64,000 nucleotides of DNA from Rhodospirillales bacterium (GTDB lineage: Bacteria; Pseudomonadota; Alphaproteobacteria; ATCC43930; CGMCC-115725). Positions 1 through 64,000 of this stretch are shown here, piece after piece. The position numbers and the translations under genes were made by a program. The DNA is taken from NCBI GenBank assembly GCA_028291405.1, contig JAQGID010000265.1, positions 62,001 to 126,000 on the forward strand, given 5' to 3'. A model generated the notes under the pieces. The model saw only the letters and a program-made list of their open reading frames with translations, was not told the DNA's origin and did not search any database. How positions within the stretch are numbered: the first letter of the stretch is position 1; each line of letters begins with the position of its first letter.

Positions 1-1243
1 CAGAGGGTTGCACTGCCAGCGCTGCGCGGGAGACCTGGCGCGATCCGGCAAAGTCGCTCTGCCGCAGGACGACGGCATTCTCGCGGTTGCGATAGTTGGC
101 GTCGGCATGGCTCTCGCGGATCGTCGTGCTCGTGATATTCGTCACGTTGACGACGTTGGTGATGTTAACCTTGCGGACGTAGGCGACGCTCGCCCGGTAG
201 GACGGGACATAGACCTCGCGCGGCGCGAGCGGAAACCAGCCGACAGGACGGTCCCTGCCGAGCGAGAGACCGACATTCCAGCCGTCGCCGCCGATGAAGG
301 CGACCAGCGCCGGCGCGTAGGCCGGACGCGGCGTGATGCGGCCCGGGACCCAGCCCCAGCGGTCGCGGACGCGGGTCCAGCGGCCGTAGTGGAACGGCGC
401 GAACCCCCAGGGCTGATCGTCGATCCAGGTCCAGCCCCACGGGTCGACCCAGGTCCAGTGGCCGTAGCGATAGGGCTGCCAATCGACGGGTACCGCCTGC
501 GGGTACCAGACCGGGCCGATATCGGCTTCGGTGCGCCAGCTGCCGTTGTCGTCGAGATCCTCGTAGCCGGTCATTTCCGGCGAGATATAACGCCGCGCCG
601 GCAGGCTGCGCTCGCGGTGCTCGCTCGCCAGGCTCGCGTCGTCGAACGGGGTCGGCCGCGCCGGCTCGACGGAATAGGCGGGATTGTCGCCGGGTCCCGT
701 GGCGATCGCCGCCTCGCCGCGCCGCAGCTCGATGGTCGACGTGGGGCCGACGAGCCGCGCTGAGCCATCGAGGACCGCGACTTCGGTCGGTTCCTGATCG
801 TTGCCGGCGGTGATGCGGAAGGTACCGGGGCCGGTCACCTCGAGTGAGCCCCGGGGCGTTGCAATCGAATAGAAATCATCCGGCCGCGTATTGGCGACCC
901 AGAGATTGATCCGCCCCTGCGGCGCGTTCGCCAGCAGCTGATGGTCATCGAGCGCGACGATGTCGAACTCCGTGCCGCCGTCGAGATGGATCGATATCGG
1001 CCCGACACGAAGCTCGGCCCGCGACTGCGGCTCGGTCCAGAACGAGCTGCCGGTAGTTACCGGATAATTGAGCGCCGCCGGCGACCATTGGTCCTCGTCC
1101 GCCATGTGCATCAAGACGGTACCCTCGATCGTGCTCAGTCGGCCGACCCGCGCCGGCGGGTCGGCCCAAGCGGCCGCGGCGGAGGCGGCGAGCCCCGCGA
1201 TGGCCAGGATGAGCATTGCGATTCTGCGAGGACGACGGGACAT
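1..1243 (-). CDS. Exported FecR-like / DUF6600 Trp-rich protein (C-terminus cut by window edge)
   Basis: The reading frame is open from an ATG at 1243 to the window edge, giving at least 414 residues. An N-terminal signal peptide (basic MSRRPRR, Ala/Leu core, cleavage near AWA-DP) sends it to the periplasm or surface. Residues about 30-190 look FecR-like (IEGTV, a VTGPGTFRI stretch). Residues about 235-310 are packed with Trp and Tyr (WQPYRYGHW, WVDPWGWTW, WGFAPFHYGRW), the pattern of DUF6600 proteins. A Thr/Asn/Val-rich segment (VNITNVVNVTNIT) follows near residue 360. The family has no established biochemical role, and a cell-envelope function is inference. The real C-terminus lies outside the window, so length and any tail domain are unknown. 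Confidence 0.8.
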   Translation of the reverse strand, partial: MSRRPRRIAMLILAIAGLAASAAAAWADPPARVGRLSTIEGTVLMHMADEDQWSPAALNYPVTTGSSFWTEPQSRAELRVGPISIHLDGGTEFDIVALDDHQLLANAPQGRINLWVANTRPDDFYSIATPRGSLEVTGPGTFRITAGNDQEPTEVAVLDGSARLVGPTSTIELRRGEAAIATGPGDNPAYSVEPARPTPFDDASLASEHRERSLPARRYISPEMTGYEDLDDNGSWRTEADIGPVWYPQAVPVDWQPYRYGHWTWVDPWGWTWIDDQPWGFAPFHYGRWTRVRDRWGWVPGRITPRPAYAPALVAFIGGDGWNVGLSLGRDRPVGWFPLAPREVYVPSYRASVAYVRKVNITNVVNVTNITSTTIRESHADANYRNRENAVVLRQSDFAGSRQVSRAALAVQPS

Positions 1244-1442
1244 GCGGCGATTCCTTTCGCCGGGCGCGCCAAGGACGGATTGACACGACGAGCGCTGGAT
1301 GTAAACGGGTGAGGCGCGGGATTTAGTCCGTGAGCGGATTACGACAGACGCACCGAATCCCTCAGGAAGGCGCGCGGTTGCGCGACCGACGTCGCAGCAA
1401 ACGCCGATGCTTGCCGCGCGTTCCGATAGGAACGGTTGACGA

Positions 1443-1472
1443 AGACTACCGGTGGTAAGCCACCGGTAGTCT
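1443..1472. terminator. Perfect 13-bp hairpin overlapping the acs stop codon
   Basis: Left arm AGACTACCGGTGG (1443-1455) and right arm CCACCGGTAGTCT (1460-1472) pair perfectly around the 4-nt loop TAAG. On the minus strand the acs stop codon TAG (1473-1471) sits in the first stem. The T-tract after it is poor (TCTTCG), so it may end transcription weakly or act as a 3' mRNA-stabilising hairpin. Confidence 0.7.
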
Positions 1473-3405
1473 AAGCCCGGTTCATCCGGTTGCCCACGAG
1501 GTCGTCGACCACCGCGGGATCGGCCAGGGTGCTCGTGTCACCGAGGCTGTCGTGCTCGTTCGCCGCGATCTTGCGGAGGATCCGCCGCATGATCTTGCCC
1601 GATCGCGTCTTCGGCAGGCCGGGCGCCCATTGGATGAGGTCGGGCGAGGCGATCGGGCCGATCTCCTTGCGGACCCAGCTGACGAGCTCCTTGCGCAGCG
1701 CCTCGGTCGCCACCTCGCCGGCGTTGAGCGTCACATAGGCATAGATCCCCTGGCCCTTGATGTCGTGCGGATAGCCGACGACGGCCGCCTCGGCGACCTT
1801 GGCATGGGCGACCAGCGCGCTTTCCACCTCGGCGGTACCGAGCCGATGGCCGGAGACGTTGATGACGTCATCGACCCGCCCGGTGATCCAGTAATACCCG
1901 TCCTCGTCCCGGCGCGCGCCGTCGCCGGTGAAATACTTGCCCGGGAAGGTCGAGAAATAGGTCTCGACGAAGCGCTTGTGATCGCCATAGACGGTCCGCA
2001 TCTGGCCGGGCCAGCTGTCCGTGATGCAGAGATTGCCCTCGCCGGCGCCCTCCAGCACGTTGCCTTCACCGTCGACGATCTGCGGCTTGACGCCAAAGAA
2101 CGGCCGGGTCGCCGAGCCGGGCTTGAGCGGCGTCGCGCCAGGCAGCGGCGTGATCAGGATGCCGCCGGTCTCGGTCTGCCACCACGTGTCGACGACCGGC
2201 ACGCGCCCGTCGCCGACGACGTTGTAGTACCACAGCCAGGCCTCGGGGTTGATTGGCTCGCCGACCGAGCCGAGCACCCGCAGCGAGGCCCGGCTGGTGG
2301 CCGTGACGTAGCTGTCGCCCTCGCGCATCAGAGCGCGGATCGCCGTCGGCGCCGTGTAGAAGATATTGACCTTGTGCTTGTCGATGATCTGCCAGAACCG
2401 CGAGAAATCCGGATAGTTCGGGATGCCCTCGAACATCAGCGTCGTCGCGCCGTTGGCGAGCGGTCCATAGACGATGTAGCTGTGGCCGGTCACCCAGCCG
2501 ACGTCGGCGGTGCACCAGTAGACGTCGCCGTCGTGATAGTCGAAGACGTATTGATGCGTCATCGAGACGTACACGAGATAGCCGCCGGTGGTGTGGAGCA
2601 CGCCCTTCGGCCGGCCGGTCGAGCCCGAGGTGTAGAGGATGAAAAGCGGATCCTCCGCCTTCATCTCCTCTGGCGGGCAATCGCGCGGTACTGCAGCTGC
2701 GGCCTCGTGGTACCAGACATCGCGACCCTCGACCCACCCGATGCCGCCGCCGGTGTGGCGCACGACGATGACGTCGGTGACGTTGGGGCAGTGGCGCAGC
2801 GCCGCGTCGGCATTGGCCTTCAACGGCACCTTCTTGCCGCCGCGCAGCCCCTCGTCGGCGGTGATCAGCACGGTCGATTCGCAATCCTGGATGCGTCCCG
2901 CCAGGCTGTCCGGCGAGAAGCCGCCGAAGACGACGGAATGGACGGCGCCGATGCGGGCGCAGGCGAGGATGGCATAGGCCGCCTCGGGAATCATCGGCAG
3001 GTAGATGGTGACGCGGTCGCCCTTCTTGACGCCGCGCGACTTCAGGACATTGCCGAGGCGGCAGACGTTCTCGTGCAGCTCGGCATAGGAGACGTGGCGT
3101 TGGGTGTGCGGGCTGTCGCCTTCGAAGATGATCGCGGTCTGGTCGGCGCGCGTCGCCAGGTGACGGTCGACGCAATTGTAGCAGGCGTTGAGCGTACCGT
3201 CCTCGAACCAGCGGATCTGGACGTCACCGCTGAAGCTCGTGTTCTTGACCTGCGTATAGGGTTTGAACCAGTGCAGCCGCTTGCCCTGCTCGCCCCAGAA
3301 GGCGTCGGGATCGCGCACCGACTCATCGTACATTCGAACGTAGCCGCCCTCGTCCACCCAGGCCGATTGGGCCATGGCGTCCGGGACTGGAATGACGGTG
3401 CTCAT
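1471..3405 (-). CDS. acs: Acetyl-CoA synthetase (AMP-forming)
   Basis: Activates acetate with ATP and CoA to acetyl-CoA through an acetyl-adenylate intermediate, in the cytoplasm. The 644-aa product matches the usual Acs length of about 650. Adenylate-forming motifs are in order: [12 protein letters not shown] near residues 258-268, TWWQTETGG near 410, [20 protein letters not shown] near 505-525, then a C-terminal SGKIMRR whose Lys is the catalytic residue reversibly acetylated in this family. The ATG at 3405 is chosen over an upstream in-frame extension because GGAGGAAA lies 4 bases before it and the protein begins as Acs normally does. It stands alone behind a roughly 200-bp upstream gap and ends in a perfect hairpin. 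It supplies the acetyl-CoA that the phaA/phaB cluster in this window can consume. Confidence 0.97.
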
Positions 3406-3604
3406 TGAGTTTCCTCCGCGCTGCGCACTCCGGGCGACGCTTTTGCCGTCCCGTCGTGCCGCGGGAATTATCCTGCGAAACCCATGGTCCGACAAGCGCG
3501 GCGGAACGCCTCCTCCGAGCACAATCGGTGGCAAGCGGGGCCGCAGTCCCTGATCCGGGACAAACCGGGGGGCGATCGTGGCGGAGCGCGTCGAAGCGTT
3601 TTGC

Positions 3605-4051
3605 CTAGGCCGGGCGCCGCGATACCACAAGGTTGGCAACGAAGATCTGCACCGGGTCGCCGTGCTGGTTCAGCGTCGTGTTGCGTACCTTGACGAGCCC
3701 GATCTGCGGCCGCGATTTCGACGGCCGGATTTCGAGGATCTCGCTTTCGACGCGCAGCGTGTCGCCGGGGCGGACCGGCCGCGGCCAGCGCAGTTCCTCG
3801 ACGCCGGCGCCGATGATCCCGCCGGCCGGCTTGAACTCGCCGTCGACGAGGAGCCGCATCGTGAGGGCCGCGGTATGCCAACCGCTCGCCGCCAGCCCCT
3901 CGAACATCGTCGCCTTCGCCGCTGCCTCGTCGAGATGGAAGGGCTGCGGATCGAACTCGCCGGCGAAGCTCTTGATTCGCTCGATCTCGACCGGCGCCGT
4001 ACCGGAGCCGAATCTCTGGCCGACCGCGAGATCCTCGAGATACGTCGTCAT
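3605..4051 (-). CDS. MaoC-like (R)-specific enoyl-CoA hydratase family protein
   Basis: A 148-aa single hot-dog-fold protein. The hydratase signature is visible as [17 protein letters not shown] near residues 30-46, with the catalytic Asp and His of MaoC dehydratases. The C-terminal half carries the [13 protein letters not shown] strand typical of the family. The start ATG (4051) overlaps the stop of the MATE gene as ATGA, so translation is probably coupled. The substrate is not evident. MaoC proteins hydrate trans-2-enoyl-CoA to (R)-3-hydroxyacyl-CoA, which can feed PHA synthesis, but the physical partner here is an exporter rather than the pha genes, so that link is speculation. Confidence 0.88.
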
Positions 4052-5487
4052 CCGCGCACTGTCCCGTCGCGTGCGAAGGCGCGGGCGAAGGTCGTCAAGT
4101 TCGGGCGGCCGTACCAGGCGCCGCCGGCGATCGCTACCGCGGTGACGATGCCGTAGACCCCGATCGCGACGCCGAGTGCCAGAAACACGGCGCCGAGGTC
4201 GGCGAACCAGCGCAACGCCAGCCAGCCGCCGAGCACCGCGATGACGAGGCGCAACGTGCCGCCGATCAGCGGCCATAGGAGCCGTGCTGCCCCCTGCGAA
4301 GCGAAGTAAAGCGCCATGCCGCCGCCGAAAAAACCGTAGAACGGACCGACGGCGTGGAAATAGGCCTCGCCCGACGCGAGCATTGCCGGATCGCTGCCGA
4401 AGAGCGAGAGCCAAGCATGCGGGAATGCCGCTGCCGCGAGCCCGATCGCCTCGGTGAGGGCGAAGCAGACGGCGGCCCCGACCCAGGCGACGCGCATGGC
4501 GCGGTGCGGGCGATGCGCGCCGATATTGGTCCCGACGAGCGCGACGAGCGGCCCGCCCATTCCGAAGACGAGCGGTACCAGCAGATACTCGAGCCGCGAT
4601 CCGACGCCATAGCCGGCGATGGCGCCGGGTCCGAAGGACCCGACCAGCCCGGTCGTGGCGGCAACGGTCAGATTGGTCTGCAGCGTCGAGATCGCTGCCA
4701 CCGCGCCGACTCGCAGGATTTCGCGGAAGTGAGCCCAGCGCAGCGCGACGCCATGCAGCCGCGGCGTCAGGACGCTCCGCCCGGACCAGAGGTAATAGGC
4801 AAGCACAGCGGTGCCGCCGATGTAATAGAGCACCACCGCGACCGCGCCGCCCGCGACGCCGAGCTGCGGGAAGGGGCCGATACCGAAGATCAGGCAGGGC
4901 GAGAGCGGCACCAGGAAAACGATGCCGCCGCAAGTCACCCACGCCGGCACGAGCATGTTGCCGGTGCCGCGCAGTACGTTTCCGAGGGCGTTGAAGACCC
5001 AGACGAGGATCGCGGCGCCGAAGACGACGTCGGAATAGGCGAGGGCCGCCCTCAGCGAGGCACCGTCGCCGCCCAGCATCGTGTAGATCCAGGTTCCGCC
5101 GCCGACAAAGAGCAGCGTGAAGACGATGCCGAGGATGACGCTGATCACCAAGGCGTGCAGCACGTAGGAATCGGCGTCGGCGCGGCGCCCGGCGCCGAGG
5201 GCGCGGGCGATCCCCGACGAGATGCCGCCGCCCATCGCGCCGGCGGACATCATCTGCATCAGCATGAGGCCGGGAAAGACGAGCGCGACGCCGGCGAGCG
5301 CGTCGATGCCGAGCTTGCCGATGAAATAGGTCTCGATCAGCCCGGTCGAGGCTTGCGCGACCATGACGAGGATATTGGGGGCCGACATCCGCAGCAGCGT
5401 CGCGACGATCGGCCCCTCGAGGAGGAGGCGCGTGCGCCGATCGAGGATCGGCGCCGGCGGTGCGACCGCTGCCTCGTCATGCGTCAT
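4048..5487 (-). CDS. MATE family multidrug efflux transporter
   Basis: Inner-membrane cation-coupled exporter with about 12 predicted helices. Features include SAPNILVMVAQASTGLIETYF in the first helix, an internal repeat beginning near residue 250, and Gly/Ala-rich helices throughout. The reading frame extends upstream to an ATG at 5583, but the first roughly 30 residues of that version are basic and unlike the family. I place the start at the ATG at 5487 (MTHDEAAV). A GTG at 5496 is also possible and fits better the GGAGGA lying upstream. The gene is divergent from the LysR gene at 5630, the classical arrangement for a regulator and its target, and overlaps the MaoC gene downstream by 4 bases. 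Length (479 aa) is normal for MATE. Confidence 0.92.
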   Translation of the reverse strand: MTHDEAAVAPPAPILDRRTRLLLEGPIVATLLRMSAPNILVMVAQASTGLIETYFIGKLGIDALAGVALVFPGLMLMQMMSAGAMGGGISSGIARALGAGRRADADSYVLHALVISVILGIVFTLLFVGGGTWIYTMLGGDGASLRAALAYSDVVFGAAILVWVFNALGNVLRGTGNMLVPAWVTCGGIVFLVPLSPCLIFGIGPFPQLGVAGGAVAVVLYYIGGTAVLAYYLWSGRSVLTPRLHGVALRWAHFREILRVGAVAAISTLQTNLTVAATTGLVGSFGPGAIAGYGVGSRLEYLLVPLVFGMGGPLVALVGTNIGAHRPHRAMRVAWVGAAVCFALTEAIGLAAAAFPHAWLSLFGSDPAMLASGEAYFHAVGPFYGFFGGGMALYFASQGAARLLWPLIGGTLRLVIAVLGGWLALRWFADLGAVFLALGVAIGVYGIVTAVAIAGGAWYGRPNLTTFARAFARDGTVRG

Positions 5488-5629
5488 GTCGACCACGATC
5501 GTCCTCCGCCCGGCCTTGTCCATCCGATCAAAGCTGCGCCCGAAGGTCCAGCGGAACAATCGACAGTTTCTCAGGCTTCGCATGAGCTAATGTCATGTTA
5601 AGCTCGCGCCCCCCGACGAAGGTCATGCG

Positions 5630-6553
5630 ATGACGATCCGTCTCCCGTCGCTGAACGGACTGCGCGCTTTCGAAGCGGCGGCGCGGCATCTCAGCTTCAC
5701 CAAGGCGGCCGCCGAGCTCAACGTCACCCAGACGGCGGTGAGCCACCAGATCCGCCGCCTCGAGGCGCAGCTCGGTCTGCGGCTCTTCACCCGACGGAAC
5801 CGTGCCCTGGCGCTGACCGGCGCGGCGCTCAATTACCTGCCGGCGGTGCGTGCGGCTTTCGAGGATCTGCGCGGCGCGACCGAACGGCTGCTGCGGCCGC
5901 AGCACGAGGGCATCCTCACGGTGAGCGTGCTGCCGACGCTGGCGGCGAAATGGCTGGTGCCGCGCCTCGCCGCCTTTCAGGAGGCGCATCCCGGCATCGA
6001 GGTGCGCATCAGCACCGCGACCCGCGCCGTCGATTTCCGCCGCGAGGAGATCGACGTCGCAATCCGCTATGGCGGCGGCCGGTGGCCGGGGCTGCGCGCC
6101 GTATGGCTGATGGACGAGGAGGTCTTTCCGGTATGCAGCCCCGCGCTGCTCGCCGGCGAGCGGCCGCTGTGCGCTCCCGCCGACCTCGCCGGCCAGACGC
6201 TGCTGCACGTCAATCTCTACGCTGATGAATGGCTGCAATGGCTGACCGCGGCGGGCCTGCCGCCGAGCTTGGCGCAACGCGGGCTGACCTTCGATCTCAA
6301 TCTTATGGCGTTGCAGGCGGCGCTCGACGGGCTCGGCGTGGCGCTCGGCCGCAGCGCCTTCGTCGAGGCGGATCTCGCCGCCGGCCGCCTCGTCGCGCCG
6401 TTCGACATCGTCGTGCCGGCGAAGGCCGCATTCTACGTCGTCGCTCCGGAGGCGACCGCGGACAGTCCGAAAATAGCGCTGTTCCGCAATTGGCTGCTGG
6501 AAGCGGCGGCGCGGCCGATCGCGTCGACCGATCGCGACCGCCGGTCGCTTTAG
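5630..6553 (+). CDS. LysR-type transcriptional regulator (GcvA-like)
   Basis: A 307-aa regulator. The winged helix-turn-helix spans residues 5-65 (LRAFEAAARHLSFTKAAAEL, then TQTAVSHQIRRLE and the LFTR wing). The effector-binding domain starts near residue 93 (LTVSVLPTLAAKWLVPRL), the wording of the GcvA subgroup. It is divergent from the MATE-maoC pair across a roughly 140-bp gap, so it probably controls that operon and itself from shared sites there. The inducer cannot be read from sequence. Its last 4 bases overlap, tail to tail, the small membrane-protein gene at 6550. Confidence 0.95.
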   Translation: MTIRLPSLNGLRAFEAAARHLSFTKAAAELNVTQTAVSHQIRRLEAQLGLRLFTRRNRALALTGAALNYLPAVRAAFEDLRGATERLLRPQHEGILTVSVLPTLAAKWLVPRLAAFQEAHPGIEVRISTATRAVDFRREEIDVAIRYGGGRWPGLRAVWLMDEEVFPVCSPALLAGERPLCAPADLAGQTLLHVNLYADEWLQWLTAAGLPPSLAQRGLTFDLNLMALQAALDGLGVALGRSAFVEADLAAGRLVAPFDIVVPAKAAFYVVAPEATADSPKIALFRNWLLEAAARPIASTDRDRRSL

Positions 6554-6828
6554 CGTCGAGCGGTCCGGATCCTGCGGACAGCGACGGCCATCAGGAGGAT
6601 TCCCCCGGCGAAGGACACGATCGTCAAAGGCGACACGAGGTCCCGCTGCCGCCAGGCGCCGAGGAAGGGGTCCCAGATCGGATGAGCATGGCGCCCGACG
6701 AGCAACGGGATGACGACTGCCGTCAATGCGCCGAGGGTGATGTTGGCACCGAGAAATCCGAGCAGCTGGGCGCCGGGCTCCCGAAGCCACTGGCCGGATC
6801 GGGGCTTCGTCGAAATCGTATCGCTCAT
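6550..6828 (-). CDS. Small two-helix membrane protein of unknown function
   Basis: A 92-aa protein starting at ATG 6828, preceded by AGGA nine bases upstream. Two hydrophobic helices are clear: LLGFLGANITLGALTAVVIPLLV near residues 22-44 and LTIVSFAGGILLMAVAVRRI near 67-86. A short loop containing HAHPIWDPF separates them, and the tail is basic. I recognise no family. It runs tail to tail with the LysR gene and has no operon partner. An upstream in-frame extension of 13 residues exists but lacks a ribosome site. Confidence 0.6.
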   Translation of the reverse strand: MSDTISTKPRSGQWLREPGAQLLGFLGANITLGALTAVVIPLLVGRHAHPIWDPFLGAWRQRDLVSPLTIVSFAGGILLMAVAVRRIRTARR

Positions 6829-6913
6829 CGCGCGTGATCCTGTTGGATATCGAACGATGAGCGTCACCGAGTTGGGCGATCGGCGCTGTGACCGTGGTCA
6901 CTATTGCCGGGCT

Positions 6914-8104
6914 CTAGCGGCGCAGCGTACGTGGCACGATGAGGACATTGCAGAGGCAGGCGATCGCAGCGGCGACGGCGACGCCAGCGGCCATCGCCAC
7001 CGGCGTCCCGGTGTAGAAGAAATTGACGAGATAGCCGGCGAGGGCGGCAGACAGCATTTGCGAGCTGCCGATCAGCGACGAGGCGAGACCGGCGATCCGC
7101 GGCATCGGCTCCATGGCGCGTGCCGTAGCGTTCGAATAGACCAGCGCCATCCCGAAGCAGTAGAGAATGAACGGCGCGATGATGCCGGCGGGGCCGCCGA
7201 TGCGACGCTCGGCGTCGAGCAGGATCAGGACGCCGGCGAGCATGCAGATCGCAAGACCGACGCGCAGGATGCTCTGAGGCGCGTGGCGGCTGAGCAGTCG
7301 CCGGTTGATGCTCGACCCCGCCATGAAAGCGAGGCCGTTGAGCGAGAAGAACAGGCCGTAGAGCTGCGTCGACAGCCCAAAGAAATCGATCAGCACGAAG
7401 GACGAGCCAGAGATGTAGCAGAACATCCCGCCGAAGACGCCGCAGTTGATCAGCGTGTAGCCGAGGCAGGCGCGGTTGCCGAGGAACCGGCCGTAGTTCC
7501 GCAGGATGCCGGCGATCCGCGTCGCCGATGCATCGCGGTACTTGGCGGATTCGCCGAACTGCGTGGCGACGGCGCCCAGCACGAGGATCGCCGCGACGGT
7601 CAGCACGATGAAGATCGCCCGCCAGTCGAAGTACTGGACGAGAAAGCCGCCGATCGTCGGTGCGACGAGCGGTGCGATCGCCATCACGATGACGACGGAG
7701 GAAAGCACCTGGGCGCCGCGCTCCGCATGGAACTCGTCGCGGACGATCGCCGGACTCATGACGCGCGGCGCGCAGCCGCCCAATCCTTGCAGGAGCCGGA
7801 AGACGATGAGTTGCTCGATCGAGCCGGCGAAGATGCAGCCGATGCTGGCGAGCGTGTAGAGCGTCAGGCCGAACAGGAGGACCGGCCGGCGCCCGAAGCG
7901 GTCGGACACGGGACCATAGGCGAGCTGGCCGGCCGCGAAGCCGAGCAGGAATAGGCTCAGCGTCAGCTGCGCGCGGTCGGCGCTCGTCTGGAATACCTCG
8001 GCGAGGCGCGGCAGCGCCGGCACGCTCATGTCGGTCGAGAGAGCGGTCAGCGCTCCCATCCCACCGAGCAGGAAGACGAAACCGCGCGAGCCCGGAGCGA
8101 TCAT
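6914..8104 (-). CDS. MFS transporter, Bcr/CflA drug-resistance subfamily
   Basis: A 396-aa inner-membrane proton antiporter with 12 predicted helices. The subfamily is marked by TALSTDMSVPALP in helix 1, the YGPVSDRFGRRPVLL motif A in loop 2-3 (near residues 64-78), and RLLQGLGGCAPRV near 105. The ATG at 8104 is used. A longer frame would need a TTG at 8152 and has no better ribosome site. It is divergent from homospermidine synthase at 8416. Members export drugs, and some export polyamines or amino acids; a role in polyamine export is an inference from the neighbour only. Confidence 0.9.
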   Translation of the reverse strand: MIAPGSRGFVFLLGGMGALTALSTDMSVPALPRLAEVFQTSADRAQLTLSLFLLGFAAGQLAYGPVSDRFGRRPVLLFGLTLYTLASIGCIFAGSIEQLIVFRLLQGLGGCAPRVMSPAIVRDEFHAERGAQVLSSVVIVMAIAPLVAPTIGGFLVQYFDWRAIFIVLTVAAILVLGAVATQFGESAKYRDASATRIAGILRNYGRFLGNRACLGYTLINCGVFGGMFCYISGSSFVLIDFFGLSTQLYGLFFSLNGLAFMAGSSINRRLLSRHAPQSILRVGLAICMLAGVLILLDAERRIGGPAGIIAPFILYCFGMALVYSNATARAMEPMPRIAGLASSLIGSSQMLSAALAGYLVNFFYTGTPVAMAAGVAVAAAIACLCNVLIVPRTLRR

Positions 8105-8415
8105 CGGCGAGATGGTTCCAAAAAGGACCGGTGGGGGAGAGCCGCGCCGCAACGATGTGCGGTCGAGGCCGCGCGGACCAGCGCAGGCCGTGGTTCTCTA
8201 GCGCGTCTCGCCGCATCGCGGCAAGATGCGAGCTCCGTTTCGCCGTTGGGCGCGGAAAAGAGCTGCGTCCGGCGATACCCCCATCCGCCCTAAACGTGGC
8301 CAAATCTTGACAAGCATCACGCTGGGCCCTACCCGTTGGCGCCCCGCTAGGCTGCGATGGAGAGATCCGCGCCCTGGCTGCGTTTCCCTTTTGTCAACGT
8401 GCATCGATTCTCGCC
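8105..8415. other. 311-bp divergent intergenic region between MFS exporter and hss
   Basis: No convincing gene lies here. It must hold the promoters for both flanking genes. The only clear element is the consensus-like promoter described separately at 8307. I see no riboswitch-like fold upstream of the synthase, although polyamine genes in this class sometimes have one. Confidence 0.6.
8307..8335 (+). promoter_or_regulatory. Predicted sigma-70 promoter of hss
   Basis: A perfect -35 box TTGACA (8307-8312) is followed after 17 bases by TACCCG (8330-8335) in the -10 position. This would start transcription near 8342 and leave a leader of about 75 bases before the hss ATG. The -10 match is modest. 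Confidence 0.45.
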
Positions 8416-9840
8416 ATGGCTCCATCGCAGCAATATTTCACCTTCGCCGGCCGCTTCGTCATCGTCGGCTTCGGCAGCATCGGGCAAGGGGTGTTGCCGC
8501 TTTTGTTGCGTCACCTGGGGATGAAGGCGGAGCAGATCACGATCGTCACGGCCGAGCCGCGCGGCGCCGATGAGGCGCAAGAATATGGCGTCAGCTTTCA
8601 TATGACGCCTTTGACGCGCGACAATTACGTCACGCTCCTCGACGAGCTGCTCCAGCCTGGCGATTTCCTTCTCAACGTTTCTGTCGAGGTGTCGAGCGTT
8701 GCGCTCATCGAATATTGCCAGTCGCATGGAGTCTCCTATCTCGATACCTGCATCGAGCCGTGGCCCGGGGGCTATACCGACCCCTCGTTGACCCCGTCCG
8801 AGCGCTCGAACTACGGACTGCGAGAAGCGGCGCTGGCGCTCCGCGGTTCCGCGCCGGCGACGGCGCCAACTGCGCTCATCACCCATGGCGCGAACCCTGG
8901 CCTCGTCTCACATTTCATCAAGCGGGCCCTGATCAAGCTCGCCGGCGACCAGGGACTTGGCGACCGCCGTCCCACGTCGCGCCGGCAATGGGGGGAATTG
9001 GCTCGCGACCTCGGCATCAAGGTCATCCACATCGCCGAGCGCGACACCCAGGTCGCGAGACAAGCCAAACGGGTCGGTGAGTTCGTCAACACCTGGTCGA
9101 TCGACGGCTTTGTCGGCGAAGGCCAGCAGCCCGCCGAGCTCGGCTGGGGCACGCACGAGCGCCATTTCCCGCCCGACGGCAATCGTCACGCGGCGGGCTC
9201 GGGCAGCGCGATCTGGCTCAGCCGACCGGGCGCCGGCATGTGCGTGCGCAGCTGGACGCCGCTCGAAGGGCCCTATCATGGGTTCCTCATCACCCACAGC
9301 GAGGCGATCTCGATCGCGGATTATCTGACGGTCCGGGCCGAGGACGGCAGCGCCGCATACCGGCCGACCGTCCATTACGCCTACCATCCCTGCGACGACG
9401 CCGTCCTATCGCTGCACGAGCTGGCCGGCAAGAACTGGAACGTCCAGGGCAAGAAGCGCCTGTTGATGGAGGAGATCGTCGAGGGCACCGACGAACTCGG
9501 CGTCCTGCTCATGGGACATGCGCGCGGCGCCTACTGGTATGGCTCGCGCCTGTCGATCACCGAGGCGAGAGAGCTCGCCCCGCACAACAATGCGACCAGC
9601 CTTCAGGTCACCGTTTCGGTCCTGGCCGGCGTTGTCTGGGTCCTCGAAAACCCCGGTCGCGGCATCGTCGAGCCGGACGAGATCAATTACGATCGCATCC
9701 TCGAAATCTGCCGGCCCTATCTCGGGCACATCGTCGGCGTCTACGGGAGTTGGACGCCGCTCGAGGATCGCGGCCGGCTTTTCCCTGAAGACATCGACGC
9801 CGCCGACCCCTGGCAGTTCAAGAACTTCCGCGTGACCTGA
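8416..9840 (+). CDS. hss: Homospermidine synthase
   Basis: Makes sym-homospermidine from putrescine (two putrescines, or putrescine plus spermidine) using NAD+ as a prosthetic hydride carrier. The 474-aa length is that of bacterial HSS. The N-terminus has a Rossmann fingerprint VIVGFGSIGQGVLPLL near residues 15-30. Family stretches include YLDTCIEPWPGGYTD near 110, ITHGANPGLVSHFIKRAL near 155-172, and a C-terminal region with GHARGAYWYGSRL. Homospermidine is the characteristic long polyamine of many alphaproteobacteria. The gene has its own promoter and converges on a glycosyltransferase, overlapping it by 100 bases. Confidence 0.96.
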   Translation: MAPSQQYFTFAGRFVIVGFGSIGQGVLPLLLRHLGMKAEQITIVTAEPRGADEAQEYGVSFHMTPLTRDNYVTLLDELLQPGDFLLNVSVEVSSVALIEYCQSHGVSYLDTCIEPWPGGYTDPSLTPSERSNYGLREAALALRGSAPATAPTALITHGANPGLVSHFIKRALIKLAGDQGLGDRRPTSRRQWGELARDLGIKVIHIAERDTQVARQAKRVGEFVNTWSIDGFVGEGQQPAELGWGTHERHFPPDGNRHAAGSGSAIWLSRPGAGMCVRSWTPLEGPYHGFLITHSEAISIADYLTVRAEDGSAAYRPTVHYAYHPCDDAVLSLHELAGKNWNVQGKKRLLMEEIVEGTDELGVLLMGHARGAYWYGSRLSITEARELAPHNNATSLQVTVSVLAGVVWVLENPGRGIVEPDEINYDRILEICRPYLGHIVGVYGSWTPLEDRGRLFPEDIDAADPWQFKNFRVT

Positions 9841-10964
9841 GCGAGCCCTGGGTTGAGCTGACGGAGATTGCTGGGCTGGGCGTAGGCGTGCTCGAGCGGC
9901 TGCTGCATGACGTTCCGCTCCGGCATCAAGCGGCTGAGCCAACCCTTGCGTTTGCGCGCGACGCTCAATGGGGCGAGGTTGCGGGCCAGCCACGGCTTTG
10001 GGACGATCGGCAGCAGCGCGAATGCGATCGACGAGGCGAGGCTCTTTGCGAACCGATTGTGGGGAAAGCTCCAGCTTGCTCGGATCCCGGCGAGCACCAG
10101 GCCGAGCACCGTGTCGCCGGGAAAGGGGTGCGTCGCCGGGTCGAGGCGTAGCGACAAGATCCGGTTCTTGCAATGGCCCGGGATGTGGAGCGAGAGTTCG
10201 CGCCGGATCGGGTCCCCGAGCGATTCCGCATGCACCTTGACCGCCGCCTCGCGATCGGTCTCGTTCTCGAGGCACCGCCGGAGCTTGGCGAGGCTGATGC
10301 TGCCGGCCTCGCTATGATTACGGCCGTGCTCGCGATAGGCGCCGAGCGGGCGTGGCACCGAGACGATGAGACCGTAAAGCGGGGCGAGCCCGATGACGAG
10401 CCCGTCGATACCGATGCGCCAGACCCTTTCATCGGCCGGCAGCATATGCTCGAGCGCGCGACGCGCGAAGGCATTGCCGCTGGCTGGCGGGCTGGGATAG
10501 TAGCCGTAGCTGCGGACCATCGATAGCGTGTCGCGGCTGCTCGCAAAAGGCAGGTTGGGTACGCGACCGCCCCGCGGTCGCTCGACGGCATCGACGATGT
10601 CGAGCGGAAACTGCACCTTCGCGACCTCGGGTGACCATACGCGCGCGATCTCCGCCGTTGCCTCGGGATAGAGCACATCGTCGGAATCGAGAAACAGCAC
10701 GATATCGCCGCGGCTTGCCCGAAATCCGCTGTTGTAGGCGCCGCCCTGGCCGCGCCGCTCCTGGAGTACCGTGACGCAGCGCTCGCGATAGCGTGCGATG
10801 ATCTTCCGCGAGTCGTCGGTCGAGCCGTCGTCGACGACGATGAGCTCGGTTCGCTGGTAGTGCTGGCTGAGCGCACTCTCGATCGCGCGGCCAAGGTACT
10901 GCGCATAATTGTGGTTGTTGATGACGATACTGATCAGCGGCAGATCCATCGGATCGATCGACAC
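9741..10964 (-). CDS. Family 2 glycosyltransferase
   Basis: GT-A fold transferase of about 407 aa. The N-terminus shows the GT2 pattern: ISIVINNHNYAQYL, then ELIVVDDGSTDDS, then the metal-binding LFLDSDD near residue 95. The acceptor side (residues about 200-400) is not diagnostic and has no clear membrane helix, so the product could be a surface polysaccharide or a glycan on lipid or protein. I chose the GTG at 10964, which has AGGTG about 9 bases before it. The ATG at 10949 would shorten the protein by five residues. The frame also extends to an ATG at 11105, but that N-terminus is unlike the family. Its 3' end overlaps hss by 100 bases. Confidence 0.88.
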   Translation of the reverse strand: MSIDPMDLPLISIVINNHNYAQYLGRAIESALSQHYQRTELIVVDDGSTDDSRKIIARYRERCVTVLQERRGQGGAYNSGFRASRGDIVLFLDSDDVLYPEATAEIARVWSPEVAKVQFPLDIVDAVERPRGGRVPNLPFASSRDTLSMVRSYGYYPSPPASGNAFARRALEHMLPADERVWRIGIDGLVIGLAPLYGLIVSVPRPLGAYREHGRNHSEAGSISLAKLRRCLENETDREAAVKVHAESLGDPIRRELSLHIPGHCKNRILSLRLDPATHPFPGDTVLGLVLAGIRASWSFPHNRFAKSLASSIAFALLPIVPKPWLARNLAPLSVARKRKGWLSRLMPERNVMQQPLEHAYAQPSNLRQLNPGLAQVTRKFLNCQGSAASMSSGKSRPRSSSGVQLP

Positions 10965-11200
10965 GAGGTGACACCTATCTCGTTGAATGGCCAGGTCGGG
11001 TGACCGCAATGAGCGGCCCTCCGCTCTGGGTGTCGACGACCGCGACCTATCGACCAAACAGTCGACCCTGCGATTAATTCCAGATAATAACAAAGTGTTG
11101 CGCAATAGGGCGTCAAGGACACTTCGATGTCACCGTTATCTTTCTTTGTGGTTGCATTGATTTAGCGTAATACGATGCAATCATAGAAAGAGAATGCCCT

Positions 11201-11216
11201 ATGCCTTCACAGGCAT
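11201..11216 (-). terminator. Short hairpin just after the receiver gene
   Basis: ATGCC (11201-11205) and GGCAT (11212-11216) pair around TTCACA, starting 5 bases beyond the receiver-gene stop on the minus strand. It is a weak 5-bp stem in an AT-richer gap (11105-11220), so a terminator role is only possible. Confidence 0.3.
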
Positions 11217-11220
11217 TGGC

Positions 11221-11601
11221 TTATCGATCAATGGGGAACATTGATGCGATCTCGCCGCAGAGTTGCTGCGGCAAGTAAGGTTTCTTGAGAAGACGATCGG
11301 CGGCCGAGAGATCGGTTGCGTAGCCGGAGGTGAACAGCACCTTGAGCAGAGGCGCTGCCTCGCGTGCCCGCGCCGCGAGTTCGAAGCCGTTCAACCGAGG
11401 CATGACGACGTCGGTAAACAGCAGGTCGATCGAACGCTCGCGCTTCAGCACGGACAAAGCGTCGAGCCCGTCCTCGGCAGACAATACGCGATAGCCACGA
11501 TTCTCGAGGACGGCGACAGCATAATCCCGCACGTCGGGGTCGTCGTCGACCACGAGGATTGTCCGCTCAGGAAGGTTCGGTTCCGTCGCCAAGTGGTGCA
11601 C
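11221..11601 (-). CDS. Stand-alone response-regulator receiver protein (CheY-like)
   Basis: A 126-aa single receiver domain with no output domain. The acidic pocket is VVDDDPD near residues 17-23. The phospho-acceptor Asp is in LLFTDVVMP near residue 64, the switch Ser/Thr in LFTSGYA near 92, and the conserved Lys in LLKKPYLP near 108. The start is a GTG at 11601, since no in-frame ATG precedes VVDDD. No histidine kinase lies nearby, so the signalling partner is unknown. The sequence is closest to the single-domain receivers that often follow hybrid PAS kinases in alphaproteobacteria. Confidence 0.9.
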   Translation of the reverse strand: MHHLATEPNLPERTILVVDDDPDVRDYAVAVLENRGYRVLSAEDGLDALSVLKRERSIDLLFTDVVMPRLNGFELAARAREAAPLLKVLFTSGYATDLSAADRLLKKPYLPQQLCGEIASMFPIDR

Positions 11602-11754
11602 TTCTCAGTTATCGAGATCGATCGAGGAGTGAATGGCGAGGACATGCCACAACGTTCATGACGCCGCAATCAACTTTTCGCGGGGGATTTACTCGCGACA
11701 CGCGCATTTTTCGACCTTAACGCGGAGTTTACCAGGTCCTTGTATTGAAGGCGG

Positions 11755-11949
11755 ATGCAGATTCCCGCTCAGAAACCCCCTATCTCGTCCGTCTATCTGA
11801 ATTTGCTCCAGTCGCGGCAGGCGACGCCCGTCGCGGCGCGCGGCACCGCGCCGAGCCAGCCGACGGCGACGCGGCCGCTCGATCCGAGCAGCGCTCCGCG
11901 CGGTCCCGGTCCGGCGCCGCGCGGCAGCATCATCGACATCAAGGTGTGA
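11755..11949 (+). CDS. Small Pro/Ala/Arg-rich hypothetical protein ending in IIDIKV
   Basis: A 64-aa ORF with ATG 11755 and a GAAGGCGG ribosome site. It is disordered and rich in Pro, Ala and Arg, ending in [11 protein letters not shown] second small protein in this window (36709-36999) has the same design and ends in AEVNIEI. No domain or membrane segment is visible. It ends 26 bases before purH, which converges on it. Low complexity makes it hard to separate from chance, but start, ribosome site and tail motif favour a gene. Confidence 0.5.
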
Positions 11950-11974
11950 ACGACCGACCCTTTATTTCCGTCGT

Positions 11975-13558
11975 TCAGTGGCGGAAATGGCGCATTCCCG
12001 TGAAGACCATCGCCAGTCCGTGCTCGTCGGCGGCAGCGATGACCTCCTTGTCGCGCACCGACCCGCCCGGCTGGATCACCGCGGTGGCGCCGGCTTCGAC
12101 GGCGGCCAGCAACCCGTCGGCGAAGGGGAAGAAGGCATCGGACGCGACAACCGAGCCGACGGTCGGGCTGGCGAGGAGGCCGGCAGCCTTGCCGGCCTCC
12201 TCGGCCTTCCAGCGCGCGATGCGGGCGCTGTCGACGCGGCTCATCTGTCCGGCGCCGATCCCGACCGTCGCGCCTGCCTTGGCGTAGACGATGGCATTAG
12301 ACTTGACATGCTTGCAGACGCGGAACGCGAAGATCAGATCGGCGATCTCCGCCGGCGTCGGCGCGCGTTTGGTGACGACCGTCAGATCGGCCTCGCCGAC
12401 GCGGCCGTTGTCGCGCGTCTGGAGCAGATAGGCACCGGCCAGAGAACGCAGGGTCATCCCGGGAGCAGTGGGATCCGGCATGCCGCCGGTCGTCAGTACC
12501 CGTAGCGAATTCTTCCGCGCCAGCACGGCGCGGGCCTCGTCGTCGACCGCGGGAGCGATGATGACCTCGAGGAACAACTTCGCCATCGCCTCGGCCGCCG
12601 CGGCATCGAGCGGCCGGTTGACGGCGATGATGCCGCCGAAGGCGCTCACCGGATCGCAGGCGTGGGCTTTTCCGTAGGCGTCGAGCAAGCTCCCACCCGT
12701 CGCGACGCCGCACGGATTGGCATGCTTGATGATCGCGACGGCGGGTGCGTCCAGCTCGGCGACCAGCTCGAAGGCGGCGTCGGTGTCGTTGAGGTTGTTG
12801 TAGGAGAGCTCCTTGCCCTGGAGCTGCTGCGCCGTGGCGACGCCCGGCCGCGCCCCGTCGCCGACGTAGAAGGCGGCCTGTTGATGCGGGTTCTCGCCAT
12901 AGCGCAGGATCTGCTTGCGCTTGCCGCCGAAGGTGATGGGGTCGGGGAAGACCTCGCCGCGCTGCTGCGCCATCCAGGCGGCAATGCTCGCATCATAGGC
13001 GGCGGTGCACGCATAGGCGGTGCCGGCAAGGCGTCGCCGCAACGCCAGCGTCGTGCCGCCATGCGCCGCGATCTCGGCCAGCACCTCGCCGTAGTCGGCG
13101 GGATCGGTGACGACCGTCACGAAATCATGGTTTTTGGCGGCGCCGCGGATCAGCGAGGGGCCGCCGATATCGATGTTCTCGATGCACTCGTCCCACGCGG
13201 CCCCGCGCGCCACGGTCTGCGCGAAGGGATAGAGATTGACGACGACGAGGTCGATCGTCCGAATGCTATGACTCTCCAGCGCCTCGCGATGTGCCGGCGC
13301 GTCACGACGCGCTAGGATGCCGCCGTGCAGCGCCGGGTGCAGCGTCTTGACGCGGCCATCGAGCATCTCGGGAAAGCGCGTTTCGGCGGCGACGTCGGTG
13401 ACCGGGATCCCGGCCTCCTGGAGCGTCCGCGCGGTGCCGCCGGTCGACAGAATCTCGACGCCGCGAGCAACGAGATCCCGCGCCAACCCGACCAGCCCGG
13501 TCTTGTCGAAGACGGAGATCAGCGCCCGTTCGATGGGGCGGAGCGAGGCATCGGACAT
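11975..13558 (-). CDS. purH: Bifunctional AICAR transformylase / IMP cyclohydrolase
   Basis: Catalyses the last two steps of IMP synthesis: formyl transfer from 10-formyl-THF to AICAR, then ring closure. At 527 aa it is full length. The N-terminal IMP cyclohydrolase (MGS-like) domain covers about residues 1-150 ([38 protein letters not shown]). The transformylase domain follows, with [10 protein letters not shown] near 220, the catalytic KHANPCGVA near 270, and the C-terminal [10 protein letters not shown] stretch. The order purH, sugar-phosphate transferase, heparinase-like, rpe, rsmB on one strand is a familiar alphaproteobacterial arrangement. Confidence 0.98.
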
Positions 13559-13650
13559 CGCGGCTTCCTATGAGGACGAGCGGGGAAAGCCGGACCTTAG
13601 CCTTGCCCACTGCGGCGTTCAAGGCGGTGACGCGCCTTGCAGCCCTGCAT

Positions 13651-14676
13651 TCAGGCGCGCTGCCGTACGCGCCGCCGCGTCAGGGCGAAGATCAACAGCG
13701 CGACGGCGGCTGCCGCGATCGCAAGGCTGGGGACGAACCATTCGTCCGCCGCCAGGATCGCCATGGCGACCAACACCAGATCGGCGAGCAGGATGCGCTG
13801 GACGACCGCGGCGTGCGAGAGGCCGCGCTGCACAGCGCGCTGGTAGGCATGCTCGCGATGCGCCAGCCAGATCTTCTCTCCGCGCGACAGCCGGCGCAGC
13901 AGGGTCCAGGTCGCATCCGTCAGGTAGTAGAGCGGCAGAATGAGTGCGGTCGCCCAGAAGGTGGTCGCTGCGATTGAGAGAAGCAGCCAGCCGGTGAGAT
14001 AGCCGAGCGGCACGCTGCCGACGTCGCCGAGGAAGACTTTCGCCTTGTGCCAATTCCACGCCAGGAAGCCGAGCCCGGCCCCGGCGATGGCGGCCCCGAA
14101 CAGACTCGCTCCGGCGACTCCGGCGCCGGGGAACAAGAAGGCGGTCAGCGCGATGCCGCCGCCGATGCACGCCGTCTCGACGCCCGTGATTCCGTCGATC
14201 CCGTCCATGAAGTTGTACAGGTTGACGAACCACAGCCAGAGGAGGCCGCTGACGAGGATGTCGAGCCAGACCGGCAGGAAGCCCTGAAAGACCGCGCCGG
14301 CGCCGGGCAATACGGCGAGCCCACCGGCCACCGCGAGCGACTGAACCGCGAGGCGGAGCAAGGGTGAGAGACCGACGAGATCGTCGCGCCACGAGACGAC
14401 GGCCAGCGCTGCGGCGATGACGATGATGGCGAACACGCCCCATTCGGCCGCCTGACCCGCGAGGATCATGAGGAAGATCAGCAGCAGCACGCCGACGACC
14501 GCGATGCCGCCGCCGCGCGGGATCGGCACGTCGTGCGACGAGCGGTGGTTGGGCTGGTCGAGAATGGCGCGCCGGCGAAGTTCCGGCAGGACGAGGCGCG
14601 TCGCCGCCGCGGTCAGAACCAGCGCAATGGCGAAGACCGAGAGGATCGTTATGGGTGCGGCGGCGTCGATCACCAT
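13651..14676 (-). CDS. Polyprenyl-phosphate N-acetylhexosamine-1-phosphate transferase (MraY/WecA family)
   Basis: A multi-pass inner-membrane enzyme of 341 aa that moves a sugar-1-phosphate from a UDP-sugar to undecaprenyl phosphate, starting a surface glycan. Family signatures are LDQPNHRSSH with PRGGG near residues 39-57, the Mg-binding WRDDLVGLSP near 96, NFMDGIDGITG near 155, KVFLGDVGSVP near 210, and a cytoplasmic HREHAYQRA near 272. The HREHAYQRA loop and overall length fit the WecA/WbpL type rather than MraY, and no other murein genes are adjacent. A GGTGAG site precedes ATG 14676. Sugar specificity is not decidable from sequence. Confidence 0.9.
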   Translation of the reverse strand: MVIDAAAPITILSVFAIALVLTAAATRLVLPELRRRAILDQPNHRSSHDVPIPRGGGIAVVGVLLLIFLMILAGQAAEWGVFAIIVIAAALAVVSWRDDLVGLSPLLRLAVQSLAVAGGLAVLPGAGAVFQGFLPVWLDILVSGLLWLWFVNLYNFMDGIDGITGVETACIGGGIALTAFLFPGAGVAGASLFGAAIAGAGLGFLAWNWHKAKVFLGDVGSVPLGYLTGWLLLSIAATTFWATALILPLYYLTDATWTLLRRLSRGEKIWLAHREHAYQRAVQRGLSHAAVVQRILLADLVLVAMAILAADEWFVPSLAIAAAAVALLIFALTRRRVRQRA

Positions 14677-14698
14677 GGGACGCTCACCGCTCTGTCGG

Positions 14699-16399
14699 TC
14701 ATGAATCAGGCATCAGGGAAGCGGATCTCACGGCATCCGGCGCCTTCTTCGCCTCGCGGCGGATCGCCCAGCGGACCGTCGCACCCTGCGTCCCGACGTG
14801 GCCGGCGAGGACGACCTGCTGCGTCTTGCGGATGTCGCCCGAGCCGAGATAGACGCTCTCGCCGAGACCGATCTGTGCGCCTTCGGCGCGCAGCCGGAAG
14901 CCGATGCCGCTCGGCAGGCGCAGCAGCGCGGCGCTGCCGTCCTGGACGAGCGAGACCTGCACGGTCGGGTGCAGATGAAAGCGGATCGCGAAGCCCTCGC
15001 CGGCGCGGCCGGTCAGGCTGTCCTCGCCACGCAGATCGTCACCGTCGGCCGCGAGGAAAAGCTGGCGCGAATGGGTGAGCGCGAAGCTCTGGCCGTAGCC
15101 GTTGTGCGACGTCGCGACCCACTGGCTTCCGTCCTCCTCGACCCGGTCGACCGGCACCACGACCGGGCGCCTGCCGATCGTTCCATCAGCCAGGATCTCG
15201 GCCGAGTTCGTGTCGGCGACGATCAGCGTCGAATGCGCCGCCGTGTTGCGCGCCGCGCGTCGCCATTGCGGATTGGCGCCGCTATAGGCGCCGCAGTTCA
15301 CGATCAGACGCTCGCGGCCATGGCTCATCTCGAAGGACAGCGTCCCGGCGTGGGCGTGGCCGTCAAAGCCGTGCGGCGGCGGCGCGCCGGTATCGACGAT
15401 GACCAGCGTCTTGCCGCCCTGCAATCGTTGAAAGCCGCTGTACGGGGCGCTCGCGGCGGACTTGCCGCGCACTTCGGCGCGGGTCAGGACGAGATCGGCG
15501 AGGGCGCCGTATTCCTCGGCGGTGTCGTTGAATTGGGCCAACCGACCGTCGCCGTGGCGGAACAAGCGCAGCATCGGCGCCATCCGGTCGATCGCATGCT
15601 GCAGCGAATCCGGCACAACGATATGAGCCGCACGCAGCGCCGTCCGAATGTCGACGAGGTCACGGAGCACCGAGAGCTGCACCGCCGGGCTGCGCTCGAC
15701 ATGACCGCCGTCCGGCAGAATCTGAGCCCGCAGCTCGTGGTCGAGCGCATTAAGCGCTTTGGCGATCCGCCGCTCGCTGGCGTCGAGCGCGATGCTGGCA
15801 AGCACAAGACCCTTGAGCGCCTGCAGGCGTGCTGCGCCGACCTCCTCGAAGGCGGCGACACGCGCGAGATGGCGGAGCTGCCGGGCGATACTGGCGAGCG
15901 CGGCGTCGCGCAACGCGTCGGCGTCGTCGAGGAACGCCTCGGACTGCGTCACCCAGGCGACGAGGCGCGTTCCCAGGATGTCGGCGCGCCAGATCAGCGG
16001 ATGCCAATCGGAATGCTGCCGGATCCACGCGGCGACCGCTGCGCGACCGACGGACCGCGCCTCGGCGCCGCCCAGCGCGGCAAGGTCGGCGAGCCACGCG
16101 AAACGATGATACTCGGAAAGCCAGTCGGCAGGAGCCGCTGCCGGCGCTGCGTAGTCGGCAGGCAGCTGCACCGTTTCGCCGGAGAGACGAAGCTCGCCGG
16201 CGACGATCGCGGCGCCGCGCTTCGCGTCGCCCGGCCAGCGGATCGGCAGCGCCACGGCGAGCTCGCGCGGCGCGTTGCCGCTCAGCGTCAGGCGGTAGAG
16301 CGTGTGGCGCGCCAGGGCCGCCATGAGCTGGCGCCTCAATCGGATTGCTGGCCCGTCGACCATTTGCTGAAGGGTCGCGCCGCCGGTAACGACGGTCAT
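14699..16399 (-). CDS. Heparinase II/III family protein
   Basis: A 566-aa protein with an N-terminal helical alpha/alpha toroid (residues about 90-300) and a C-terminal beta-sandwich beginning near YSGFQRLQGGKT (residue 340). The heparinase II/III signature is visible as FDGHAHAGTLSFEMSHGRERLIVNCG, containing the metal-binding His and Asp region, and AAHSTLIVADTNSAE. There is no obvious signal peptide, which is usual for this alphaproteobacterial subgroup. A polysaccharide-lyase role is a family inference; the natural substrate is unknown. It sits 14 bases after rpe on the same strand, and the adjacent sugar-1-phosphate transferase hints at envelope-glycan metabolism. Confidence 0.88.
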   Translation of the reverse strand: MTVVTGGATLQQMVDGPAIRLRRQLMAALARHTLYRLTLSGNAPRELAVALPIRWPGDAKRGAAIVAGELRLSGETVQLPADYAAPAAAPADWLSEYHRFAWLADLAALGGAEARSVGRAAVAAWIRQHSDWHPLIWRADILGTRLVAWVTQSEAFLDDADALRDAALASIARQLRHLARVAAFEEVGAARLQALKGLVLASIALDASERRIAKALNALDHELRAQILPDGGHVERSPAVQLSVLRDLVDIRTALRAAHIVVPDSLQHAIDRMAPMLRLFRHGDGRLAQFNDTAEEYGALADLVLTRAEVRGKSAASAPYSGFQRLQGGKTLVIVDTGAPPPHGFDGHAHAGTLSFEMSHGRERLIVNCGAYSGANPQWRRAARNTAAHSTLIVADTNSAEILADGTIGRRPVVVPVDRVEEDGSQWVATSHNGYGQSFALTHSRQLFLAADGDDLRGEDSLTGRAGEGFAIRFHLHPTVQVSLVQDGSAALLRLPSGIGFRLRAEGAQIGLGESVYLGSGDIRKTQQVVLAGHVGTQGATVRWAIRREAKKAPDAVRSASLMPDS

Positions 16400-16413
16400 C
16401 TACTGGGACACCG

Positions 16414-17088
16414 TCATTCTTGGCCTCCGGCCGCGCGCAGCATCCGGATATTGTCGGCGTAGCGAGACGGTCCGCCCGCGAACCCCGCGGTGCCGGCGAC
16501 GAGCACGTCGGCGCCGGCGGCGATCGCGGCACCGGCGGTCTCGGCGTTGATGCCGCCGTCCACCTCGAGATCGATGCTGCGGCCGCTGCCGTCGATCATC
16601 CGACGTACGACGGCGATCTTGGCGAGCTGCGAGGCGATGAAGCTCTGCCCGCCGAAGCCCGGGTTGACGCTCATCACCAGGACCAGATCGACGAGGTCCA
16701 TGACGCCTTCGACATGCGCCGGCGGCGTCGCCGGGTTCAACGCGACGCCGCAGCGCCTGCCGTGCGACTTGATGAGCTGCAGCGTGCGGTGCAGATGCGG
16801 GCCGGCCTCCGGATGCACCGTGATGATATCGGCGCCGGCGGTGGCGAAGTCGGCGATGTAGGGATCGGCGGGCGCGATCATGAGATGGACGTCGAAGGGC
16901 AGGTCCGAATGCGGCCGCAGCGCCCGCACGACAACTGGCCCGATCGTGAGATTCGGCACGAAATGCCCGTCCATCACGTCGATGTGGAGATAGTCGGCGC
17001 CGGCTGCGGTCATCGCGCGCGCCTCCTCGCCGAGCCGCGCGAAATCGGCGGAGAGCATCGACGGCGCTATGCGGACGGGCTGACGCAT
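16414..17088 (-). CDS. rpe: Ribulose-phosphate 3-epimerase
   Basis: Interconverts ribulose-5-P and xylulose-5-P in the pentose phosphate and Calvin pathways. The 224-aa TIM barrel carries all signatures: [10 protein letters not shown] at the N-terminus, the metal site [12 protein letters not shown] near residues 33-44, FDVHLMI near 63, [13 protein letters not shown] near 138-150, and EVDGGIN near 173. ATG 17088 is selected because AGGA precedes it and the protein begins at the canonical point; an upstream in-frame ATG adds 17 atypical residues. Confidence 0.97.
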
Positions 17089-17183
17089 CGCTCGTGTCCT
17101 AACAAGGAAAGCGCCTTGCCGCAAGCGCTGCGGCGACACTGACGCAAGTTCGGACCCGCTTGCGCCGTAAGGCGTTTATACCG

Positions 17184-18479
17184 TCAGCCGGCCTCGCGGA
17201 GGAGGCGAGCGGCGAAGAATCCATCGATGCCGTCAAGCGCCGCGAGATGGCTCGGCAGCGTGCGCAGATCCTGCTCGGGGGTCAGGAACTCGGCGAGGCC
17301 GCCGACCTCCGGCAGCTCGATCGGAGCGCGGCGGAACTCCTTCGTACGAGCGAGGAATCGCGCGACTTGCTGCGGTCCCTCCTCCGGCTCGAGCGAGCAT
17401 GTGCAGTAGACGAGGATGCCTCCCGGCTCGACCATCTCGCTGGCGGCGACGAGCAGCCGCTCCTGTACGACGGCGAGGCGCGCCACGTCGTCCGGCGATT
17501 TGAGATGCGGCACGTCGGGGTGGCGGCGGATAGCACCGGTCGCGGTGCAAGGCGCATCGAGCAACACGCCATGGACCTTCTCGCGTGGTTGCCAGACGGC
17601 GGCGTCGGCGACGACCGCCTCGACGGACAGCTCGAGGCGGTGAAGATTGGTGATCAGCCGCTCGAGCCGACGCTGCGAGCGGTCGATTGCGATGACATTG
17701 GCGCCGGCGGCGGCGAGCTGCGCGGTCTTGCCCCCGGGTGCGGCGCAGAGATCGACGATGCGTCGACCGGCGACGTCGCCGAACAGCTGCGCCGGGATCG
17801 CGGCGGCGGCATCCTGGATCCACCAGGCGCCTTCGGCATAGCCCGGCAGCGAGGTGATGGAGCCGCCAGACGAGCGGCGCAGCGTCCCGGTCGGAAGGAT
17901 GCTCGCCTCCAGCAGCTTGCTCCAGCCCTCGGGATCGGTGCGGACCGTCAGGTCGAGGGGCGCCTCTTTGAGGTGCGCCTGCGCGATGGCCCGGGCGCCG
18001 GCCTCGCCATAGGCCGCGGTCCACGATGCCCAAAGCCAATCGGGCGTGTCCAGGCGCGGCGCGTCGTGCTGCTCGACGAGGGCCGCCCCTTCGGTGCTGA
18101 GCCGCCGCAGGACGGCGTTGACCAGCCCCTTGTGCGACAGGAAGCCCCGCGCCTCGGCGAGATCGACGGTGGTGGCGACCGCGGCATGTGCCGGGGTACG
18201 CAGAAACAGCAGCTGGGCGATGCCGAGCCGCAACATGTCGTGGACGACGGCCGCGCGCGGCGGCAGCGGCGTGTTGAGGCAATGCGCGATGAGCGCGTCG
18301 ATCTGGCCAAGCCGGCGCAGTACCGTGGCGACGAGGAGACGCGAAAAGGCGCGGTCCCGCGTCGGCAGGAGCGCCATGTCGGAATTATCTTCGATGGCGT
18401 CATCGAGCGGGCGCTTCCGTCGCAGGACGGCGCCCACCAAATCGATGGCCACGCTGCGGGCCGAAGGGACACTAGACAT
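17184..18479 (-). CDS. rsmB: 16S rRNA (cytosine-967-C5) methyltransferase RsmB
   Basis: Methylates C967 of 16S rRNA using S-adenosylmethionine. At 431 aa it has the RsmB layout: an N-terminal NusB-like RNA-binding domain (residues 1-130, DRAFSRLLVATVLRRLGQID) and a C-terminal Rossmann methyltransferase. The latter carries DLCAAPGGKTAQLAAAG near residue 243, the first catalytic-region motif DAPCTATGAIRRHPD near 310, and the second Cys in YCTCSLEPEEG near 362. It is the first gene of the rsmB-rpe-heparinase group on this strand and is divergent from the DUF1674 gene. Confidence 0.95.
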   Translation of the reverse strand: MSSVPSARSVAIDLVGAVLRRKRPLDDAIEDNSDMALLPTRDRAFSRLLVATVLRRLGQIDALIAHCLNTPLPPRAAVVHDMLRLGIAQLLFLRTPAHAAVATTVDLAEARGFLSHKGLVNAVLRRLSTEGAALVEQHDAPRLDTPDWLWASWTAAYGEAGARAIAQAHLKEAPLDLTVRTDPEGWSKLLEASILPTGTLRRSSGGSITSLPGYAEGAWWIQDAAAAIPAQLFGDVAGRRIVDLCAAPGGKTAQLAAAGANVIAIDRSQRRLERLITNLHRLELSVEAVVADAAVWQPREKVHGVLLDAPCTATGAIRRHPDVPHLKSPDDVARLAVVQERLLVAASEMVEPGGILVYCTCSLEPEEGPQQVARFLARTKEFRRAPIELPEVGGLAEFLTPEQDLRTLPSHLAALDGIDGFFAARLLREAG

Positions 18480-18695
18480 GGCGGATCAAGGTACTGAAAA
18501 GAGAACAGGATGGTGCCAGCGTCGCACGCCCGCCGGTTTGTTTCTATTCAAATGCGAAGCGGAGCGCGCCTGCGCTGGTTGGGGTGATTGTTCCGGTGCT
18601 TATCGCAGGCTAATGGCATCGGGAAAGTCGATGCCCTTTCTATGGTCTAGCGGGGCCGGCTTGGCAAGCAGAACCAAGGGTGCCATATCAGGCAC

Positions 18696-18866
18696 ATGAA
18701 CGACGATTGTAAGCCTTTGCCTGAGGCGCCCACCGCAGCCGTGCCGGATTCCGGACGCGAAGCGGAGATTCCCGCCAAAGCGCCGCGCGAGATCGGCGGA
18801 CCCAAGGGCCCCGAGCCGACCCGCTACGGCGACTGGGAGATCGGCGGCCGCTGCAGCGATTTCTGA
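18696..18866 (+). CDS. DUF1674 / SDHAF4-like protein, probable succinate dehydrogenase assembly factor
   Basis: A 56-aa protein too short for most ORF callers. It begins with an acidic, Pro-rich segment and ends in the conserved DUF1674 tail: EIGGPKGPEPTRYGDWEIGG followed by RCSDF. Eukaryotic relatives (SDHAF4/Sdh8) protect free flavinylated SdhA during complex II assembly, so the same role is likely in bacteria. It lies beside rsmB, a common alphaproteobacterial neighbour, and 39 bases before the end of the converging pheT. The 216-bp gap upstream (18480-18695) separates it from the divergent rsmB and must hold its promoter. Confidence 0.88.
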   Translation: MNDDCKPLPEAPTAAVPDSGREAEIPAKAPREIGGPKGPEPTRYGDWEIGGRCSDF

Positions 18867-18905
18867 GCTGCGCCGGAGTTTTGGTTCTCCCGCGCAGCGC
18901 ATCGA

Positions 18906-21299
18906 TCAACGTCGCAGCTCGCCGCCCGTCGCCTTGGCGACCTGCGCCACCAGCTTCTGCGAGAAGGCCTCGATCTGCTCGTCGGTCAACGTCGCGTCCT
19001 CCGGCTGCAGCACGACGGTTATCGCGAGCGATTTGCGGCCTTCCGGCAGTCCCGCCCCGGCGTAGACATCGAACAGCCGCACCTCGGCGATCAGCTTGCG
19101 GTCGACGCCGCGCGCCGCCCGCAGCAGGGTTTCCGCCGGCAGGGCCTCCGGCACCAGGAAGGCGAAATCGCGCTCGACCGGCTGGAACGGCGAAAGCTTG
19201 AGGATCGGGCGGCCACGGCCGGATTTTCGTGTCGTCGGCACCGCATCGAGGAAGACCTCGAAGGCGACCACGGGACCCTTGACGTCGAGCTGCGCCAGGA
19301 TCGCCGGATGGATCTCGCCGAAATGCGCCAGCGCCTTCGGGCCGAGGCGCAGCGTGCCGGCGCGGCCGGGGTGGTACCACGACGGCGGATCGCTGCCGAC
19401 CTGCAGATTGTCGCCCGGGGCGCCGGCGGCGGCGAGCGCCGCGAGCGCGTCGGCCTTCGCCATCAAGGCATCGACCGGCCGGCCGGGATCGCTCCAGTGC
19501 TTGGCGCCGGTGCGGCCATGCCGCAGCCCGGCCGCGACGGTCGCCTGGCCTTCCGGCGTGTCGTCGGCGTATTGCGGACCGATCTCGAAGATCGCGCCGT
19601 CGGCAAGGCCGCGGTCGGCATTGCGCCGTGCCGCCGCGAGCAGGTTCGGCAGGATCGACGGGCGCATGACGTCGAGATCGGCGCTGATCGGGTTGACGAG
19701 GCGCAGCTCGGGTCTGACGCCGCCGAACTTCTCGGCGTCCCCCGAGGCCATGAAGGAATAGGTCACCGCCTCGACGAGGCCTCGCGACGCGAGGCTGCGG
19801 CGGACGAAGCCGGTACGGCGCTGCGCCACCGTAAGCGCGGGTTTGGGCAGCGCCGTCTCGCGCTCGAGCGGCACGGTCGGGATCGCATCGTAGCCGTTGA
19901 CGCGCAGCATTTCTTCGACGAGATCGGCCTCGCCCTCGATGTCGCCGCGCCATGACGGCGGCGTGACCACGAAGGCGCCGTCGCCATCGGTGACGCCGCA
20001 GCCGAGCGCTTCGAGGATGCGTTTCTGCTCGTCCTCGGGCAGGGCGACGCCGCCGAGCGTCGCCGTGCGATCCTTGCGCAGGCGAAAGGTGCGCCGCCAT
20101 GCCGGCGCTTCGCCGGCGACGACGACGGTGCTCGGCTCGCCGCCGCACAGCTCGAGGATGAGCCGCGTCGCGATCTCCATGCCGGGCGCGACGAAGGCGG
20201 GGTCGAGGCCGCGCTCGAAGCGGTAGCGCGCGTCGCTCTGCAGGTTCAGCTTGCGGCCGGTGGCGGCGGTGCGCACGGGGTCGAACAGGGCGGCCTCGAT
20301 GAAGACGCATGAGGTCTGCTCGGTGCAGGCGGTGCTCTCGCCGCCGATGACGCCGCCGAGGCTGAGGACGCCGTGATCATCGGCGATCACCGTCATCTCG
20401 CCGTCGAGCGCGTAGTCGCGGCCGTTTAGCGCAGCCAGCGTCTCGCCCGGCCGCGCCTCCCGGACGATCAGATCGCCCTTGATGCGGTCGGCGTCGAAGA
20501 CGTGCAGCGGCCGGTCGACGTCTAAGGTCAGGAAATTCGTGATGTCGACGAGCGCCGAGATCGGCCGCAGCCCAATGGCCGTCAGCCGGTCCTGCAGCCA
20601 GCGCGGGCTCGGCCCGTTCTTGACGCCGCGGATGGTGCGGCCGAGAAAAAGCGGGCAGGGCTCGGAGTGCAGCGTTGCGAGATGCACCCAGGTCGGGCTG
20701 TCGAAGCCGCCCTCGATGGGCTCGACGATCAGCGGCCGGAGCTTGCCGACGCCGGCCGCCGCGAGGTCGCGGGCGATGCCGTGGACGCCGAGGCAGTCGG
20801 CGCGGTTCGGCGTGATCTTGATGTCGAGCACCGGGTCGTCGAGGCCGAGCAGCGTGACGAAGCTCTCGCCGATCGGAGTCTCGCCGGGCAGCTCGATGAT
20901 GCCGACATGGTCGTCCGAGAGGCCGAGCTCCCATGACGAGCACAGCATGCCGTTCGAATCGACGCCGCGGATCTTGCTTTGCTTCAGCACCATGCCGTTG
21001 CGCGGGATGGTGACGCCGACCGGGGCGAAGACGCCGCGCATGCCGGCGCGCGCGTTGGGGGCGCCGCAGACCACCTGGAGAATGCCGTCGCCGGTGTCGA
21101 CCATGCAGACCTGCAGCTTGTCGGCATTGGGATGCGGCGCCGCTGAGACGACATGCGCCGTCCGGAAGGGCGCCAGAGCGGCGCCGCGGTCGGCGACGCT
21201 CTCGACCTCGAGGCCGAGCATCACGAGACGGCGAACGATCTCGTCGACCGGCGCCTCCGTCTCGAGATGGCTCTTCAGCCAGGACAGCGTCGTCTTCAT
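18906..21299 (-). CDS. pheT: Phenylalanyl-tRNA synthetase beta subunit
   Basis: Large subunit of the alpha2-beta2 synthetase that charges tRNA-Phe. The 797-aa product starts [14 protein letters not shown], the standard PheT N-terminus. Domains in order: EMAP/tRNA-binding OB fold (about 40-150, [12 protein letters not shown]), B3/B4 editing domain (about 210-385), B5 domain (about 405-475), and the C-terminal ferredoxin-like anticodon-binding FDX-ACB domain (last 90 residues, [14 protein letters not shown]). The ATG (21299) overlaps the pheS stop as ATGA, so the two are translationally coupled. An in-frame extension upstream of the ATG is a shadow across pheS. Confidence 0.98.
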
Positions 21300-22372
21300 C
21301 GCGAGAGCCCTCCGACCATCGAGGGTACGTCGAGCGGCACGAAGCCGTAATGCCGCAGCCAGCGCAGGTCGCTCTCGTAGAAGGTGCGGAGATCGGGGAT
21401 GCCGTATTTCAGCATCGCGATGCGCTCGATCCCCATGCCGAAGGCGAAGCCCTGGTACTCGTCGGGATCGATGCCGCAATTGGCCAGCACCTTGGGATGC
21501 ACCATGCCCGACCCGAGAATCTCCAGCCAATCCGCGCCGGCGCCGATCTTGAACTCGCCGTTGGCGCGCGAACAGCCGATGTCGACCTCGGCCGAGGGCT
21601 CGGTGAAGGGGAAATAGCTCGGCCGGAAGCGCACCGGCAGATCCTCGACGTCGAAGAAATTGCGGCAGAACTCGATGAGGCAGCCCTTGAGGTGCCCCAT
21701 GTGGCTCGTCTTGTCGATGACCAGTCCCTCGACCTGGTGGAACATCGGCGAATGCGTCGCGTCGTGGTCGTTGCGGAAGGTGCGGCCCGGCACGATGATG
21801 CGCAACGGCGGCTTGTCCCGCAGCATCGTGCGGATCTGCACCGGCGAGGTATGGGTGCGCAGGACGCGGCGGCTGCCGTCGGGCTTCTCCGGCAGGTAGA
21901 ACGTGTCGTGTTCCTGCCGGGCGGGATGCTCGGGCGGGATGTTGAGGGCGGTGAAATTGTGGAAGTCGTCCTCGATATGCGGCCCCTCGGCGACGGTGAA
22001 CCCCATCTCGCCGAAGATCGCGACGAGTTCGTCGATGGTCTGGCTGATCGGGTGGATGCGGCCCTCGGGCTCGGGCCGGACCGGCAGCGAGACGTCGATC
22101 CGCTCGGTCGCCAGCCGGGCTTGCAGCTCGCTCGCGGACAGGCGGGCGGCGGCCGCCTCGATCGCGGCGGCGATCTCGTCCTTCAACGCGTTGAGCGCCG
22201 CGCCAGCCGCCCTGCGGGCGTCGGGGTCGAGGGCGCCCAGACCCTTCATGCGCTCGGTGATGCTGCCCTTGCGGCCGAGCGCGGCGACGCGGATCTGCTC
22301 CAGCGCCTCGCGGCTCGCGGCGGCGTCGATCGCGGCCTTCAGCTCGCTGCGGGTGGTCTCGAAATCATCCAT
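21296..22372 (-). CDS. pheS: Phenylalanyl-tRNA synthetase alpha subunit
   Basis: Catalytic class II subunit, 358 aa. The N-terminal coiled coil (residues 1-95) is followed by the catalytic core: [19 protein letters not shown] near 110, the motif 2 region [12 protein letters not shown] near 190, [10 protein letters not shown] near 235, and motif 3 [21 protein letters not shown] near 325. Start ATG 22372 is used; a TTG four codons upstream is less likely. It has its own leader, because a strong terminator separates it from rplT upstream and a tandem 15-base repeat lies just before the gene. Confidence 0.98.
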
Positions 22373-22381
22373 CGCATTTGT

Positions 22382-22412
22382 CAATCATGAGAGTGGGCAA
22401 TCATGAGAGTGG
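22382..22412 (-). repeat. Tandem 15-bp direct repeat directly upstream of pheS
   Basis: CAATCATGAGAGTGG occurs at 22382-22396 and again at 22398-22412 (period 16), with a broken third start (CAATC) after it. It lies 10-40 bases before the pheS ATG on the minus strand, between that start and the rplT terminator. It could be an operator or a simple tandem duplication. Confidence 0.7.
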
Positions 22413-22433
22413 CAATCGTCGGAACGGGGCATG

Positions 22434-22467
22434 AAAAAGGGGCCGAACGCGGTGTCGGCCCCTTTTT
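22434..22467. terminator. Strong bidirectional intrinsic terminator after rplT
   Basis: AAAAAGGGGCCGA (22434-22446) pairs perfectly with TCGGCCCCTTTTT (22455-22467) around an 8-base loop. The A5/T5 flanks make it a good terminator in either direction. It closes the rpmI-rplT unit and isolates pheST transcriptionally. Confidence 0.92.
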
Positions 22468-22552
22468 GGTCGTCGAGCGTGATCAAACGCCGGTCAGCCG
22501 GGGCCTCAGCAACCGAACCCGATGGTAAATCGCGAGGTGCCGAGGCGCACGG

Positions 22553-22936
22553 TCATTCCGCCGCCTGCTCGACGTCGCCCTTGGCCAGCGCCGCCTGGGC
22601 GGCGTCGACGAGGGCCTTGAACGATTCCGGCTCGCGGGTCGCGATGTCCGACATGACCTTGCGATCGAGCTCGATGCCGGCGCGCTTGATGCCGTTCATG
22701 AACTGCGAATAGGTCATGCCATGCTCGCGGACGCCGGCGTTGATGCGCTGGATCCACAGGCCGCGAAAGCTCCGCTTTTTGTTGCGGCGGTCGCGATAGG
22801 CGTATTGCAGCCCCTTCTCGACCTTTTCGATGGCGATGCGGAAGCTGGAGTTGGAACGGCCGCGATAGCCCTTGGCGAGCTCCAGGACCTTCTTGTGACG
22901 GGCGTGGGTGGTGACGCCCCGTTTGACGCGCGCCAT
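22553..22936 (-). CDS. rplT: 50S ribosomal protein L20
   Basis: Primary 23S rRNA-binding and assembly protein of the large subunit. The N-terminus [24 protein letters not shown] is diagnostic, with [21 protein letters not shown] near residues 60-80. At 127 aa it is slightly longer than the usual 117-120, with an extra acidic C-terminal tail (KGDVEQAAE). It lies 3 bases downstream of rpmI. Confidence 0.98.
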
Positions 22937-22939
22937 GAG

Positions 22940-23143
22940 CTATCCCCTCATGTAAGGCATATAGGTCAACACGAGCTTGGCATCCCCTTTTTGGAGGATC
23001 GTCGTGCCGCGCGCCTTGCGCTTCATCTGCTTCGGCTTCGAGATCAGGCGGTGCCGCTTGTGCGCGACATTCGCCTTGACCTTGCCGGAGCCGGTCACGT
23101 GGAAGCGCTTTTTCGCCCCACTCTTGGTCTTCATCTTGGGCAT
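22940..23143 (-). CDS. rpmI: 50S ribosomal protein L35
   Basis: A 67-aa basic protein beginning MPKMKTKSGAKKRFHVTGSG and ending in a Tyr-Met-Pro-Tyr tail, all typical of L35. ATG 23143 has AGGA eight bases upstream. It is first in the rpmI-rplT unit. The infC gene, which precedes rpmI in many bacteria, is absent here; instead a repeat-bearing gap lies upstream. Confidence 0.98.
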   Translation of the reverse strand: MPKMKTKSGAKKRFHVTGSGKVKANVAHKRHRLISKPKQMKRKARGTTILQKGDAKLVLTYMPYMRG

Positions 23144-23231
23144 TTCATCATCCTTTCGGGAAGATCGTCGATCGGCGGCGAGGCATGCCCTAGGCGCTCG
23201 CGCGCGGCCATGCCGCCGAGTTGAGGCGGGG

Positions 23232-23260
23232 TTTATAATGGCGCGGCTTGCGGAAGGCAA
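23232..23260 (-). promoter_or_regulatory. Predicted promoter of rpmI-rplT
   Basis: On the minus strand, TTGCCT (23260-23255) and TATAAA (23237-23232) are separated by exactly 17 bases. The start point would be near 23225, about 80 bases ahead of the rpmI ATG. Confidence 0.6.
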
Positions 23261-23299
23261 GCGCGGCGGCCATAGAATATCCCGCGCTTATCCGGATGG

Positions 23300-23440
23300 A
23301 TCGCCATCCCGGCGAAAGCCGGGATCCATTCGCCCGGCTTAGCGACCTTGGAAGGATGGATCCCGACTCTCGCGGTTTCGAAGAAACCGCTGCCGCCAGC
23401 GGGCGCTACGCTCCCGCGAGAGGCTTTCGCTGGGATGACA
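23300..23440. repeat. REP-like palindromic intergenic element
   Basis: The sequence contains ATCCCGGC-GAAA-GCCGGGAT (23306-23325, 8-bp stem, GAAA loop). A second copy of the GGATGGATCCC theme follows (from about 23354). Its arms enclose GCGGTTTC-GAA-GAAACCGC and CTCTCGCG / CGCGAGAG, and it ends in TGGGATGACA. This GGATCCCGGC...GCCGGGAT design is the style of dispersed intergenic repeats in many alphaproteobacteria. Two half-units seem to be joined. Confidence 0.7.
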
Positions 23441-23465
23441 GCAAGTTTTTGTTTTAGAACAAACT

Positions 23466-23954
23466 TTAAGGACTCGATTCCGCCGCCTTCGCAGCCGCCG
23501 CGTGCTCGCGCGCCGCGGCGACGCCGGAGCGCGCGAGGGCATCGGCGCGCTCGTTCTCGGGGTGGCCGGCGTGGCCCTTGACCCAGAACCAGGTGACCTC
23601 GTGCGTGGCCATTGCCGTCTCCAGCCGTTGCCAGAGGTCGATGTTCTTGACCTTTTTCTTGTCGGCGGTGCGCCAGCCGTTCTTCTTCCACGCGTGGATG
23701 TACTTGGTGATGCCGTCGCGCAAATATTGGCTATCGGTATGGATGTTGACGCGGCAGGGTCGCTTGAGCGCCTCAAGGCCAGCGATCGCCGCCATCATCT
23801 CCATCCGGTTGTTGGTGGTCGGCGACTCGAAGCCCATCAGCTCCTTCTCGGTGTCGCCGAAGCGCAGGATGGCGCCCCAGCCGCCGGGGCCGGGATTGCC
23901 GCTGCAGGCGCCGTCGGTGAAGATATCGACGACGGTTTTCGCGACTTCGCTCAT
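23466..23954 (-). CDS. rnhA: Ribonuclease HI
   Basis: Degrades RNA in RNA:DNA hybrids. The 162-aa protein has all four catalytic carboxylates: [16 protein letters not shown] (residue ~12), the Glu of NRMEMMAAI (~50), HTDSQYL (~72), and the last Asp in [12 protein letters not shown] (~136). The C-terminal tail is Ala-rich and longer than in E. coli. Its ATG overlaps the thrB stop as TGATG, placing it last in an ispH-thrB-rnhA operon, an order common in alphaproteobacteria. Confidence 0.97.
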
Positions 23955-24916
23955 CAATTCAGCCCGTAGGCGCTCGGCCCGGCGACGGAGCGGTGGAAGC
24001 GCAGCTTGTGGAGATACTCGAGAGGATCCTTCGGCCGGACCATCGCACCCGGCGTCTGGTTCAGCTGGTCGTAGAGCCGCGTCAGTAGGAAGCGCAGGGC
24101 GCTGCCGCGCGTCAGCAGCGGCAGCGCCGCGAGCTCGGTCTCGGACAAGGGCCGCGCCGCGCGATAGCTCGACAGCAGCAGCCGCGCCTTGGTGATGTTG
24201 AAGCTGAAGTCGGCCTCGAAGCACCAGGCGTTGAGGCAGATCGCGACGTCATAGGCGAAGAAATCGGTGCAGGCGAAATAGAAGTCGATCAGCCCGGAGA
24301 CCTGCTCGCCGCGGAAGAAGACGTTGTCCGGGAAGAGATCGGCGTGGATGACGCCGCTCGGCAGCGCCAGCGGCCAGGACGCGGCGAGCGCGTCGATCTC
24401 GTCGGCAAGCTCGTCGGCGAGGCCCGGGCTGACCGCGTCGGCCCGGTCGCGGCAGGCCTCGAAGAGGCCGCGCCAGCCGGCGAGCGAGAGGGTGTTCGCG
24501 CGGCCCATCGTGAAGGACGCGCTGGCGCGGTGCAGCGCCGCCAAAGCCCCGCCCAGCGCAGCGCAATGGAATGGCTTGATGCGGCGCGGCCACATCCCGT
24601 TGAGGAAGGTCACGATCGCCGCCGGCCGGCCGCACAGGTTGCGCAGCGCGATGCCGTCGCTGCCGTGCACGGGCGTCGGGCACGCGATTCCGGCGTCCGC
24701 CAGATGCTCCATCAGCCCGATGAAGAACGGCAGGTCGCCGGGATCGACGCGTTTCTCGTAGAGCGTCAGGATGAAGGTGCCGGTCTCGGTGCGCAGCAGG
24801 TAATTCGAGTTCTCGACGCCCTCGGCGATGCCCTTGCAGGAGACGACCTCGCCGATGTCGTACTCGCCGACGAATTGGCGCAGCTCGTCGTCCGGAACGT
24901 CGGTGTAGACCGCCAT
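23954..24916 (-). CDS. thrB: Homoserine kinase (ThrB, aminoglycoside-phosphotransferase fold)
   Basis: Phosphorylates L-homoserine for threonine synthesis. The 320-aa protein belongs to the APH-fold ThrB found in alpha- and gammaproteobacteria, not the GHMP type. Features are [15 protein letters not shown] at the N-terminus, GVENSNYLL near residue 33, the Brenner-type catalytic loop [14 protein letters not shown] near 188, and [16 protein letters not shown] near 208. It starts 18 bases after ispH and overlaps rnhA by one base. Confidence 0.95.
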
Positions 24917-24934
24917 GGCGCCGGGCCGTCGGCG

Positions 24935-25879
24935 TCAGGCGCTGAGCGCGCGCGGCAGGTTGAAGACGACCGTCTCCTCGGTCACCGTCACCTGCTCGAT
25001 GACCACCGTGTAGCGCTCGCGGCAGGCGGCGATGATTCCCTCGACGAGGCTCTCGGGCGCCGAGGCGCCAGCGGTAATGCCGAGGGAGCGGACATCGTCG
25101 AGCGCGCTCCAGTCGATCTCGCTCGCGTCGCGCAACAGCCAGGCGCGCTGGCAACCGCTGCGCCGCGCGACCTCGACGAGGCGCAGCGAGTTCGACGAGT
25201 TGGCGGCGCCGACCACCAGCATCGCGTCGCAGCGCCGGGCGATCGCCTTGGTCGCCTCCTGGCGGTTGGTCGTCGCATAGCAAATGTCGTCCTTGCCGGG
25301 TCCCTGGATGCCCGGGAAGCGGCGGCGCAGCGCGGCAACGATCTCGGCGGCGTCGTCGACCGACAGCGTCGTCTGGGTGATGTAGGCGAGGTCGGCGCCA
25401 CCGGCGAAGGCGAGGCGCTCGACGTCGGCGACGCTCTCGACGAGGAGGACGACGCCGGGCGGCAGCTGGCCCATCGTCCCGATCACCTCGGGATGGCCGG
25501 CATGGCCGACCAGGATGATGCGGCGCTGCTTCTCGTGATGGCGCGCCGCCTCGTGATGCACCTTGCTGACGAGCGGGCAGGTTGCGTCGAGGGTGATCAG
25601 GTTGCGGCGCTCGGCGTCCTCGGCCACCGCGGTCGGGACGCCGTGGGCGGAGAACACGACCGTCGCGCCCGGCGGCAGATCGTCGATCTCCTCGACGAAG
25701 ACCGCACCGAGCTTTTCCAGAGCCTCGACGACGGTGCGGTTGTGGACGATCTCGTGACGCACGTAAACCGGGGCGCCGAACTGCTCCAGGGCGCGCTCGA
25801 CGATGCGGATCGCGCGCTCGACGCCGGCGCAAAAGCCGCGCGGGCTGGCCAACAGAAGCGTCAGCGCCGGTTTCACCAT
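24935..25879 (-). CDS. ispH: 4-hydroxy-3-methylbut-2-enyl diphosphate reductase
   Basis: Last step of the MEP isoprenoid pathway, giving IPP and DMAPP with a 4Fe-4S cluster. The 314-aa protein shows the three cluster Cys in context: [13 protein letters not shown] near residue 16, [13 protein letters not shown] near 101, and [13 protein letters not shown] near 201. The substrate-binding SSNS motif is near 229. ATG 25879 follows AAGGGA by 8 bases; longer frames upstream are not supported. First gene of the ispH-thrB-rnhA operon. Confidence 0.97.
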
Positions 25880-26033
25880 TCCGCAAATCCCTTTTGAGCC
25901 AAAAGCCCCCGGTTCCGCGACTCTTGTGCGAGCTGCGGCGGTCGCATAAAGTCCGCCCCGACCACCCGGCGGGCCTCGAAGCGGCACTTTCGGGCCGCAA
26001 GTTAGTATAGCCATCTGCCATAAGGAAGAGGAT

Positions 26034-26273
26034 ATGAGCGAAGCGATCCCGGCGCAGAAAGCCCCCTATCCCGTCGATGTCGAGGCCGGTCAGAAATACG
26101 CGTGGTGCGCTTGCGGGCGCAGCAGCACGCAGCCGTACTGCGATGGTGCGCACAAAGCTGTCGGGATGCGGCCGACCGTCTTCACCGCGGACGAGAGCAA
26201 GAAGGTCTTCCTGTGTGGCTGCAAGGCGACCGGCAACGTGCCGTTCTGCGACGGCAAGCACAAGTCGCTGTGA
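26034..26273 (+). CDS. CDGSH iron-sulfur domain protein (two CDGSH motifs)
   Basis: A 79-aa cytoplasmic protein with two complete CDGSH-type motifs, each binding a 2Fe-2S cluster through three Cys and one His: [16 protein letters not shown] near residues 25-40 and [16 protein letters not shown] near 61-76. Such tandem proteins are relatives of mitoNEET/MiNT and are thought to take part in redox or cluster handling. It is divergent from ispH, itself an Fe-S enzyme. Its stop overlaps the GTG start of a lipoprotein gene (GTGA), so the two are translationally coupled. Confidence 0.93.
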
Positions 26274-26809
26274 TCGATTTGCGCGGCGGTGTAAAGGCCG
26301 GCGCGGCGCTCGCCGCGCCATTGCTGGGCCTCGTGCTGGCATCCTGCGGGGTGACCACCGATCAGCGCGCCTGCCCCGGCGTCGAGGTTATCTCCAGCCT
26401 CAACCGCCTCGTCCAGTTTCGCGACGCAGGCGGGCACGATCAGAACGACGTCGCATTCGTGGCGCGGATCGGCGACGTGAGGTCGCGCTGCACCTACGAG
26501 GAATCGAACGTTACGACGGATCTCAGCATCACGATCGTCGGCAACCGCGGCCCGGCCGGGGCACGTTTGCCGAGCGCCGAGATCACCTATTTCGTCGCCG
26601 TGATCGATGGCGAGCGCCATATCATCACGAAGAAGAGCTTCAGCGATCGGCTGGTCTTCGATGACAAGGGGCAGGCGCGGATCAGCGACGATCTGCAGGA
26701 AAAGCTGCCGACGAACCCGCTCAAATCGGCATCGGACCACAGCGTGATCGTCGGCTTCCAGCTGACCGCCGATCAGATCACCCTCAACGAGACGCAGCCC
26801 GACCGCTAG
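26270..26809 (+). CDS. Lipoprotein of unknown function coupled to the CDGSH gene
   Basis: Starts at GTG 26270 inside the CDGSH stop codon. The 179-aa product opens with a basic n-region, an Ala/Leu core and a lipobox LASC (Cys near residue 26), so it should be acylated and membrane-anchored. The mature part contains ARIGDVRSRCTYEES, DLSITIVGNRGPAG and a C-terminal VGFQLTADQITLNE. These read as a soluble beta-rich domain with one extra Cys. I recognise no named family. Its coupling to a small Fe-S protein is unexpected, because the two products lie on opposite sides of the inner membrane. Confidence 0.85.
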   Translation: MIDLRGGVKAGAALAAPLLGLVLASCGVTTDQRACPGVEVISSLNRLVQFRDAGGHDQNDVAFVARIGDVRSRCTYEESNVTTDLSITIVGNRGPAGARLPSAEITYFVAVIDGERHIITKKSFSDRLVFDDKGQARISDDLQEKLPTNPLKSASDHSVIVGFQLTADQITLNETQPDR

Positions 26810-26827
26810 CAGCCGCACGGTGCGCGT

Positions 26828-28231
26828 TCAGCGCAGCCTGTGCAGAATGGCCGCCAGGCGAGCGAGCGGCGCGGCGTCGCGCTCGAGACCGAGTGCGACG
26901 GAGAAATGCCCCTGATCGCGCAGGAAGAGGTTTTCCTCCGGCAGGCCCCAGCGCCGCGCCAGCGCCATTCCGCCGGCGCCCGGCGTCACCGTGTCACCGG
27001 TGCCGAGCAGCATGACGATGGCGTCGGGCGGCATGACCGGGCCGCCCTGCGGCTCGAGGAGCGGCGCCCAGCGGCGGAGTGCCGCCGGCGACCAGGATAG
27101 CGCGGCCAGGCGATCCGCGACGCCGAGGGCGCGGCCAAGCCCGCCTGAGACGGCCGCGTCGACGACGTCGCCGGTGGTGCCGATCAGCAGCAGGGTGTCG
27201 GGCTGCATCTCCTTCGGCCAAGACCCGGCCAGCGTCGCCGCCAGCTGGGCGGTCAATGCCCCCATGCTGATGCCGCCGAGCGCGACCGGGCCGCGACTCG
27301 TCGACCGCGCCCAGGCGACGAGATGCGCGACCTCGCCGATCCAGGCGGCGAAGAGGTCAAGCAACCCGAGCGGGCCGCGGCCGAAAACGCTCTCGCCGCC
27401 ATACCAGCCCTGCGGACGCCGCCTTCCGTGCCACGGCGCCTCGGGGCGGAGGACGCGGATGCCGGAGGCGACGAGGGAATCGACGCGGCTGAAATCGTTC
27501 GTCCAGAGCTCGGCCTCGACGCCGACGCCGTGCAGGAAGATCAGCGTCGGCGGATCCGCGACGGCGACGGGCGTGATGACGCGCGCCCAGGCGGTGTCCG
27601 GCGCGCCGGACACCGCGGTCGGAAAGCGCAGCCACGAGGTGTCGCCGTCCGCTCCGGGCAGGCGATGCGATTGCTGCACCGCGACTGGCGGCGGCGGAGC
27701 GAAGGCCCGTGCCGGATCGCCGAGGCGAGCGCCGTGGAGCGCCTCGACCTCGCGTTCGCTCGGCAGCGTCCATTTGACGGCGGCGAAGCCGTAGCGCAGA
27801 TGCAGCGGCAGGAAGAGGCTGCGGCCGCCCATCCAGGCATGCGCAGCGGCGCGGCGCTCGTGCTCCGCGGCGACGAGGCCGGCGGCGGCCGGCGTGCCAT
27901 CGGCGAAGACGATGTCCTCCCAGGCGAACGATGCGGCGTCGTGGGCGCGGCGCAGCGCCTGCAGGAGGTCGAGGGCGCGCTCCGCCTGTCGCGCCGCATC
28001 GGCGGCCAGCGACGCCTCGCGGCAGAATTCCTCGGGCGAGCGCCCGGCGACGCCGGCGGCGGCCCAGGCCCGCGACAGCGGAAAGAACCAACGGACGATG
28101 CCGATCAGGCTGAGCGCGTCGAACCAGGGACGCAGCACAAGATCGCCGACGAAGCTGTCGAGCAGCGGCACGCGCGGTAGCGGCGCAAGGCGCGGCGCGG
28201 CGGGGGGCGTGGGTAGCGGCACTATCGTCAT
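26828..28231 (-). CDS. Alpha/beta hydrolase, ABHD18-like
   Basis: A 467-aa protein. The C-terminal alpha/beta hydrolase core starts near LIFLHGVGVEAELW (residue ~230), with a nucleophile elbow GGISMGALTA near residue 320. The acid is probably the Asp of LLGTGDTVTPG and the base the His of RDQGHFSV near 445. The N-terminal 200 residues (RPWFDALSLIGIVRWFFPLSRAW) are typical of the ABHD18/DUF2048 group, whose substrate is unknown. ATG 28231 is used because the longer frame would begin with TTG. It converges on the lipoprotein gene with an 18-base gap. Confidence 0.82.
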   Translation of the reverse strand: MTIVPLPTPPAAPRLAPLPRVPLLDSFVGDLVLRPWFDALSLIGIVRWFFPLSRAWAAAGVAGRSPEEFCREASLAADAARQAERALDLLQALRRAHDAASFAWEDIVFADGTPAAAGLVAAEHERRAAAHAWMGGRSLFLPLHLRYGFAAVKWTLPSEREVEALHGARLGDPARAFAPPPPVAVQQSHRLPGADGDTSWLRFPTAVSGAPDTAWARVITPVAVADPPTLIFLHGVGVEAELWTNDFSRVDSLVASGIRVLRPEAPWHGRRRPQGWYGGESVFGRGPLGLLDLFAAWIGEVAHLVAWARSTSRGPVALGGISMGALTAQLAATLAGSWPKEMQPDTLLLIGTTGDVVDAAVSGGLGRALGVADRLAALSWSPAALRRWAPLLEPQGGPVMPPDAIVMLLGTGDTVTPGAGGMALARRWGLPEENLFLRDQGHFSVALGLERDAAPLARLAAILHRLR

Positions 28232-28388
28232 CGCGCATACCAACGCTTGCGGCGGGACGATCGGTTTTTCGCGGCTGAAGTCGCGGGGGTCTCGCGGTGC
28301 GGCGCCGCCGCGGCCCGTTCAGAACCGGCGGCGGCATGCGCCGGCCTCATCGTCGAGGTCGGCGCGCGCCTGCGCCTTCCCCCGCGAG

Positions 28389-28877
28389 CTATGCCTTCTC
28401 CTGGACGTGCGCCTCGAGGAACCAGAGGGACTTGTCGAGCGCTCGCGACACCTGCGTGAAGATGTCGGCGGTATCGGCGTCGCCCGCCTCGTCGGCCTCG
28501 TCGATGTTCGCACGGATCGCGTTGGCGACCTTGCCATAGCGCTCGATCAGCGCCGCGAGATGATCCTTGATCGTGTAGATGTCGGTCGGGTAGGGCGCCA
28601 ACGCCGTTCCCTTGTTGACGACCTGCGTCGTCCCCAGCGCGGTGCCGCCGAGCTGGACGACGCGCTCCGCCATCGTGTCGACGTGGTCGTCGAGCTGGTC
28701 GCGGAAACCGTCGAGCATCTCATGGATGGCGATGAACTGCGGCCCTTTGATGTTCCAATGTGCCTGCTTGGTGAGCAGCGCGAGATCGATCGTGTCGGCG
28801 ACCCGTGCGTTGAGCAGGTTGATCGCGGTCGTCTTGGTGTTGGACTTCAGATTGTTCTGCGTCTTGTACAAAGCCAT
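28389..28877 (-). CDS. dps: Dps family DNA-binding ferritin
   Basis: Twelve-subunit ferritin-like protein that oxidises Fe2+ with H2O2 and protects DNA. The 162-aa sequence has the intersubunit ferroxidase ligands in KQAHWNIKGPQF (residues ~37-48) and HEMLDGFRDQLDDHVDTMAERV (~52-73). A Lys-rich N-terminal tail (KTQNNLKSNTK) is suited to DNA contact. The ribosome site AGGAGAAC is strong. It begins only 18 bases after the Rieske beta-subunit gene on the same strand, so co-transcription is likely; no obvious separate promoter fits in that gap. Confidence 0.96.
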   Translation of the reverse strand: MALYKTQNNLKSNTKTTAINLLNARVADTIDLALLTKQAHWNIKGPQFIAIHEMLDGFRDQLDDHVDTMAERVVQLGGTALGTTQVVNKGTALAPYPTDIYTIKDHLAALIERYGKVANAIRANIDEADEAGDADTADIFTQVSRALDKSLWFLEAHVQEKA

Positions 28878-28895
28878 TGTGTTCTCCTGAGACAG

Positions 28896-29387
28896 TCAGA
28901 GAGGTGTCGCAAGCAATGTCGGAATGGAGAAGCTGTCGACGACGACGAGCTTCTCGCAGATCAGCAGCGTGCCGCCCTCGACACGCAGCTTATCGGTGTA
29001 CCGCCCGACGCTGAACAGCCGCGGCTGGCCTTCGAGCGTCGTCTGGAACACGGCATAGCTCGCCTCAACGGTCCAGAGATCGGCGGTATCGGTCGGGCGG
29101 ATGCGCGGCGCGCCGATGACGTGGCGGTCGTAGTGCAGATTGTATTCGTTGGCCCGGCGCAGCGCGACGATGCGGTCGCGCAGCTGGTTCTTGCTGGTGC
29201 ACATCATCAGCGGCACCGGCAGGTTCTGCTCGACGTTCTCGCGCGACATGATGCGATAGCTGCAATCCTCGGCGAAAAGGTCGAGCCACTCCTCGAGCCG
29301 GTTGGAATCGATGCGCTCGCCGTAGTCGTCCATCAGCTCCTGGGCGGCCACGCGGACTTCGGCCGGCGTCATTGCCAAGGACGTCAT
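28896..29387 (-). CDS. Aromatic-ring-hydroxylating dioxygenase beta subunit
   Basis: A 163-aa structural subunit of the SnoaL/NTF2-like fold. Family features are EWLDLFAEDCSYRIMSRENV near residues 33-52, a DRIVALRRANEYNLHYDRHVIG stretch near 71-92, and LLICEKLVVVDSFSIPTL at the C-terminus. The ATG overlaps the alpha-subunit stop as ATGA, so the two are made in step and should form an (alpha-beta)3 hexamer. Confidence 0.93.
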   Translation of the reverse strand: MTSLAMTPAEVRVAAQELMDDYGERIDSNRLEEWLDLFAEDCSYRIMSRENVEQNLPVPLMMCTSKNQLRDRIVALRRANEYNLHYDRHVIGAPRIRPTDTADLWTVEASYAVFQTTLEGQPRLFSVGRYTDKLRVEGGTLLICEKLVVVDSFSIPTLLATPL

Positions 29388-30664
29388 CGTTCCGCACCTT
29401 CCGGCTCGATGCCCATCAGCTCGGCGTAATACGACCACAGGCCGCGCACCGGAATGTCGGTGACGCGGTGGTCGAGGCTGGTGATCTTGCCGCCACCGCC
29501 CATCTCGATGACCGAGCAATCGTCCATCTCGGCGACGGTGGCGCGCTGGGTGATCTCGATCGCCTCGCCGTCCTCCATCGAGATCAGCCCGGCCGGGCCG
29601 ACGAGATTGGCCTGCAGGACTCGGTGATCGGTCATCTCCTGGCTGTCGTCCTCATAGCCGAACAGCGTCCAGTAGAGCTCGAATTCGCCGGGTCCCATCG
29701 TGCGAACCTGACGTGTCGCCAGGCTGTTGCCGATCTGGTGCACCGTCGCGTTCGGGAAAATGGCGCAGATCGCAAGGCTGATGCCGTCGTCGAACTCCGG
29801 TTTGACCTCGACGACCCGCGGGTCGAGGAGGCGCAGGGAATCATCGCGCACCTCCTTGTAGACGGCGTCGTACTGCGCCTGGTCGTCGGTGCCGATCTTC
29901 GACCAGATCAGATTGTGGCGATGGCGCTGGTCCATCGTGACGCCGCCGGTCTGGGTGATGCGGCTGAGGCCGAAGGTCGTGTGGAACTCGTGCAGCAAGG
30001 TGCCGTGATAGGTGTCCCGCGTGTTCTCGAGATAGAGCTTCCAATTGCCGGCGATGCGCTGGCGCTGATAGCCGAGGATGCGGATCTTCTTGTGGAAGAT
30101 GCGGTCGAAATGGCTGCGGAAGATCGGGCCGAGATAGTCGGCGAGGGGCTCGGTCTCGGCGCTGAAGCTGGCGAAGATGACCCCGGCGTAGGATTCGCAG
30201 CGGAGCTGCGGCAGGCCGTGGTCCGCCATGTCGAAATCGGGGCCCATGCCGCCCTTGCCTTTGAGGCCGCGGCGGAACGGCAGGCCCTTGAGCTTGCCGT
30301 CGAGACCGTAGCACCAGCGGTGATAGATGCAGATATGCTCGCGCGCGTTGCCGCGCGGCTCGCGCCGCACCAACGCGCCGTGGTGGGCGCAGCGGTTGAC
30401 CATCGCGTAGATGCTGCCGTCGGCGGCGCGGTCGACGATGATCGGCGTATCGCCCAAGAAGGTCGTGCGGAAGTCGCCGGGGTTCGGGATCTCGGCTTCG
30501 AGCCCGACCATCGACCAGGTCGGACCCTTGAAGATGCGCTCCTGCTCCTGCGCGTAGATCTGCGGGTCGTGGTAGAGCCAATAGGGTATCCGCGAGTAGT
30601 CGTTGCGCCGCCAATGCACCGGCGGCGCGTCGCCGTGGTTCGGAATCGTTCTCGGATCGTCCAT
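29384..30664 (-). CDS. Aromatic-ring-hydroxylating dioxygenase alpha subunit (Rieske)
   Basis: A 426-aa catalytic subunit. The Rieske 2Fe-2S site is NRCAHHGALV near residue 85 with the second Cys-X2-His pair in HICIYHRWCYG near 105. The mononuclear iron site is NWKLYLENTRDTYHGTLLH near 205-223, supplying two His and one Asp. ATG 30664 is preferred over 30688 because GGGAA precedes it. With the beta subunit this resembles the anthranilate/salicylate/terephthalate-type group, but the substrate is not deducible. No ferredoxin or reductase gene is adjacent, so electrons must come from proteins encoded elsewhere. It is divergent from an ABC importer (30764-33235) that may bring in its substrate. 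Confidence 0.94.
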   Translation of the reverse strand: MDDPRTIPNHGDAPPVHWRRNDYSRIPYWLYHDPQIYAQEQERIFKGPTWSMVGLEAEIPNPGDFRTTFLGDTPIIVDRAADGSIYAMVNRCAHHGALVRREPRGNAREHICIYHRWCYGLDGKLKGLPFRRGLKGKGGMGPDFDMADHGLPQLRCESYAGVIFASFSAETEPLADYLGPIFRSHFDRIFHKKIRILGYQRQRIAGNWKLYLENTRDTYHGTLLHEFHTTFGLSRITQTGGVTMDQRHRHNLIWSKIGTDDQAQYDAVYKEVRDDSLRLLDPRVVEVKPEFDDGISLAICAIFPNATVHQIGNSLATRQVRTMGPGEFELYWTLFGYEDDSQEMTDHRVLQANLVGPAGLISMEDGEAIEITQRATVAEMDDCSVIEMGGGGKITSLDHRVTDIPVRGLWSYYAELMGIEPEGAER

Positions 30665-30763
30665 CTGCGTTTTCCCATGACATCGCATTTGATGAAATCG
30701 GCGCTACGATAGCGTAGCGTCCACCACCAACGCGATGATAATGGATAGATGGGAGGCATTGCG

Positions 30764-31729
30764 ATGAAACGGCGCGATTTTCTGGAATTGGCGGGTGGCG
30801 CCTCGGCGGCGCTTCTCGCGTCGGGTTTCGGCCGGGGCGCGGCGGCGGAGCCGGTCAAGCTGAAGCTCGCCAGCTCGTCGAGCTCGGTCGGGATGATCAC
30901 CCAGGTCGTGGCGCGCGAGGGCCTGGCGGCGAAGCACGATCTCGCGCTCGACGTTTCCGTCGTCAATCCCGACGCCGCCGTGAAGATGGTGCTGCTGGGC
31001 CAGGTCGATGCCGGGCTCTTCCCGGTGATGACGGCGGCCGACGTCAACCTCAAGGGCCAGGACATCGTGCTGTTCGGGCCGCTGCTCTACATGCACAGCT
31101 ACGTGCTGGTCTGGGCCGATTCATCGTACCAGACGCTGGCGGACCTCAAGGGCAAGAAGATCTCGTCGATGGACAACGTCTCCGGCGTCTATCGCGGCAT
31201 GCAGGTGCTGGCGTCGTGGCAGGGGTTGGATTACGAGCAGGATTTCCAGCTGGTGACCGCGCCGCCGCCGGCCATCATCGCCTTCCTCGAGCGCAAGCAG
31301 GTCGACGCCGTCGTGCTGCACGAGCCGCTGGTCAGCATCCTGCTCGCCGAGGGTAAGTTCCGCGTCATCATGAGCATGAACGACGAGTGGCGGAAGAAGA
31401 AGAACCAGGACTGGCTCTTCCTCTGCGTCGGCGCCCACAAGAGCTGGATCGACAAGAATCGCGCCGTGGCGCAGCGCCTCGCCGCGACGCTGCTCGAGGC
31501 CTCGCGCCGCATCCGCGCCGAGCCGACGCTGATCACCGCCGAGGCCGAGTTCCTCGCCCTCAAGACGCCGGAGCAGATCGCGCTGGCGCAACAGCGGATG
31601 CCGGCGATCTTCCCGGCGGAATGGAACAAGGACGTCATCGCCTCGGTGGTCGGCAGCATGGAGGAGGCGGCGCGGATGAAGCAGATCGAGGCCATGCCGA
31701 GCGGCGAGATCGTCGTGGATCTCGCCTGA
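30764..31729 (+). CDS. ABC transporter substrate-binding protein (NMT1/SsuA-like)
   Basis: A 321-aa periplasmic binding protein. The N-terminus MKRRDFLELAGGASAALLAS is a twin-arginine-style signal with cleavage near AAA-EP. The body has the NMT1/THI5-like pattern of two lobes: KMVLLGQVDAGLFPVMTAAD near 75, DLKGKKISSMDN near 130, and the hinge region DAVVLHEPLVSILL near 185. ATG 30764 follows GGGAGG by 7 bases. SsuA-like proteins bind sulfonates, nitrate, pyrimidine precursors or aromatic acids; the divergent Rieske genes make an aromatic or related acid attractive, by inference only. Confidence 0.9.
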   Translation: MKRRDFLELAGGASAALLASGFGRGAAAEPVKLKLASSSSSVGMITQVVAREGLAAKHDLALDVSVVNPDAAVKMVLLGQVDAGLFPVMTAADVNLKGQDIVLFGPLLYMHSYVLVWADSSYQTLADLKGKKISSMDNVSGVYRGMQVLASWQGLDYEQDFQLVTAPPPAIIAFLERKQVDAVVLHEPLVSILLAEGKFRVIMSMNDEWRKKKNQDWLFLCVGAHKSWIDKNRAVAQRLAATLLEASRRIRAEPTLITAEAEFLALKTPEQIALAQQRMPAIFPAEWNKDVIASVVGSMEEAARMKQIEAMPSGEIVVDLA

Positions 31730-32487
31730 TGGCCTTGCAGCTGCTGACGATCAGGCTGCTGTCGGTCGTCAGCATGTTCCTCATCTGGGCGGTCATCTCG
31801 TGGTTCCTGCCGCCGATGCTGATGCCGAACCCTTGGGTCGTCGCGCATCGCCTCTGGCAGCTCTGCCTCAACGGCCAGTTCTGGTTCCACGCCTACGGCA
31901 CGGTCAGCCGGGTGGTGATCGGCTTTGCCCTCGCCTTCATCGTCAGCATCGGGCTCGGCGTCGCGATGGGGCTGCGCCGCGGCGTCGCGGTGATGTTCGA
32001 GGCCTACGTGCTGGTCGGGCTGACGGTGCCCGGCCTCTGCTGGTCGGTGCTCGCGATCATGTGGTTCGGCATCACCGAGTTCGCGCCGGTCTTCGCGATC
32101 TTCGTCGTCGTCCTGCCGATGCTGACCCTCAACATGTGGCAGGGGACGAAGAGCCTCGACAAGGATCTGATGGAGATGTCGCGGACCTTCAATTTCTCGC
32201 GGCGCTCGGTCCTCTTCGACGTCATCCTGCCGCAACTTTTGCCGTTCTGCCTCGCCGGCGCCCGGCTCGGCTTCGCGCTCGGCTGGAAGGTCGTCGTACT
32301 GTCGGAGCTGTTCGGCCTGACGAGCGGCGTCGGCTACATGATCAACCGCGCCTTCTCGAATTATTCGATGGCCGACGTGCTGGCCTGGACGCTCGGCTTC
32401 ACCCTGATCATGTTCGTGCTGGAATACGTCATCTTCCTGCCCGTCGAGCGTAGTCTCGTCCGCTGGCGCACCGCCGCGGCGACGTGA
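31729..32487 (+). CDS. ABC transporter permease (SsuC/TauC-like)
   Basis: A 252-aa inner-membrane permease with about six helices. The EAA-type loop that docks the ATPase reads EMSRTFNFSRRSVLFDVILPQLLP near residues 145-168. The start overlaps the binding-protein stop as TGATG. An in-frame extension back to 31387 is a shadow over the preceding gene. Confidence 0.92.
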   Translation: MALQLLTIRLLSVVSMFLIWAVISWFLPPMLMPNPWVVAHRLWQLCLNGQFWFHAYGTVSRVVIGFALAFIVSIGLGVAMGLRRGVAVMFEAYVLVGLTVPGLCWSVLAIMWFGITEFAPVFAIFVVVLPMLTLNMWQGTKSLDKDLMEMSRTFNFSRRSVLFDVILPQLLPFCLAGARLGFALGWKVVVLSELFGLTSGVGYMINRAFSNYSMADVLAWTLGFTLIMFVLEYVIFLPVERSLVRWRTAAAT

Positions 32488-32491
32488 TTTC

Positions 32492-33235
32492 ATGAGCGGG
32501 ATCGTCGTCGAGCATCTCGGCAAGAGTTTCGTGCTGCGCGACGGGAAACGCTTCGTCGCGCTCGACGACGTGTCGCTCACCGCCGCCGACGGCGAGTTCT
32601 GCTGCCTCGTCGGGCCGTCGGGCTGCGGCAAGTCGACGGTGCTCAACATCATCGCCAGCCTCGTCACGCCCGACAGCGGCAGCATCCGCTTCTCCTCGGG
32701 GGCGGGCAAGACGCGGATCGGCTACGTCTTCCAGAAGAGCCGGCTGCTGCCGTGGAAGTCGGTGCGCGACAATCTCGCTTTGGCGCTGGCCGGTGCCGGC
32801 GTCCGGCGCGACGAGTTCGCCTCGCGCATCCAGCACTACCTGGCGATGATGGGCCTCGAGCGCTTCGCCGGCGAATACCCGGCGGCGCTCTCCGGCGGCA
32901 TGCAGCAGCGCGTCGCGATCGCCCGTGCCATCGCGATCGAGCCCGACATCCTGCTGATGGACGAGCCGTTCGGCGCGCTCGATGAGTTCACCGCAAGAGC
33001 CGCGCGGCGCCATCTCCTGCGGATTTGGGAGGAGACGCACAAGACGATCCTCTTCGTGACGCATAACGCTTTCGAGGCGGCCTATATGGCCGACCGGGTG
33101 ATGCTCTTCACGGCGCATCCGGGACGGCTCGTCCGCACGGTCACGGTCGATGTCCCGCGCTCGGAACGAGCGATCGACGAGCCGCGGCTCCTCGCGGTCC
33201 AGAAGGAGATCCTGGCGACGCTCGGGCTGGAATAG
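32492..33235 (+). CDS. ABC transporter ATP-binding protein (SsuB/TauB-like)
   Basis: A 247-aa ATPase completing the importer. Walker A is GPSGCGKST near residue 41, the Q-loop FQKSRLLPW near 80, the signature LSGGMQQR near 131, and Walker [16 protein letters not shown] near 151, followed by the switch His in FVTHNAFEA. It begins 4 bases after the permease stop, and its own stop is 3 bases from the converging flavoprotein gene. Confidence 0.95.
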   Translation: MSGIVVEHLGKSFVLRDGKRFVALDDVSLTAADGEFCCLVGPSGCGKSTVLNIIASLVTPDSGSIRFSSGAGKTRIGYVFQKSRLLPWKSVRDNLALALAGAGVRRDEFASRIQHYLAMMGLERFAGEYPAALSGGMQQRVAIARAIAIEPDILLMDEPFGALDEFTARAARRHLLRIWEETHKTILFVTHNAFEAAYMADRVMLFTAHPGRLVRTVTVDVPRSERAIDEPRLLAVQKEILATLGLE

Positions 33236-33238
33236 CGG

Positions 33239-34447
33239 TCAGCGGACGAGCCAGGCGACGGCGCCGCGCCCGGCTGCCCGGCCGAGCGCGAAACACGCTG
33301 TCAGGAGATAGCCGCCGGTCGTGACCTCCCAGTCCAGCATCTCGCCGGCGCAGAAAACGCCGGGCACGGCGCGGAGCATGAGATGCCCGGCGAGCGCAGC
33401 GAAGGCGACGCCGCCGGCGGTGCTGATCGCCTCGGCGATCGGCCGCGGCGCCTGCAGCGTGAGCGTCAGCGATTTGATGCCGGCGGCGAGCCGCTGCGGC
33501 GTCTCGAAATCTTCTGGCTTCAGGCATTCGCGCAGCAGCCCGGCCTTGACGCCGGTGATTCCGCAGCGGCGGCGCAGATGGTCCGAGACCGAGCGGCTGC
33601 CGCGCGGCGCCGCGAGCTCGGCGGCGAGGCGGTCGAGGCTGCGGTCTGGTGCCAGATCGAGGACGAGTGCTGCCGAGCCGCCCGCTGCGATGGCGTCGCG
33701 CAGGGCGGCGGCATGGGCATAGACCGCGCTCCCTTCGATGCCGGTCGCGGTGATGACGAACTCGCCGCGGCTGCTGTCGCCGCCGACCAGGAGGCCGACG
33801 GCTTTGACCGGTTCGCCAGCAAAACGATCGCGGAAATGCGGGCTCCAGCCGACGTCGAAGCCGCAATTGGCGGGGCGGAGCGGAGCGATGGCGACGCCCC
33901 GCTCTGCCAGCAGCGGGACCCAGGCGGCGTCCGACCCGAGGCGCGGCCAGCTCGCGCCACCGAGCGCCAGGACGACGGCATCGGCCGCGACCTCGACGGC
34001 GCCGCCCGGCGTCTCGAAGACCAGCGCGCGGTCGTTCCAGCCGCGAAATCGATGGCGCATGTGGAAGGTGACGCCGTTCGCGCGCAGCCGCCGCAGCCAT
34101 GCGCGCAGCAAGGGCGCGGCCTTGAAATCGGTCGGGAAGACTCGCCCGGAGCTGCCGACGAAGGTCGCGATGCCGAGCGAAGCCGCCCAGTCGCGCAGCT
34201 CGACCGGACCGAATTCCGCCAGGAGCGGCGCCAGAACCTCGCGCGCGGCGCCGAAACGGTTGAGGAATTGCGGAAACGGCTCGGCGTGGGTGAGGTTGAG
34301 CCCGCTCTTGCCGGCCATCAGGAACTTGCGCCCGACCGAGGGCATGGCGTCGAAAACGTCGACGGCGATGCCGCGGGCAGCGATCGCCTCGGCCGCCATG
34401 AGTCCGGAAGGGCCGCCGCCGATGACGGCGACGCGATTGGGCTTCAC
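33239..34447 (-). CDS. NAD(P)/FAD-dependent oxidoreductase, HI0933/YhiN-like (TIGR03862 type)
   Basis: A 402-aa flavoprotein starting at GTG 34447. The dinucleotide fold is VAVIGGGPSGLMAAEAIA near residues 6-23. It is followed by the family motif GRKFLMAGKSGLNLTH near 38-53, VLALGGASWPRLGSD near 158-172, and the C-terminal FAD clamp PGVFCAGEMLDWEVTTGGYLL near 362. The family has no firmly assigned reaction. It may relate to BaiN-like flavoproteins, but that should not be read as a bile-acid role here. Confidence 0.88.
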   Translation of the reverse strand: MKPNRVAVIGGGPSGLMAAEAIAARGIAVDVFDAMPSVGRKFLMAGKSGLNLTHAEPFPQFLNRFGAAREVLAPLLAEFGPVELRDWAASLGIATFVGSSGRVFPTDFKAAPLLRAWLRRLRANGVTFHMRHRFRGWNDRALVFETPGGAVEVAADAVVLALGGASWPRLGSDAAWVPLLAERGVAIAPLRPANCGFDVGWSPHFRDRFAGEPVKAVGLLVGGDSSRGEFVITATGIEGSAVYAHAAALRDAIAAGGSAALVLDLAPDRSLDRLAAELAAPRGSRSVSDHLRRRCGITGVKAGLLRECLKPEDFETPQRLAAGIKSLTLTLQAPRPIAEAISTAGGVAFAALAGHLMLRAVPGVFCAGEMLDWEVTTGGYLLTACFALGRAAGRGAVAWLVR

Positions 34448-34481
34448 GCCGCGTCGGGCGGGTGATCCGAGGAGCGGACCT

Positions 34482-34832
34482 CTATTGCTGGTTCAGCGTG
34501 CGGAAGCCGCTGCCGGGTTCCATGCCCCAGAACGGCGAGTTCGTCGCATAGGGCGCGCGATCGCTGAGGCTATTGCCGCCGAAGCCGTTGCTGCTGAACG
34601 GCTTGATCGCCATGGAAAATCCGCCGTCACGGCTGCGATAGAGGGTTCCGTCGGAATTGTCGCGGCTCCTCGGGGGCGAGAGGCGCTGGATCGGCGCGTC
34701 GCCATCGGCACCGAAGGCCTGCGCCGTCGGATCCTGGAGATTCTGCCCGGGCGATACCAGCGTCAGCGCGACAGCGCCTTGCGCCGCGACGAGCGCCGTG
34801 CCGAGCAACAGGCCGAACAACCACTGTTTCAT
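34482..34832 (-). CDS. Small exported hypothetical protein
   Basis: A 116-aa protein with a clear signal peptide (MKQWLFGLLLGTALVAAQGAVA). The mature part is disordered, Ser/Asn/Gly/Pro-rich, with LSPPRSRDNSDGT, NGFGGNSLSDRAPY and a GMEPGSGFRTLNQQ end. There are no Cys residues and no recognised domain. The ribosome site GAGGG is good. It lies 34 bases upstream of the flavoprotein gene on the same strand and could be co-transcribed. Confidence 0.65.
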   Translation of the reverse strand: MKQWLFGLLLGTALVAAQGAVALTLVSPGQNLQDPTAQAFGADGDAPIQRLSPPRSRDNSDGTLYRSRDGGFSMAIKPFSSNGFGGNSLSDRAPYATNSPFWGMEPGSGFRTLNQQ

Positions 34833-35004
34833 CAGACCCTCTTTCCCGCCGGAATGGGCAATTTAGCACAAGATTCGCTTTCTGCGCCAGACGCGCTCGC
34901 AATACGCCGGCCGCGGCGCACCGGAACCTCGGTGCGAAAGCCGGTGTTTGGGGCATGACGAAAGGTTGAGAGACCGCCGCGTGGTGGTCGTGACGGAGGG
35001 AAAA

Positions 35005-35181
35005 ATGCTGTATTGGGCGGCCGTATTCTTCATCATCGCGATCGTCGCGGGCTTCTTGGGCTTCGGCGGCGTGGCCTCCGCCGCTGGCGGCATCGCGCAG
35101 ATCCTGTTCTTCGTCTTCCTCGTGATTTTCCTGGTGGCATTGGTCATGGGGATGTCGCGACGGCGCGGCCCGACCATCTAG
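35005..35181 (+). CDS. DUF1328-family small membrane protein (YtjA-like)
   Basis: A 58-aa two-helix inner-membrane protein. The start [20 protein letters not shown] is the DUF1328 signature, followed by [19 protein letters not shown] and a short basic tail. The ribosome site GGAGGGAAAA is strong. Function is unknown; homologues are often stress-induced. The gene is followed by a long perfect hairpin terminator. Confidence 0.88.
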
Positions 35182-35211
35182 CGCCGCGTAGATCACATCA
35201 TCAGACCGGCT

Positions 35212-35243
35212 CAACGCCGGGCGCCGTGCGGCGCCCGGCGTTG
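35212..35243. terminator. 14-bp perfect hairpin between convergent DUF1328 and XRE genes
   Basis: CAACGCCGGGCGCC (35212-35225) pairs perfectly with GGCGCCCGGCGTTG (35230-35243) around GTGC. There is no real T-tract, but the position, 30 bases after one gene and 34 bases after the other (minus strand), fits a shared bidirectional terminator. Confidence 0.75.
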
Positions 35244-35276
35244 CTCGTCTGCAGCAGGCGAGGAGGGCTTGCTGCG

Positions 35277-35645
35277 TCAATGCTCCGCGGCCAGCGCGCG
35301 GGCGAGCTGGCTCAGCGCTTCCTGATGCTTCTCGTTCGGGATCTGCGCGAAGTTGCGCGCCAGCTCCAGGCACATCCGCTCGCGCGGACTGACCGGCTGG
35401 ACGCCCTCCTCGTCCAGGCCTTCGAAGAAATAGCTGACGGGGACGCTGACGACACGAGCGATTTCGAAGAGACGTCCCGCCGAAACGCGGTTGATGCCGC
35501 GCTCGTATTTATGCGCCTGCTGATAGGTGACGCCGATGAGGTCGGCAAGCTGCTGCTGCGTCAGACCGAGCATGATCCGTCGCTCGCGGATGCGCGCGCC
35601 GACGTGATGGTCGATGTCCTGGGTTCGATCGGTCGTTCGCTTCAT
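35277..35645 (-). CDS. XRE-family helix-turn-helix regulator
   Basis: A 122-aa protein. The HTH spans residues about 16-70 (ARIRERRIMLGLTQQQLADLIG, then TYQQAHKYERGINRVSAGRLFEIA), followed by SVPVSYFFEGLDEEG. This is the short alphaproteobacterial Cro/CI-type regulator seen in many genomes, sometimes linked to stress or cell-cycle control. The C-terminal third is helical. It is divergent from the hydrolase at 35888 across 242 bases that hold both promoters. Its target is not identifiable. Confidence 0.92.
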   Translation of the reverse strand: MKRTTDRTQDIDHHVGARIRERRIMLGLTQQQLADLIGVTYQQAHKYERGINRVSAGRLFEIARVVSVPVSYFFEGLDEEGVQPVSPRERMCLELARNFAQIPNEKHQEALSQLARALAAEH

Positions 35646-35887
35646 CTCTCGCTCATTCGGTTAGTCGGAAGGTCTGAGGCGGAGGCTTCCGACAATGACG
35701 CTGCAGCGGCTTCGCCGGCTGGGCGGGGTGCGGCCGCAACGTTTTTTGTCGGGAACGAACGCCGGTGATCCCGCAAGGTTCCTGAGACGCTGCGAGCGCA
35801 TGCCTGCCCCGGGCGCGGCGCGTTTGACAGGAGTGTTACGCCTCTGGTACCGACGAAACGCTATCATCTCGGCCGGGGTCCGCAAAA

Positions 35888-36691
35888 ATGCCGCGCATCG
35901 CGATCGGCGATTGTCAGCTTTTCTACGAGCGTCAAGGCGCCGGCTTTCCAGTCATCCTCGTCTCCGGTCTCAGCGGGTTCGGCTCCTTTTGGCGCGATCA
36001 GATCCCGGTCTTCGCGAAGCGCTACGAGGTGATCACCCACGATCACCGCGGCATCGGCCAGAGCGACCACTGCCGCATCTCGTACACCGTCGACCGCATG
36101 GCTGCCGATGTCGTCGAGCTGATGGACGCCCTCGGCATCGAGCGGGCGCATGTCGTCGGGCATTCGACCGGCGGGGCGATCGCACAGATCCTGGCGATCG
36201 AGCATCCGCGGCGGCTGGCGAGCGTCGTCATCGCCGCAGGCTGGACGCGATCCGACGCTTATTTCAGGCGGCTCTTCGGCCTCCGCAAGGACATTCTCGA
36301 GCGGCAGGGTCCTGCCGCCTACGTGCAAAGCGGCACGCTGTTTCTGTACCCGAGCTGGTGGATTGCCGCGCACAACGAGGCGCTGCGGCAATTCGAGGCG
36401 CAGTCCCTGGCGGGTTGCTCGGCGCCGGAGATCATCGCCAGCCGGATCGACGCGATCCTCGCCTTCGACCGGACGGCCGAACTCCATCGCATCCGCACGC
36501 CGACGCTGGTGGTCGGTTGCGAGGACGATCTGATGACGCCGCCCTATTTCTCCGAGGAACTGGCGCGGCTCATTCCGGGATCGGAGGTGAAGATGTTCCC
36601 GCGCGGCGGGCATTCCTTCACGCAGGTCGCGGCGCGCGACTTCAACAATGCCGTGCTGCCGTTCCTCGCGGCCCACTCACCGCAGGGTTAA
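35888..36691 (+). CDS. Alpha/beta hydrolase, RutD/enol-lactonase-like
   Basis: A 267-aa single-domain hydrolase. The oxyanion region is VSGLSGFGSFW near residue 26, the DHRG turn near 52, and the nucleophile Ser in VGHSTGGAIAQ near 94. The acid Asp is in VGCEDDLMTPP near 217 and the base His in RGGHSFTQ near 243. This arrangement resembles RutD (aminoacrylate hydrolase) and 3-oxoadipate enol-lactonase. There are no other pyrimidine-degradation genes here, so I do not assign a substrate. The ribosome site is poor. Confidence 0.85.
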   Translation: MPRIAIGDCQLFYERQGAGFPVILVSGLSGFGSFWRDQIPVFAKRYEVITHDHRGIGQSDHCRISYTVDRMAADVVELMDALGIERAHVVGHSTGGAIAQILAIEHPRRLASVVIAAGWTRSDAYFRRLFGLRKDILERQGPAAYVQSGTLFLYPSWWIAAHNEALRQFEAQSLAGCSAPEIIASRIDAILAFDRTAELHRIRTPTLVVGCEDDLMTPPYFSEELARLIPGSEVKMFPRGGHSFTQVAARDFNNAVLPFLAAHSPQG

Positions 36692-36708
36692 CCGGCCGAA
36701 CCCGGCGG

Positions 36709-36999
36709 TCAGATCTCGATGTTGACTTCCGCCCTCGGCGTCGGCGACGCGGCCGAACGGTAGGCGTCGTCCCGCTGCTTCCACAGCGAGGGATTGGGTT
36801 GTCTCTCGGTCCGCCGCTCGGCGTCCTGCGCGATATATTGCGCGAGAAACGGGCCGCTGCCGGCCGATTGCCGCGGCAGGACGATAGCTGGCGTGGCCAG
36901 CGCAATTCCGCGCGTCGGCGCCCTCACCACGGCGCGGCTGCTCGGCGCCGGCAGTTGCTCGGCGCGCGGCGCCGACGGGAGAGTTTCGATCAGCCTCAA
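36709..36999 (-). CDS. Small Pro/Ala-rich hypothetical protein ending in VNIEI
   Basis: A 96-aa ORF starting at TTG 36999, with AAGGG upstream. A Pro/Ala/Arg-rich first half is followed by FLAQYIAQDAERRTE and WKQRDDAYRSAA, then a tail AEVNIEI. This is the same overall design as the small protein at 11755-11949 (tail IIDIKV). Function unknown. The gene lies tail to tail with the hydrolase, 17 bases apart, and its start faces a roughly 190-bp AT-richer gap shared with the EAL gene. Confidence 0.55.
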   Translation of the reverse strand: MRLIETLPSAPRAEQLPAPSSRAVVRAPTRGIALATPAIVLPRQSAGSGPFLAQYIAQDAERRTERQPNPSLWKQRDDAYRSAASPTPRAEVNIEI

Positions 37000-37193
37000 A
37001 CGATGCCCTTGGACGGAATGCGCTCAGTCCTGCGTGCCGCGATGCGAAGCACAGTAACCTATTATGGGTAATCGAGACGAATAAAGCAACTATTTAGCTA
37101 AAACTGGATGCAGTCGCTTAATTCTTCCGCAAGGAATGCACCATAGGGTGGCGCGACGACCGCTGGGTCGCATTCGCATTGGACCCTCGGCAT

Positions 37194-38903
37194 ATGTCCT
37201 CGACACCCGCCACAACCTTGGATCGCGTCACGGCCGCCTTGGCGGCCGGCGACGAGGTCGCATTCGACTGGGATCTGGCGAACGACGAGATCGTGTGGCT
37301 CGGCCCCGTCGGCGTCGTGCTCGCGATCGACGACGTCGCGGCGATCGGCAACGGCCGCAGCTTCGCGGGGCGCATCAATCCCGCCGATCTCGCGCGGCGC
37401 CAGCGGTCGCTGAACGAGCTGACGACCGACGGCTCGACCTTCGATTTCGAATATCGCCTGCGCGCCGACGACGGCCGCTTCTCCTGGGTCAACGAACGCG
37501 GTCGGATCGAGCGCGACGAGGCCGGCGCCGCGCGCCGCATCGTCGGCATCATGCGGACGATCCACGTCCGCAAGTCTTACGAGCTCCGCCTCGAACAGCG
37601 CGCCAACCTCGACGATCTGACCGGGCACTCCAACAAGGCGCATCTCCACGAAGCGGTTCAGCGCTTCATGGCTGCAGGCGCGCCGGGCGGCCAGCCTTGC
37701 GTCTTCTTCGCCGTCGGCATCGACAACATGGCGATGATCAACGACGCATTCGGCTTCGAGGCCGCCGACGCCGTCATCGTCGCGGTCGGCGAGCGTCTCA
37801 TGCGGTCCCTCGGGCCGGACGATTTGCTCGGGCGCATCGGCGGCGACCGGTTCGGGGTTCTCCTGGCGGGGGCGGGCGACGAGCAGATCGGTGCCGCCGC
37901 CGAACGCATCCTGTCGGCGATCAGCGAGCGTCCGATCGTGACCTCGGCGGGGCCGATCTACGTCACCGTCTCGATCGGCTGCGCCGCCTGCCCGCGTCAC
38001 GCCGCGACGCCGGAGGATATCATGACCCGCGCCGAGACGGCGCTTGCCGACGCCAAGCGCGCCGGCCGGGACTGTTTCGCCCGCTACCGCCTCTCCGATC
38101 GCGAGCGCGAGCAGCATCGCGCGAACATGGCAATGGGCGAGCGCGTTCAGCGCGCTCTGCGCGAGGATCGCCTGCTCTTCGCCTACCAGCCGGTGATCGG
38201 CAGCCGCGACGGCAAGGTCGATTATTACGAGTGCCTGCTGCGGATGCGGCACGAGGACGGCAGCATCGTCGCCGCCGGCCAGTTCGTGCCGATGATCGAG
38301 CAGCTCGGCCTTATTCGCAACATCGACCGCTTCGTTCTCGAGCGGGCGATCGACGAAATCCGCAACAGCGAGCAGGTCTGCCTGGGGTTCAACATCTCCG
38401 GCCTGACCGCGTCGCACCAGCCTTGGCTGGACGTCGTCGTCGGGCTCCTCGCCGGCGCGCCGGAGATTGCCGGCCGCGTCGTCGTCGAGATCACGGAAAC
38501 GGCGGCGATGCGCGATCTCGACGAATCGGCCCGCTTCGTCCGCACCCTGCGCGACCTCGGCTGCCGCATCGCGATCGACGATTTCGGGGCGGGCTTCACG
38601 TCGCTGCGGCATCTCCAGAAGCTCGCGGTCGAGATCGTTAAGATCGACGGCTCGTTCGTGCGCAACCTCGTCACGCGGCGCGACAGCCAGCTGTTCGTCC
38701 GCCACCTCTTGGGGCTCGCGAAAGGCCTCGGTCTCAAGACGGTTGCCGAATGGGTCGAGACGGCGGAAGACGCCGCCATGCTCACCGAGCTCGGCGTCGA
38801 GCTCCTCCAAGGGTATTACTTCGGCAAGCCGAGCATCGATGCACCGTGGCTCGCCGGACGCCCGAGCCGGTCACCCGCGGTGTTGTCCACCGCGGCCTGC
38901 TGA
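37194..38903 (+). CDS. PAS-GGDEF-EAL protein, probable c-di-GMP phosphodiesterase
   Basis: A 569-aa cytoplasmic protein. Residues about 20-130 form a PAS_3 sensor (FDFEYRLRADDGRFSWVNERG). The GGDEF domain (about 140-300) has GGDRF in place of the active-site GGDEF, so cyclase activity is unlikely and it may only bind GTP. The EAL domain (about 325-555) reads YECLLRM at the EAL position, keeping the metal-binding Glu. It also retains FNISG, EITETA, IAIDDFGAG, VKIDGSF, the AEWVET Glu and the QGYYFGKP Gln, so phosphodiesterase activity looks intact. ATG 37194 is used; the longer frame would start with TTG. It immediately precedes the converging phaR gene. Confidence 0.92.
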   Translation: MSSTPATTLDRVTAALAAGDEVAFDWDLANDEIVWLGPVGVVLAIDDVAAIGNGRSFAGRINPADLARRQRSLNELTTDGSTFDFEYRLRADDGRFSWVNERGRIERDEAGAARRIVGIMRTIHVRKSYELRLEQRANLDDLTGHSNKAHLHEAVQRFMAAGAPGGQPCVFFAVGIDNMAMINDAFGFEAADAVIVAVGERLMRSLGPDDLLGRIGGDRFGVLLAGAGDEQIGAAAERILSAISERPIVTSAGPIYVTVSIGCAACPRHAATPEDIMTRAETALADAKRAGRDCFARYRLSDREREQHRANMAMGERVQRALREDRLLFAYQPVIGSRDGKVDYYECLLRMRHEDGSIVAAGQFVPMIEQLGLIRNIDRFVLERAIDEIRNSEQVCLGFNISGLTASHQPWLDVVVGLLAGAPEIAGRVVVEITETAAMRDLDESARFVRTLRDLGCRIAIDDFGAGFTSLRHLQKLAVEIVKIDGSFVRNLVTRRDSQLFVRHLLGLAKGLGLKTVAEWVETAEDAAMLTELGVELLQGYYFGKPSIDAPWLAGRPSRSPAVLSTAAC

Positions 38904-38912
38904 GCGTCGACG

Positions 38913-39518
38913 CTATTTATTCTCGGTCTTCTTCTTCGTCACCGCCTCGATCTGCTGCTGCAGTGCGTTGAGCCGATTGTTCAGCTCGCGCAGCGCCGCC
39001 TCGTCGGATTGCGCCTCGGTCTTCGGCTTCTCGTTGCGCTCCTCGGTGGTCGGTGGAAACGGCGAGAACATCTTCATGGTCTTCTCGAACAAGGCCATGT
39101 TCTGCTTGCCCATCTCCTCGAGCCCGCCGAAGGGAAAGAGGCCGCCGAAGGCGTCCTGCAGGCTCTTGCGCATCTGGTCCTGATTATGCGCGAAGGATTT
39201 CATCGTGTGCTCGAGATAGCGCGGCACCAGCCATTGCATGTTGTCGCCGTAGAACCCGATGAGCTGCCGCAGAAAGCTGATCGGCAGCAGGTTCTGGCCA
39301 CCCTTCTGCTCCTCCTCGACGATGATCTGGGTCAGAACGGAGCGGGTGATGTCCTCGCCGGTCTTGGCGTCGTAGACGACGAATTCGCCGCCCTGCTTGA
39401 CCATGCTGCTGAGGTCGTCGAGCGTGACGTAGCTGCTCGACGCCGTGTTGTAGAGGCGGCGGTTCGCGTATTTCTTGATGACGACGGGCGGTTTCTCGGG
39501 TGCGCTGGTCTGGTTCAT
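38913..39518 (-). CDS. phaR: Polyhydroxyalkanoate synthesis repressor PhaR
   Basis: A 201-aa regulator. The N-terminal PHB/PHA-accumulation DNA-binding domain is unmistakable: VIKKYANRRLYNTASSSYVT near residues 13-32, then DLSSMVKQGGEFVVYDAKTGEDITRS. The central PHB-binding region contains LLPISFLRQLIGFYGDNMQW. The C-terminus is a Gln/Glu/Lys coiled coil. PhaR represses phasin and its own gene, and is released when it binds nascent polymer. It is divergent from the synthase genes at 39634; the 115-bp gap between is the natural place for its operator. Confidence 0.96.
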   Translation of the reverse strand: MNQTSAPEKPPVVIKKYANRRLYNTASSSYVTLDDLSSMVKQGGEFVVYDAKTGEDITRSVLTQIIVEEEQKGGQNLLPISFLRQLIGFYGDNMQWLVPRYLEHTMKSFAHNQDQMRKSLQDAFGGLFPFGGLEEMGKQNMALFEKTMKMFSPFPPTTEERNEKPKTEAQSDEAALRELNNRLNALQQQIEAVTKKKTENK

Positions 39519-39633
39519 CTTCTTGTGCTTCCGATGCGAACGGCCGGCTACTGGCAACGCAGCATAGCAGCATTTCGGGCACGACCGAAGGGGCGATGCT
39601 GACAAGAAGCGTAAACCGCCGCTATACTGGATT

Positions 39634-40086
39634 ATGTCGGAACCGCCGGATCTCTCCACCCTCGCTCAACGGTATGTCGCCCTGTGGCAGGACTACCTGA
39701 CGACCGCCGCGGCCGACCCCGAGCTGGCCGATACGCTGACCCGGCTCTTGACCGGAATGGGTGCCGCTGCCGGCGCTTGGACACGGTCGCCGTGGTTTTC
39801 GGACCTGAGCGCGCCGCGCCCCCGGCCGGCGGACGATGAGCGAGCGCCCGAGGATGGCAAAGCCGCAAAACGGCGAGACGACGAACCCGCCGCGGACGCG
39901 ACCCGGACGGATGGGGCCGCGCCCGTTGCCGCTGCACCTGTTGAGCGCGATGACGGCGTGGATGAGCTCCACGGCCGCATTGTCCTTCTCGAAAGGCGGA
40001 TCGCCGCTCTCGAATCCGATGCACGCGCCCGCAACCGCCAGCGCGGCGCGGGAATTGGCGGAGCAGCTCGCCGCCGTCGCTCCTGA
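39634..40086 (+). CDS. Probable PhaE-like small subunit of PHA synthase
   Basis: A 150-aa protein. An N-terminal helical part (LAQRYVALWQDYLT, residues 10-23) is joined by a long Ala/Pro/Asp linker to a C-terminal coiled coil, VDELHGRIVLLERRIAALE, near residues 109-127. That end resembles the DELYRRVHELRREV-type tail of PhaE/class IV PhaR subunits that activate short PhaC proteins. The position directly before a PhaC-like gene supports this. The assignment is inference: overall similarity is low and the linker is low complexity. The gene overlaps the start of the next one, out of frame, by about 175 bases. Confidence 0.6.
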   Translation: MSEPPDLSTLAQRYVALWQDYLTTAAADPELADTLTRLLTGMGAAAGAWTRSPWFSDLSAPRPRPADDERAPEDGKAAKRRDDEPAADATRTDGAAPVAAAPVERDDGVDELHGRIVLLERRIAALESDARARNRQRGAGIGGAARRRRS

Positions 40087-41113
40087 GGAATTCGCCGCCG
40101 CCGTCGATCGCGAGCTGCGCGGCCAGGCCGATGCGTTCCTGCGCGGACTCGAGGCTTACCGCCACCATCCCTACCGCCGGGCCGTCGTCGACCCGCCGGT
40201 GGTCTGGCACGAGGGGACGACACGGCTGCTCGACTACGGCCCGGCCGGCGGCGTGCCGCTCCTCGTCGTCCCCTCGCTGATCAATCGCAGCACCATCCTC
40301 GATCTCGCCGCGGAGCGCAGCCTGCTGCGCTTTCTCGCCGGCCAGGGAATCCGTCCGCTGCTGGTCGATTGGGGACGGCCGGGGCCGGTCGAGCGCGGCT
40401 TCGGCCTCACCGACTATATCGCCGGCCGGCTCGATGCGGCATTCGAAGCCGCGCTGGTCCACGCCGGTGCGCCGCTGACGGTGCTCGGCTATTGCATGGG
40501 CGGATTGCTGGCGGTCGCGCTGGCGCAGCGGCGGCGTCGCGAGATCGCGGCGCTGGCGCTGCTCGCGACGCCCTGGGATTTCCACGCGGCGCAGGTCGCG
40601 CAGGCGCGTCTGCTCGGCAGCCTGGCACCGTGGCTGGAAGCGGCATGCGGGCTGCTCGGCGAGGTGCCCGTCGATACGCTGCAGGCCATGTTCCTCGGAC
40701 TCGACCCGCTGCTCGCGCTGCGCAAGTTCAGTCGCTTCGCGACGCTCGACCCGGCATCGCCGGAGGCGCAGGAGTTCGTCGCGCTCGAGGATTGGCTGAA
40801 CGACGGCGTGCCCCTGGCCTTGCCGGTGGCGCGCGAATGCCTCGCCGACTGGTACGGCGCGAACAGCCCGGCGCGCGGCCTCTGGCGCGTCGCCGGGACG
40901 CCGATTCTCCCGAGCCGCGTGACGCTGCCGACGCTGGTCGTCGTGCCGGCGCGCGATCGCATCGTGCCGCCGGCTTCGGCGTCGGCGCTCGCCGCGGCCT
41001 TGCCGCAGGCGACCCGGCTCGAGCCGCCGCTGGGCCATATCGGCATGATCGTCGGCCGCCAGGCGGAGGCGCTGATGTGGCAGCCGCTTGCGGGATGGCT
41101 ACGCCATAAATGA
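39911..41113 (+). CDS. phaC: PhaC-like poly(3-hydroxyalkanoate) synthase, short type
   Basis: Alpha/beta-hydrolase-fold protein of about 400 aa. The lipase-like box has the PHA-synthase Cys, LGYCMGGLLAVAL (Cys near residue 195 from this start), preceded by the PhaC hallmark LLVDWGRPGP near 150. The Asp of PARDRIVPP and the His of LGHIGMIVG complete the triad near 345 and 375. It polymerises (R)-3-hydroxyacyl-CoA. It is shorter than class I PhaC (about 590 aa) and near class III/IV length, consistent with needing the small upstream partner. The start is uncertain: ATG 39911 begins with GPRPLPLHL, which I recall as conserved in relatives. ATGs at 39836 and 40019 are alternatives. phaA follows 89 bases after the stop. 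Confidence 0.85.
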   Translation: MGPRPLPLHLLSAMTAWMSSTAALSFSKGGSPLSNPMHAPATASAARELAEQLAAVAPEEFAAAVDRELRGQADAFLRGLEAYRHHPYRRAVVDPPVVWHEGTTRLLDYGPAGGVPLLVVPSLINRSTILDLAAERSLLRFLAGQGIRPLLVDWGRPGPVERGFGLTDYIAGRLDAAFEAALVHAGAPLTVLGYCMGGLLAVALAQRRRREIAALALLATPWDFHAAQVAQARLLGSLAPWLEAACGLLGEVPVDTLQAMFLGLDPLLALRKFSRFATLDPASPEAQEFVALEDWLNDGVPLALPVARECLADWYGANSPARGLWRVAGTPILPSRVTLPTLVVVPARDRIVPPASASALAAALPQATRLEPPLGHIGMIVGRQAEALMWQPLAGWLRHK

Positions 41114-41154
41114 CTATAACTGGCGCTGGCGCGGGCGAAGTCTTACACTCTTAA

Positions 41155-42378
<1,224 letters not shown>

Positions 42379-42467
42379 TCGACATCGATGCCGCTCCCCG
42401 GGCCGCGTCGAAAAGAGCGGCGCGCTTTTTGCAAACCAAGAACGCGTTAGATTGAGGGAGGATGGTG

Positions 42468-43190
42468 ATGGCACGAGTTGCGGTGGTGACCGGCGGGACG
42501 CGGGGCATCGGTCGCGCGATTTGCGAGGGCCTCGCGAAGGCCGGCTATAAGGTCGCGGCGAACTACGGCGGCAACGACGCGGTCGCCGAGGCCTTCTCCC
42601 GCGAGACCGGCATCAGATCCTATTGTTTCGACGTCGGCAATTTCGCGGCCGTCGAGGACGGCATCCGCCGCATCACCGCCGATCTCGGCCCGGTCGAGAT
42701 TCTCGTCAACAATGCCGGCATCACCCGCGATGGCACGCTGCAGCGGATGAATTTCGAGCAGTGGAACGCCGTCATCCAGACCAATCTGTCGTCGTGCTTC
42801 AACATGTGCCGCGCCGTCATCGACGGCATGCGCGAGCGGAACTTCGGCCGCATCGTCAACATCGGCTCGATCAATGGCCAGGCAGGACAATACGGTCAGG
42901 TGAACTACGCTGCCGCGAAATCGGGCATCCACGGCTTCACCAAGGCGCTGGCGCAGGAGGGCGCGGGCAAGGGCATCACGGTGAACGCCATCGCGCCGGG
43001 CTATATCGATACCGAGATGGTGCGGGCGGTGCCGCCCAACGTGCTCGAGAAGATCGTCGCCCGGATCCCGGTCGGGCGCCTCGGCCATGCCGAGGAGATC
43101 GCCCGCGGCGTGCTGTTCCTCGTCGCCGACGACGCCGGTTTCGTCACCGGCTCGACGCTGTCGATCAACGGCGGCCAGCACATGTACTGA
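42468..43190 (+). CDS. phaB: Acetoacetyl-CoA reductase
   Basis: NADPH-dependent SDR enzyme that makes (R)-3-hydroxybutyryl-CoA. The 240-aa sequence has the cofactor motif VTGGTRGIGRAI near residues 6-17, NNAGITRDGTLQRM near 83-96, and the Ser-Tyr-Lys active site in NIGSINGQ and QVNYAAAKSG. The end SINGGQHMY is the PhaB signature. The second in-frame ATG (42468) is chosen because GGGAGG lies 6 bases before it. That ribosome site, AGGGAGGA at 42455-42462, is fully complementary to the single-stranded block of the two sRNA candidates in this window. Confidence 0.97.
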   Translation: MARVAVVTGGTRGIGRAICEGLAKAGYKVAANYGGNDAVAEAFSRETGIRSYCFDVGNFAAVEDGIRRITADLGPVEILVNNAGITRDGTLQRMNFEQWNAVIQTNLSSCFNMCRAVIDGMRERNFGRIVNIGSINGQAGQYGQVNYAAAKSGIHGFTKALAQEGAGKGITVNAIAPGYIDTEMVRAVPPNVLEKIVARIPVGRLGHAEEIARGVLFLVADDAGFVTGSTLSINGGQHMY

Positions 43191-43206
43191 CCGCCGCCGC
43201 CAGGCG

Positions 43207-43809
43207 TCAGCCCGGCGGTCGCGTCTGCAGCAATGAGGGGCGCTGCGCCACGGATTCGTACCAGGCGGCGAGGCGCGGCCGCGCCTCCCGCCAGGCTTCG
43301 TCCGGGAACCGGAAATCGAGATAGCCGAGGGTGCAGGCGAGCGTGACGTGGCCGATGTCGAAGCCGTCGTCGAGCCTCTCGGCTTCCAGCGCATCGAGGG
43401 CGGCGCGCCATTTGCCGGCCTGGGCGTCGCACCAGTCGCGCCACTGCAGCTCCGCCGGGCGGAGCGTCATCTCATAGCGCACGGTGATCGCGGCATCGAG
43501 AATCCCGTCGCCCAGCGCCTGCCGTCGCAACGCCTGCCACCGTCCCTTCCCCCGCGGGAAGAAACGCGCACCGTCGTGCAAGCCGTCGAGATATTCGCAG
43601 ATGACCGGCGAATCATAGAGCAGCTCTCCCTCGTCGGTCAGCAGCGCCGGAATTTTCGCCAAGGGCGCGGCAGCGGGCCCGTCGCGGTTCGGCTTGAGCG
43701 GCGAGCCCGGTGCCGCGATCGTCTCGATGCGGTCGACGAGTCCGGTCTCGATGGCGATCACCATCACCTTGCGGACGAAGGGCGAAGTCGCGGCATAACG
43801 GAGCTGCAT
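43207..43809 (-). CDS. Glutathione S-transferase family protein
   Basis: A 200-aa cytosolic GST. The thioredoxin-fold half (residues 1-80) starts MQLRYAATSPFVRKVMV, the Ser-containing active-site region of bacterial GSTs. It continues with KIPALLTDEGELLYDSPVICEYLD, the glutathione-binding cis-Pro and ES/DS motif. The all-helical C-terminal half follows. It lies 12 bases after gloB on the same strand, so the pair probably serves glutathione-dependent detoxification. Confidence 0.93.
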   Translation of the reverse strand: MQLRYAATSPFVRKVMVIAIETGLVDRIETIAAPGSPLKPNRDGPAAAPLAKIPALLTDEGELLYDSPVICEYLDGLHDGARFFPRGKGRWQALRRQALGDGILDAAITVRYEMTLRPAELQWRDWCDAQAGKWRAALDALEAERLDDGFDIGHVTLACTLGYLDFRFPDEAWREARPRLAAWYESVAQRPSLLQTRPPG

Positions 43810-43821
43810 CTCGGTCGCGAC

Positions 43822-44592
43822 TTAAAAGACGTCTTTGCGGTGGCGAATCTCGGCGAAGACGGCGACGGGATCGGCGCCTGCCATGCCGGCGGCCTGCTGC
43901 AGCTCGGGCCGGTCGGCGCGCAGGAACGGGTTGGTCGCGAGCTCGTCGCCGAGCAGGCCCGGAACGGTCGAGCGTCCCGCGGCGCGCGCCTGATCGATGG
44001 CACGCGCGCGCTCGATCAACGCCTTGTTGTCGGGCTCGACGGTCAGCGCGAAACGTGCGTTTGCCTGGGTATATTCGTGGCCGCAATAGACGCGCGTCTC
44101 GGGCGGCAGGGCGCGCAGCTTGGAGAGCGAGTTCCACATCTGCGGCGCCGTTCCCTCGAACATGCGGCCGCAGCCCATCAGGAAGAGCGTGTCGCCGCAG
44201 AACAGGGCGCGCGACCCTTCGAACCAGAAGGCGATATGGCCGCGGGTGTGGCCTGGCACGTCGAACACCGCGGCGCTCGCCTCGCCGACCGAGTATTTCT
44301 GCCCTTCGGCGAGGGCGACGTCGATGCCGGGAATGCGCTCGCGGTCGGCGAGCGGGCCGACGATGATGGCGCCGGTCGCCGCCTTCAGCTCGAGATTGCC
44401 GCCGGTGTGATCGTTGTGATGATGGGTGTTGAGGATATGGGTGAGCTTCCAGCCCTTCTCGGCGAGCGCCGCCAGCACCGGCGCCGCGACCGAGGGATCG
44501 ACCACGGCCGTCGCCTTCGTCGCCGGCTCGTGCGCGAGATAGATGTAATTGTCGTTCAGGGCAGGGATCTGATGGATGACGAGTTCCGACAT
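43822..44592 (-). CDS. gloB: Hydroxyacylglutathione hydrolase (glyoxalase II)
   Basis: Hydrolyses S-lactoylglutathione to lactate and glutathione, the second glyoxalase step. The 256-aa metallo-beta-lactamase-fold protein has the binuclear metal motif NTHHHNDHTGG near residues 55-65. PGHTRGHIAFW near 112 and a CGDTLFLMGCGRMFEG loop near 132 follow, then YCGHEYTQANARFA near 170, which defines GloB. First gene of the gloB-gst pair, divergent from the methyltransferase gene at 44704. Confidence 0.97.
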   Translation of the reverse strand: MSELVIHQIPALNDNYIYLAHEPATKATAVVDPSVAAPVLAALAEKGWKLTHILNTHHHNDHTGGNLELKAATGAIIVGPLADRERIPGIDVALAEGQKYSVGEASAAVFDVPGHTRGHIAFWFEGSRALFCGDTLFLMGCGRMFEGTAPQMWNSLSKLRALPPETRVYCGHEYTQANARFALTVEPDNKALIERARAIDQARAAGRSTVPGLLGDELATNPFLRADRPELQQAAGMAGADPVAVFAEIRHRKDVF

Positions 44593-44703
44593 GAGACGCC
44601 TCTCGTGAATTGCGGCGGGAGCCTAGCGCAGAACCGGCCGCTTGGCACGGTCCGATGGCGCGTCGTCGCGCGTTCGAATGCGCTGCTGTGGTAGGATCGC
44701 GCC

Positions 44704-45438
44704 ATGCATTCCGACGTCGTCGACCTCCGCGACTTCTACGCGACCAGCCTTGGTCAGGTGGCCTGCCGCATGATCCGCCGGCGCATCCGGCAGATCTGGC
44801 CCGATATCACCGGCATGCGGCTGCTGGCGCTCGGCTATGCCGTGCCCTATCTGCGGCCGTTCCGCGAGGAGGCCGAGCGCGTCATCACGGTGATGCCTGC
44901 CTTGCAAGGCGTGCTGCCTTGGCCGTCGGAGGGACCGAACATCGTCGCCCTCGCCGACGAGGGCGAGTTGCCGTTCGACGATTCGTCGATCGACCGTGTG
45001 CTGCTCGTCCATGCCCTCGAATCGAGCGAGGAGGTGCGGCCGCTGCTCAAGGAGGTGTGGCGCGTCCTGTCGGGCTCCGGCCGCCTGCTCGTCGTCGTTC
45101 CCAACCGGCGCGGCATCTGGGCGCGGCTCGACCGCACGCCCTTCGGCCACGGCCATCCCTACACGCCGGCGCAGCTCTCGCTGCTGCTGCGCGAGGAACT
45201 CTTCACCCCGGTGCAGTCGACGACCGCGCTGTTCATTCCGCCGGCGCGGCACCGCATGATGCTGGGCTCCGCTCCGGCCTGGGAGCGGCTGGGAGAACGC
45301 TGGTTCACCCGCTTCGCAGGCGTCGCCATGGTCGAGGCGTGCAAGCAGATCTATGCCCGCCCGATGGTGAAGCGCCAAACCCGCCGGCAGCGCGGCTACG
45401 TGCCGCTGCCGCAGCCGATCGTGCCGAACCAGGCATGA
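44704..45438 (+). CDS. Class I SAM-dependent methyltransferase-like protein
   Basis: A 244-aa protein of the type-11 methyltransferase group. The SAM-binding glycine loop is atypical (LLALGYAVPYLRPF near residue 40). The rest of the fold is clear: LPFDDSSIDRVLLVHALE near 92-109, then VWRVLSGSGRLLVVVPNRRG near 120-139. The substrate is unknown. A divergent gloB/methyltransferase pair is common in alphaproteobacteria. Its stop is about 55 bases before the sRNA candidate at 45495. Confidence 0.85.
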   Translation: MHSDVVDLRDFYATSLGQVACRMIRRRIRQIWPDITGMRLLALGYAVPYLRPFREEAERVITVMPALQGVLPWPSEGPNIVALADEGELPFDDSSIDRVLLVHALESSEEVRPLLKEVWRVLSGSGRLLVVVPNRRGIWARLDRTPFGHGHPYTPAQLSLLLREELFTPVQSTTALFIPPARHRMMLGSAPAWERLGERWFTRFAGVAMVEACKQIYARPMVKRQTRRQRGYVPLPQPIVPNQA

Positions 45439-45494
45439 GACACCGGAAAGTTGCGCCGCGTTAACCATTTCTTCAGCTTCGCGGCCTAGAACAC

Positions 45495-45563
45495 CCCTAT
45501 GCCGCGATTGCGGCATTTCCTCCCTAAGCCTCGGGCCGCGCTTGTCGCGGCCCTTTTTCTTTT
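45495..45563 (+). ncRNA. MmgR/alpha-r8 (suhB-family)-like small RNA, copy 1
   Basis: The roughly 70-nt element has three parts. A 5' hairpin is TGCCGC-GATT-GCGGCA (45500-45515). A single-stranded block TTTCCTCCCTAA follows (45516-45527). An intrinsic terminator has stem GGGCCGCG/CGCGGCCC (45533-45553), loop CTTGT and a T-rich run to 45563. The 5' end near CCCCTA is inferred from a weak -10-like CTAGAA about 8 bases upstream. Size, order of parts and the UUUCCUCCCU core match the alphaproteobacterial MmgR (alpha-r8) family as I know it. In Sinorhizobium MmgR restrains PHB granule accumulation. A near-identical element lies at 48745-48810 on the other strand. No CDS fits this interval. Confidence 0.78.
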
Positions 45564-45575
45564 CCGGTTAGGGCT

Positions 45576-46771
45576 TCAGCCGTCGATGACGGGGCCGAAC
45601 AGGACCCACCGCGTGCCGTCGAAGCGCTGCAGCGTCATCTGGTGGATCGGAAAGAAACTGCTGGGGCCGGTGCTGATGGTGATGCCGGGCAGCAGCATCG
45701 GCAGTGCCAGGTCCTTCAGATTCGCGGCCTGGCGCATGACGTTGGCGCGGCTGAGATCGTCGCCGCATTGCTTGAGCACCTGCACCAGCGTCTGCGCGAC
45801 GCTGTAGCCGTAGACGTTGAAATATTCCTGCGGCTTGGACTCCGGCAGGTATTTCGCCACGAAGGCGGCGTAATCGGCATAGGCCGGATCCTTCTGGACG
45901 CCGGGATCGCTCGGATCCTTGAAATAGGCGGCGGCGATGACGCCGGTCGATCTGTCGAGACCGGCGGGCGTCAGCACGGCGTCGACCGAGACCGCCGCGC
46001 TGTTGAGGAATTGCGTCGGGTGCCAGCCGATGTCGAAGGCCTTGCGGATCGCCTGGGCCGCCGCTTTCGGATTCGTGATGTTGACGAAGACGTCGGCGCC
46101 CGAGGCTTGCAAGGCGATGATCTGCGAGTCGACCGTCGCGTCGCTCGCCTCGTACGAAACCTCGGCCACGACGCGGGTCTTGTAGTCGTCGCCGAAGGCG
46201 TTTTTCAGCCCGGCGAGGTAGTCCTTGCCGTAGTCGTCGTTCTGATAGAGGACGCCGACCTTGCCCTTGGAAGGCTCGTCTTGATATGGGCGGCGAAGAC
46301 CTGCGCCTCCGACCGGTAGCTGGGCTGCCAGCCCATCGTCCAGGGAAAGCGCGCGGGATCGCCCCACATCGTGGCGCCGCTGCCGACGAACAGCTGCGGC
46401 ACCTGCTTGTCATTGAGATATTTGCGCACCGCGTTGTTGGTCGGCGTACCGACCGAGCCGAAGAGCAGCAGGGCGTTGCCTTCCTCGACGAGCTTGCGTG
46501 TCTGCTCGAGGGTCTTGGGCGGGCTGTAGCCGTCGTCCAGCGAGTCGAACTCGATCTTGCGGCCGTTGACTCCGCCCTGATCGTTGATCATGCGGAAATA
46601 TGCGGCCGACGCCTTGCCGATCGCCGCATAGGCCGAGGCGGGGCCGCTGTAGGGCATCGTCTGCCCGATCTTGATCGTCGCCTGTGCATCGGCCGCCCTA
46701 AGCGGTTGCGCGAGGATCGCCGCCGTGATCAGCGCCGCCAGCGGAACCGCGGCAAATGCTCCAGTTCTCAT
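45576..46771 (-). pseudogene. Branched-chain amino-acid-type ABC substrate-binding protein, broken by a 1-nt frameshift
   Basis: A periplasmic Leu/Ile/Val-family (Peripla_BP_6) binding protein split into two frames. The first frame (46771 to about 46265) has a signal peptide, TIKIGQTMPYSGPASAYA, and continues to FAAHIK. The second frame (about 46270 to 45576) resumes with GKVGVLYQNDDYGKDYLAGL and ends FDGTRWVLFGPVIDG. Inserting one base in the CCAAGGG run at 46264-46270 restores a continuous product of about 398 aa. The rest is uninterrupted and well conserved, so the lesion is recent or a base-calling error at a short homopolymer. The ribosome site GGGAGGAA is strong. No permease or ATPase genes are adjacent. 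Confidence 0.85.
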
Positions 46772-46842
46772 TGCTTCCTCCCAGGCGTGGTTCGCACTTC
46801 AGGGTGCGTATTGGATCGCAAGACTAGCATGAGCCTCGTCCG

Positions 46843-47019
46843 ATGACGGGGATTCTCTTGACGAGCCGCGTGGTCGGTTCATACTTGGCGTCGTCGCAAA
46901 TCGAGCAGGAGGATGCATCGCATGACCCCGCCGATGACAAGACCCTGAGGCTGCTGACTCTGACCCGGCTCTGCCTAGGCGGAGCGATCGTTCAGGCCGT
47001 TGGAGCCTCACTCTCATAA
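46843..47019 (+). CDS. Possible small protein or sRNA locus with own promoter and terminator
   Basis: A 58-codon frame opens at ATG 46843 and ends in LRLLTLTRLCLGGAIVQAVG plus a few residues. A promoter-like TTGACG (46858) with ATACTT 17 bases later lies inside its 5' end, and a hairpin terminator follows at 47071. Promoter and ORF start do not fit together, so a noncoding transcript from about 46893 to 47105 is an equal possibility. I see no homology to decide. Confidence 0.22.
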   Translation: MTGILLTSRVVGSYLASSQIEQEDASHDPADDKTLRLLTLTRLCLGGAIVQAVGASLS

Positions 47020-47027
47020 GGCCGAAA

Positions 47028-47402
47028 TTAGACCCGATCGTGGATTGGGTGATGGTTCAGCCATCGATCAGAAGCCCCGCCCTCCGTTGGCGGGGCTTCA
47101 CTGTTTTGCGGCGCCCCGACGCGGCGGCGCCAAGCGTGGTATTGCCGCCGGTAGGACGCCAGATCGTCGAGCAGAGCGCCGGGAACGAGTCCGACCGCGC
47201 GGCGCCGGCGGATCGCGCGGATCTGGCGGCGGATCAGCGCGGCAAAGAAGGCGGTTTCGGCTATCGCCCCGGCTTGCCGGAACGTAACCGGATCATAAAG
47301 GTTATATTGGCGTTCCGCTTCCGGAATGGGCCCATCGTAACGCAGCTCCAGCTCATAGAGAGCGCCAGTCTTTCTAAATTCGCTGGAGTTTGGAACGGAC
47401 AT
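47028..47402 (-). CDS. Hypothetical protein, helical and basic
   Basis: A 124-aa frame starting at ATG 47402 (MSVPNSSEF). It reads as a plausible soluble protein: KTGALYELELRYDGPIPEAE, then an Arg-rich helix FFAALIRRQIRAIRRRR and LDDLASYRRQYHAWRRR. The last 25 residues run across the hairpin at 47071-47099, so the true end may be earlier or the frame may be fortuitous. No family recognised. Local base composition at its 5' end is more AT-rich than the neighbours. Confidence 0.45.
   Translation of the reverse strand: MSVPNSSEFRKTGALYELELRYDGPIPEAERQYNLYDPVTFRQAGAIAETAFFAALIRRQIRAIRRRRAVGLVPGALLDDLASYRRQYHAWRRRVGAPQNSEAPPTEGGASDRWLNHHPIHDRV
47071..47099 (+). terminator. Hairpin terminator, best read on the plus strand
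   Basis: GAAGCCCCGCC (47071-47081) pairs with GGCGGGGCTTC (47089-47099) around CTCCGTT, followed by ACTGTTTT. A smaller hairpin GATGG-TTCAG-CCATC precedes it near 47051. The minus-strand side lacks a T-tract. It would end a plus-strand transcript, yet no firm plus-strand gene precedes it. Confidence 0.65.
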
Positions 47403-47410
47403 GATGAAAC

Positions 47411-47440
47411 CCAAAAAAGGCCAATATAACGCCTTTTTGG
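47411..47440. terminator. Bidirectional terminator with A/T-rich arms
   Basis: CCAAAAAAGGC (47411-47421) pairs with GCCTTTTTGG (47431-47440) around a loop CAATATAAC, one A being bulged. On the minus strand it gives a stem followed by a T-run and would end transcription of the lipoprotein gene at 47519-47833. Its loop is part of a longer inverted repeat with 47297-47312. Confidence 0.75.
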
Positions 47441-47518
47441 ATAATTTTCAAGCGAAAACGGGCATGTCCATGGGGCGGAGATCCCGCCCTCCGATTGTCG
47501 CTCGTCGGAAATCCGGCC

Positions 47519-47833
47519 TCAGCGCACCGGGCTGTAGCCCTTTGCCGCCATGCAGGCGGCGAGGGCGCGGTTGCCCTGGCTGCGGCTCGAGGCGGCCATG
47601 TCCGCTTCCTTGGCGCTGAGCGTGCCGGTGCGTTGCCAATCATTGCCGCGGCTGGCGAGGATATCGGCGTTGATCTGGTCTTCCCGCCGCGTCGCCTCGC
47701 GCGCCTGGCGCTCGCAGCGGTCGACGTCCGTCGAGACGGTCGCCGCGCCGACGCCGGGCTTGGCCCAGCGGCTGCTTTCGTCGGCGCAGGCCGTCAGCGC
47801 GACAAGGAGGAGAAGAAAGGTAGCCCGACGCAT
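47519..47833 (-). CDS. Small lipoprotein
   Basis: A 104-aa protein with a short lipoprotein signal (MRRATFLLLLVALTAC, Cys16). The mature part has an even number of extra Cys (RCERQA and AACMAAKGY) that could form a disulfide. The C-terminal ACMAAKGY is typical of many small proteobacterial envelope lipoproteins that end in a Cys-Met-x-x-(K/R)-G-(Y/W) motif. Function unknown. It is divergent from another lipoprotein gene at 47918. Confidence 0.82.
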   Translation of the reverse strand: MRRATFLLLLVALTACADESSRWAKPGVGAATVSTDVDRCERQAREATRREDQINADILASRGNDWQRTGTLSAKEADMAASSRSQGNRALAACMAAKGYSPVR

Positions 47834-47917
47834 GCTGCGCTCTCCGCGATGATCTCCGGTACGACGGCTGCGCCGCTCAACGGAAGATTAACCCTTCGCT
47901 CGCTACAAGGTAAGGCC

Positions 47918-48181
47918 ATGACGTCTTTCCGCACCGTGAGTCTGCTTCTGATCGTCTGCGCGCCGCTCCTCGCCGGCTGCAACGTCTGGCAGACGCGCGC
48001 CGAGTTCGCTGCGCCGGAAAACCGCTGGACGTCGGATCACGCGTCGCCGGTCGCGGTCGACGCGCCGCCGCCTGCAATTCGCACCGTGCATTGCTATCGC
48101 ACGCTGGCGGTCGTCGACTGCTTCGCCGCCAAGCAGGACGATCGCTACTCCGGCTATACCGGAGCCTATCCCACAGACTAG
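47918..48181 (+). CDS. Small lipoprotein
   Basis: An 87-aa protein starting at ATG 47918, with AAGGTAAGG before it. The signal peptide ends in a lipobox LLAGC (Cys near residue 21). The mature part contains VHCYRTLAVVDCFAAKQDD, with two Cys and a YRTL-x-x-x-DC pattern that recurs in small alphaproteobacterial lipoproteins, and ends SGYTGAYPTD. Its last 4 bases overlap, tail to tail, the MarR gene. Confidence 0.82.
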   Translation: MTSFRTVSLLLIVCAPLLAGCNVWQTRAEFAAPENRWTSDHASPVAVDAPPPAIRTVHCYRTLAVVDCFAAKQDDRYSGYTGAYPTD

Positions 48182-48621
48182 GGTTTCGTCGCGGCGGTCA
48201 TGCCGCGATGCGATGCGACGACGGTGCTCAACGCGTCGCGCAGCCGGGCGAGATCGCTCGGGTCGAGGCCGCCGAACAATGCCGCCTCGAGCTCGTCGAC
48301 CTGCCTGTCGCATTTCTTCAGGACCGCCTGACCGTGCAGCGTCAGCTTGACGCGGAGGATGCGGCGGTTCTCCTCGTCCTCCTGCCGCGAGACGAGCTCC
48401 TTGCGCTCCAGCGCCATGATCATCTCGTTCATCGACTGCGGCGTCACCAGGAAGCGTCGCGAGAGGTCGGCGGAGGACAGGTTATCGCGCGTGCTGAGCA
48501 GGCTGAGGACGGTGTATTGCGCGCCGGTGAGCTGGAATTCCTGCAGCCGCTGCTCGAGGCCGGCGCGGACCGCGACTTCGACCATTTTGACGAGATAGAT
48601 CGTCCGGGGTGTCGTCGCCAT
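48178..48621 (-). CDS. MarR-family transcriptional regulator
   Basis: A 147-aa winged-helix regulator. The HTH lies near residues 45-80 (YTVLSLLSTRDNLSSADLSRRFLVTPQSMNEMI). The wing is ERKELVSRQEDEENRRILRVKLT, with the Asp/Arg of MarR wings. A C-terminal dimerisation helix follows. ATG 48621 is preferred; a longer upstream frame is a shadow that runs over the second sRNA candidate. The regulated genes are not obvious. The gap to 48898 holds the sRNA copy 2. Confidence 0.92.
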   Translation of the reverse strand: MATTPRTIYLVKMVEVAVRAGLEQRLQEFQLTGAQYTVLSLLSTRDNLSSADLSRRFLVTPQSMNEMIMALERKELVSRQEDEENRRILRVKLTLHGQAVLKKCDRQVDELEAALFGGLDPSDLARLRDALSTVVASHRGMTAATKP

Positions 48622-48744
48622 CTGCCGGTCGCTGTCCTGGAGTAGGAGAAAGGTCCGCTGCCGTGGCGGGGCCCGCCGCGGCGATGTAAGGTATCCAGTT
48701 ATCGTACCGGTGGGAAAGGAAGATCGTCGCGCAACGCGCGGCGC

Positions 48745-48810
48745 AAAAAGAAAAGGGCCGCGACAAGCGCGGCCCAAGTTTAGGGAGGAAACGCCGAAAC
48801 CGGCGTAGGC
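48745..48810 (-). ncRNA. MmgR/alpha-r8 (suhB-family)-like small RNA, copy 2
   Basis: Read on the minus strand, it has the same layout as the element at 45495. The 5' hairpin is ACGCCG-GTTT-CGGCGT (48806-48791). TTTCCTCCCTAA follows (48791-48780). The terminator stem is GGGCCGCG/CGCGGCCC (48775-48755), with the identical CTTGT loop and a T-rich tail to 48745. A -10-like TATTTT lies just upstream (about 48813-48818). The terminator is identical to copy 1 while the 5' hairpin differs but keeps its shape, which indicates selection on structure. It lies between the MarR gene and the lipocalin-like gene, and no CDS is credible over it. Confidence 0.78.
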
Positions 48811-48898
48811 GCAAAATATGTCATAGTCATTGACCCATTCCAACAGGATTTTGCGGAATGGATGGCAGCCATGCACGAGATGCAGTGGCTTGGTCCGT

Positions 48899-49333
48899 TC
48901 ATGCGAGCTTTTCCCAGGTGATCGTGCGAACGCTCATGACCCCGTCGAGCGGATCGGGCGAGGGCGGCGTCGAGAGCCGCACGCGGTTGCCGTCGAGCAC
49001 CAGGAAGCGCTCCTGCGTGGTGCCCTTCCACGCCTCGTTCCAGGCGATGTCGATCGTGTGGACGACGCGTTCTCCCTCCAAGCGGTAGGTCCCGCCATAG
49101 CTCATCATGCTGGCGAAGAGGGCGGCGCCCTCATCGTGGCCGGCGGCCTTGCCCTGCGGCCCCGTCCGTCCACCCCGCACGATCAGCGTCATCATCCTCC
49201 CCTCGGCGCCATAGGTGATATAGCCCTCGGTCCCTGGTCCCCAGGTGTCGGTCTCGACGCCGGTCGCGACATCGCGGCGGCTGATCGAGATGAGCTTCCA
49301 TGTCCCGACCAGGCTCTTCGCGGCCACCGTCAT
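48899..49333 (-). CDS. Lipocalin-like domain protein
   Basis: A 144-aa protein of the small lipocalin-like family (Pfam Lipocalin_5 type). It opens LVGTWKLISISRRDVATG near residues 8-25, then GTEGYITYGAEGRMMTLIVRGGR near 34-56, and a FLVLDGNRVRLSTPPSP strand near 110. It has no signal peptide. The ligand is unknown. The start overlaps the hydrolase stop as ATGA, making a two-gene unit with a probable shared substrate. Confidence 0.85.
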   Translation of the reverse strand: MTVAAKSLVGTWKLISISRRDVATGVETDTWGPGTEGYITYGAEGRMMTLIVRGGRTGPQGKAAGHDEGAALFASMMSYGGTYRLEGERVVHTIDIAWNEAWKGTTQERFLVLDGNRVRLSTPPSPDPLDGVMSVRTITWEKLA

Positions 49334-50103
49334 CGCGCGAAATCGGCGATCGCCGCGACGAAGTCGTCCTTCTTCTCGATCTGCGGCACATGTCCGCAAT
49401 CGGAGAAAATCTGCAGGCGGGAGCCGGGAATCAGCGACTTGAAGGCCTCGCCGTAGGGCGTCGGAATGACCTTGTCCTGGTCGCCCCAGAGGATCTGCGT
49501 CGGCACGGTGACGCGGTGCAGCCATTTCGCGAGGTGGGGGTTGTAGAGCCGTGGTTGCCACGACAGCTTCGCCATCGTGAAGCTGTTCTGCAGCGCGACG
49601 CGCTGCTCGGCGTCGGAGACCGGCATCGCCAGCATCTGCTCGGCGAGGGCCGGGCTGGCGACGAGGTTGCGGGTCATCTGCTCCGGCGTCCACAGGAAGA
49701 TGTCGCCCTTCGGCACGCCCTCGAGATGGATGCCGGCCGGCGCGACGAGAGTCAGCGTCGCGAGCGGCGCCTGGTCGCGCACCGCCAGCTCCGCGGCGAT
49801 CCAGCCGCCGAGAGAAGTGCCGACGAGGTGGACCTTGCCGAGCTTCTCCCGCTCGATGAAATCCAGATAGAAATAGGCAAGGTCGCCGACGTTCTCGAGC
49901 CAGGGCGGGGTGTCGGACCGTCCGAAGCCGGGGTGCTCAGGAACGATCACCTCGTAGCGGTCGGCGAGATCCGCCATGAACGGTGCCCACCGCGCCGCGC
50001 CGCCGGCGCCGTGCAGGAAGAGCAGCTTCTCGCCGGTGCCGGCGCGGTTCACGCTCAGCTTGCAGCCGTCGATGTCGATGAACTCGTGCCTCGCCTCGGC
50101 CAT
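49330..50103 (-). CDS. Alpha/beta hydrolase (MhpC/BphD-like)
   Basis: A 257-aa hydrolase. The oxyanion motif is LFLHGAGGAARW near residue 28, the nucleophile elbow VGTSLGGWIAAE near 95, the acid Asp in LWGDQDKVIPTP near 206, and the base His in SDCGHVPQIEK near 234. These match the meta-cleavage-product hydrolase and esterase superfamily. Given the oxygenases in this window, a role in ring-cleavage product hydrolysis is possible but unproven. Translationally coupled to the lipocalin-like gene. Confidence 0.9.
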   Translation of the reverse strand: MAEARHEFIDIDGCKLSVNRAGTGEKLLFLHGAGGAARWAPFMADLADRYEVIVPEHPGFGRSDTPPWLENVGDLAYFYLDFIEREKLGKVHLVGTSLGGWIAAELAVRDQAPLATLTLVAPAGIHLEGVPKGDIFLWTPEQMTRNLVASPALAEQMLAMPVSDAEQRVALQNSFTMAKLSWQPRLYNPHLAKWLHRVTVPTQILWGDQDKVIPTPYGEAFKSLIPGSRLQIFSDCGHVPQIEKKDDFVAAIADFAR

Positions 50104-50187
50104 CCGAACCCCCCGCGCCGCGTCTTGTCGATCGCCGACAGTACACGGTCTCGGAGATCGTCCGGCGTGAAAATGCGCGCCGGGCGG

Positions 50188-50631
50188 TCAGTTCAGCTTG
50201 GCGTAATCGAAGACGGGGGCGTTCTTCAGATCGTCCTTGGACATGTTGACCGTGAACTTGGCCTCGTTCCCGAGCTTGATCCCGGTGATCGGGACCACGA
50301 TGCGCTTTTCGCCGATGCCGAGCAGGCCGCCGACCGAGAGGATCGCGCCGGTCACCGCAGCATGCTCGCGGTCGATCAGCAGATCGTCGATCTTGCCGAC
50401 GCTCTCGCCGCCGGAATAGACATCGCTGCCGATCAGCTTGCTGGCCCGGGCGGAGTGCGCCAGGGCGGCACCGTCGATGCCGGCCACGGCGGCAGACGGT
50501 GCGGCGGATTCGGTCGTCGCCGTCTGCGCTTGGGCGGAAGCCAGGAGCGCGCAGGACAGGGCGAGACCGGTCAAGGTTGCACGAATGAGGGATCTCGAAG
50601 CCGGCGTCGGCTCGGGTTGCGTCGCGATCAT
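50188..50631 (-). CDS. Exported PRC-barrel domain protein
   Basis: A 147-aa protein with a signal peptide (hydrophobic LTGLALSCALLASAQAQ, cleavage near residue 36). A single PRC-barrel domain covers residues about 65-145: KLIGSDVYSGGESVGKIDDL, HAAVTGAILSVGGLLGIGEK, IVVPITGIKL. Exported PRC-barrel proteins are common in soil alphaproteobacteria and are often linked to stress, but the role is not known. Strong GAGGAG ribosome site. Confidence 0.9.
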   Translation of the reverse strand: MIATQPEPTPASRSLIRATLTGLALSCALLASAQAQTATTESAAPSAAVAGIDGAALAHSARASKLIGSDVYSGGESVGKIDDLLIDREHAAVTGAILSVGGLLGIGEKRIVVPITGIKLGNEAKFTVNMSKDDLKNAPVFDYAKLN

Positions 50632-50712
50632 GGCTTCTCCTCTGGATTGCCCAAAGGAGAACGCAGGGCGTCGGAAAAAATCCCGCCGAACGCCCGGCGC
50701 GGCGCGCGCCCG

Positions 50713-51750
50713 TCAGGAACCCTTGGCCGGCTCGACGAGGTCCGCGAGCTTCGTCTGCATCGCTTTGGTCTTGTACGCGAGGACGGAGAAGGTCCAGTTC
50801 TGCGTCTTGGCGGCGATGTCGGCGGCCTCCGTGGCGGCCTTGTCGGTGCCTCTGGCGGCGAGGCGGAGCCAACTCTTGCCGTCCTTGTCGAAGGCATCGC
50901 CGGTCACCGTCAGCCCGTCGAAGGTCACCCATTCGGCATGCGCGACGCCCTCGCTCGGCACCGGCTGCTCGGCGGCGGGGCGGACGTCGACCAGGTCGAG
51001 CCCGTTGAGGATCTCGGCCGGCTCCGAGATCGCCGTGTCGCTCTTGAACTTGGCATCCGCGGGAGCGCCGTCGACGGCGAATTTATCGCCTTCCTTGTCG
51101 CGCTTGATGACGAGGCGTGAGCCGTCGGCGTGGGTCAGCGTCACCTTCTGGATGCGGGAATTGTCGATGCTGACGAGCTTGTGGTCGAGCCAGTCGGCGG
51201 AGTCGGTCGGCAGATCGACCGAGCCCTGCGCCAGCCAGGATTGCGCGTCCGCCGGGTGACGGATGTAGAGCCCGTCGGTGCCGCTGCCGAGGCGGTCGGG
51301 ACGGCGCTTGCCGACGATCAGCTCGCCCAGCTTCTTGCCCGCGGCATCGTCGAGCTCGACCAGGCGGGCGTGCCCGCCGTCCTTGCCGGGCTCCTCGACG
51401 TCGAGCCGGTCGTAGAGCTTGGGCTCCTTCGTCTTCGGCTCGACCAGCTTGAGCTCGGAGAAGCCCAGCAGCACGGGGACGATCTTGGATTTGTTGGCAG
51501 GGTAGCCGCCGCGTTCGGCGACGTGCCAGACCGCGGCCTCGCCGCTCCCCTCGAGCGTCAGCGTGACGCCGCCCTCGCCGGTGATCTTGATCGCTGCGAC
51601 GTCGCCGATCTTGCTCGCGAGACCGGACAGGACCGGCTCGCCGACGTGCGCGTCGCTGCGGCTACGCGGCGCATTGGCGACGACGGCGACGGCCCCGGCC
51701 GCGACGAGGATGGTCACGGCGACGAGGGTGACGAGACCCTTCGATTGCAT
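50713..51750 (-). CDS. DUF4340 protein, fourth component of a GldG-type ABC system
   Basis: A 345-aa protein with one N-terminal membrane helix (LVTLVAVTILVAAGAVAVVA) and a large extracytoplasmic part. DUF4340 hallmarks are the WHVAERGGYPANKSKI region near 75, GKLGELIVGKRRPD near 140, and YIRHPADAQSWL near 162, with further repeats of the same fold. ATG 51750 starts 16 bases after the GldG-like gene stop. In many genomes this family closes a gldA/F/G-like operon. Function is unproven; gliding is not implied here. Confidence 0.88.
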   Translation of the reverse strand: MQSKGLVTLVAVTILVAAGAVAVVANAPRSRSDAHVGEPVLSGLASKIGDVAAIKITGEGGVTLTLEGSGEAAVWHVAERGGYPANKSKIVPVLLGFSELKLVEPKTKEPKLYDRLDVEEPGKDGGHARLVELDDAAGKKLGELIVGKRRPDRLGSGTDGLYIRHPADAQSWLAQGSVDLPTDSADWLDHKLVSIDNSRIQKVTLTHADGSRLVIKRDKEGDKFAVDGAPADAKFKSDTAISEPAEILNGLDLVDVRPAAEQPVPSEGVAHAEWVTFDGLTVTGDAFDKDGKSWLRLAARGTDKAATEAADIAAKTQNWTFSVLAYKTKAMQTKLADLVEPAKGS

Positions 51751-51766
51751 GTCAGATCTCCGCTGC

Positions 51767-53716
51767 TCAGCCGTGGACCGCACGGCGCTTGCGCCGTTGC
51801 AGCCGGACGATGCCGAGGATGATGGCGACGATCACAAGGAGGACCGGGATGAGCGCGACGTCGGCGAAGACGAGGCGCGACTTGAGACGCCGGATGTCCT
51901 GGTTGAGCCGAAGCTGGACGTCGCGCAGCTGCTGGCGCGTCTGCACCATCTCCTTGCGGAAATTGTCCAGCGTCGTGGTCTGCTCGGCGTTGAGGACGAC
52001 GTTGCCGGATTTGTCGCTTTGCAAATCCTTGATCTTCGCCTGGGTGTCCTTGAGCTTGTCCTGCAGCTCCTTCTCTTGCGCGCTGTACCGGTTGTCGGCG
52101 TCGCGCTGCAGAGTCTGGACGACTTCGAAGGGTCGCGCCGAGGTGCCGCGGCTGCGCAGGCTGATGAGGTCGTTGCCGCCGGCCAGCACCTCGATCGCAT
52201 TGGCGACGAGATCGGCGTTGTTGGCGTTCGGCACCGCGACGCGCTGGCCGAAGAAATCCGAGGTCTGGACCCAGAAGCGGTCGGCGAGCATGTCGCTGTC
52301 GGCGACGACGACGACGTTGATCGGCTGCGCCGCCTCCTTGAGCTGCGGGTCGCTGGGCTTTGCATCGCTCTTGGCGTCGGCGGCGGCCTTGTCGTCCTTC
52401 GGCGGGTCCTCGCCGGGCTTCGCCTCCGCTTTCGGCGGACCATCCGGGAAGGCCGTCGCGGCGGGGCCGGTGATATGCGCCGCCAGGGTCAGCTTCTTGT
52501 TGTCGGGCTTGAAGTCGTGAAGCAGCCCGGCGACGTCGGGCATTCCGACGAGCTTCTCGGCCGGAATCTGCTCGGAATCGGTGGAGGTCGAGATCAGCGG
52601 CTCGAACTTCGTCTTGGCGCCCTCGACCGGCTGCAGCACGCCGGCGCTCGCCATGTTGATCTGGGTCAGCGCGGCGCTGATGATGTCGTCCTTGTTGATG
52701 TTCGCCGCCTTGAGGGTCAGCCAGGCGACGTAATCGACTGGCTGGACCTTGCCGTAGCCGCCGGCATTGACCTTGCGGGCGGCGCGGCGGTCGCCGGCGA
52801 CCATGTTCGGGACCATCTCGAAGCCCCAGGCCTTGAAGAGCTTGTCGAGGTTGCTCGACGATTGCTGCGGCATCTGGCCCATCTGGCTCGGCCGCGCCTG
52901 GGCGATCTCGGAATTCGGATCGACGAAGACGAGCGCCCGCCCGCCGCGCAGCACGAACTGGTCGACTGCGTATTGCGTCTTGTCGGAAAGATGCGTCGGG
53001 TGGACGATCCACAGGACGTCGATGTCGGGCGCGATCTTGTCGAGGTCGCTGCCGATGGTGCGGACCTCGAAGAGCGGGCGGAGCTGCGCCATGATCGCGA
53101 AGGGCTGCATCGGCTGGCCCTGCATCGCCGCCATGTAGTCGCCTTCGAGCGGCAGATCGGTGATGAGGCCGACGACCGTCTTCTTGGGCTTGGCGAGGGC
53201 GAGCACCAGCTTCGTCAGATCGTATTCGAGGAAGCGCTCGCGCTCCGGCTGGAAGAAGGGGATGACCTGCTGGTCGTCGGTCGAGTTGGTCGCGGCGAGG
53301 CCGAAATAGACCTGCTCGCCGCTCTGGTCGAGCGGCACGCCCTGCAGGCCGAAGGCGGTGGCGCGATCTTCCTCGGCGGAATAGGCCGGTGGGTCGATGA
53401 TCTGGAGCTGCAGCTTGCCCTTGGCGAGCGAGGTATATTCCTCGAGCATCTCGCGGACGCGCTGCGCGTAGAGCCCGTAGGTCGGGACCTCGTCGCCGAG
53501 CTTCTTCGAGTAGTAGAAGCGCAAGGTGATCGGCTCGTCGATCTTGGCGAGCGTGGCGCGCGAGCCGGACGAGAGCGTGTAGAGATGCTGCTGCGTCAGA
53601 TCGGCCCGCGCCGAGCGCAGCGTCCCGTCGGCGACGACGTTGATGCCGACGAGCAGGATGATGGCGCAGACGAGGGCGAGGATCGCGGCGGCGGAGCGGG
53701 AGGCGAAGAGTTTCAT
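51767..53716 (-). CDS. GldG-like ABC-system extracytoplasmic protein
   Basis: A 649-aa protein. An N-terminal helix (ILALVCAIILLVGINVV) is followed by GldG/ABC_transp_aux features: DLTQQHLYTLSSGSRATLAKI near residues 39-59, then a large domain resembling IFT52/GldG (VLWIVHPTHLSDKTQYAVDQF near 235-255, LVFVDPNSE near 268). A Lys/Asp/Pro-rich linker is near 430-460, a coiled coil near 550-610, and a second C-terminal membrane helix (VALIPVLLVIVAIILGIV). It is anchored at both ends with a periplasmic body. Second last of the four-gene ABC operon. Confidence 0.92.
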   Translation of the reverse strand: MKLFASRSAAAILALVCAIILLVGINVVADGTLRSARADLTQQHLYTLSSGSRATLAKIDEPITLRFYYSKKLGDEVPTYGLYAQRVREMLEEYTSLAKGKLQLQIIDPPAYSAEEDRATAFGLQGVPLDQSGEQVYFGLAATNSTDDQQVIPFFQPERERFLEYDLTKLVLALAKPKKTVVGLITDLPLEGDYMAAMQGQPMQPFAIMAQLRPLFEVRTIGSDLDKIAPDIDVLWIVHPTHLSDKTQYAVDQFVLRGGRALVFVDPNSEIAQARPSQMGQMPQQSSSNLDKLFKAWGFEMVPNMVAGDRRAARKVNAGGYGKVQPVDYVAWLTLKAANINKDDIISAALTQINMASAGVLQPVEGAKTKFEPLISTSTDSEQIPAEKLVGMPDVAGLLHDFKPDNKKLTLAAHITGPAATAFPDGPPKAEAKPGEDPPKDDKAAADAKSDAKPSDPQLKEAAQPINVVVVADSDMLADRFWVQTSDFFGQRVAVPNANNADLVANAIEVLAGGNDLISLRSRGTSARPFEVVQTLQRDADNRYSAQEKELQDKLKDTQAKIKDLQSDKSGNVVLNAEQTTTLDNFRKEMVQTRQQLRDVQLRLNQDIRRLKSRLVFADVALIPVLLVIVAIILGIVRLQRRKRRAVHG

Positions 53717-53726
53717 GATACGCGCC

Positions 53727-54461
53727 TCAGGCCGCTTTCTTGAGATCGACGATCACGGCGTTGGCGAGCAGGAAGACGCCGATCACCGAGAAGAAGAAGA
53801 CGGCGTCGCGCGCGTCGATGACGCCGCGCGTGATCGCGTTGAAATGCGTGAAGAAGCTGAAGGACGCGATAGTCCGGGTCAGCGCCTCGGGCGCCCAGCT
53901 CTGGATGAAGCCGAGCACGATCGGCGAGCCGCTGACGGTGAAGACGAAGCAGACGGCGGCGGTGATGACGAAGGCGATCACCTGGTTCTTGCTGAGCGCC
54001 GACAGGCAGGCGCCGATCGCGAGGAAGGCGCCGGCCATCAGGAAGCTGCCGATGTAGCTCGCCAGGATGACGCCGTTGTCGGGAGATCCCAGATAGTTGA
54101 CGGTGATCCAGAACGGGAAGGTCAGCACCAGGGCGATGCCGGCGAAGGCCCAGGCGGCGAGGAACTTGCCGAGCACCGCGGCGATCATCGTGATCGGCAG
54201 GGTGAGGAACAGCTCGATCGTGCCGCTGCGCCGCTCCTCGGCCCAGAGCCGCATCGAAAGCGCCGGGATGAGGACGAGGTAGAGCCACGGGTGGAAGCTG
54301 AAGAAGGGCTGCAGATCCGCCTGGCCGCGCTCGAAGAAATCGCCGAGGAAGAAGGTCAGGGCGCCGGCGAGGACGAGAAAGATGACGATGAAGACATAGG
54401 CGAGCGGCGTCGCGAAATAGCTCGCGAGTTCACGCCGGAATATCGTGCCGATGCTGCGCAT
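53727..54461 (-). CDS. ABC-2 type permease (GldF-like)
   Basis: A 244-aa inner-membrane permease with six helices. ABC-2 features are the N-terminal FRRELASYFATPLAYVFI, the LWAEERRSGTIELFLTLPIT loop near residues 72-91 and a C-terminal FFFSVIGVFLLANAVIV helix. The gene starts 19 bases after the ATPase stop and ends 10 bases before the GldG-like start. Confidence 0.93.
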   Translation of the reverse strand: MRSIGTIFRRELASYFATPLAYVFIVIFLVLAGALTFFLGDFFERGQADLQPFFSFHPWLYLVLIPALSMRLWAEERRSGTIELFLTLPITMIAAVLGKFLAAWAFAGIALVLTFPFWITVNYLGSPDNGVILASYIGSFLMAGAFLAIGACLSALSKNQVIAFVITAAVCFVFTVSGSPIVLGFIQSWAPEALTRTIASFSFFTHFNAITRGVIDARDAVFFFSVIGVFLLANAVIVDLKKAA

Positions 54462-54480
54462 TGCTGGTTCTCGGGAGATT

Positions 54481-55413
54481 TCAGTGGGCGGTGGTGATCT
54501 GGCGGAAGACGTCGTCGAGCCGGCCGCGCTCGACGCTGATCGCCGTCGGCTCCCAGCGGTTGTTGCGCAGCAGATCGCCGACCGACCCGATGATCGAGGA
54601 GCCGTGAAGCGGAATGATCATCAGCGCGTCGCCCTCGGCTTCGGCGAGGCTCTCGACCTCGTCGACCCCCGGCAGCAGGCGGATCGCGGCGGCGGCTGGG
54701 CCTTGATCGGCGGGGGCGAGGACGAGGCGGACGGCGTTGTGATAGCGCGAACGCGCCTCGAGGGCGCCGGGCGTGCCGTCGGCGAGCAGCTTGCCGTGGG
54801 CGATGATCATGGCGCGGCTGCAGACCGCGTCGACCTCCTCGAGGAGATGCGTCGAGATGATGATCGCCTTGTCGGCCGACATCTCGGCGATGAGGCGGCG
54901 CACCTGGTGCTTCTGGTTGGGGTCGAGCCCGTCGGTCGGCTCGTCCATGATGAGAACGTCGGGATCGTGGAGCAGCGCCTGGGCCAGGCCGACGCGGCGC
55001 TTGAACCCCTTCGACAGCGTCTCGATCGGCTGATAGAGAACGTCGCCGAGATCGACGCGTTCGACCGCGAGGGCGACGCGGCGGCGCGCCTCGGCGCCGG
55101 AGAAGCCGCGGATATGGGCGATGAAATCGAGGAACCCGGCGGAGGTCATGTCGGGATAGGCCGGCGCGCCCTCGGGGAGATAGCCGATCCGCCGCTTGAC
55201 CGCGATCGGGTCGCGGGTCACGTCGGCGCCGCAGACGATCGCGGTGCCGGAAGACGGCGCGAGGAAGCCGGTGATCATCTTCATCGTCGTCGATTTGCCG
55301 GCGCCGTTCGGGCCGAGGAAGCCGAGGACCTCGCCGCGCCGGACGGTGAAGCTGACGTCGTCGACGGCCACGATCGGGCCGAAATGCTTGGCGAGGCGCT
55401 TGACCTCGATCAT
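54481..55413 (-). CDS. ABC transporter ATP-binding protein (GldA-like)
   Basis: A 310-aa ATPase. Walker A is GPNGAGKST near residue 36, the Q-loop YLPEGAPAYPDM near 83, the signature LSKGFKRRVGLAQ near 132 (LSKGF in place of LSGGQ, usual in this exporter group), and Walker B VLIMDEPTDGLDP near 152, with the switch His in STHLLEEVD. A C-terminal extension of about 90 residues is typical of GldA-type proteins. ATG 55413 is used; a TTG three codons upstream has a better-spaced GGAG and cannot be excluded. First gene of the operon. Confidence 0.94.
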   Translation of the reverse strand: MIEVKRLAKHFGPIVAVDDVSFTVRRGEVLGFLGPNGAGKSTTMKMITGFLAPSSGTAIVCGADVTRDPIAVKRRIGYLPEGAPAYPDMTSAGFLDFIAHIRGFSGAEARRRVALAVERVDLGDVLYQPIETLSKGFKRRVGLAQALLHDPDVLIMDEPTDGLDPNQKHQVRRLIAEMSADKAIIISTHLLEEVDAVCSRAMIIAHGKLLADGTPGALEARSRYHNAVRLVLAPADQGPAAAAIRLLPGVDEVESLAEAEGDALMIIPLHGSSIIGSVGDLLRNNRWEPTAISVERGRLDDVFRQITTAH

Positions 55414-55641
55414 GTCAGACAAACCCCAATCTCCGTCCCTCTTTTGTGCCGAGCCGTCAGTGCACAGGAATAGCCCGGTTCTTCAGCCGGTCTTTATAGC
55501 TGGACCTCTGCCGGTCGACTACATCGACGAGGGGGTTTATGCGAAGAGGCAGGATTTGCAAGTTAATTTGATTTCATACTCGATACTCGACGGCGCCGGG
55601 AGATCGCTCGGCGAGGGTGGTGCAACGGTGGGGGCGACAGG

Positions 55642-57333
55642 GTGGTAAGGCGCGCTCGGCTGATCTCTGGGCTGATCATGTTCAGCTACCTGGTCAGCCA
55701 TTTCTTCAACCATAGCCTCGGCCTCATCTCGCTCGACGCGATGGAGGCGGCGCTCTACTGGATCTTCCGCTTCTGGACCAGCTGGCCGGGCAGCATCGCG
55801 CTCTACGGCGCCTTTCTGACGCATTTCCTGCTGGCGCTCTACGCGCTCTGGGCGCGCCGTAGCCTGCGTTTGAGCCGCACCGAGATCGTGCAATACGCGC
55901 TCGGCTTTCTCGTTCCGCTGATGCTTGCGGACCATGTCGTCGGGACGCGCGTCTCCGATGCTTTCTACAAATCCAACTTCGGCTACTACCGCTCGCTCCT
56001 CACGGTCTATTTCCACGAGGATACTCCTCGAGGCGTGGTGCAGGCCGTCGTTCTCGTCGTCGCCTGGGTGCACGGCTGTATCGGCTTGCGCTTCTGGCTG
56101 CGCCTCAAGCCGTGGTACGAGCGGGCGCAGCCCTTCCTCTATGCCTTCGCGCTGCTGCTGCCCGTCTGCGCGCTGCTCGGCTATTACGTCGCCGGCCGTC
56201 ATGTCGCCGTGCTGGCGCAGGATCCCGCCTGGGTGGCGCAGACCTTCCAGGAAGACTATCGGCCGCCGCTGGCTGATCAGCAACAGCTGGAAAAGATCGC
56301 CGTCCTCCTGCGCCTGTTCTTCATCGCCTCGATCGGCGGTGTGCTGCTGGCGCGGCTGGCGCGGCGACGCTGGCAGAGGCGCCACGGCGTCTCGCGGGTG
56401 ACATATCCCGACGGGCGCTTCGTCGACATCGCCCGCGGCTTCAGCGTGCTCGAGGCGAGCCGGCTGCTCGGCGTGCCGCATGCCGCGGTCTGCGGCGGGC
56501 GCGGCCGCTGCTCGACTTGTCGCGTGCGGGTCCAGGGCAATCCCGCCGCGCTGCCGCCGCCCTCGGCCGAAGAGGCGAAGGTGCTGCGCCGCATCGCCGC
56601 CGGTCCGATGGTGCGCCTCGCCTGCCAGCTGCGGCCGCTCGGCGATCTGCGCGTGACGCCGCTGCTGCCGCCCTTCGCGCAGGCCAAGGACGGTTTCCCG
56701 CGTCCCGGCATCACGCAGGGCGGCGAGCGCGAGATCGCCATCATGTTCGCCGATCTTCGTGACTTCACCCGCCTTGCCGAGACGCGGCTGCCCTATGACG
56801 TTGTCTTCATCCTCAACCGCTATTTCGCGGCGATGGGCCATGCCGTCGAGGAAGCCGGTGGCCATCTCGACAAGTTCATCGGCGATGGCGTCATGGCGCT
56901 GTTCGGTATCGAGAGCGGCAAACGCGAGGCTTGCCGCGCGGCGCTGGATGCCGCGGCACTGATGTCGAAGCGGCTGGTCGAGCTCAATCGCGCGCTGGAG
57001 CACGATCTCGACACGCCGCTGCGCATCGGCATCGGCCTGCATTTCGGGCCGACGATCGTCGGCGAGATCGGCTACGGCAAGGCCATCTCGCTGACCGCGG
57101 TCGGCGATGCCGTCAATATCGCGAGCCGGCTCGAGACCGCCACCAAGGAATATGCCTGCGAGCTTGTCGTTTCGGAGGAGCTGATCGACTGCGCCGGTGC
57201 CGACCTCACCGCGTTTCCACGCCATGAGATCGAGATCCGCGGCCGGCGGCAGCCGCTCGCCGTCCGCACCCTCGTCGAGGCACGCGAGCTGCCCGAGCCC
57301 GGCGCGCCGGCGGCCGCCGTACCGGCGAAGTGA
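55642..57333 (+). CDS. Adenylate cyclase fused to membrane helices and a 2Fe-2S ferredoxin domain
   Basis: A 563-aa protein starting at GTG 55642. Residues 1-250 hold several membrane helices; the first pair (SYLVSHFFNHSLGLISL and IALYGAFLTHFLLALYALW) carry His residues spaced like the haem ligands of SDH-type cytochrome b anchors. Residues about 255-345 form a plant-type 2Fe-2S ferredoxin: CGGRGRCSTC near 284-293 with a last Cys in LACQL near 330. Residues about 370-560 are a class III cyclase: IMFADLRDFTRL near 374 and DKFIGDGVMALFG near 412 give the metal Asp residues, and TAVGDAVNIASRLE near 484 the transition-state Asn/Arg. The likely role is to make cAMP in response to redox state. It is divergent from the ABC operon across 228 AT-richer bases. 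Confidence 0.9.
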   Translation: MVRRARLISGLIMFSYLVSHFFNHSLGLISLDAMEAALYWIFRFWTSWPGSIALYGAFLTHFLLALYALWARRSLRLSRTEIVQYALGFLVPLMLADHVVGTRVSDAFYKSNFGYYRSLLTVYFHEDTPRGVVQAVVLVVAWVHGCIGLRFWLRLKPWYERAQPFLYAFALLLPVCALLGYYVAGRHVAVLAQDPAWVAQTFQEDYRPPLADQQQLEKIAVLLRLFFIASIGGVLLARLARRRWQRRHGVSRVTYPDGRFVDIARGFSVLEASRLLGVPHAAVCGGRGRCSTCRVRVQGNPAALPPPSAEEAKVLRRIAAGPMVRLACQLRPLGDLRVTPLLPPFAQAKDGFPRPGITQGGEREIAIMFADLRDFTRLAETRLPYDVVFILNRYFAAMGHAVEEAGGHLDKFIGDGVMALFGIESGKREACRAALDAAALMSKRLVELNRALEHDLDTPLRIGIGLHFGPTIVGEIGYGKAISLTAVGDAVNIASRLETATKEYACELVVSEELIDCAGADLTAFPRHEIEIRGRRQPLAVRTLVEARELPEPGAPAAAVPAK

Positions 57334-57336
57334 CGT

Positions 57337-58242
57337 TCAGCCGCGCTTGCCGGTGCCGGTGCGGGCGAGGCCGATCCCGGCGAGCACCGCGGCGCCCCCG
57401 AAGAACTGCAGCATGCCGAGACGCTCGCCGAAGAGGGCCCAGGCGAGCAGCGCCGCGGCGACCGGCTGGACCATCAGGCTGATCGACGAGAGCGCCGCCG
57501 GCAGATGCGCCATCGCGTAGGTGATGAGGCTCTGGCCGGCGAGCTGGCAGATCAAGGCGACGGCGACGAGCACCAGCCAGCCGCTCCCGGTGACAGGCAG
57601 CAGCCGCTCGCCCAGCGCGATCGCCATGACGAGCAGCGCGATCGTCGCGACGGCGCCGCTGCAGAGCATGATCTGCGCCGTCGAGCAGGAGCCGCGGAGC
57701 TGCTTCACGGTCAGCTGATAGGCGGCGTAGAGAAACGCCGCGACGAGCGCGATGCCGTCGCCGCGGACGCCGCTGCCGGCGGCGAGACCGAGCGAGGCGC
57801 GGACCAGCAAGGCGGCGCCGACGATCGCCAGCGCGAGGCCGGCGAAATACGGCAGGCGCAGGCGCTCGCCGAAGAGTGCCCAGGCCGCCAGACCGACGAG
57901 GATCGGCGCGAGATTGACCAGGAAGGTCGAGTTCGCGACGCTCGTCGACTCGACCGAAAGGTGCCAGAGTCCGAGGTCTCCGGCGAAGAACAACCCGGCG
58001 AGGGCGAGGAGCAGCCTCGGCGGCGGTGCCGCTGTGGCGGGACGCGCCGCCTCGGCGCGCGCCCAGAGCGCAGCGACGGGCAGCGACAGGAGGACGCGCC
58101 AGAAAGCCGTCGCGACCGGACCGGTCTCCGAGATGCGGACGAAGATCGGGGCGAAGGCGATGCTGAGGGCGCCGGCGATCAACGCCGCCAGCGCCCAGGC
58201 TTCGCCGGGGCCGCTTCTCTCGTCCGAAATCGTGTCGCTCAT
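57337..58242 (-). CDS. EamA/DMT-family transporter
   Basis: A 301-aa inner-membrane protein with ten predicted helices in two EamA repeats: LSIAFAPIFVRISETGPVATAFWR near residues 27-50, and LITYAMAHLPAALSSISLMVQPVAAALLAWALFGE in the second. The second repeat's end, ALFGERLGMLQFFGGAAVLAG, echoes the first. DMT proteins export metabolites or amino acids; no substrate can be assigned. ATG 58242 was chosen over an upstream extension. It converges on the cyclase gene (3-base gap) and is divergent from the Rieske gene at 58329. Confidence 0.92.
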   Translation of the reverse strand: MSDTISDERSGPGEAWALAALIAGALSIAFAPIFVRISETGPVATAFWRVLLSLPVAALWARAEAARPATAAPPPRLLLALAGLFFAGDLGLWHLSVESTSVANSTFLVNLAPILVGLAAWALFGERLRLPYFAGLALAIVGAALLVRASLGLAAGSGVRGDGIALVAAFLYAAYQLTVKQLRGSCSTAQIMLCSGAVATIALLVMAIALGERLLPVTGSGWLVLVAVALICQLAGQSLITYAMAHLPAALSSISLMVQPVAAALLAWALFGERLGMLQFFGGAAVLAGIGLARTGTGKRG

Positions 58243-58328
58243 GGTTGTGCTTCGTCCGTTGCGGATTGACCGCACCCTGAATACGCCGTTCAATGACAAA
58301 AAGCCGCTTGCTCGGGAGGAACGCGACC

Positions 58329-59354
58329 ATGTTCCTGAAGAATCACTGGTATGTCGCGGCTGAAGCCGATGAGATCGGCGCGGCGCCACTCGGCCGGATC
58401 ATCCTCGACGAGCCGGTCGTGCTCTATCGCAAATCGGACGGCAGCGCGGTCGCGTTGGAGGACCGTTGCTGCCATCGCCGGGCGCCGCTGCACAAGGGCA
58501 CGGTGGTCGGCGACGCGCTGCAATGCGGCTATCACGGCTTCACCTTCGACGCGGCGGGAACCTGCGTCGCGGTTCCCGGGCTTGCCGGTCCGCCGCCGCG
58601 CGAGGCACGCGTGCGCTCCTATCCGGTCTGCGAGCGGCACCGCTATCTCTTCATCTGGATGGGCGATCCGGCGCTCGCCGACCCGGCGATGGTTCCCGAC
58701 CTCCACACCCACGGCGATCCCGGCTGGGCGGCGACCGGCGAGCGCATGCCGGTCGCGGCGAACTACCAGCTCATCGTCGACAATCTCGTCGATCTCCAGC
58801 ACGTCGCCTTCGTCCACCGCGGCACCATCGGCACCGACGACAGTGACGCGACGCTGAGCCTCGACCGCGGCGACGGCTTCGTCCGGCTGACGCGATGCGC
58901 GGTCGACGTGCCGACCACCCCGATCTACCGCAAGCAGGGGTTCGGCGAGCGCTGCAGCCAGACCAAGATCATCACCTTCACGCCGCCGGGCAACGTCACG
59001 ATCGAGATCACGACGAACGAGATGCAAATCGCCGGGCGGGAGCCCCTGAGTTCGCATATCCTCATCGTCAACGCGATGACGCCGGAGACCGCGCGCAGCA
59101 GCCATTACTTCTGGGCGAGCACGCGCGACTTCGACATCGACAATCAGCAGATGACGGCGTTCTTCCACCGCGAGACCCTGCGGGCGTTCAATGAGGACAA
59201 GGACATCCTCGAGGCGCAGCAGAAATGCATCGACCTCGATCCCGAGGCGCCCATTGTCCACGTGCCCGCCGATATCGGCAGCATCCAGGCGCGGCGGATG
59301 ATGACGCAACTGATCGAGGGAGAGAAGCCCGGCCACGGCATCGCGGCGGAGTAG
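58329..59354 (+). CDS. Single-component-type Rieske oxygenase (vanillate demethylase-like)
   Basis: A 341-aa oxygenase starting MFLKNHWYVAAEADEI. The Rieske cluster is CCHRRAPLHKG near residue 46 with CGYHGFTFD near 66. The mononuclear iron site is DNLVDLQHVAFVH near 150-162. Size and layout fit VanA/dicamba-demethylase-like oxygenases that work as homotrimers with a separate reductase, which is not encoded nearby. ATG 58329 follows GGGAGGAA by 8 bases. Substrate unknown; O-demethylation or ring hydroxylation are both plausible. Confidence 0.93.
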   Translation: MFLKNHWYVAAEADEIGAAPLGRIILDEPVVLYRKSDGSAVALEDRCCHRRAPLHKGTVVGDALQCGYHGFTFDAAGTCVAVPGLAGPPPREARVRSYPVCERHRYLFIWMGDPALADPAMVPDLHTHGDPGWAATGERMPVAANYQLIVDNLVDLQHVAFVHRGTIGTDDSDATLSLDRGDGFVRLTRCAVDVPTTPIYRKQGFGERCSQTKIITFTPPGNVTIEITTNEMQIAGREPLSSHILIVNAMTPETARSSHYFWASTRDFDIDNQQMTAFFHRETLRAFNEDKDILEAQQKCIDLDPEAPIVHVPADIGSIQARRMMTQLIEGEKPGHGIAAE

Positions 59355-59383
59355 AGCTCGGCGCCGAGACTGAATGAGTGCGA

Positions 59384-59773
59384 TCAGCGGACGGCGATGA
59401 TCGCGAAGCCGCGGACCTTCTCCCAGACGCGATCGGCGGTCAGCACCGGCAAGTCTCGTGACTGAGCCGTCGCAAGGCAGGCGCGGTCGCCGAGCGAAAG
59501 TCCAAGATGCTTGGTGGGCGCGCGCAAGGCGGCTGCCCGCATGGCGATGTCGCGATCAAAATCGGCTATGACAAGGTTGAAGCCGAGGGCCTCCACATCG
59601 GCCACCGCCTCCTCGACTGTCGCCCCGAGATTGACCATTTTCGACAAAGTCTCGGCGAGATTGACGGTTGAGAGGATGCCGTTTTCAAAGGCGGCGCGGG
59701 GAGCCGAAAGCTGTTCATCGAAGATGAAAGCCAGCAGCGCCGATGCGTCGATCACCGCAGGGACGTCACTCAT
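59384..59773 (-). CDS. VapC-family PIN-domain toxin
   Basis: A 129-aa PIN-domain ribonuclease. The acidic active site is present: VIDASALLAFI (Asp near residue 8), NLAETLSKM (Glu near 39), LGDRACLATA (Asp near 97), and LTADRVWEKV (Asp near 115). It starts inside the 3' end of the antitoxin gene (8-base overlap), the usual type II arrangement. VapC toxins cleave tRNA or rRNA and are held inactive by the partner. Confidence 0.93.
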   Translation of the reverse strand: MSDVPAVIDASALLAFIFDEQLSAPRAAFENGILSTVNLAETLSKMVNLGATVEEAVADVEALGFNLVIADFDRDIAMRAAALRAPTKHLGLSLGDRACLATAQSRDLPVLTADRVWEKVRGFAIIAVR

Positions 59774-60017
59774 GCTTGGCAGCGTCGCGTCGCTCAGCCA
59801 AGAATTCGTCGACGATTTTGCGACCGCGCGACAGCCGCCGGTATTTCTCCTGTACGCGCGCTGCCGCAGCATCGAGGCTCCGGATGCGAACCTCGCCGTC
59901 GCAAACCTCGAGAACGACCTCGGATCCCGGCACGATCCCCGCTGCAGAGCGCAGATCCGACGGAATCACGAGGCGCCCCTGCTGATTGATCCGCGTTCGA
60001 TAGGCGGTCACGGTCAT
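59766..60017 (-). CDS. AbrB/MazE-family antitoxin
   Basis: An 83-aa protein. The swapped-hairpin DNA-binding domain is TAYRTRINQQGRLVIPSDLR near residues 4-23 and continues through GSEVVLEVCDGEVRIRS. A helical C-terminus (VQEKYRRLSRG, IVDEFLAERRD) should wrap the toxin. ATG 60017 has GGAG almost touching it; the GTG two codons later would have better spacing. The promoter side holds three copies of TGTGTCAC, a likely autoregulatory operator. Confidence 0.9.
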   Translation of the reverse strand: MTVTAYRTRINQQGRLVIPSDLRSAAGIVPGSEVVLEVCDGEVRIRSLDAAAARVQEKYRRLSRGRKIVDEFLAERRDAAKHE

Positions 60018-60024
60018 CTCCGTT

Positions 60025-60090
60025 TGTGTCACACACAATAAATAGTGACACAATATGGAGACTGGGGGCAAGGAACGTAATATGTGTCAC
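60025..60090 (-). promoter_or_regulatory. Predicted toxin-antitoxin operator: three TGTGTCAC octamers
   Basis: TGTGTCAC at 60025-60032 and its inverse GTGACACA at 60045-60052 form a palindrome with a 12-base AT-rich centre. A third copy, TGTGTCAC, lies at 60083-60090. The array covers the region just upstream of the antitoxin start, where AbrB-type antitoxins bind to repress their own operon. Confidence 0.75.
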
Positions 60091-60124
60091 AAAGCCGGAG
60101 CGTCGCGGCGCGTGCGGGAGCTGG

Positions 60125-60691
60125 CTATTTCGCGAGCGCCGTCTCGATCGCGCCGGTGATCGCCGCATCGGTCGGGCGCACCTTCGAGGGCCAAGCGCCG
60201 GCGAGGCTCCCATCTGCCGCAATCAGGTATTTGTGGAAATTCCAGCGCGGCGCGGCGGCTTCGCCGAGTTCCGCGGCAATCCAGCGGAACAGCGGGTGCG
60301 CGTCCTTGCCGACGACCGTCTGTTTCTCGGTCAGCGGGAAATCGACCGCGTAATTGCCTTCGCAGAATTGCTTGATCTCGGCGGCGCTGCCGGGCTCCTG
60401 CGCGCCGAAATCGTTCGACGGGACGCCGAGCACGACGAGGCCGCGCGCGCGATAGCTCTGCCAGACCGCCTCGAGATCCTGGTATTGCGGCGTGTAACCG
60501 CAGAACGAGGCGGTGTTGACGACGAGGACCGGATGGCCGCGCCACTGCGCCAGCGGCAGCTTTTCACCCTCGATCGAGGTGAATTCGAAATCGAAACCGC
60601 TCATGGGCCCATGCTCCGCTGTGATCGCCGGGGATGACGCCGCGCCGGCGCAGACCACCGCCGCGACGAGGAGAGTTGCCAATCGTTTCAC
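60125..60691 (-). CDS. Glutathione peroxidase family protein, exported
   Basis: A 188-aa peroxidase starting at GTG 60691, with GAGGTG upstream. The first roughly 30 residues form a signal peptide (KRLATLLVAAVVCAGAASS). The catalytic Cys is in NTASFCGYTPQY near residue 69, the Gln in GVPSNDFGAQEPG near 104, and the Trp in RWNFHKYLI near 156, completing the Cys-Gln-Trp triad. A Cys in place of selenocysteine is normal in bacteria, and such enzymes usually take electrons from thioredoxin. The site of action would be periplasmic. It is divergent from the Rieske gene at 60807. Confidence 0.92.
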   Translation of the reverse strand: MKRLATLLVAAVVCAGAASSPAITAEHGPMSGFDFEFTSIEGEKLPLAQWRGHPVLVVNTASFCGYTPQYQDLEAVWQSYRARGLVVLGVPSNDFGAQEPGSAAEIKQFCEGNYAVDFPLTEKQTVVGKDAHPLFRWIAAELGEAAAPRWNFHKYLIAADGSLAGAWPSKVRPTDAAITGAIETALAK

Positions 60692-60806
60692 GACGCACCT
60701 CGCAGCATAGGCGACGACCCCGCAGCGTGCCAATTGCCCGTAGTCTATACCGGCGATACCATCCTGCCGATCACAAGAAGATGATTCCCGCGGGAGGAGA
60801 CGGCAG

Positions 60807-62117
60807 ATGGCGGACGCGAGGGACGATATCCGGCGACAGGCCGAGCTGTTGACGCGCACGGGGCCGGGTACGCCGGCCGGCGAGCTGCTGCGGCGCTATT
60901 GGCAGCCGGTCGCCTTCGCCAAGGATCTGCCGGACGGCGGCCCGCCGCGGCCGGTCCGCATCATGGGCGAGGATCTCGTCCTGTTCCGTGACGACCGCGG
61001 CCGGGCCGGGCTGCTCGGCCTCAAATGCTCGCACCGCTGCGCCGATCTCAGCTATGGCAGGCTCGAGGACGGCGGGCTGCGCTGCGTCTATCACGGCTGG
61101 CTGTACGACGTCAGCGGCCGCTGCCTCGAGCAGCCGGGCGAGCCCGGCGGCGGCGCGCACCGCGACCAGGTGCGCCACTTGGCATATCCCTGCCTCGAGC
61201 GCGGTGGCGCCGTCTGGGCCTATATGGGGCCGGGTCAGCCGCCGCTCTTTCCCGAGTACCCGGCGCTCAGCGCGCCCGAGGCTTATCGGTTCGGCGGCCG
61301 CTGGTTCTCCGCCTGCAACTACCTGCAGGGCAATGAGGGCAACATCGACCCGGTTCACACTTCGTATCTGCACCGCTTCGACCTCGACCAGGTCGATCCC
61401 TATCAGCGCATCTCGACCAGTGTCTTCGGCGTCGACACGGCGCCGCGGCTCTCGATCGAGAACGCCCGCTTCGGAATCCGCCTCTTCACCGAGCGCAGCC
61501 TGCCGGCACAAGGCAAGAAGATACTCCGCGTTACCAATTTCGTGATGCCGAACGCCTGCGCCATCGGCGGCTACGAGACCGGTCTCGGCCGCGGCGGCTG
61601 CTCGATGTTCTGGCACGTGCCGATCGACGACACGCACCATTGGCGCTACGAGTTCACCTTTCACAGCAAGGCGAAGCTGCCGGTCCACCTGATCGTCGAC
61701 CAGCAGGGTAGCGAGCGCGACGAGAACGACATGCCCTACCGCAACGCCGCGAACCGCTATCGTCAGGACCGCGACGAGATGAGCCGCACCTTCATCGGCA
61801 TGGGCCACAATTTCCCCTCGCACGACCTCTTCGTCACCGAATCGCAAGGCGCGATCCACGACCACGGCGCCGAGCATCTCGTGACCTCGGACCTGGCGAT
61901 CGCCAGGGCGCGGCGACAGATCGCGGCGGCGATCCACGACGTCGAAGAGGGCAAGGATCCGCTGGGCGTTTTGCGCCATCCGGCGGACAACGATTTCCGC
62001 GACCTGCTGGTGCTGACTGAGGCGCTCGACACCGCCGTCGACCCCAGCGAATTCTGCCGCGAGCTGGCGCAGGAGAATATCTATGCGCTGAATCCCGAGA
62101 TTGCGGCAGCGGCGTAA
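60807..62117 (+). CDS. Rieske aromatic-ring oxygenase (phthalate 4,5-dioxygenase-like)
   Basis: A 436-aa oxygenase. The Rieske site is LKCSHRCADLSYGR near residue 73 and RCVYHGWLYD near 93. The iron site is NEGNIDPVHTSYLHR near 175-189, in the wording of the phthalate-dioxygenase group, which has no beta subunit. C-terminal motifs RDEMSRTFIGMGHNFPSHDLFVTE near 325 are also typical of that group. The ribosome site GGGAGGAG is good. It converges on an ABC importer (2-base gap) that could deliver its substrate. No reductase gene is adjacent. Confidence 0.94.
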   Translation: MADARDDIRRQAELLTRTGPGTPAGELLRRYWQPVAFAKDLPDGGPPRPVRIMGEDLVLFRDDRGRAGLLGLKCSHRCADLSYGRLEDGGLRCVYHGWLYDVSGRCLEQPGEPGGGAHRDQVRHLAYPCLERGGAVWAYMGPGQPPLFPEYPALSAPEAYRFGGRWFSACNYLQGNEGNIDPVHTSYLHRFDLDQVDPYQRISTSVFGVDTAPRLSIENARFGIRLFTERSLPAQGKKILRVTNFVMPNACAIGGYETGLGRGGCSMFWHVPIDDTHHWRYEFTFHSKAKLPVHLIVDQQGSERDENDMPYRNAANRYRQDRDEMSRTFIGMGHNFPSHDLFVTESQGAIHDHGAEHLVTSDLAIARARRQIAAAIHDVEEGKDPLGVLRHPADNDFRDLLVLTEALDTAVDPSEFCRELAQENIYALNPEIAAAA

Positions 62118-62119
62118 GC

Positions 62120-62884
62120 CTACCGCGTCAGCGTGCGCCAGCGCAGCAGGCGACGCTCTGCGATCAGCAGCGCCTGGTTGGTCAGGAAGCCGAGGCCGCC
62201 GAGGACGATGATGCCGGCGTAGAGCTCCGGACTACGGAACATGCGTTGCGCCATCAGAATATTGAAGCCGAGACCGGGCAGGGCGGCCTGCATCTCGGTG
62301 ACGACGGCGAGGATCAGCGCGATCGCGAGGCTGACGCGGATGCCGGCGAAGATGTCGGGCAGCGCTCCGGGGAACGCGATCTTCCAGAGGTACTCGAGCG
62401 CGCCCATGCCGTGCACCGCGGCGACCTCCTCGAGCCGCGGCTCGACGTTGGTGAAGCCGTGATAGCTGCCGAGCAGCACCGGCCAGACGGCGCCGAAGGC
62501 GATCACCGCGACGGTCATCTCGTTGCTGAGGCCGAAGAAGAGGATGGCCGGCGGGATCACTGCCGAGGCCGGCAGCGGCCGGAGGAACTCGAGCGTCGGC
62601 TCGAGATAGGCGCGGATCGGTCCCGAGCGCGCGATTGCCGCACCGAGCACGATGCCGAGCAGCGACGCCAGGACCCAGCCGTAGAACATCCGCAGGCAGG
62701 TCGCGGCGAGGGCGCTCCATAAGGTGCCGCGCGAGGCGCCGTCGATCAGCGCCGTGATCGTGCGCAGCGGCGATGGGAAGAAGACCGGCGAGAAGAGCCG
62801 CGCATCGGTGGCGAGCTGCCAGATCGCGATCAGCGCGGCGGCGAAGAGCAGCGCGAAGATGCGCAGGATCAGCGAGTGGCGCAT
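62120..62884 (-). CDS. ABC transporter permease (SsuC/TauC-like), second permease
   Basis: A 254-aa inner-membrane permease with six helices. It has the coupling loop EEVAAVHGMGALEYLWKIAFPGALPDI near residues 150-176 and an N-terminal FALLFAAALIAIWQLA helix. ATG 62884 overlaps the preceding permease stop as TGATG. Together with the next gene it makes a heterodimeric permease, unlike the single-permease importer at 31.7 kb. Confidence 0.93.
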   Translation of the reverse strand: MRHSLILRIFALLFAAALIAIWQLATDARLFSPVFFPSPLRTITALIDGASRGTLWSALAATCLRMFYGWVLASLLGIVLGAAIARSGPIRAYLEPTLEFLRPLPASAVIPPAILFFGLSNEMTVAVIAFGAVWPVLLGSYHGFTNVEPRLEEVAAVHGMGALEYLWKIAFPGALPDIFAGIRVSLAIALILAVVTEMQAALPGLGFNILMAQRMFRSPELYAGIIVLGGLGFLTNQALLIAERRLLRWRTLTR

Positions 62885-63642
62885 CACGCGACCCCCGCGA
62901 CCATGAACCGCCCGAGCCAAATCCGCTCGCCGGCGACGAGCAGCGCATTGAAGCCCCAGCCGACAATGCCGACCCAGATTAGCTCCGCCCACATCAGCTC
63001 CGGGTGTAGCGCCTGCGAGGCCGAGATCATGCCGTAGCCGAGGCCTTGCGGGTTGAGCACGATCTCGACCGTGACGGCGACGACCAGCGCGACGCCGGCG
63101 GCGACGCGGATGCCGACGCCGATCCGCGCCAGCGCCGCCGGCAGGACGATGCGCAGCATGCGCAAGGCCACCGGCATCTCCATCATGCGCCCGACCTCGA
63201 GCAGCCGTGGATCGATGCTGCGGATCGCGCTGACCGAGACGACCATCACCGGCCAGACGCAGGCGAAGGCGACGACCAGCACCTCCATCCGGAGGCCGAA
63301 GCCGAACAGCAGCAGGGCGAGCGGGATGAGCGCGACCGACGGAATCGGCCGCAGCGTCTCGAGCGTCGGCGAGACGATGGCGTCGACGATCGGCGAGAGG
63401 CCGAGCGGCAGGCTGATCAGGATGCCGATCGTCGTCCCGATGACCAGGCCGATGAGCGCGTTCTCAAAGGTCTGGAACGTCGCATAGAGCAGGCTGCCGT
63501 CGCTCAGCGCCTGCCAGCCGGCTCCCCCGATGTCGCTCGGCCGCGACATCGTGTCGTGCGGCAGCACGCCGGCGTGGGAGCCTAGCTCCCACAAGAGGAA
63601 GACGAGGAGGGGGATGACGGCTCCGCGCCAGCGTCCGGTCAT
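62884..63642 (-). CDS. ABC transporter permease (SsuC/TauC-like), first permease
   Basis: A 252-aa permease with six helices and the coupling loop LLEVGRMMEMPVALRMLRIVLPAALARI near residues 155-182. ATG 63642 is chosen. A TTG at 63663 overlaps the ATPase stop and would add 7 residues with tight coupling, which is a fair alternative. It is downstream of the ATPase gene on the same strand. Confidence 0.92.
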   Translation of the reverse strand: MTGRWRGAVIPLLVFLLWELGSHAGVLPHDTMSRPSDIGGAGWQALSDGSLLYATFQTFENALIGLVIGTTIGILISLPLGLSPIVDAIVSPTLETLRPIPSVALIPLALLLFGFGLRMEVLVVAFACVWPVMVVSVSAIRSIDPRLLEVGRMMEMPVALRMLRIVLPAALARIGVGIRVAAGVALVVAVTVEIVLNPQGLGYGMISASQALHPELMWAELIWVGIVGWGFNALLVAGERIWLGRFMVAGVA

Positions 63643-63659
63643 CTTAGCGAGCCGCCATC

Positions 63660-64000
63660 TCAATGATCCATCAGCAGGCCGAAGAGACGATGCCGATGCG
63701 CCAGGAAACGCGGATCCTCGCGTGTCGTCAGCTGGTTGCGCGGCCGCGGCAGATCGACCTCGCTCGACGAGGCGACGCGGCCGGGGTTGGCGGCCAATGC
63801 GACGACCCGGTCGCCGAGGTAGATCGCCTCCTCGAGGTCATGGGTGATGAAGACGACGGTGATCTGCTGCTCCAGCGCCAGCCGTGCGATCTCGTCCTGC
63901 AGCGCCTGCCGCGTCATCGCGTCGAGCGCGCCGAACGGCTCGTCCATCAGGAGAAGCTGCGGCTCGAGGGCGAGAGCCCGGGCGATCTGGACGCGCTGCT
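63660..64000 (-). CDS. ABC transporter ATP-binding protein (C-terminal part, cut by window edge)
   Basis: Only the last 113 residues lie in the window; the start lies beyond base 64000. The visible part begins [13 protein letters not shown], just after the signature motif. Walker [16 protein letters not shown] follows, then the switch His in [14 protein letters not shown]. The end [15 protein letters not shown] is typical of the nitrate/sulfonate/taurine importer ATPases. A substrate-binding protein gene is expected further upstream. Confidence 0.93.

Follow-up and report, generated by a model that had tools for sequence, protein, structure and literature searches.

Two short intergenic elements in a 64,000-nucleotide stretch of Rhodospirillales DNA (the window) are new, genuine members of the known alpha-r8/MmgR/suhB family of small RNAs (sRNAs), and this membership is solid. 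Transcripts of the alpha-r8 family are about 77 nt long and bound by Hfq, and MmgR-type RNAs act as PHB regulators that limit phasin levels and PHB granules. The reading that we favor, at a probability of roughly 60%, is that both elements are genes for trans-acting alpha-r8 sRNAs with an incidental PHB adjacency, sRNA1 being a relocated member of a group designated subfamily B and sRNA2 a local copy. Family membership, fold, copy number, synteny, promoter motifs, and complementarity form the computed basis of this reading.

Family membership and predicted folds

The original prediction placed two MmgR/alpha-r8 (Rfam suhB) sRNAs at 45495-45563 (+) and 48745-48810 (-). Running Infernal with the Rfam suhB model (RF00519) on both intervals bore this out. 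The cmscan matches cover all 77 model positions at each site and score 43.2 bits for sRNA1 (45494-45568, +) and 56.2 bits for sRNA2 (48740-48811, -), both above the gathering score of 41, with ends that differ by a few bases from the predicted intervals. The features referred to in the text are as follows.

38913..43190: PHB cluster, context only; phaR (-), short class-III-like phaC (+), phaA (+), phaB (+)
42455..42470, +: phaB ribosome-binding site AGGGAGGAtggtgATG, 8 nt complementary to the core
45446..45466, +: weak PhaR-like box GAAAGTTGCGCCGCGTTAACC of sRNA1, off the mmgR position; may be chance
45461..45475, +: CtrA-like box TTAACCATTTCTTCA, predicted -35 region of sRNA1, common to nine subfamily-B copies
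45487..45492, +: predicted -10 element TAGAAC of sRNA1, from aligned promoters
45494..45568, +: sRNA1, alpha-r8/MmgR (RF00519) copy 1; 43.2 bits, fold z -4.1
45499..45516, +: 5' hairpin of sRNA1, predicted fold
45516..45525, +: unpaired anti-Shine-Dalgarno core UUUCCUCCCU of sRNA1, from the fold; core named in PMC12559287
45533..45553, +: terminator stem-loop of sRNA1, followed by a T run
46769..46782, -: livK-like ribosome-binding site GGGAGGAAgcaATG, complementary to the core
48740..48811, -: sRNA2, alpha-r8/MmgR (RF00519) copy 2; 56.2 bits, fold z -3.9
48755..48775, -: terminator stem-loop of sRNA2, identical in sequence to that of sRNA1
48782..48791, -: unpaired anti-Shine-Dalgarno core UUUCCUCCCU of sRNA2, predicted fold
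48815..48843, -: possible sigma-70 promoter of sRNA2, TTGGAA-17-CATATT, found by eye; 8/12, below the scan threshold

Both predicted folds have the same architecture: a 5' stem-loop, then UUUCCUCCCU as an unpaired core, and, at the 3' end, a Rho-independent terminator. The 5' hairpins had been described as unlike in sequence and alike in fold, and the pairing is indeed similar, with seven pairs in sRNA1 (AUGCCGC-GAUU-GCGGCAU) and six in sRNA2 (ACGCCG-GUUU-CGGCGU). None of 200 shuffles was equally stable (z-scores of -4.1 and -3.9). Of 61 alpha-r8 copies in the source genome and related ones, 57 form a stem of four or more pairs at this place, built from varied pair types, compared with 19% of random windows. 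The proposed functional-RNA character agrees with the presence in both elements of a compensated hairpin and a terminator, and the two-element observation is confirmed as far beyond chance.

The shared terminator likewise held up, the sRNA2 stem-loop being the same sequence as that of sRNA1. A genome search found its 17-mer, GCCGCGCTTGTCGCGGC, only in sRNA1 and sRNA2. In the sister genome it occurs only in the copy adjoining the PHB-linked methyltransferase gene (contig C85), and an alpha-r8 copy in a different genus (G010) also has it. Just downstream of sRNA2, at ~95-120 nt on the same strand, is a marR-family gene, and with a terminator in between, sRNA2 might be read as a 5' leader or attenuator of that gene; we consider this very improbable, given that sRNA2 matches a family of independent sRNAs over the full length and has its own terminator.

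The PHB neighborhood and its conservation

Genes in this part of the window run phaR (-), short phaC, phaA, phaB, a GST gene, gloB, and a methyltransferase gene, followed by sRNA1. The description of a full PHB cluster is sound for PhaR, which exceeds its curated cut-off (TIGR01848), and for PhaA and PhaB, which agree with their subfamily models; it calls for caution on PhaC, which is short and class-III-like, scores 143 bits where the cut-off is 365, and has no recognized PhaE. A 150-aa frame without a family match (39634-40086, +) overlaps and precedes the short phaC (39634-41113) and could be a PhaE-like or phasin-like partner of PhaC. On the strand opposite sRNA1, and pointing towards it, is a gene for a livK-like substrate-binding protein (45576-46771, -), which occupies two frames (45576-46367 and 46205-46771); the split gene is a pseudogene or an assembly error, and the livK-like gene is missing at the corresponding place in the sister genome. 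The segment 46858-47105 (+) is a candidate separate small transcript with a promoter-like TTGACG-16-CATACT, a terminator (47071-47099), and an GAGCAGGAGGATGCA stretch containing a very short reading frame (MTPPMTRP). The segment is conserved in the sister (L095), and a reading as a known RNA was rejected, with no Rfam match better than E 0.3.

Five RF00519 matches occur in the source genome: the two in the window (contig C321), those on C333 and C276, and a sub-threshold match on C109. The C109 element (36.6 bits; L005, ~1501-1571) is directly downstream of a frame ending like an ammonium transporter and is possibly a 3'-UTR-derived sRNA. Sequence inspection placed the C276 copy next to an N-formylglutamate amidohydrolase gene, as is one Sis copy in Caulobacter; this linkage was not found for either window copy. 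That gene is the usual alpha-r8 site, and Caulobacter SisB-D are without it (PMC12559287); the linkage is usual for a single copy and does not define paralogues.

An alpha-r8 copy over the cut-off was found in 49 of the 61 genomes searched, and PhaR also in 49 of 61. The gene order phaR-phaC-phaA-phaB-GST-gloB-methyltransferase is kept in many genomes, such as that of Stella vacuolata, and is old and conserved across the order. With many compared assemblies fragmented and one other species of the genus sampled, an alpha-r8 copy beside the methyltransferase end of the cluster was seen only in the source genome (G000) and its sister species (G001). In the other genomes checked, alpha-r8 lies at least 24 kb from the PHB genes or on another contig; the nearest copy in G006 is 24 kb from phaR, on the opposite side of the cluster. 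This distribution makes sRNA1 a genus-level arrival. The sister has a single copy (C85), directly after the methyltransferase gene and below the cut-off at 38 bits; its PHB locus contains no sRNA2 counterpart, and sRNA2 is so far known only in the source genome. The presence of GCCGCGCTTGTCGCGGC in sRNA1, sRNA2, and the C85 copy points to local duplication or gene conversion as the probable origin of sRNA2.

The further claim, that the two copies make up a local storage-control module, finds no support in this comparison. With the linkage confined to one genus and the gene order old, a local module by conserved synteny was ruled out, and the PHB-adjacent position looks like a recent accident. 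A version in which selection keeps both copies by phaCAB, where they would repress translation of phaB (and phasin) along with storage, is unlikely. Both sRNAs do lie within about 6 kb of phaB; however, the linkage is absent outside the genus despite the old gene order, sRNA2 is absent from the sister's PHB locus, and trans-acting sRNAs work without proximity.

Two promoter types among alpha-r8 paralogues

The Sinorhizobium meliloti mmgR gene is single copy and under PhaR and NtrC control (PMC8401924, PMC12559287, PMC12542648); the PhaR motif of this species has been defined, and PhaR binds at mmgR (PMC12542648). We scanned with that motif (PMC12542648) and counted boxes ending 25-70 nt before the core. 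A phasin gene of the source genome has two PhaR boxes, which supports using the S. meliloti motif here. Boxes precede 32 of 52 copies outside subfamily B (31 of 51 without sRNA1), mostly 32-41 nt before the core, against a background of 2.8% of random windows; a well-placed box was found in none of the nine subfamily-B copies. In the order, most alpha-r8 copies, the strong remote ones C276 and C333 included, have a PhaR (AniA) box placed much as in mmgR. Judging from these promoters, PhaR repression, a PHB-sensing input, most likely acts on the C276 and C333 copies. An extra long 5' hairpin on canonical copies was partly dropped as a feature, its inverted repeat overlapping the PhaR box.

The window copies differ from MmgR in this respect, although they share with it the covariance model, the core, and the terminator layout, and although the PhaR boxes of the remote copies in this genome sit close to where mmgR has its own. 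At the mmgR position sRNA2 has no box, and sRNA1 has a weak site at another spacing. That weak site favors the view that selection holds both copies by phaCAB, but the mmgR-like box is on remote copies, which also tells against the local storage-control module originally envisaged.

Subfamily B comprises nine copies with the 5' hairpin AGUCCUUCGGGCU (loci L036, L041, L050, L054, L074, L095, L101, L108, and L126). A CtrA-like box, TTAA-N7-TT(G/C/T)A, precedes all nine of these copies and sRNA1, ten in all, versus 1 of the 51 other copies, counts that are not independent, as the copies are related and shared descent may partly explain the conservation. Carriers come from five genera; as a background, 0.7% of random 150-nt windows have such a box, as do 2.8% of ORF-poor windows. 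In its second half the box reads TTGA, TTCA, or TTTA rather than TTAA, which puts it a single mismatch away from the CtrA consensus, and regulators other than CtrA could bind there. In the aligned promoters, the spacing from the box to a -10-like element is nearly fixed. CtrA-activated promoters of Caulobacter typically have a single site at -35 and follow a TTAA-N7-TTAA rule (PMC11264516); the CtrA orthologue of the source genome is 69% identical and has two perfect boxes before its own gene. The sRNA2 promoter has neither a PhaR box nor a CtrA-like box.

Could the window copies be decaying, or bare terminators from which no functional RNA is made? We regard this as rather improbable. sRNA1 is barely above the cut-off (43.2 vs 41), no consensus promoter passed the scan for either sRNA, and the sister's C85 copy falls short of the cut-off, but core and terminator are intact, the hairpin is compensated, and the sRNA1 promoter motif is conserved across the five genera.

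The 5' hairpin of sRNA1 has diverged from subfamily B, and its assignment to the subfamily, made by promoter and position together with the terminator, is a putative one. In three other genera, subfamily B lies downstream of an N-acetylmuramoyl-L-alanine amidase (Amidase_3) gene, and in one downstream of ppdK; the subfamily has therefore changed place and kept its promoter. The exact subfamily-B 23-mer occurred in none of 385 genomes drawn across the class, a strict form of matching, and subfamily B accordingly looks restricted to the source family. Tentatively, and at somewhat less than even odds, the alpha-r8 paralogues of the order may split into a PhaR class that follows PHB state and a CtrA class (subfamily B and sRNA1) that follows the cell cycle, with one core linking uptake and storage to both; a CtrA-type copy would have moved beside phaCAB and duplicated locally.

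Predicted targets and relation to known sRNAs

The UUUCCUCCCU core is complementary to the Shine-Dalgarno sequences of many uptake-protein mRNAs, of the neighboring livK, and of phaB. A genome pattern search found GGGAGGAA before ATG at 84 sites versus 2 for the reversed pattern, which mainly shows that GGGAGGAA is a ribosome-binding motif. From these sites 79 distinct genes were recovered; a simple rule marks 34 of them as secreted-looking, compared with 7 of 79 background genes, and many of the 34 encode solute-binding proteins on sequence inspection. A strong Shine-Dalgarno sequence of any gene resembles a target of the core, so the list does not amount to specific proof.

Upstream of the phaB ATG, AGGGAGGA offers eight contiguous pairs with the core (-15.7 kcal/mol), as strong as livK. 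Across 24 loci, complementarity is strongest for phaB among phaR, phaA, phaB, and the GST, gloB, and methyltransferase genes (median -10.5 kcal/mol), with GGGAGG in 38% of phaB genes versus 0-7% in the other five. Phasin ribosome-binding sites have only partial complementarity. A link to PHB in trans is plausible, and the phaB pairing is the best surviving reason to tie the sRNAs to PHB. It favors selection for copies that repress phaB from nearby; yet AGGGAGGA stands before ATG at about 49 sites genome-wide, so a single match within a set of about nine PHB genes is unremarkable, and the pairing would be ordinary trans action, for which proximity is not needed.

In the reading that we prefer, both elements would encode alpha-r8 (MmgR/Sis-type) sRNAs of about 65-75 nt, whose free UUUCCUCCCU core, by analogy with SisA, would pair with Shine-Dalgarno sequences in trans, with Hfq, and block translation. 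Targets would be mainly periplasmic uptake-protein mRNAs, possibly also phaB. sRNA1 would be a relocated subfamily member, with a CtrA-like box in its promoter and an amidase gene normally upstream, and sRNA2 would have arisen by local duplication or gene conversion and would have its own promoter; PHB sensing through PhaR would sit at C276 and C333. We infer the transcription, Hfq dependence, target repression, and CtrA and PhaR binding that this mechanism entails. The difference between alpha-r8 copies is probably the timing of their production.

A close parallel is with SisA-D of Caulobacter crescentus, several paralogues with unrelated promoters that use the same 10-mer, together with Hfq, to repress mRNAs (PMC12559287). 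The main text of that paper does not mention CtrA, whereas subfamily B and sRNA1 have the CtrA-like box. An exact 10-base complement search of the genome identified no homologue of the Caulobacter sponge CrfA: none of the 15 exact AGGGAGGAAA sites, which comprise 4 alpha-r8 genes, 7 ribosome-binding sites, 1 RNase P RNA-like site (by eye), and 3 others, has a sponge-like layout. The AbcR (alpha-r15) RNAs of rhizobia also have anti-Shine-Dalgarno motifs and transporter-mRNA targets, similar to the class predicted here; they differ in being 114-120 nt long, in having two motifs, and in being only partly similar to suhB (PMC7143759).

The neighborhood of a trans-acting sRNA is an unsafe guide to its function. 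So far, alpha-r8 RNAs have been tied to PHB through one RNA and to carbon starvation through one set. Redundancy among alpha-r8 siblings was posed as an open question in the 2025 Caulobacter paper (PMC12559287). The CtrA/PhaR promoter split, which arose outside the coordinates of the original prediction, is a more interesting lead than a PHB module: with a PhaR box or a CtrA-like box before the same core, it makes sibling redundancy directly testable.
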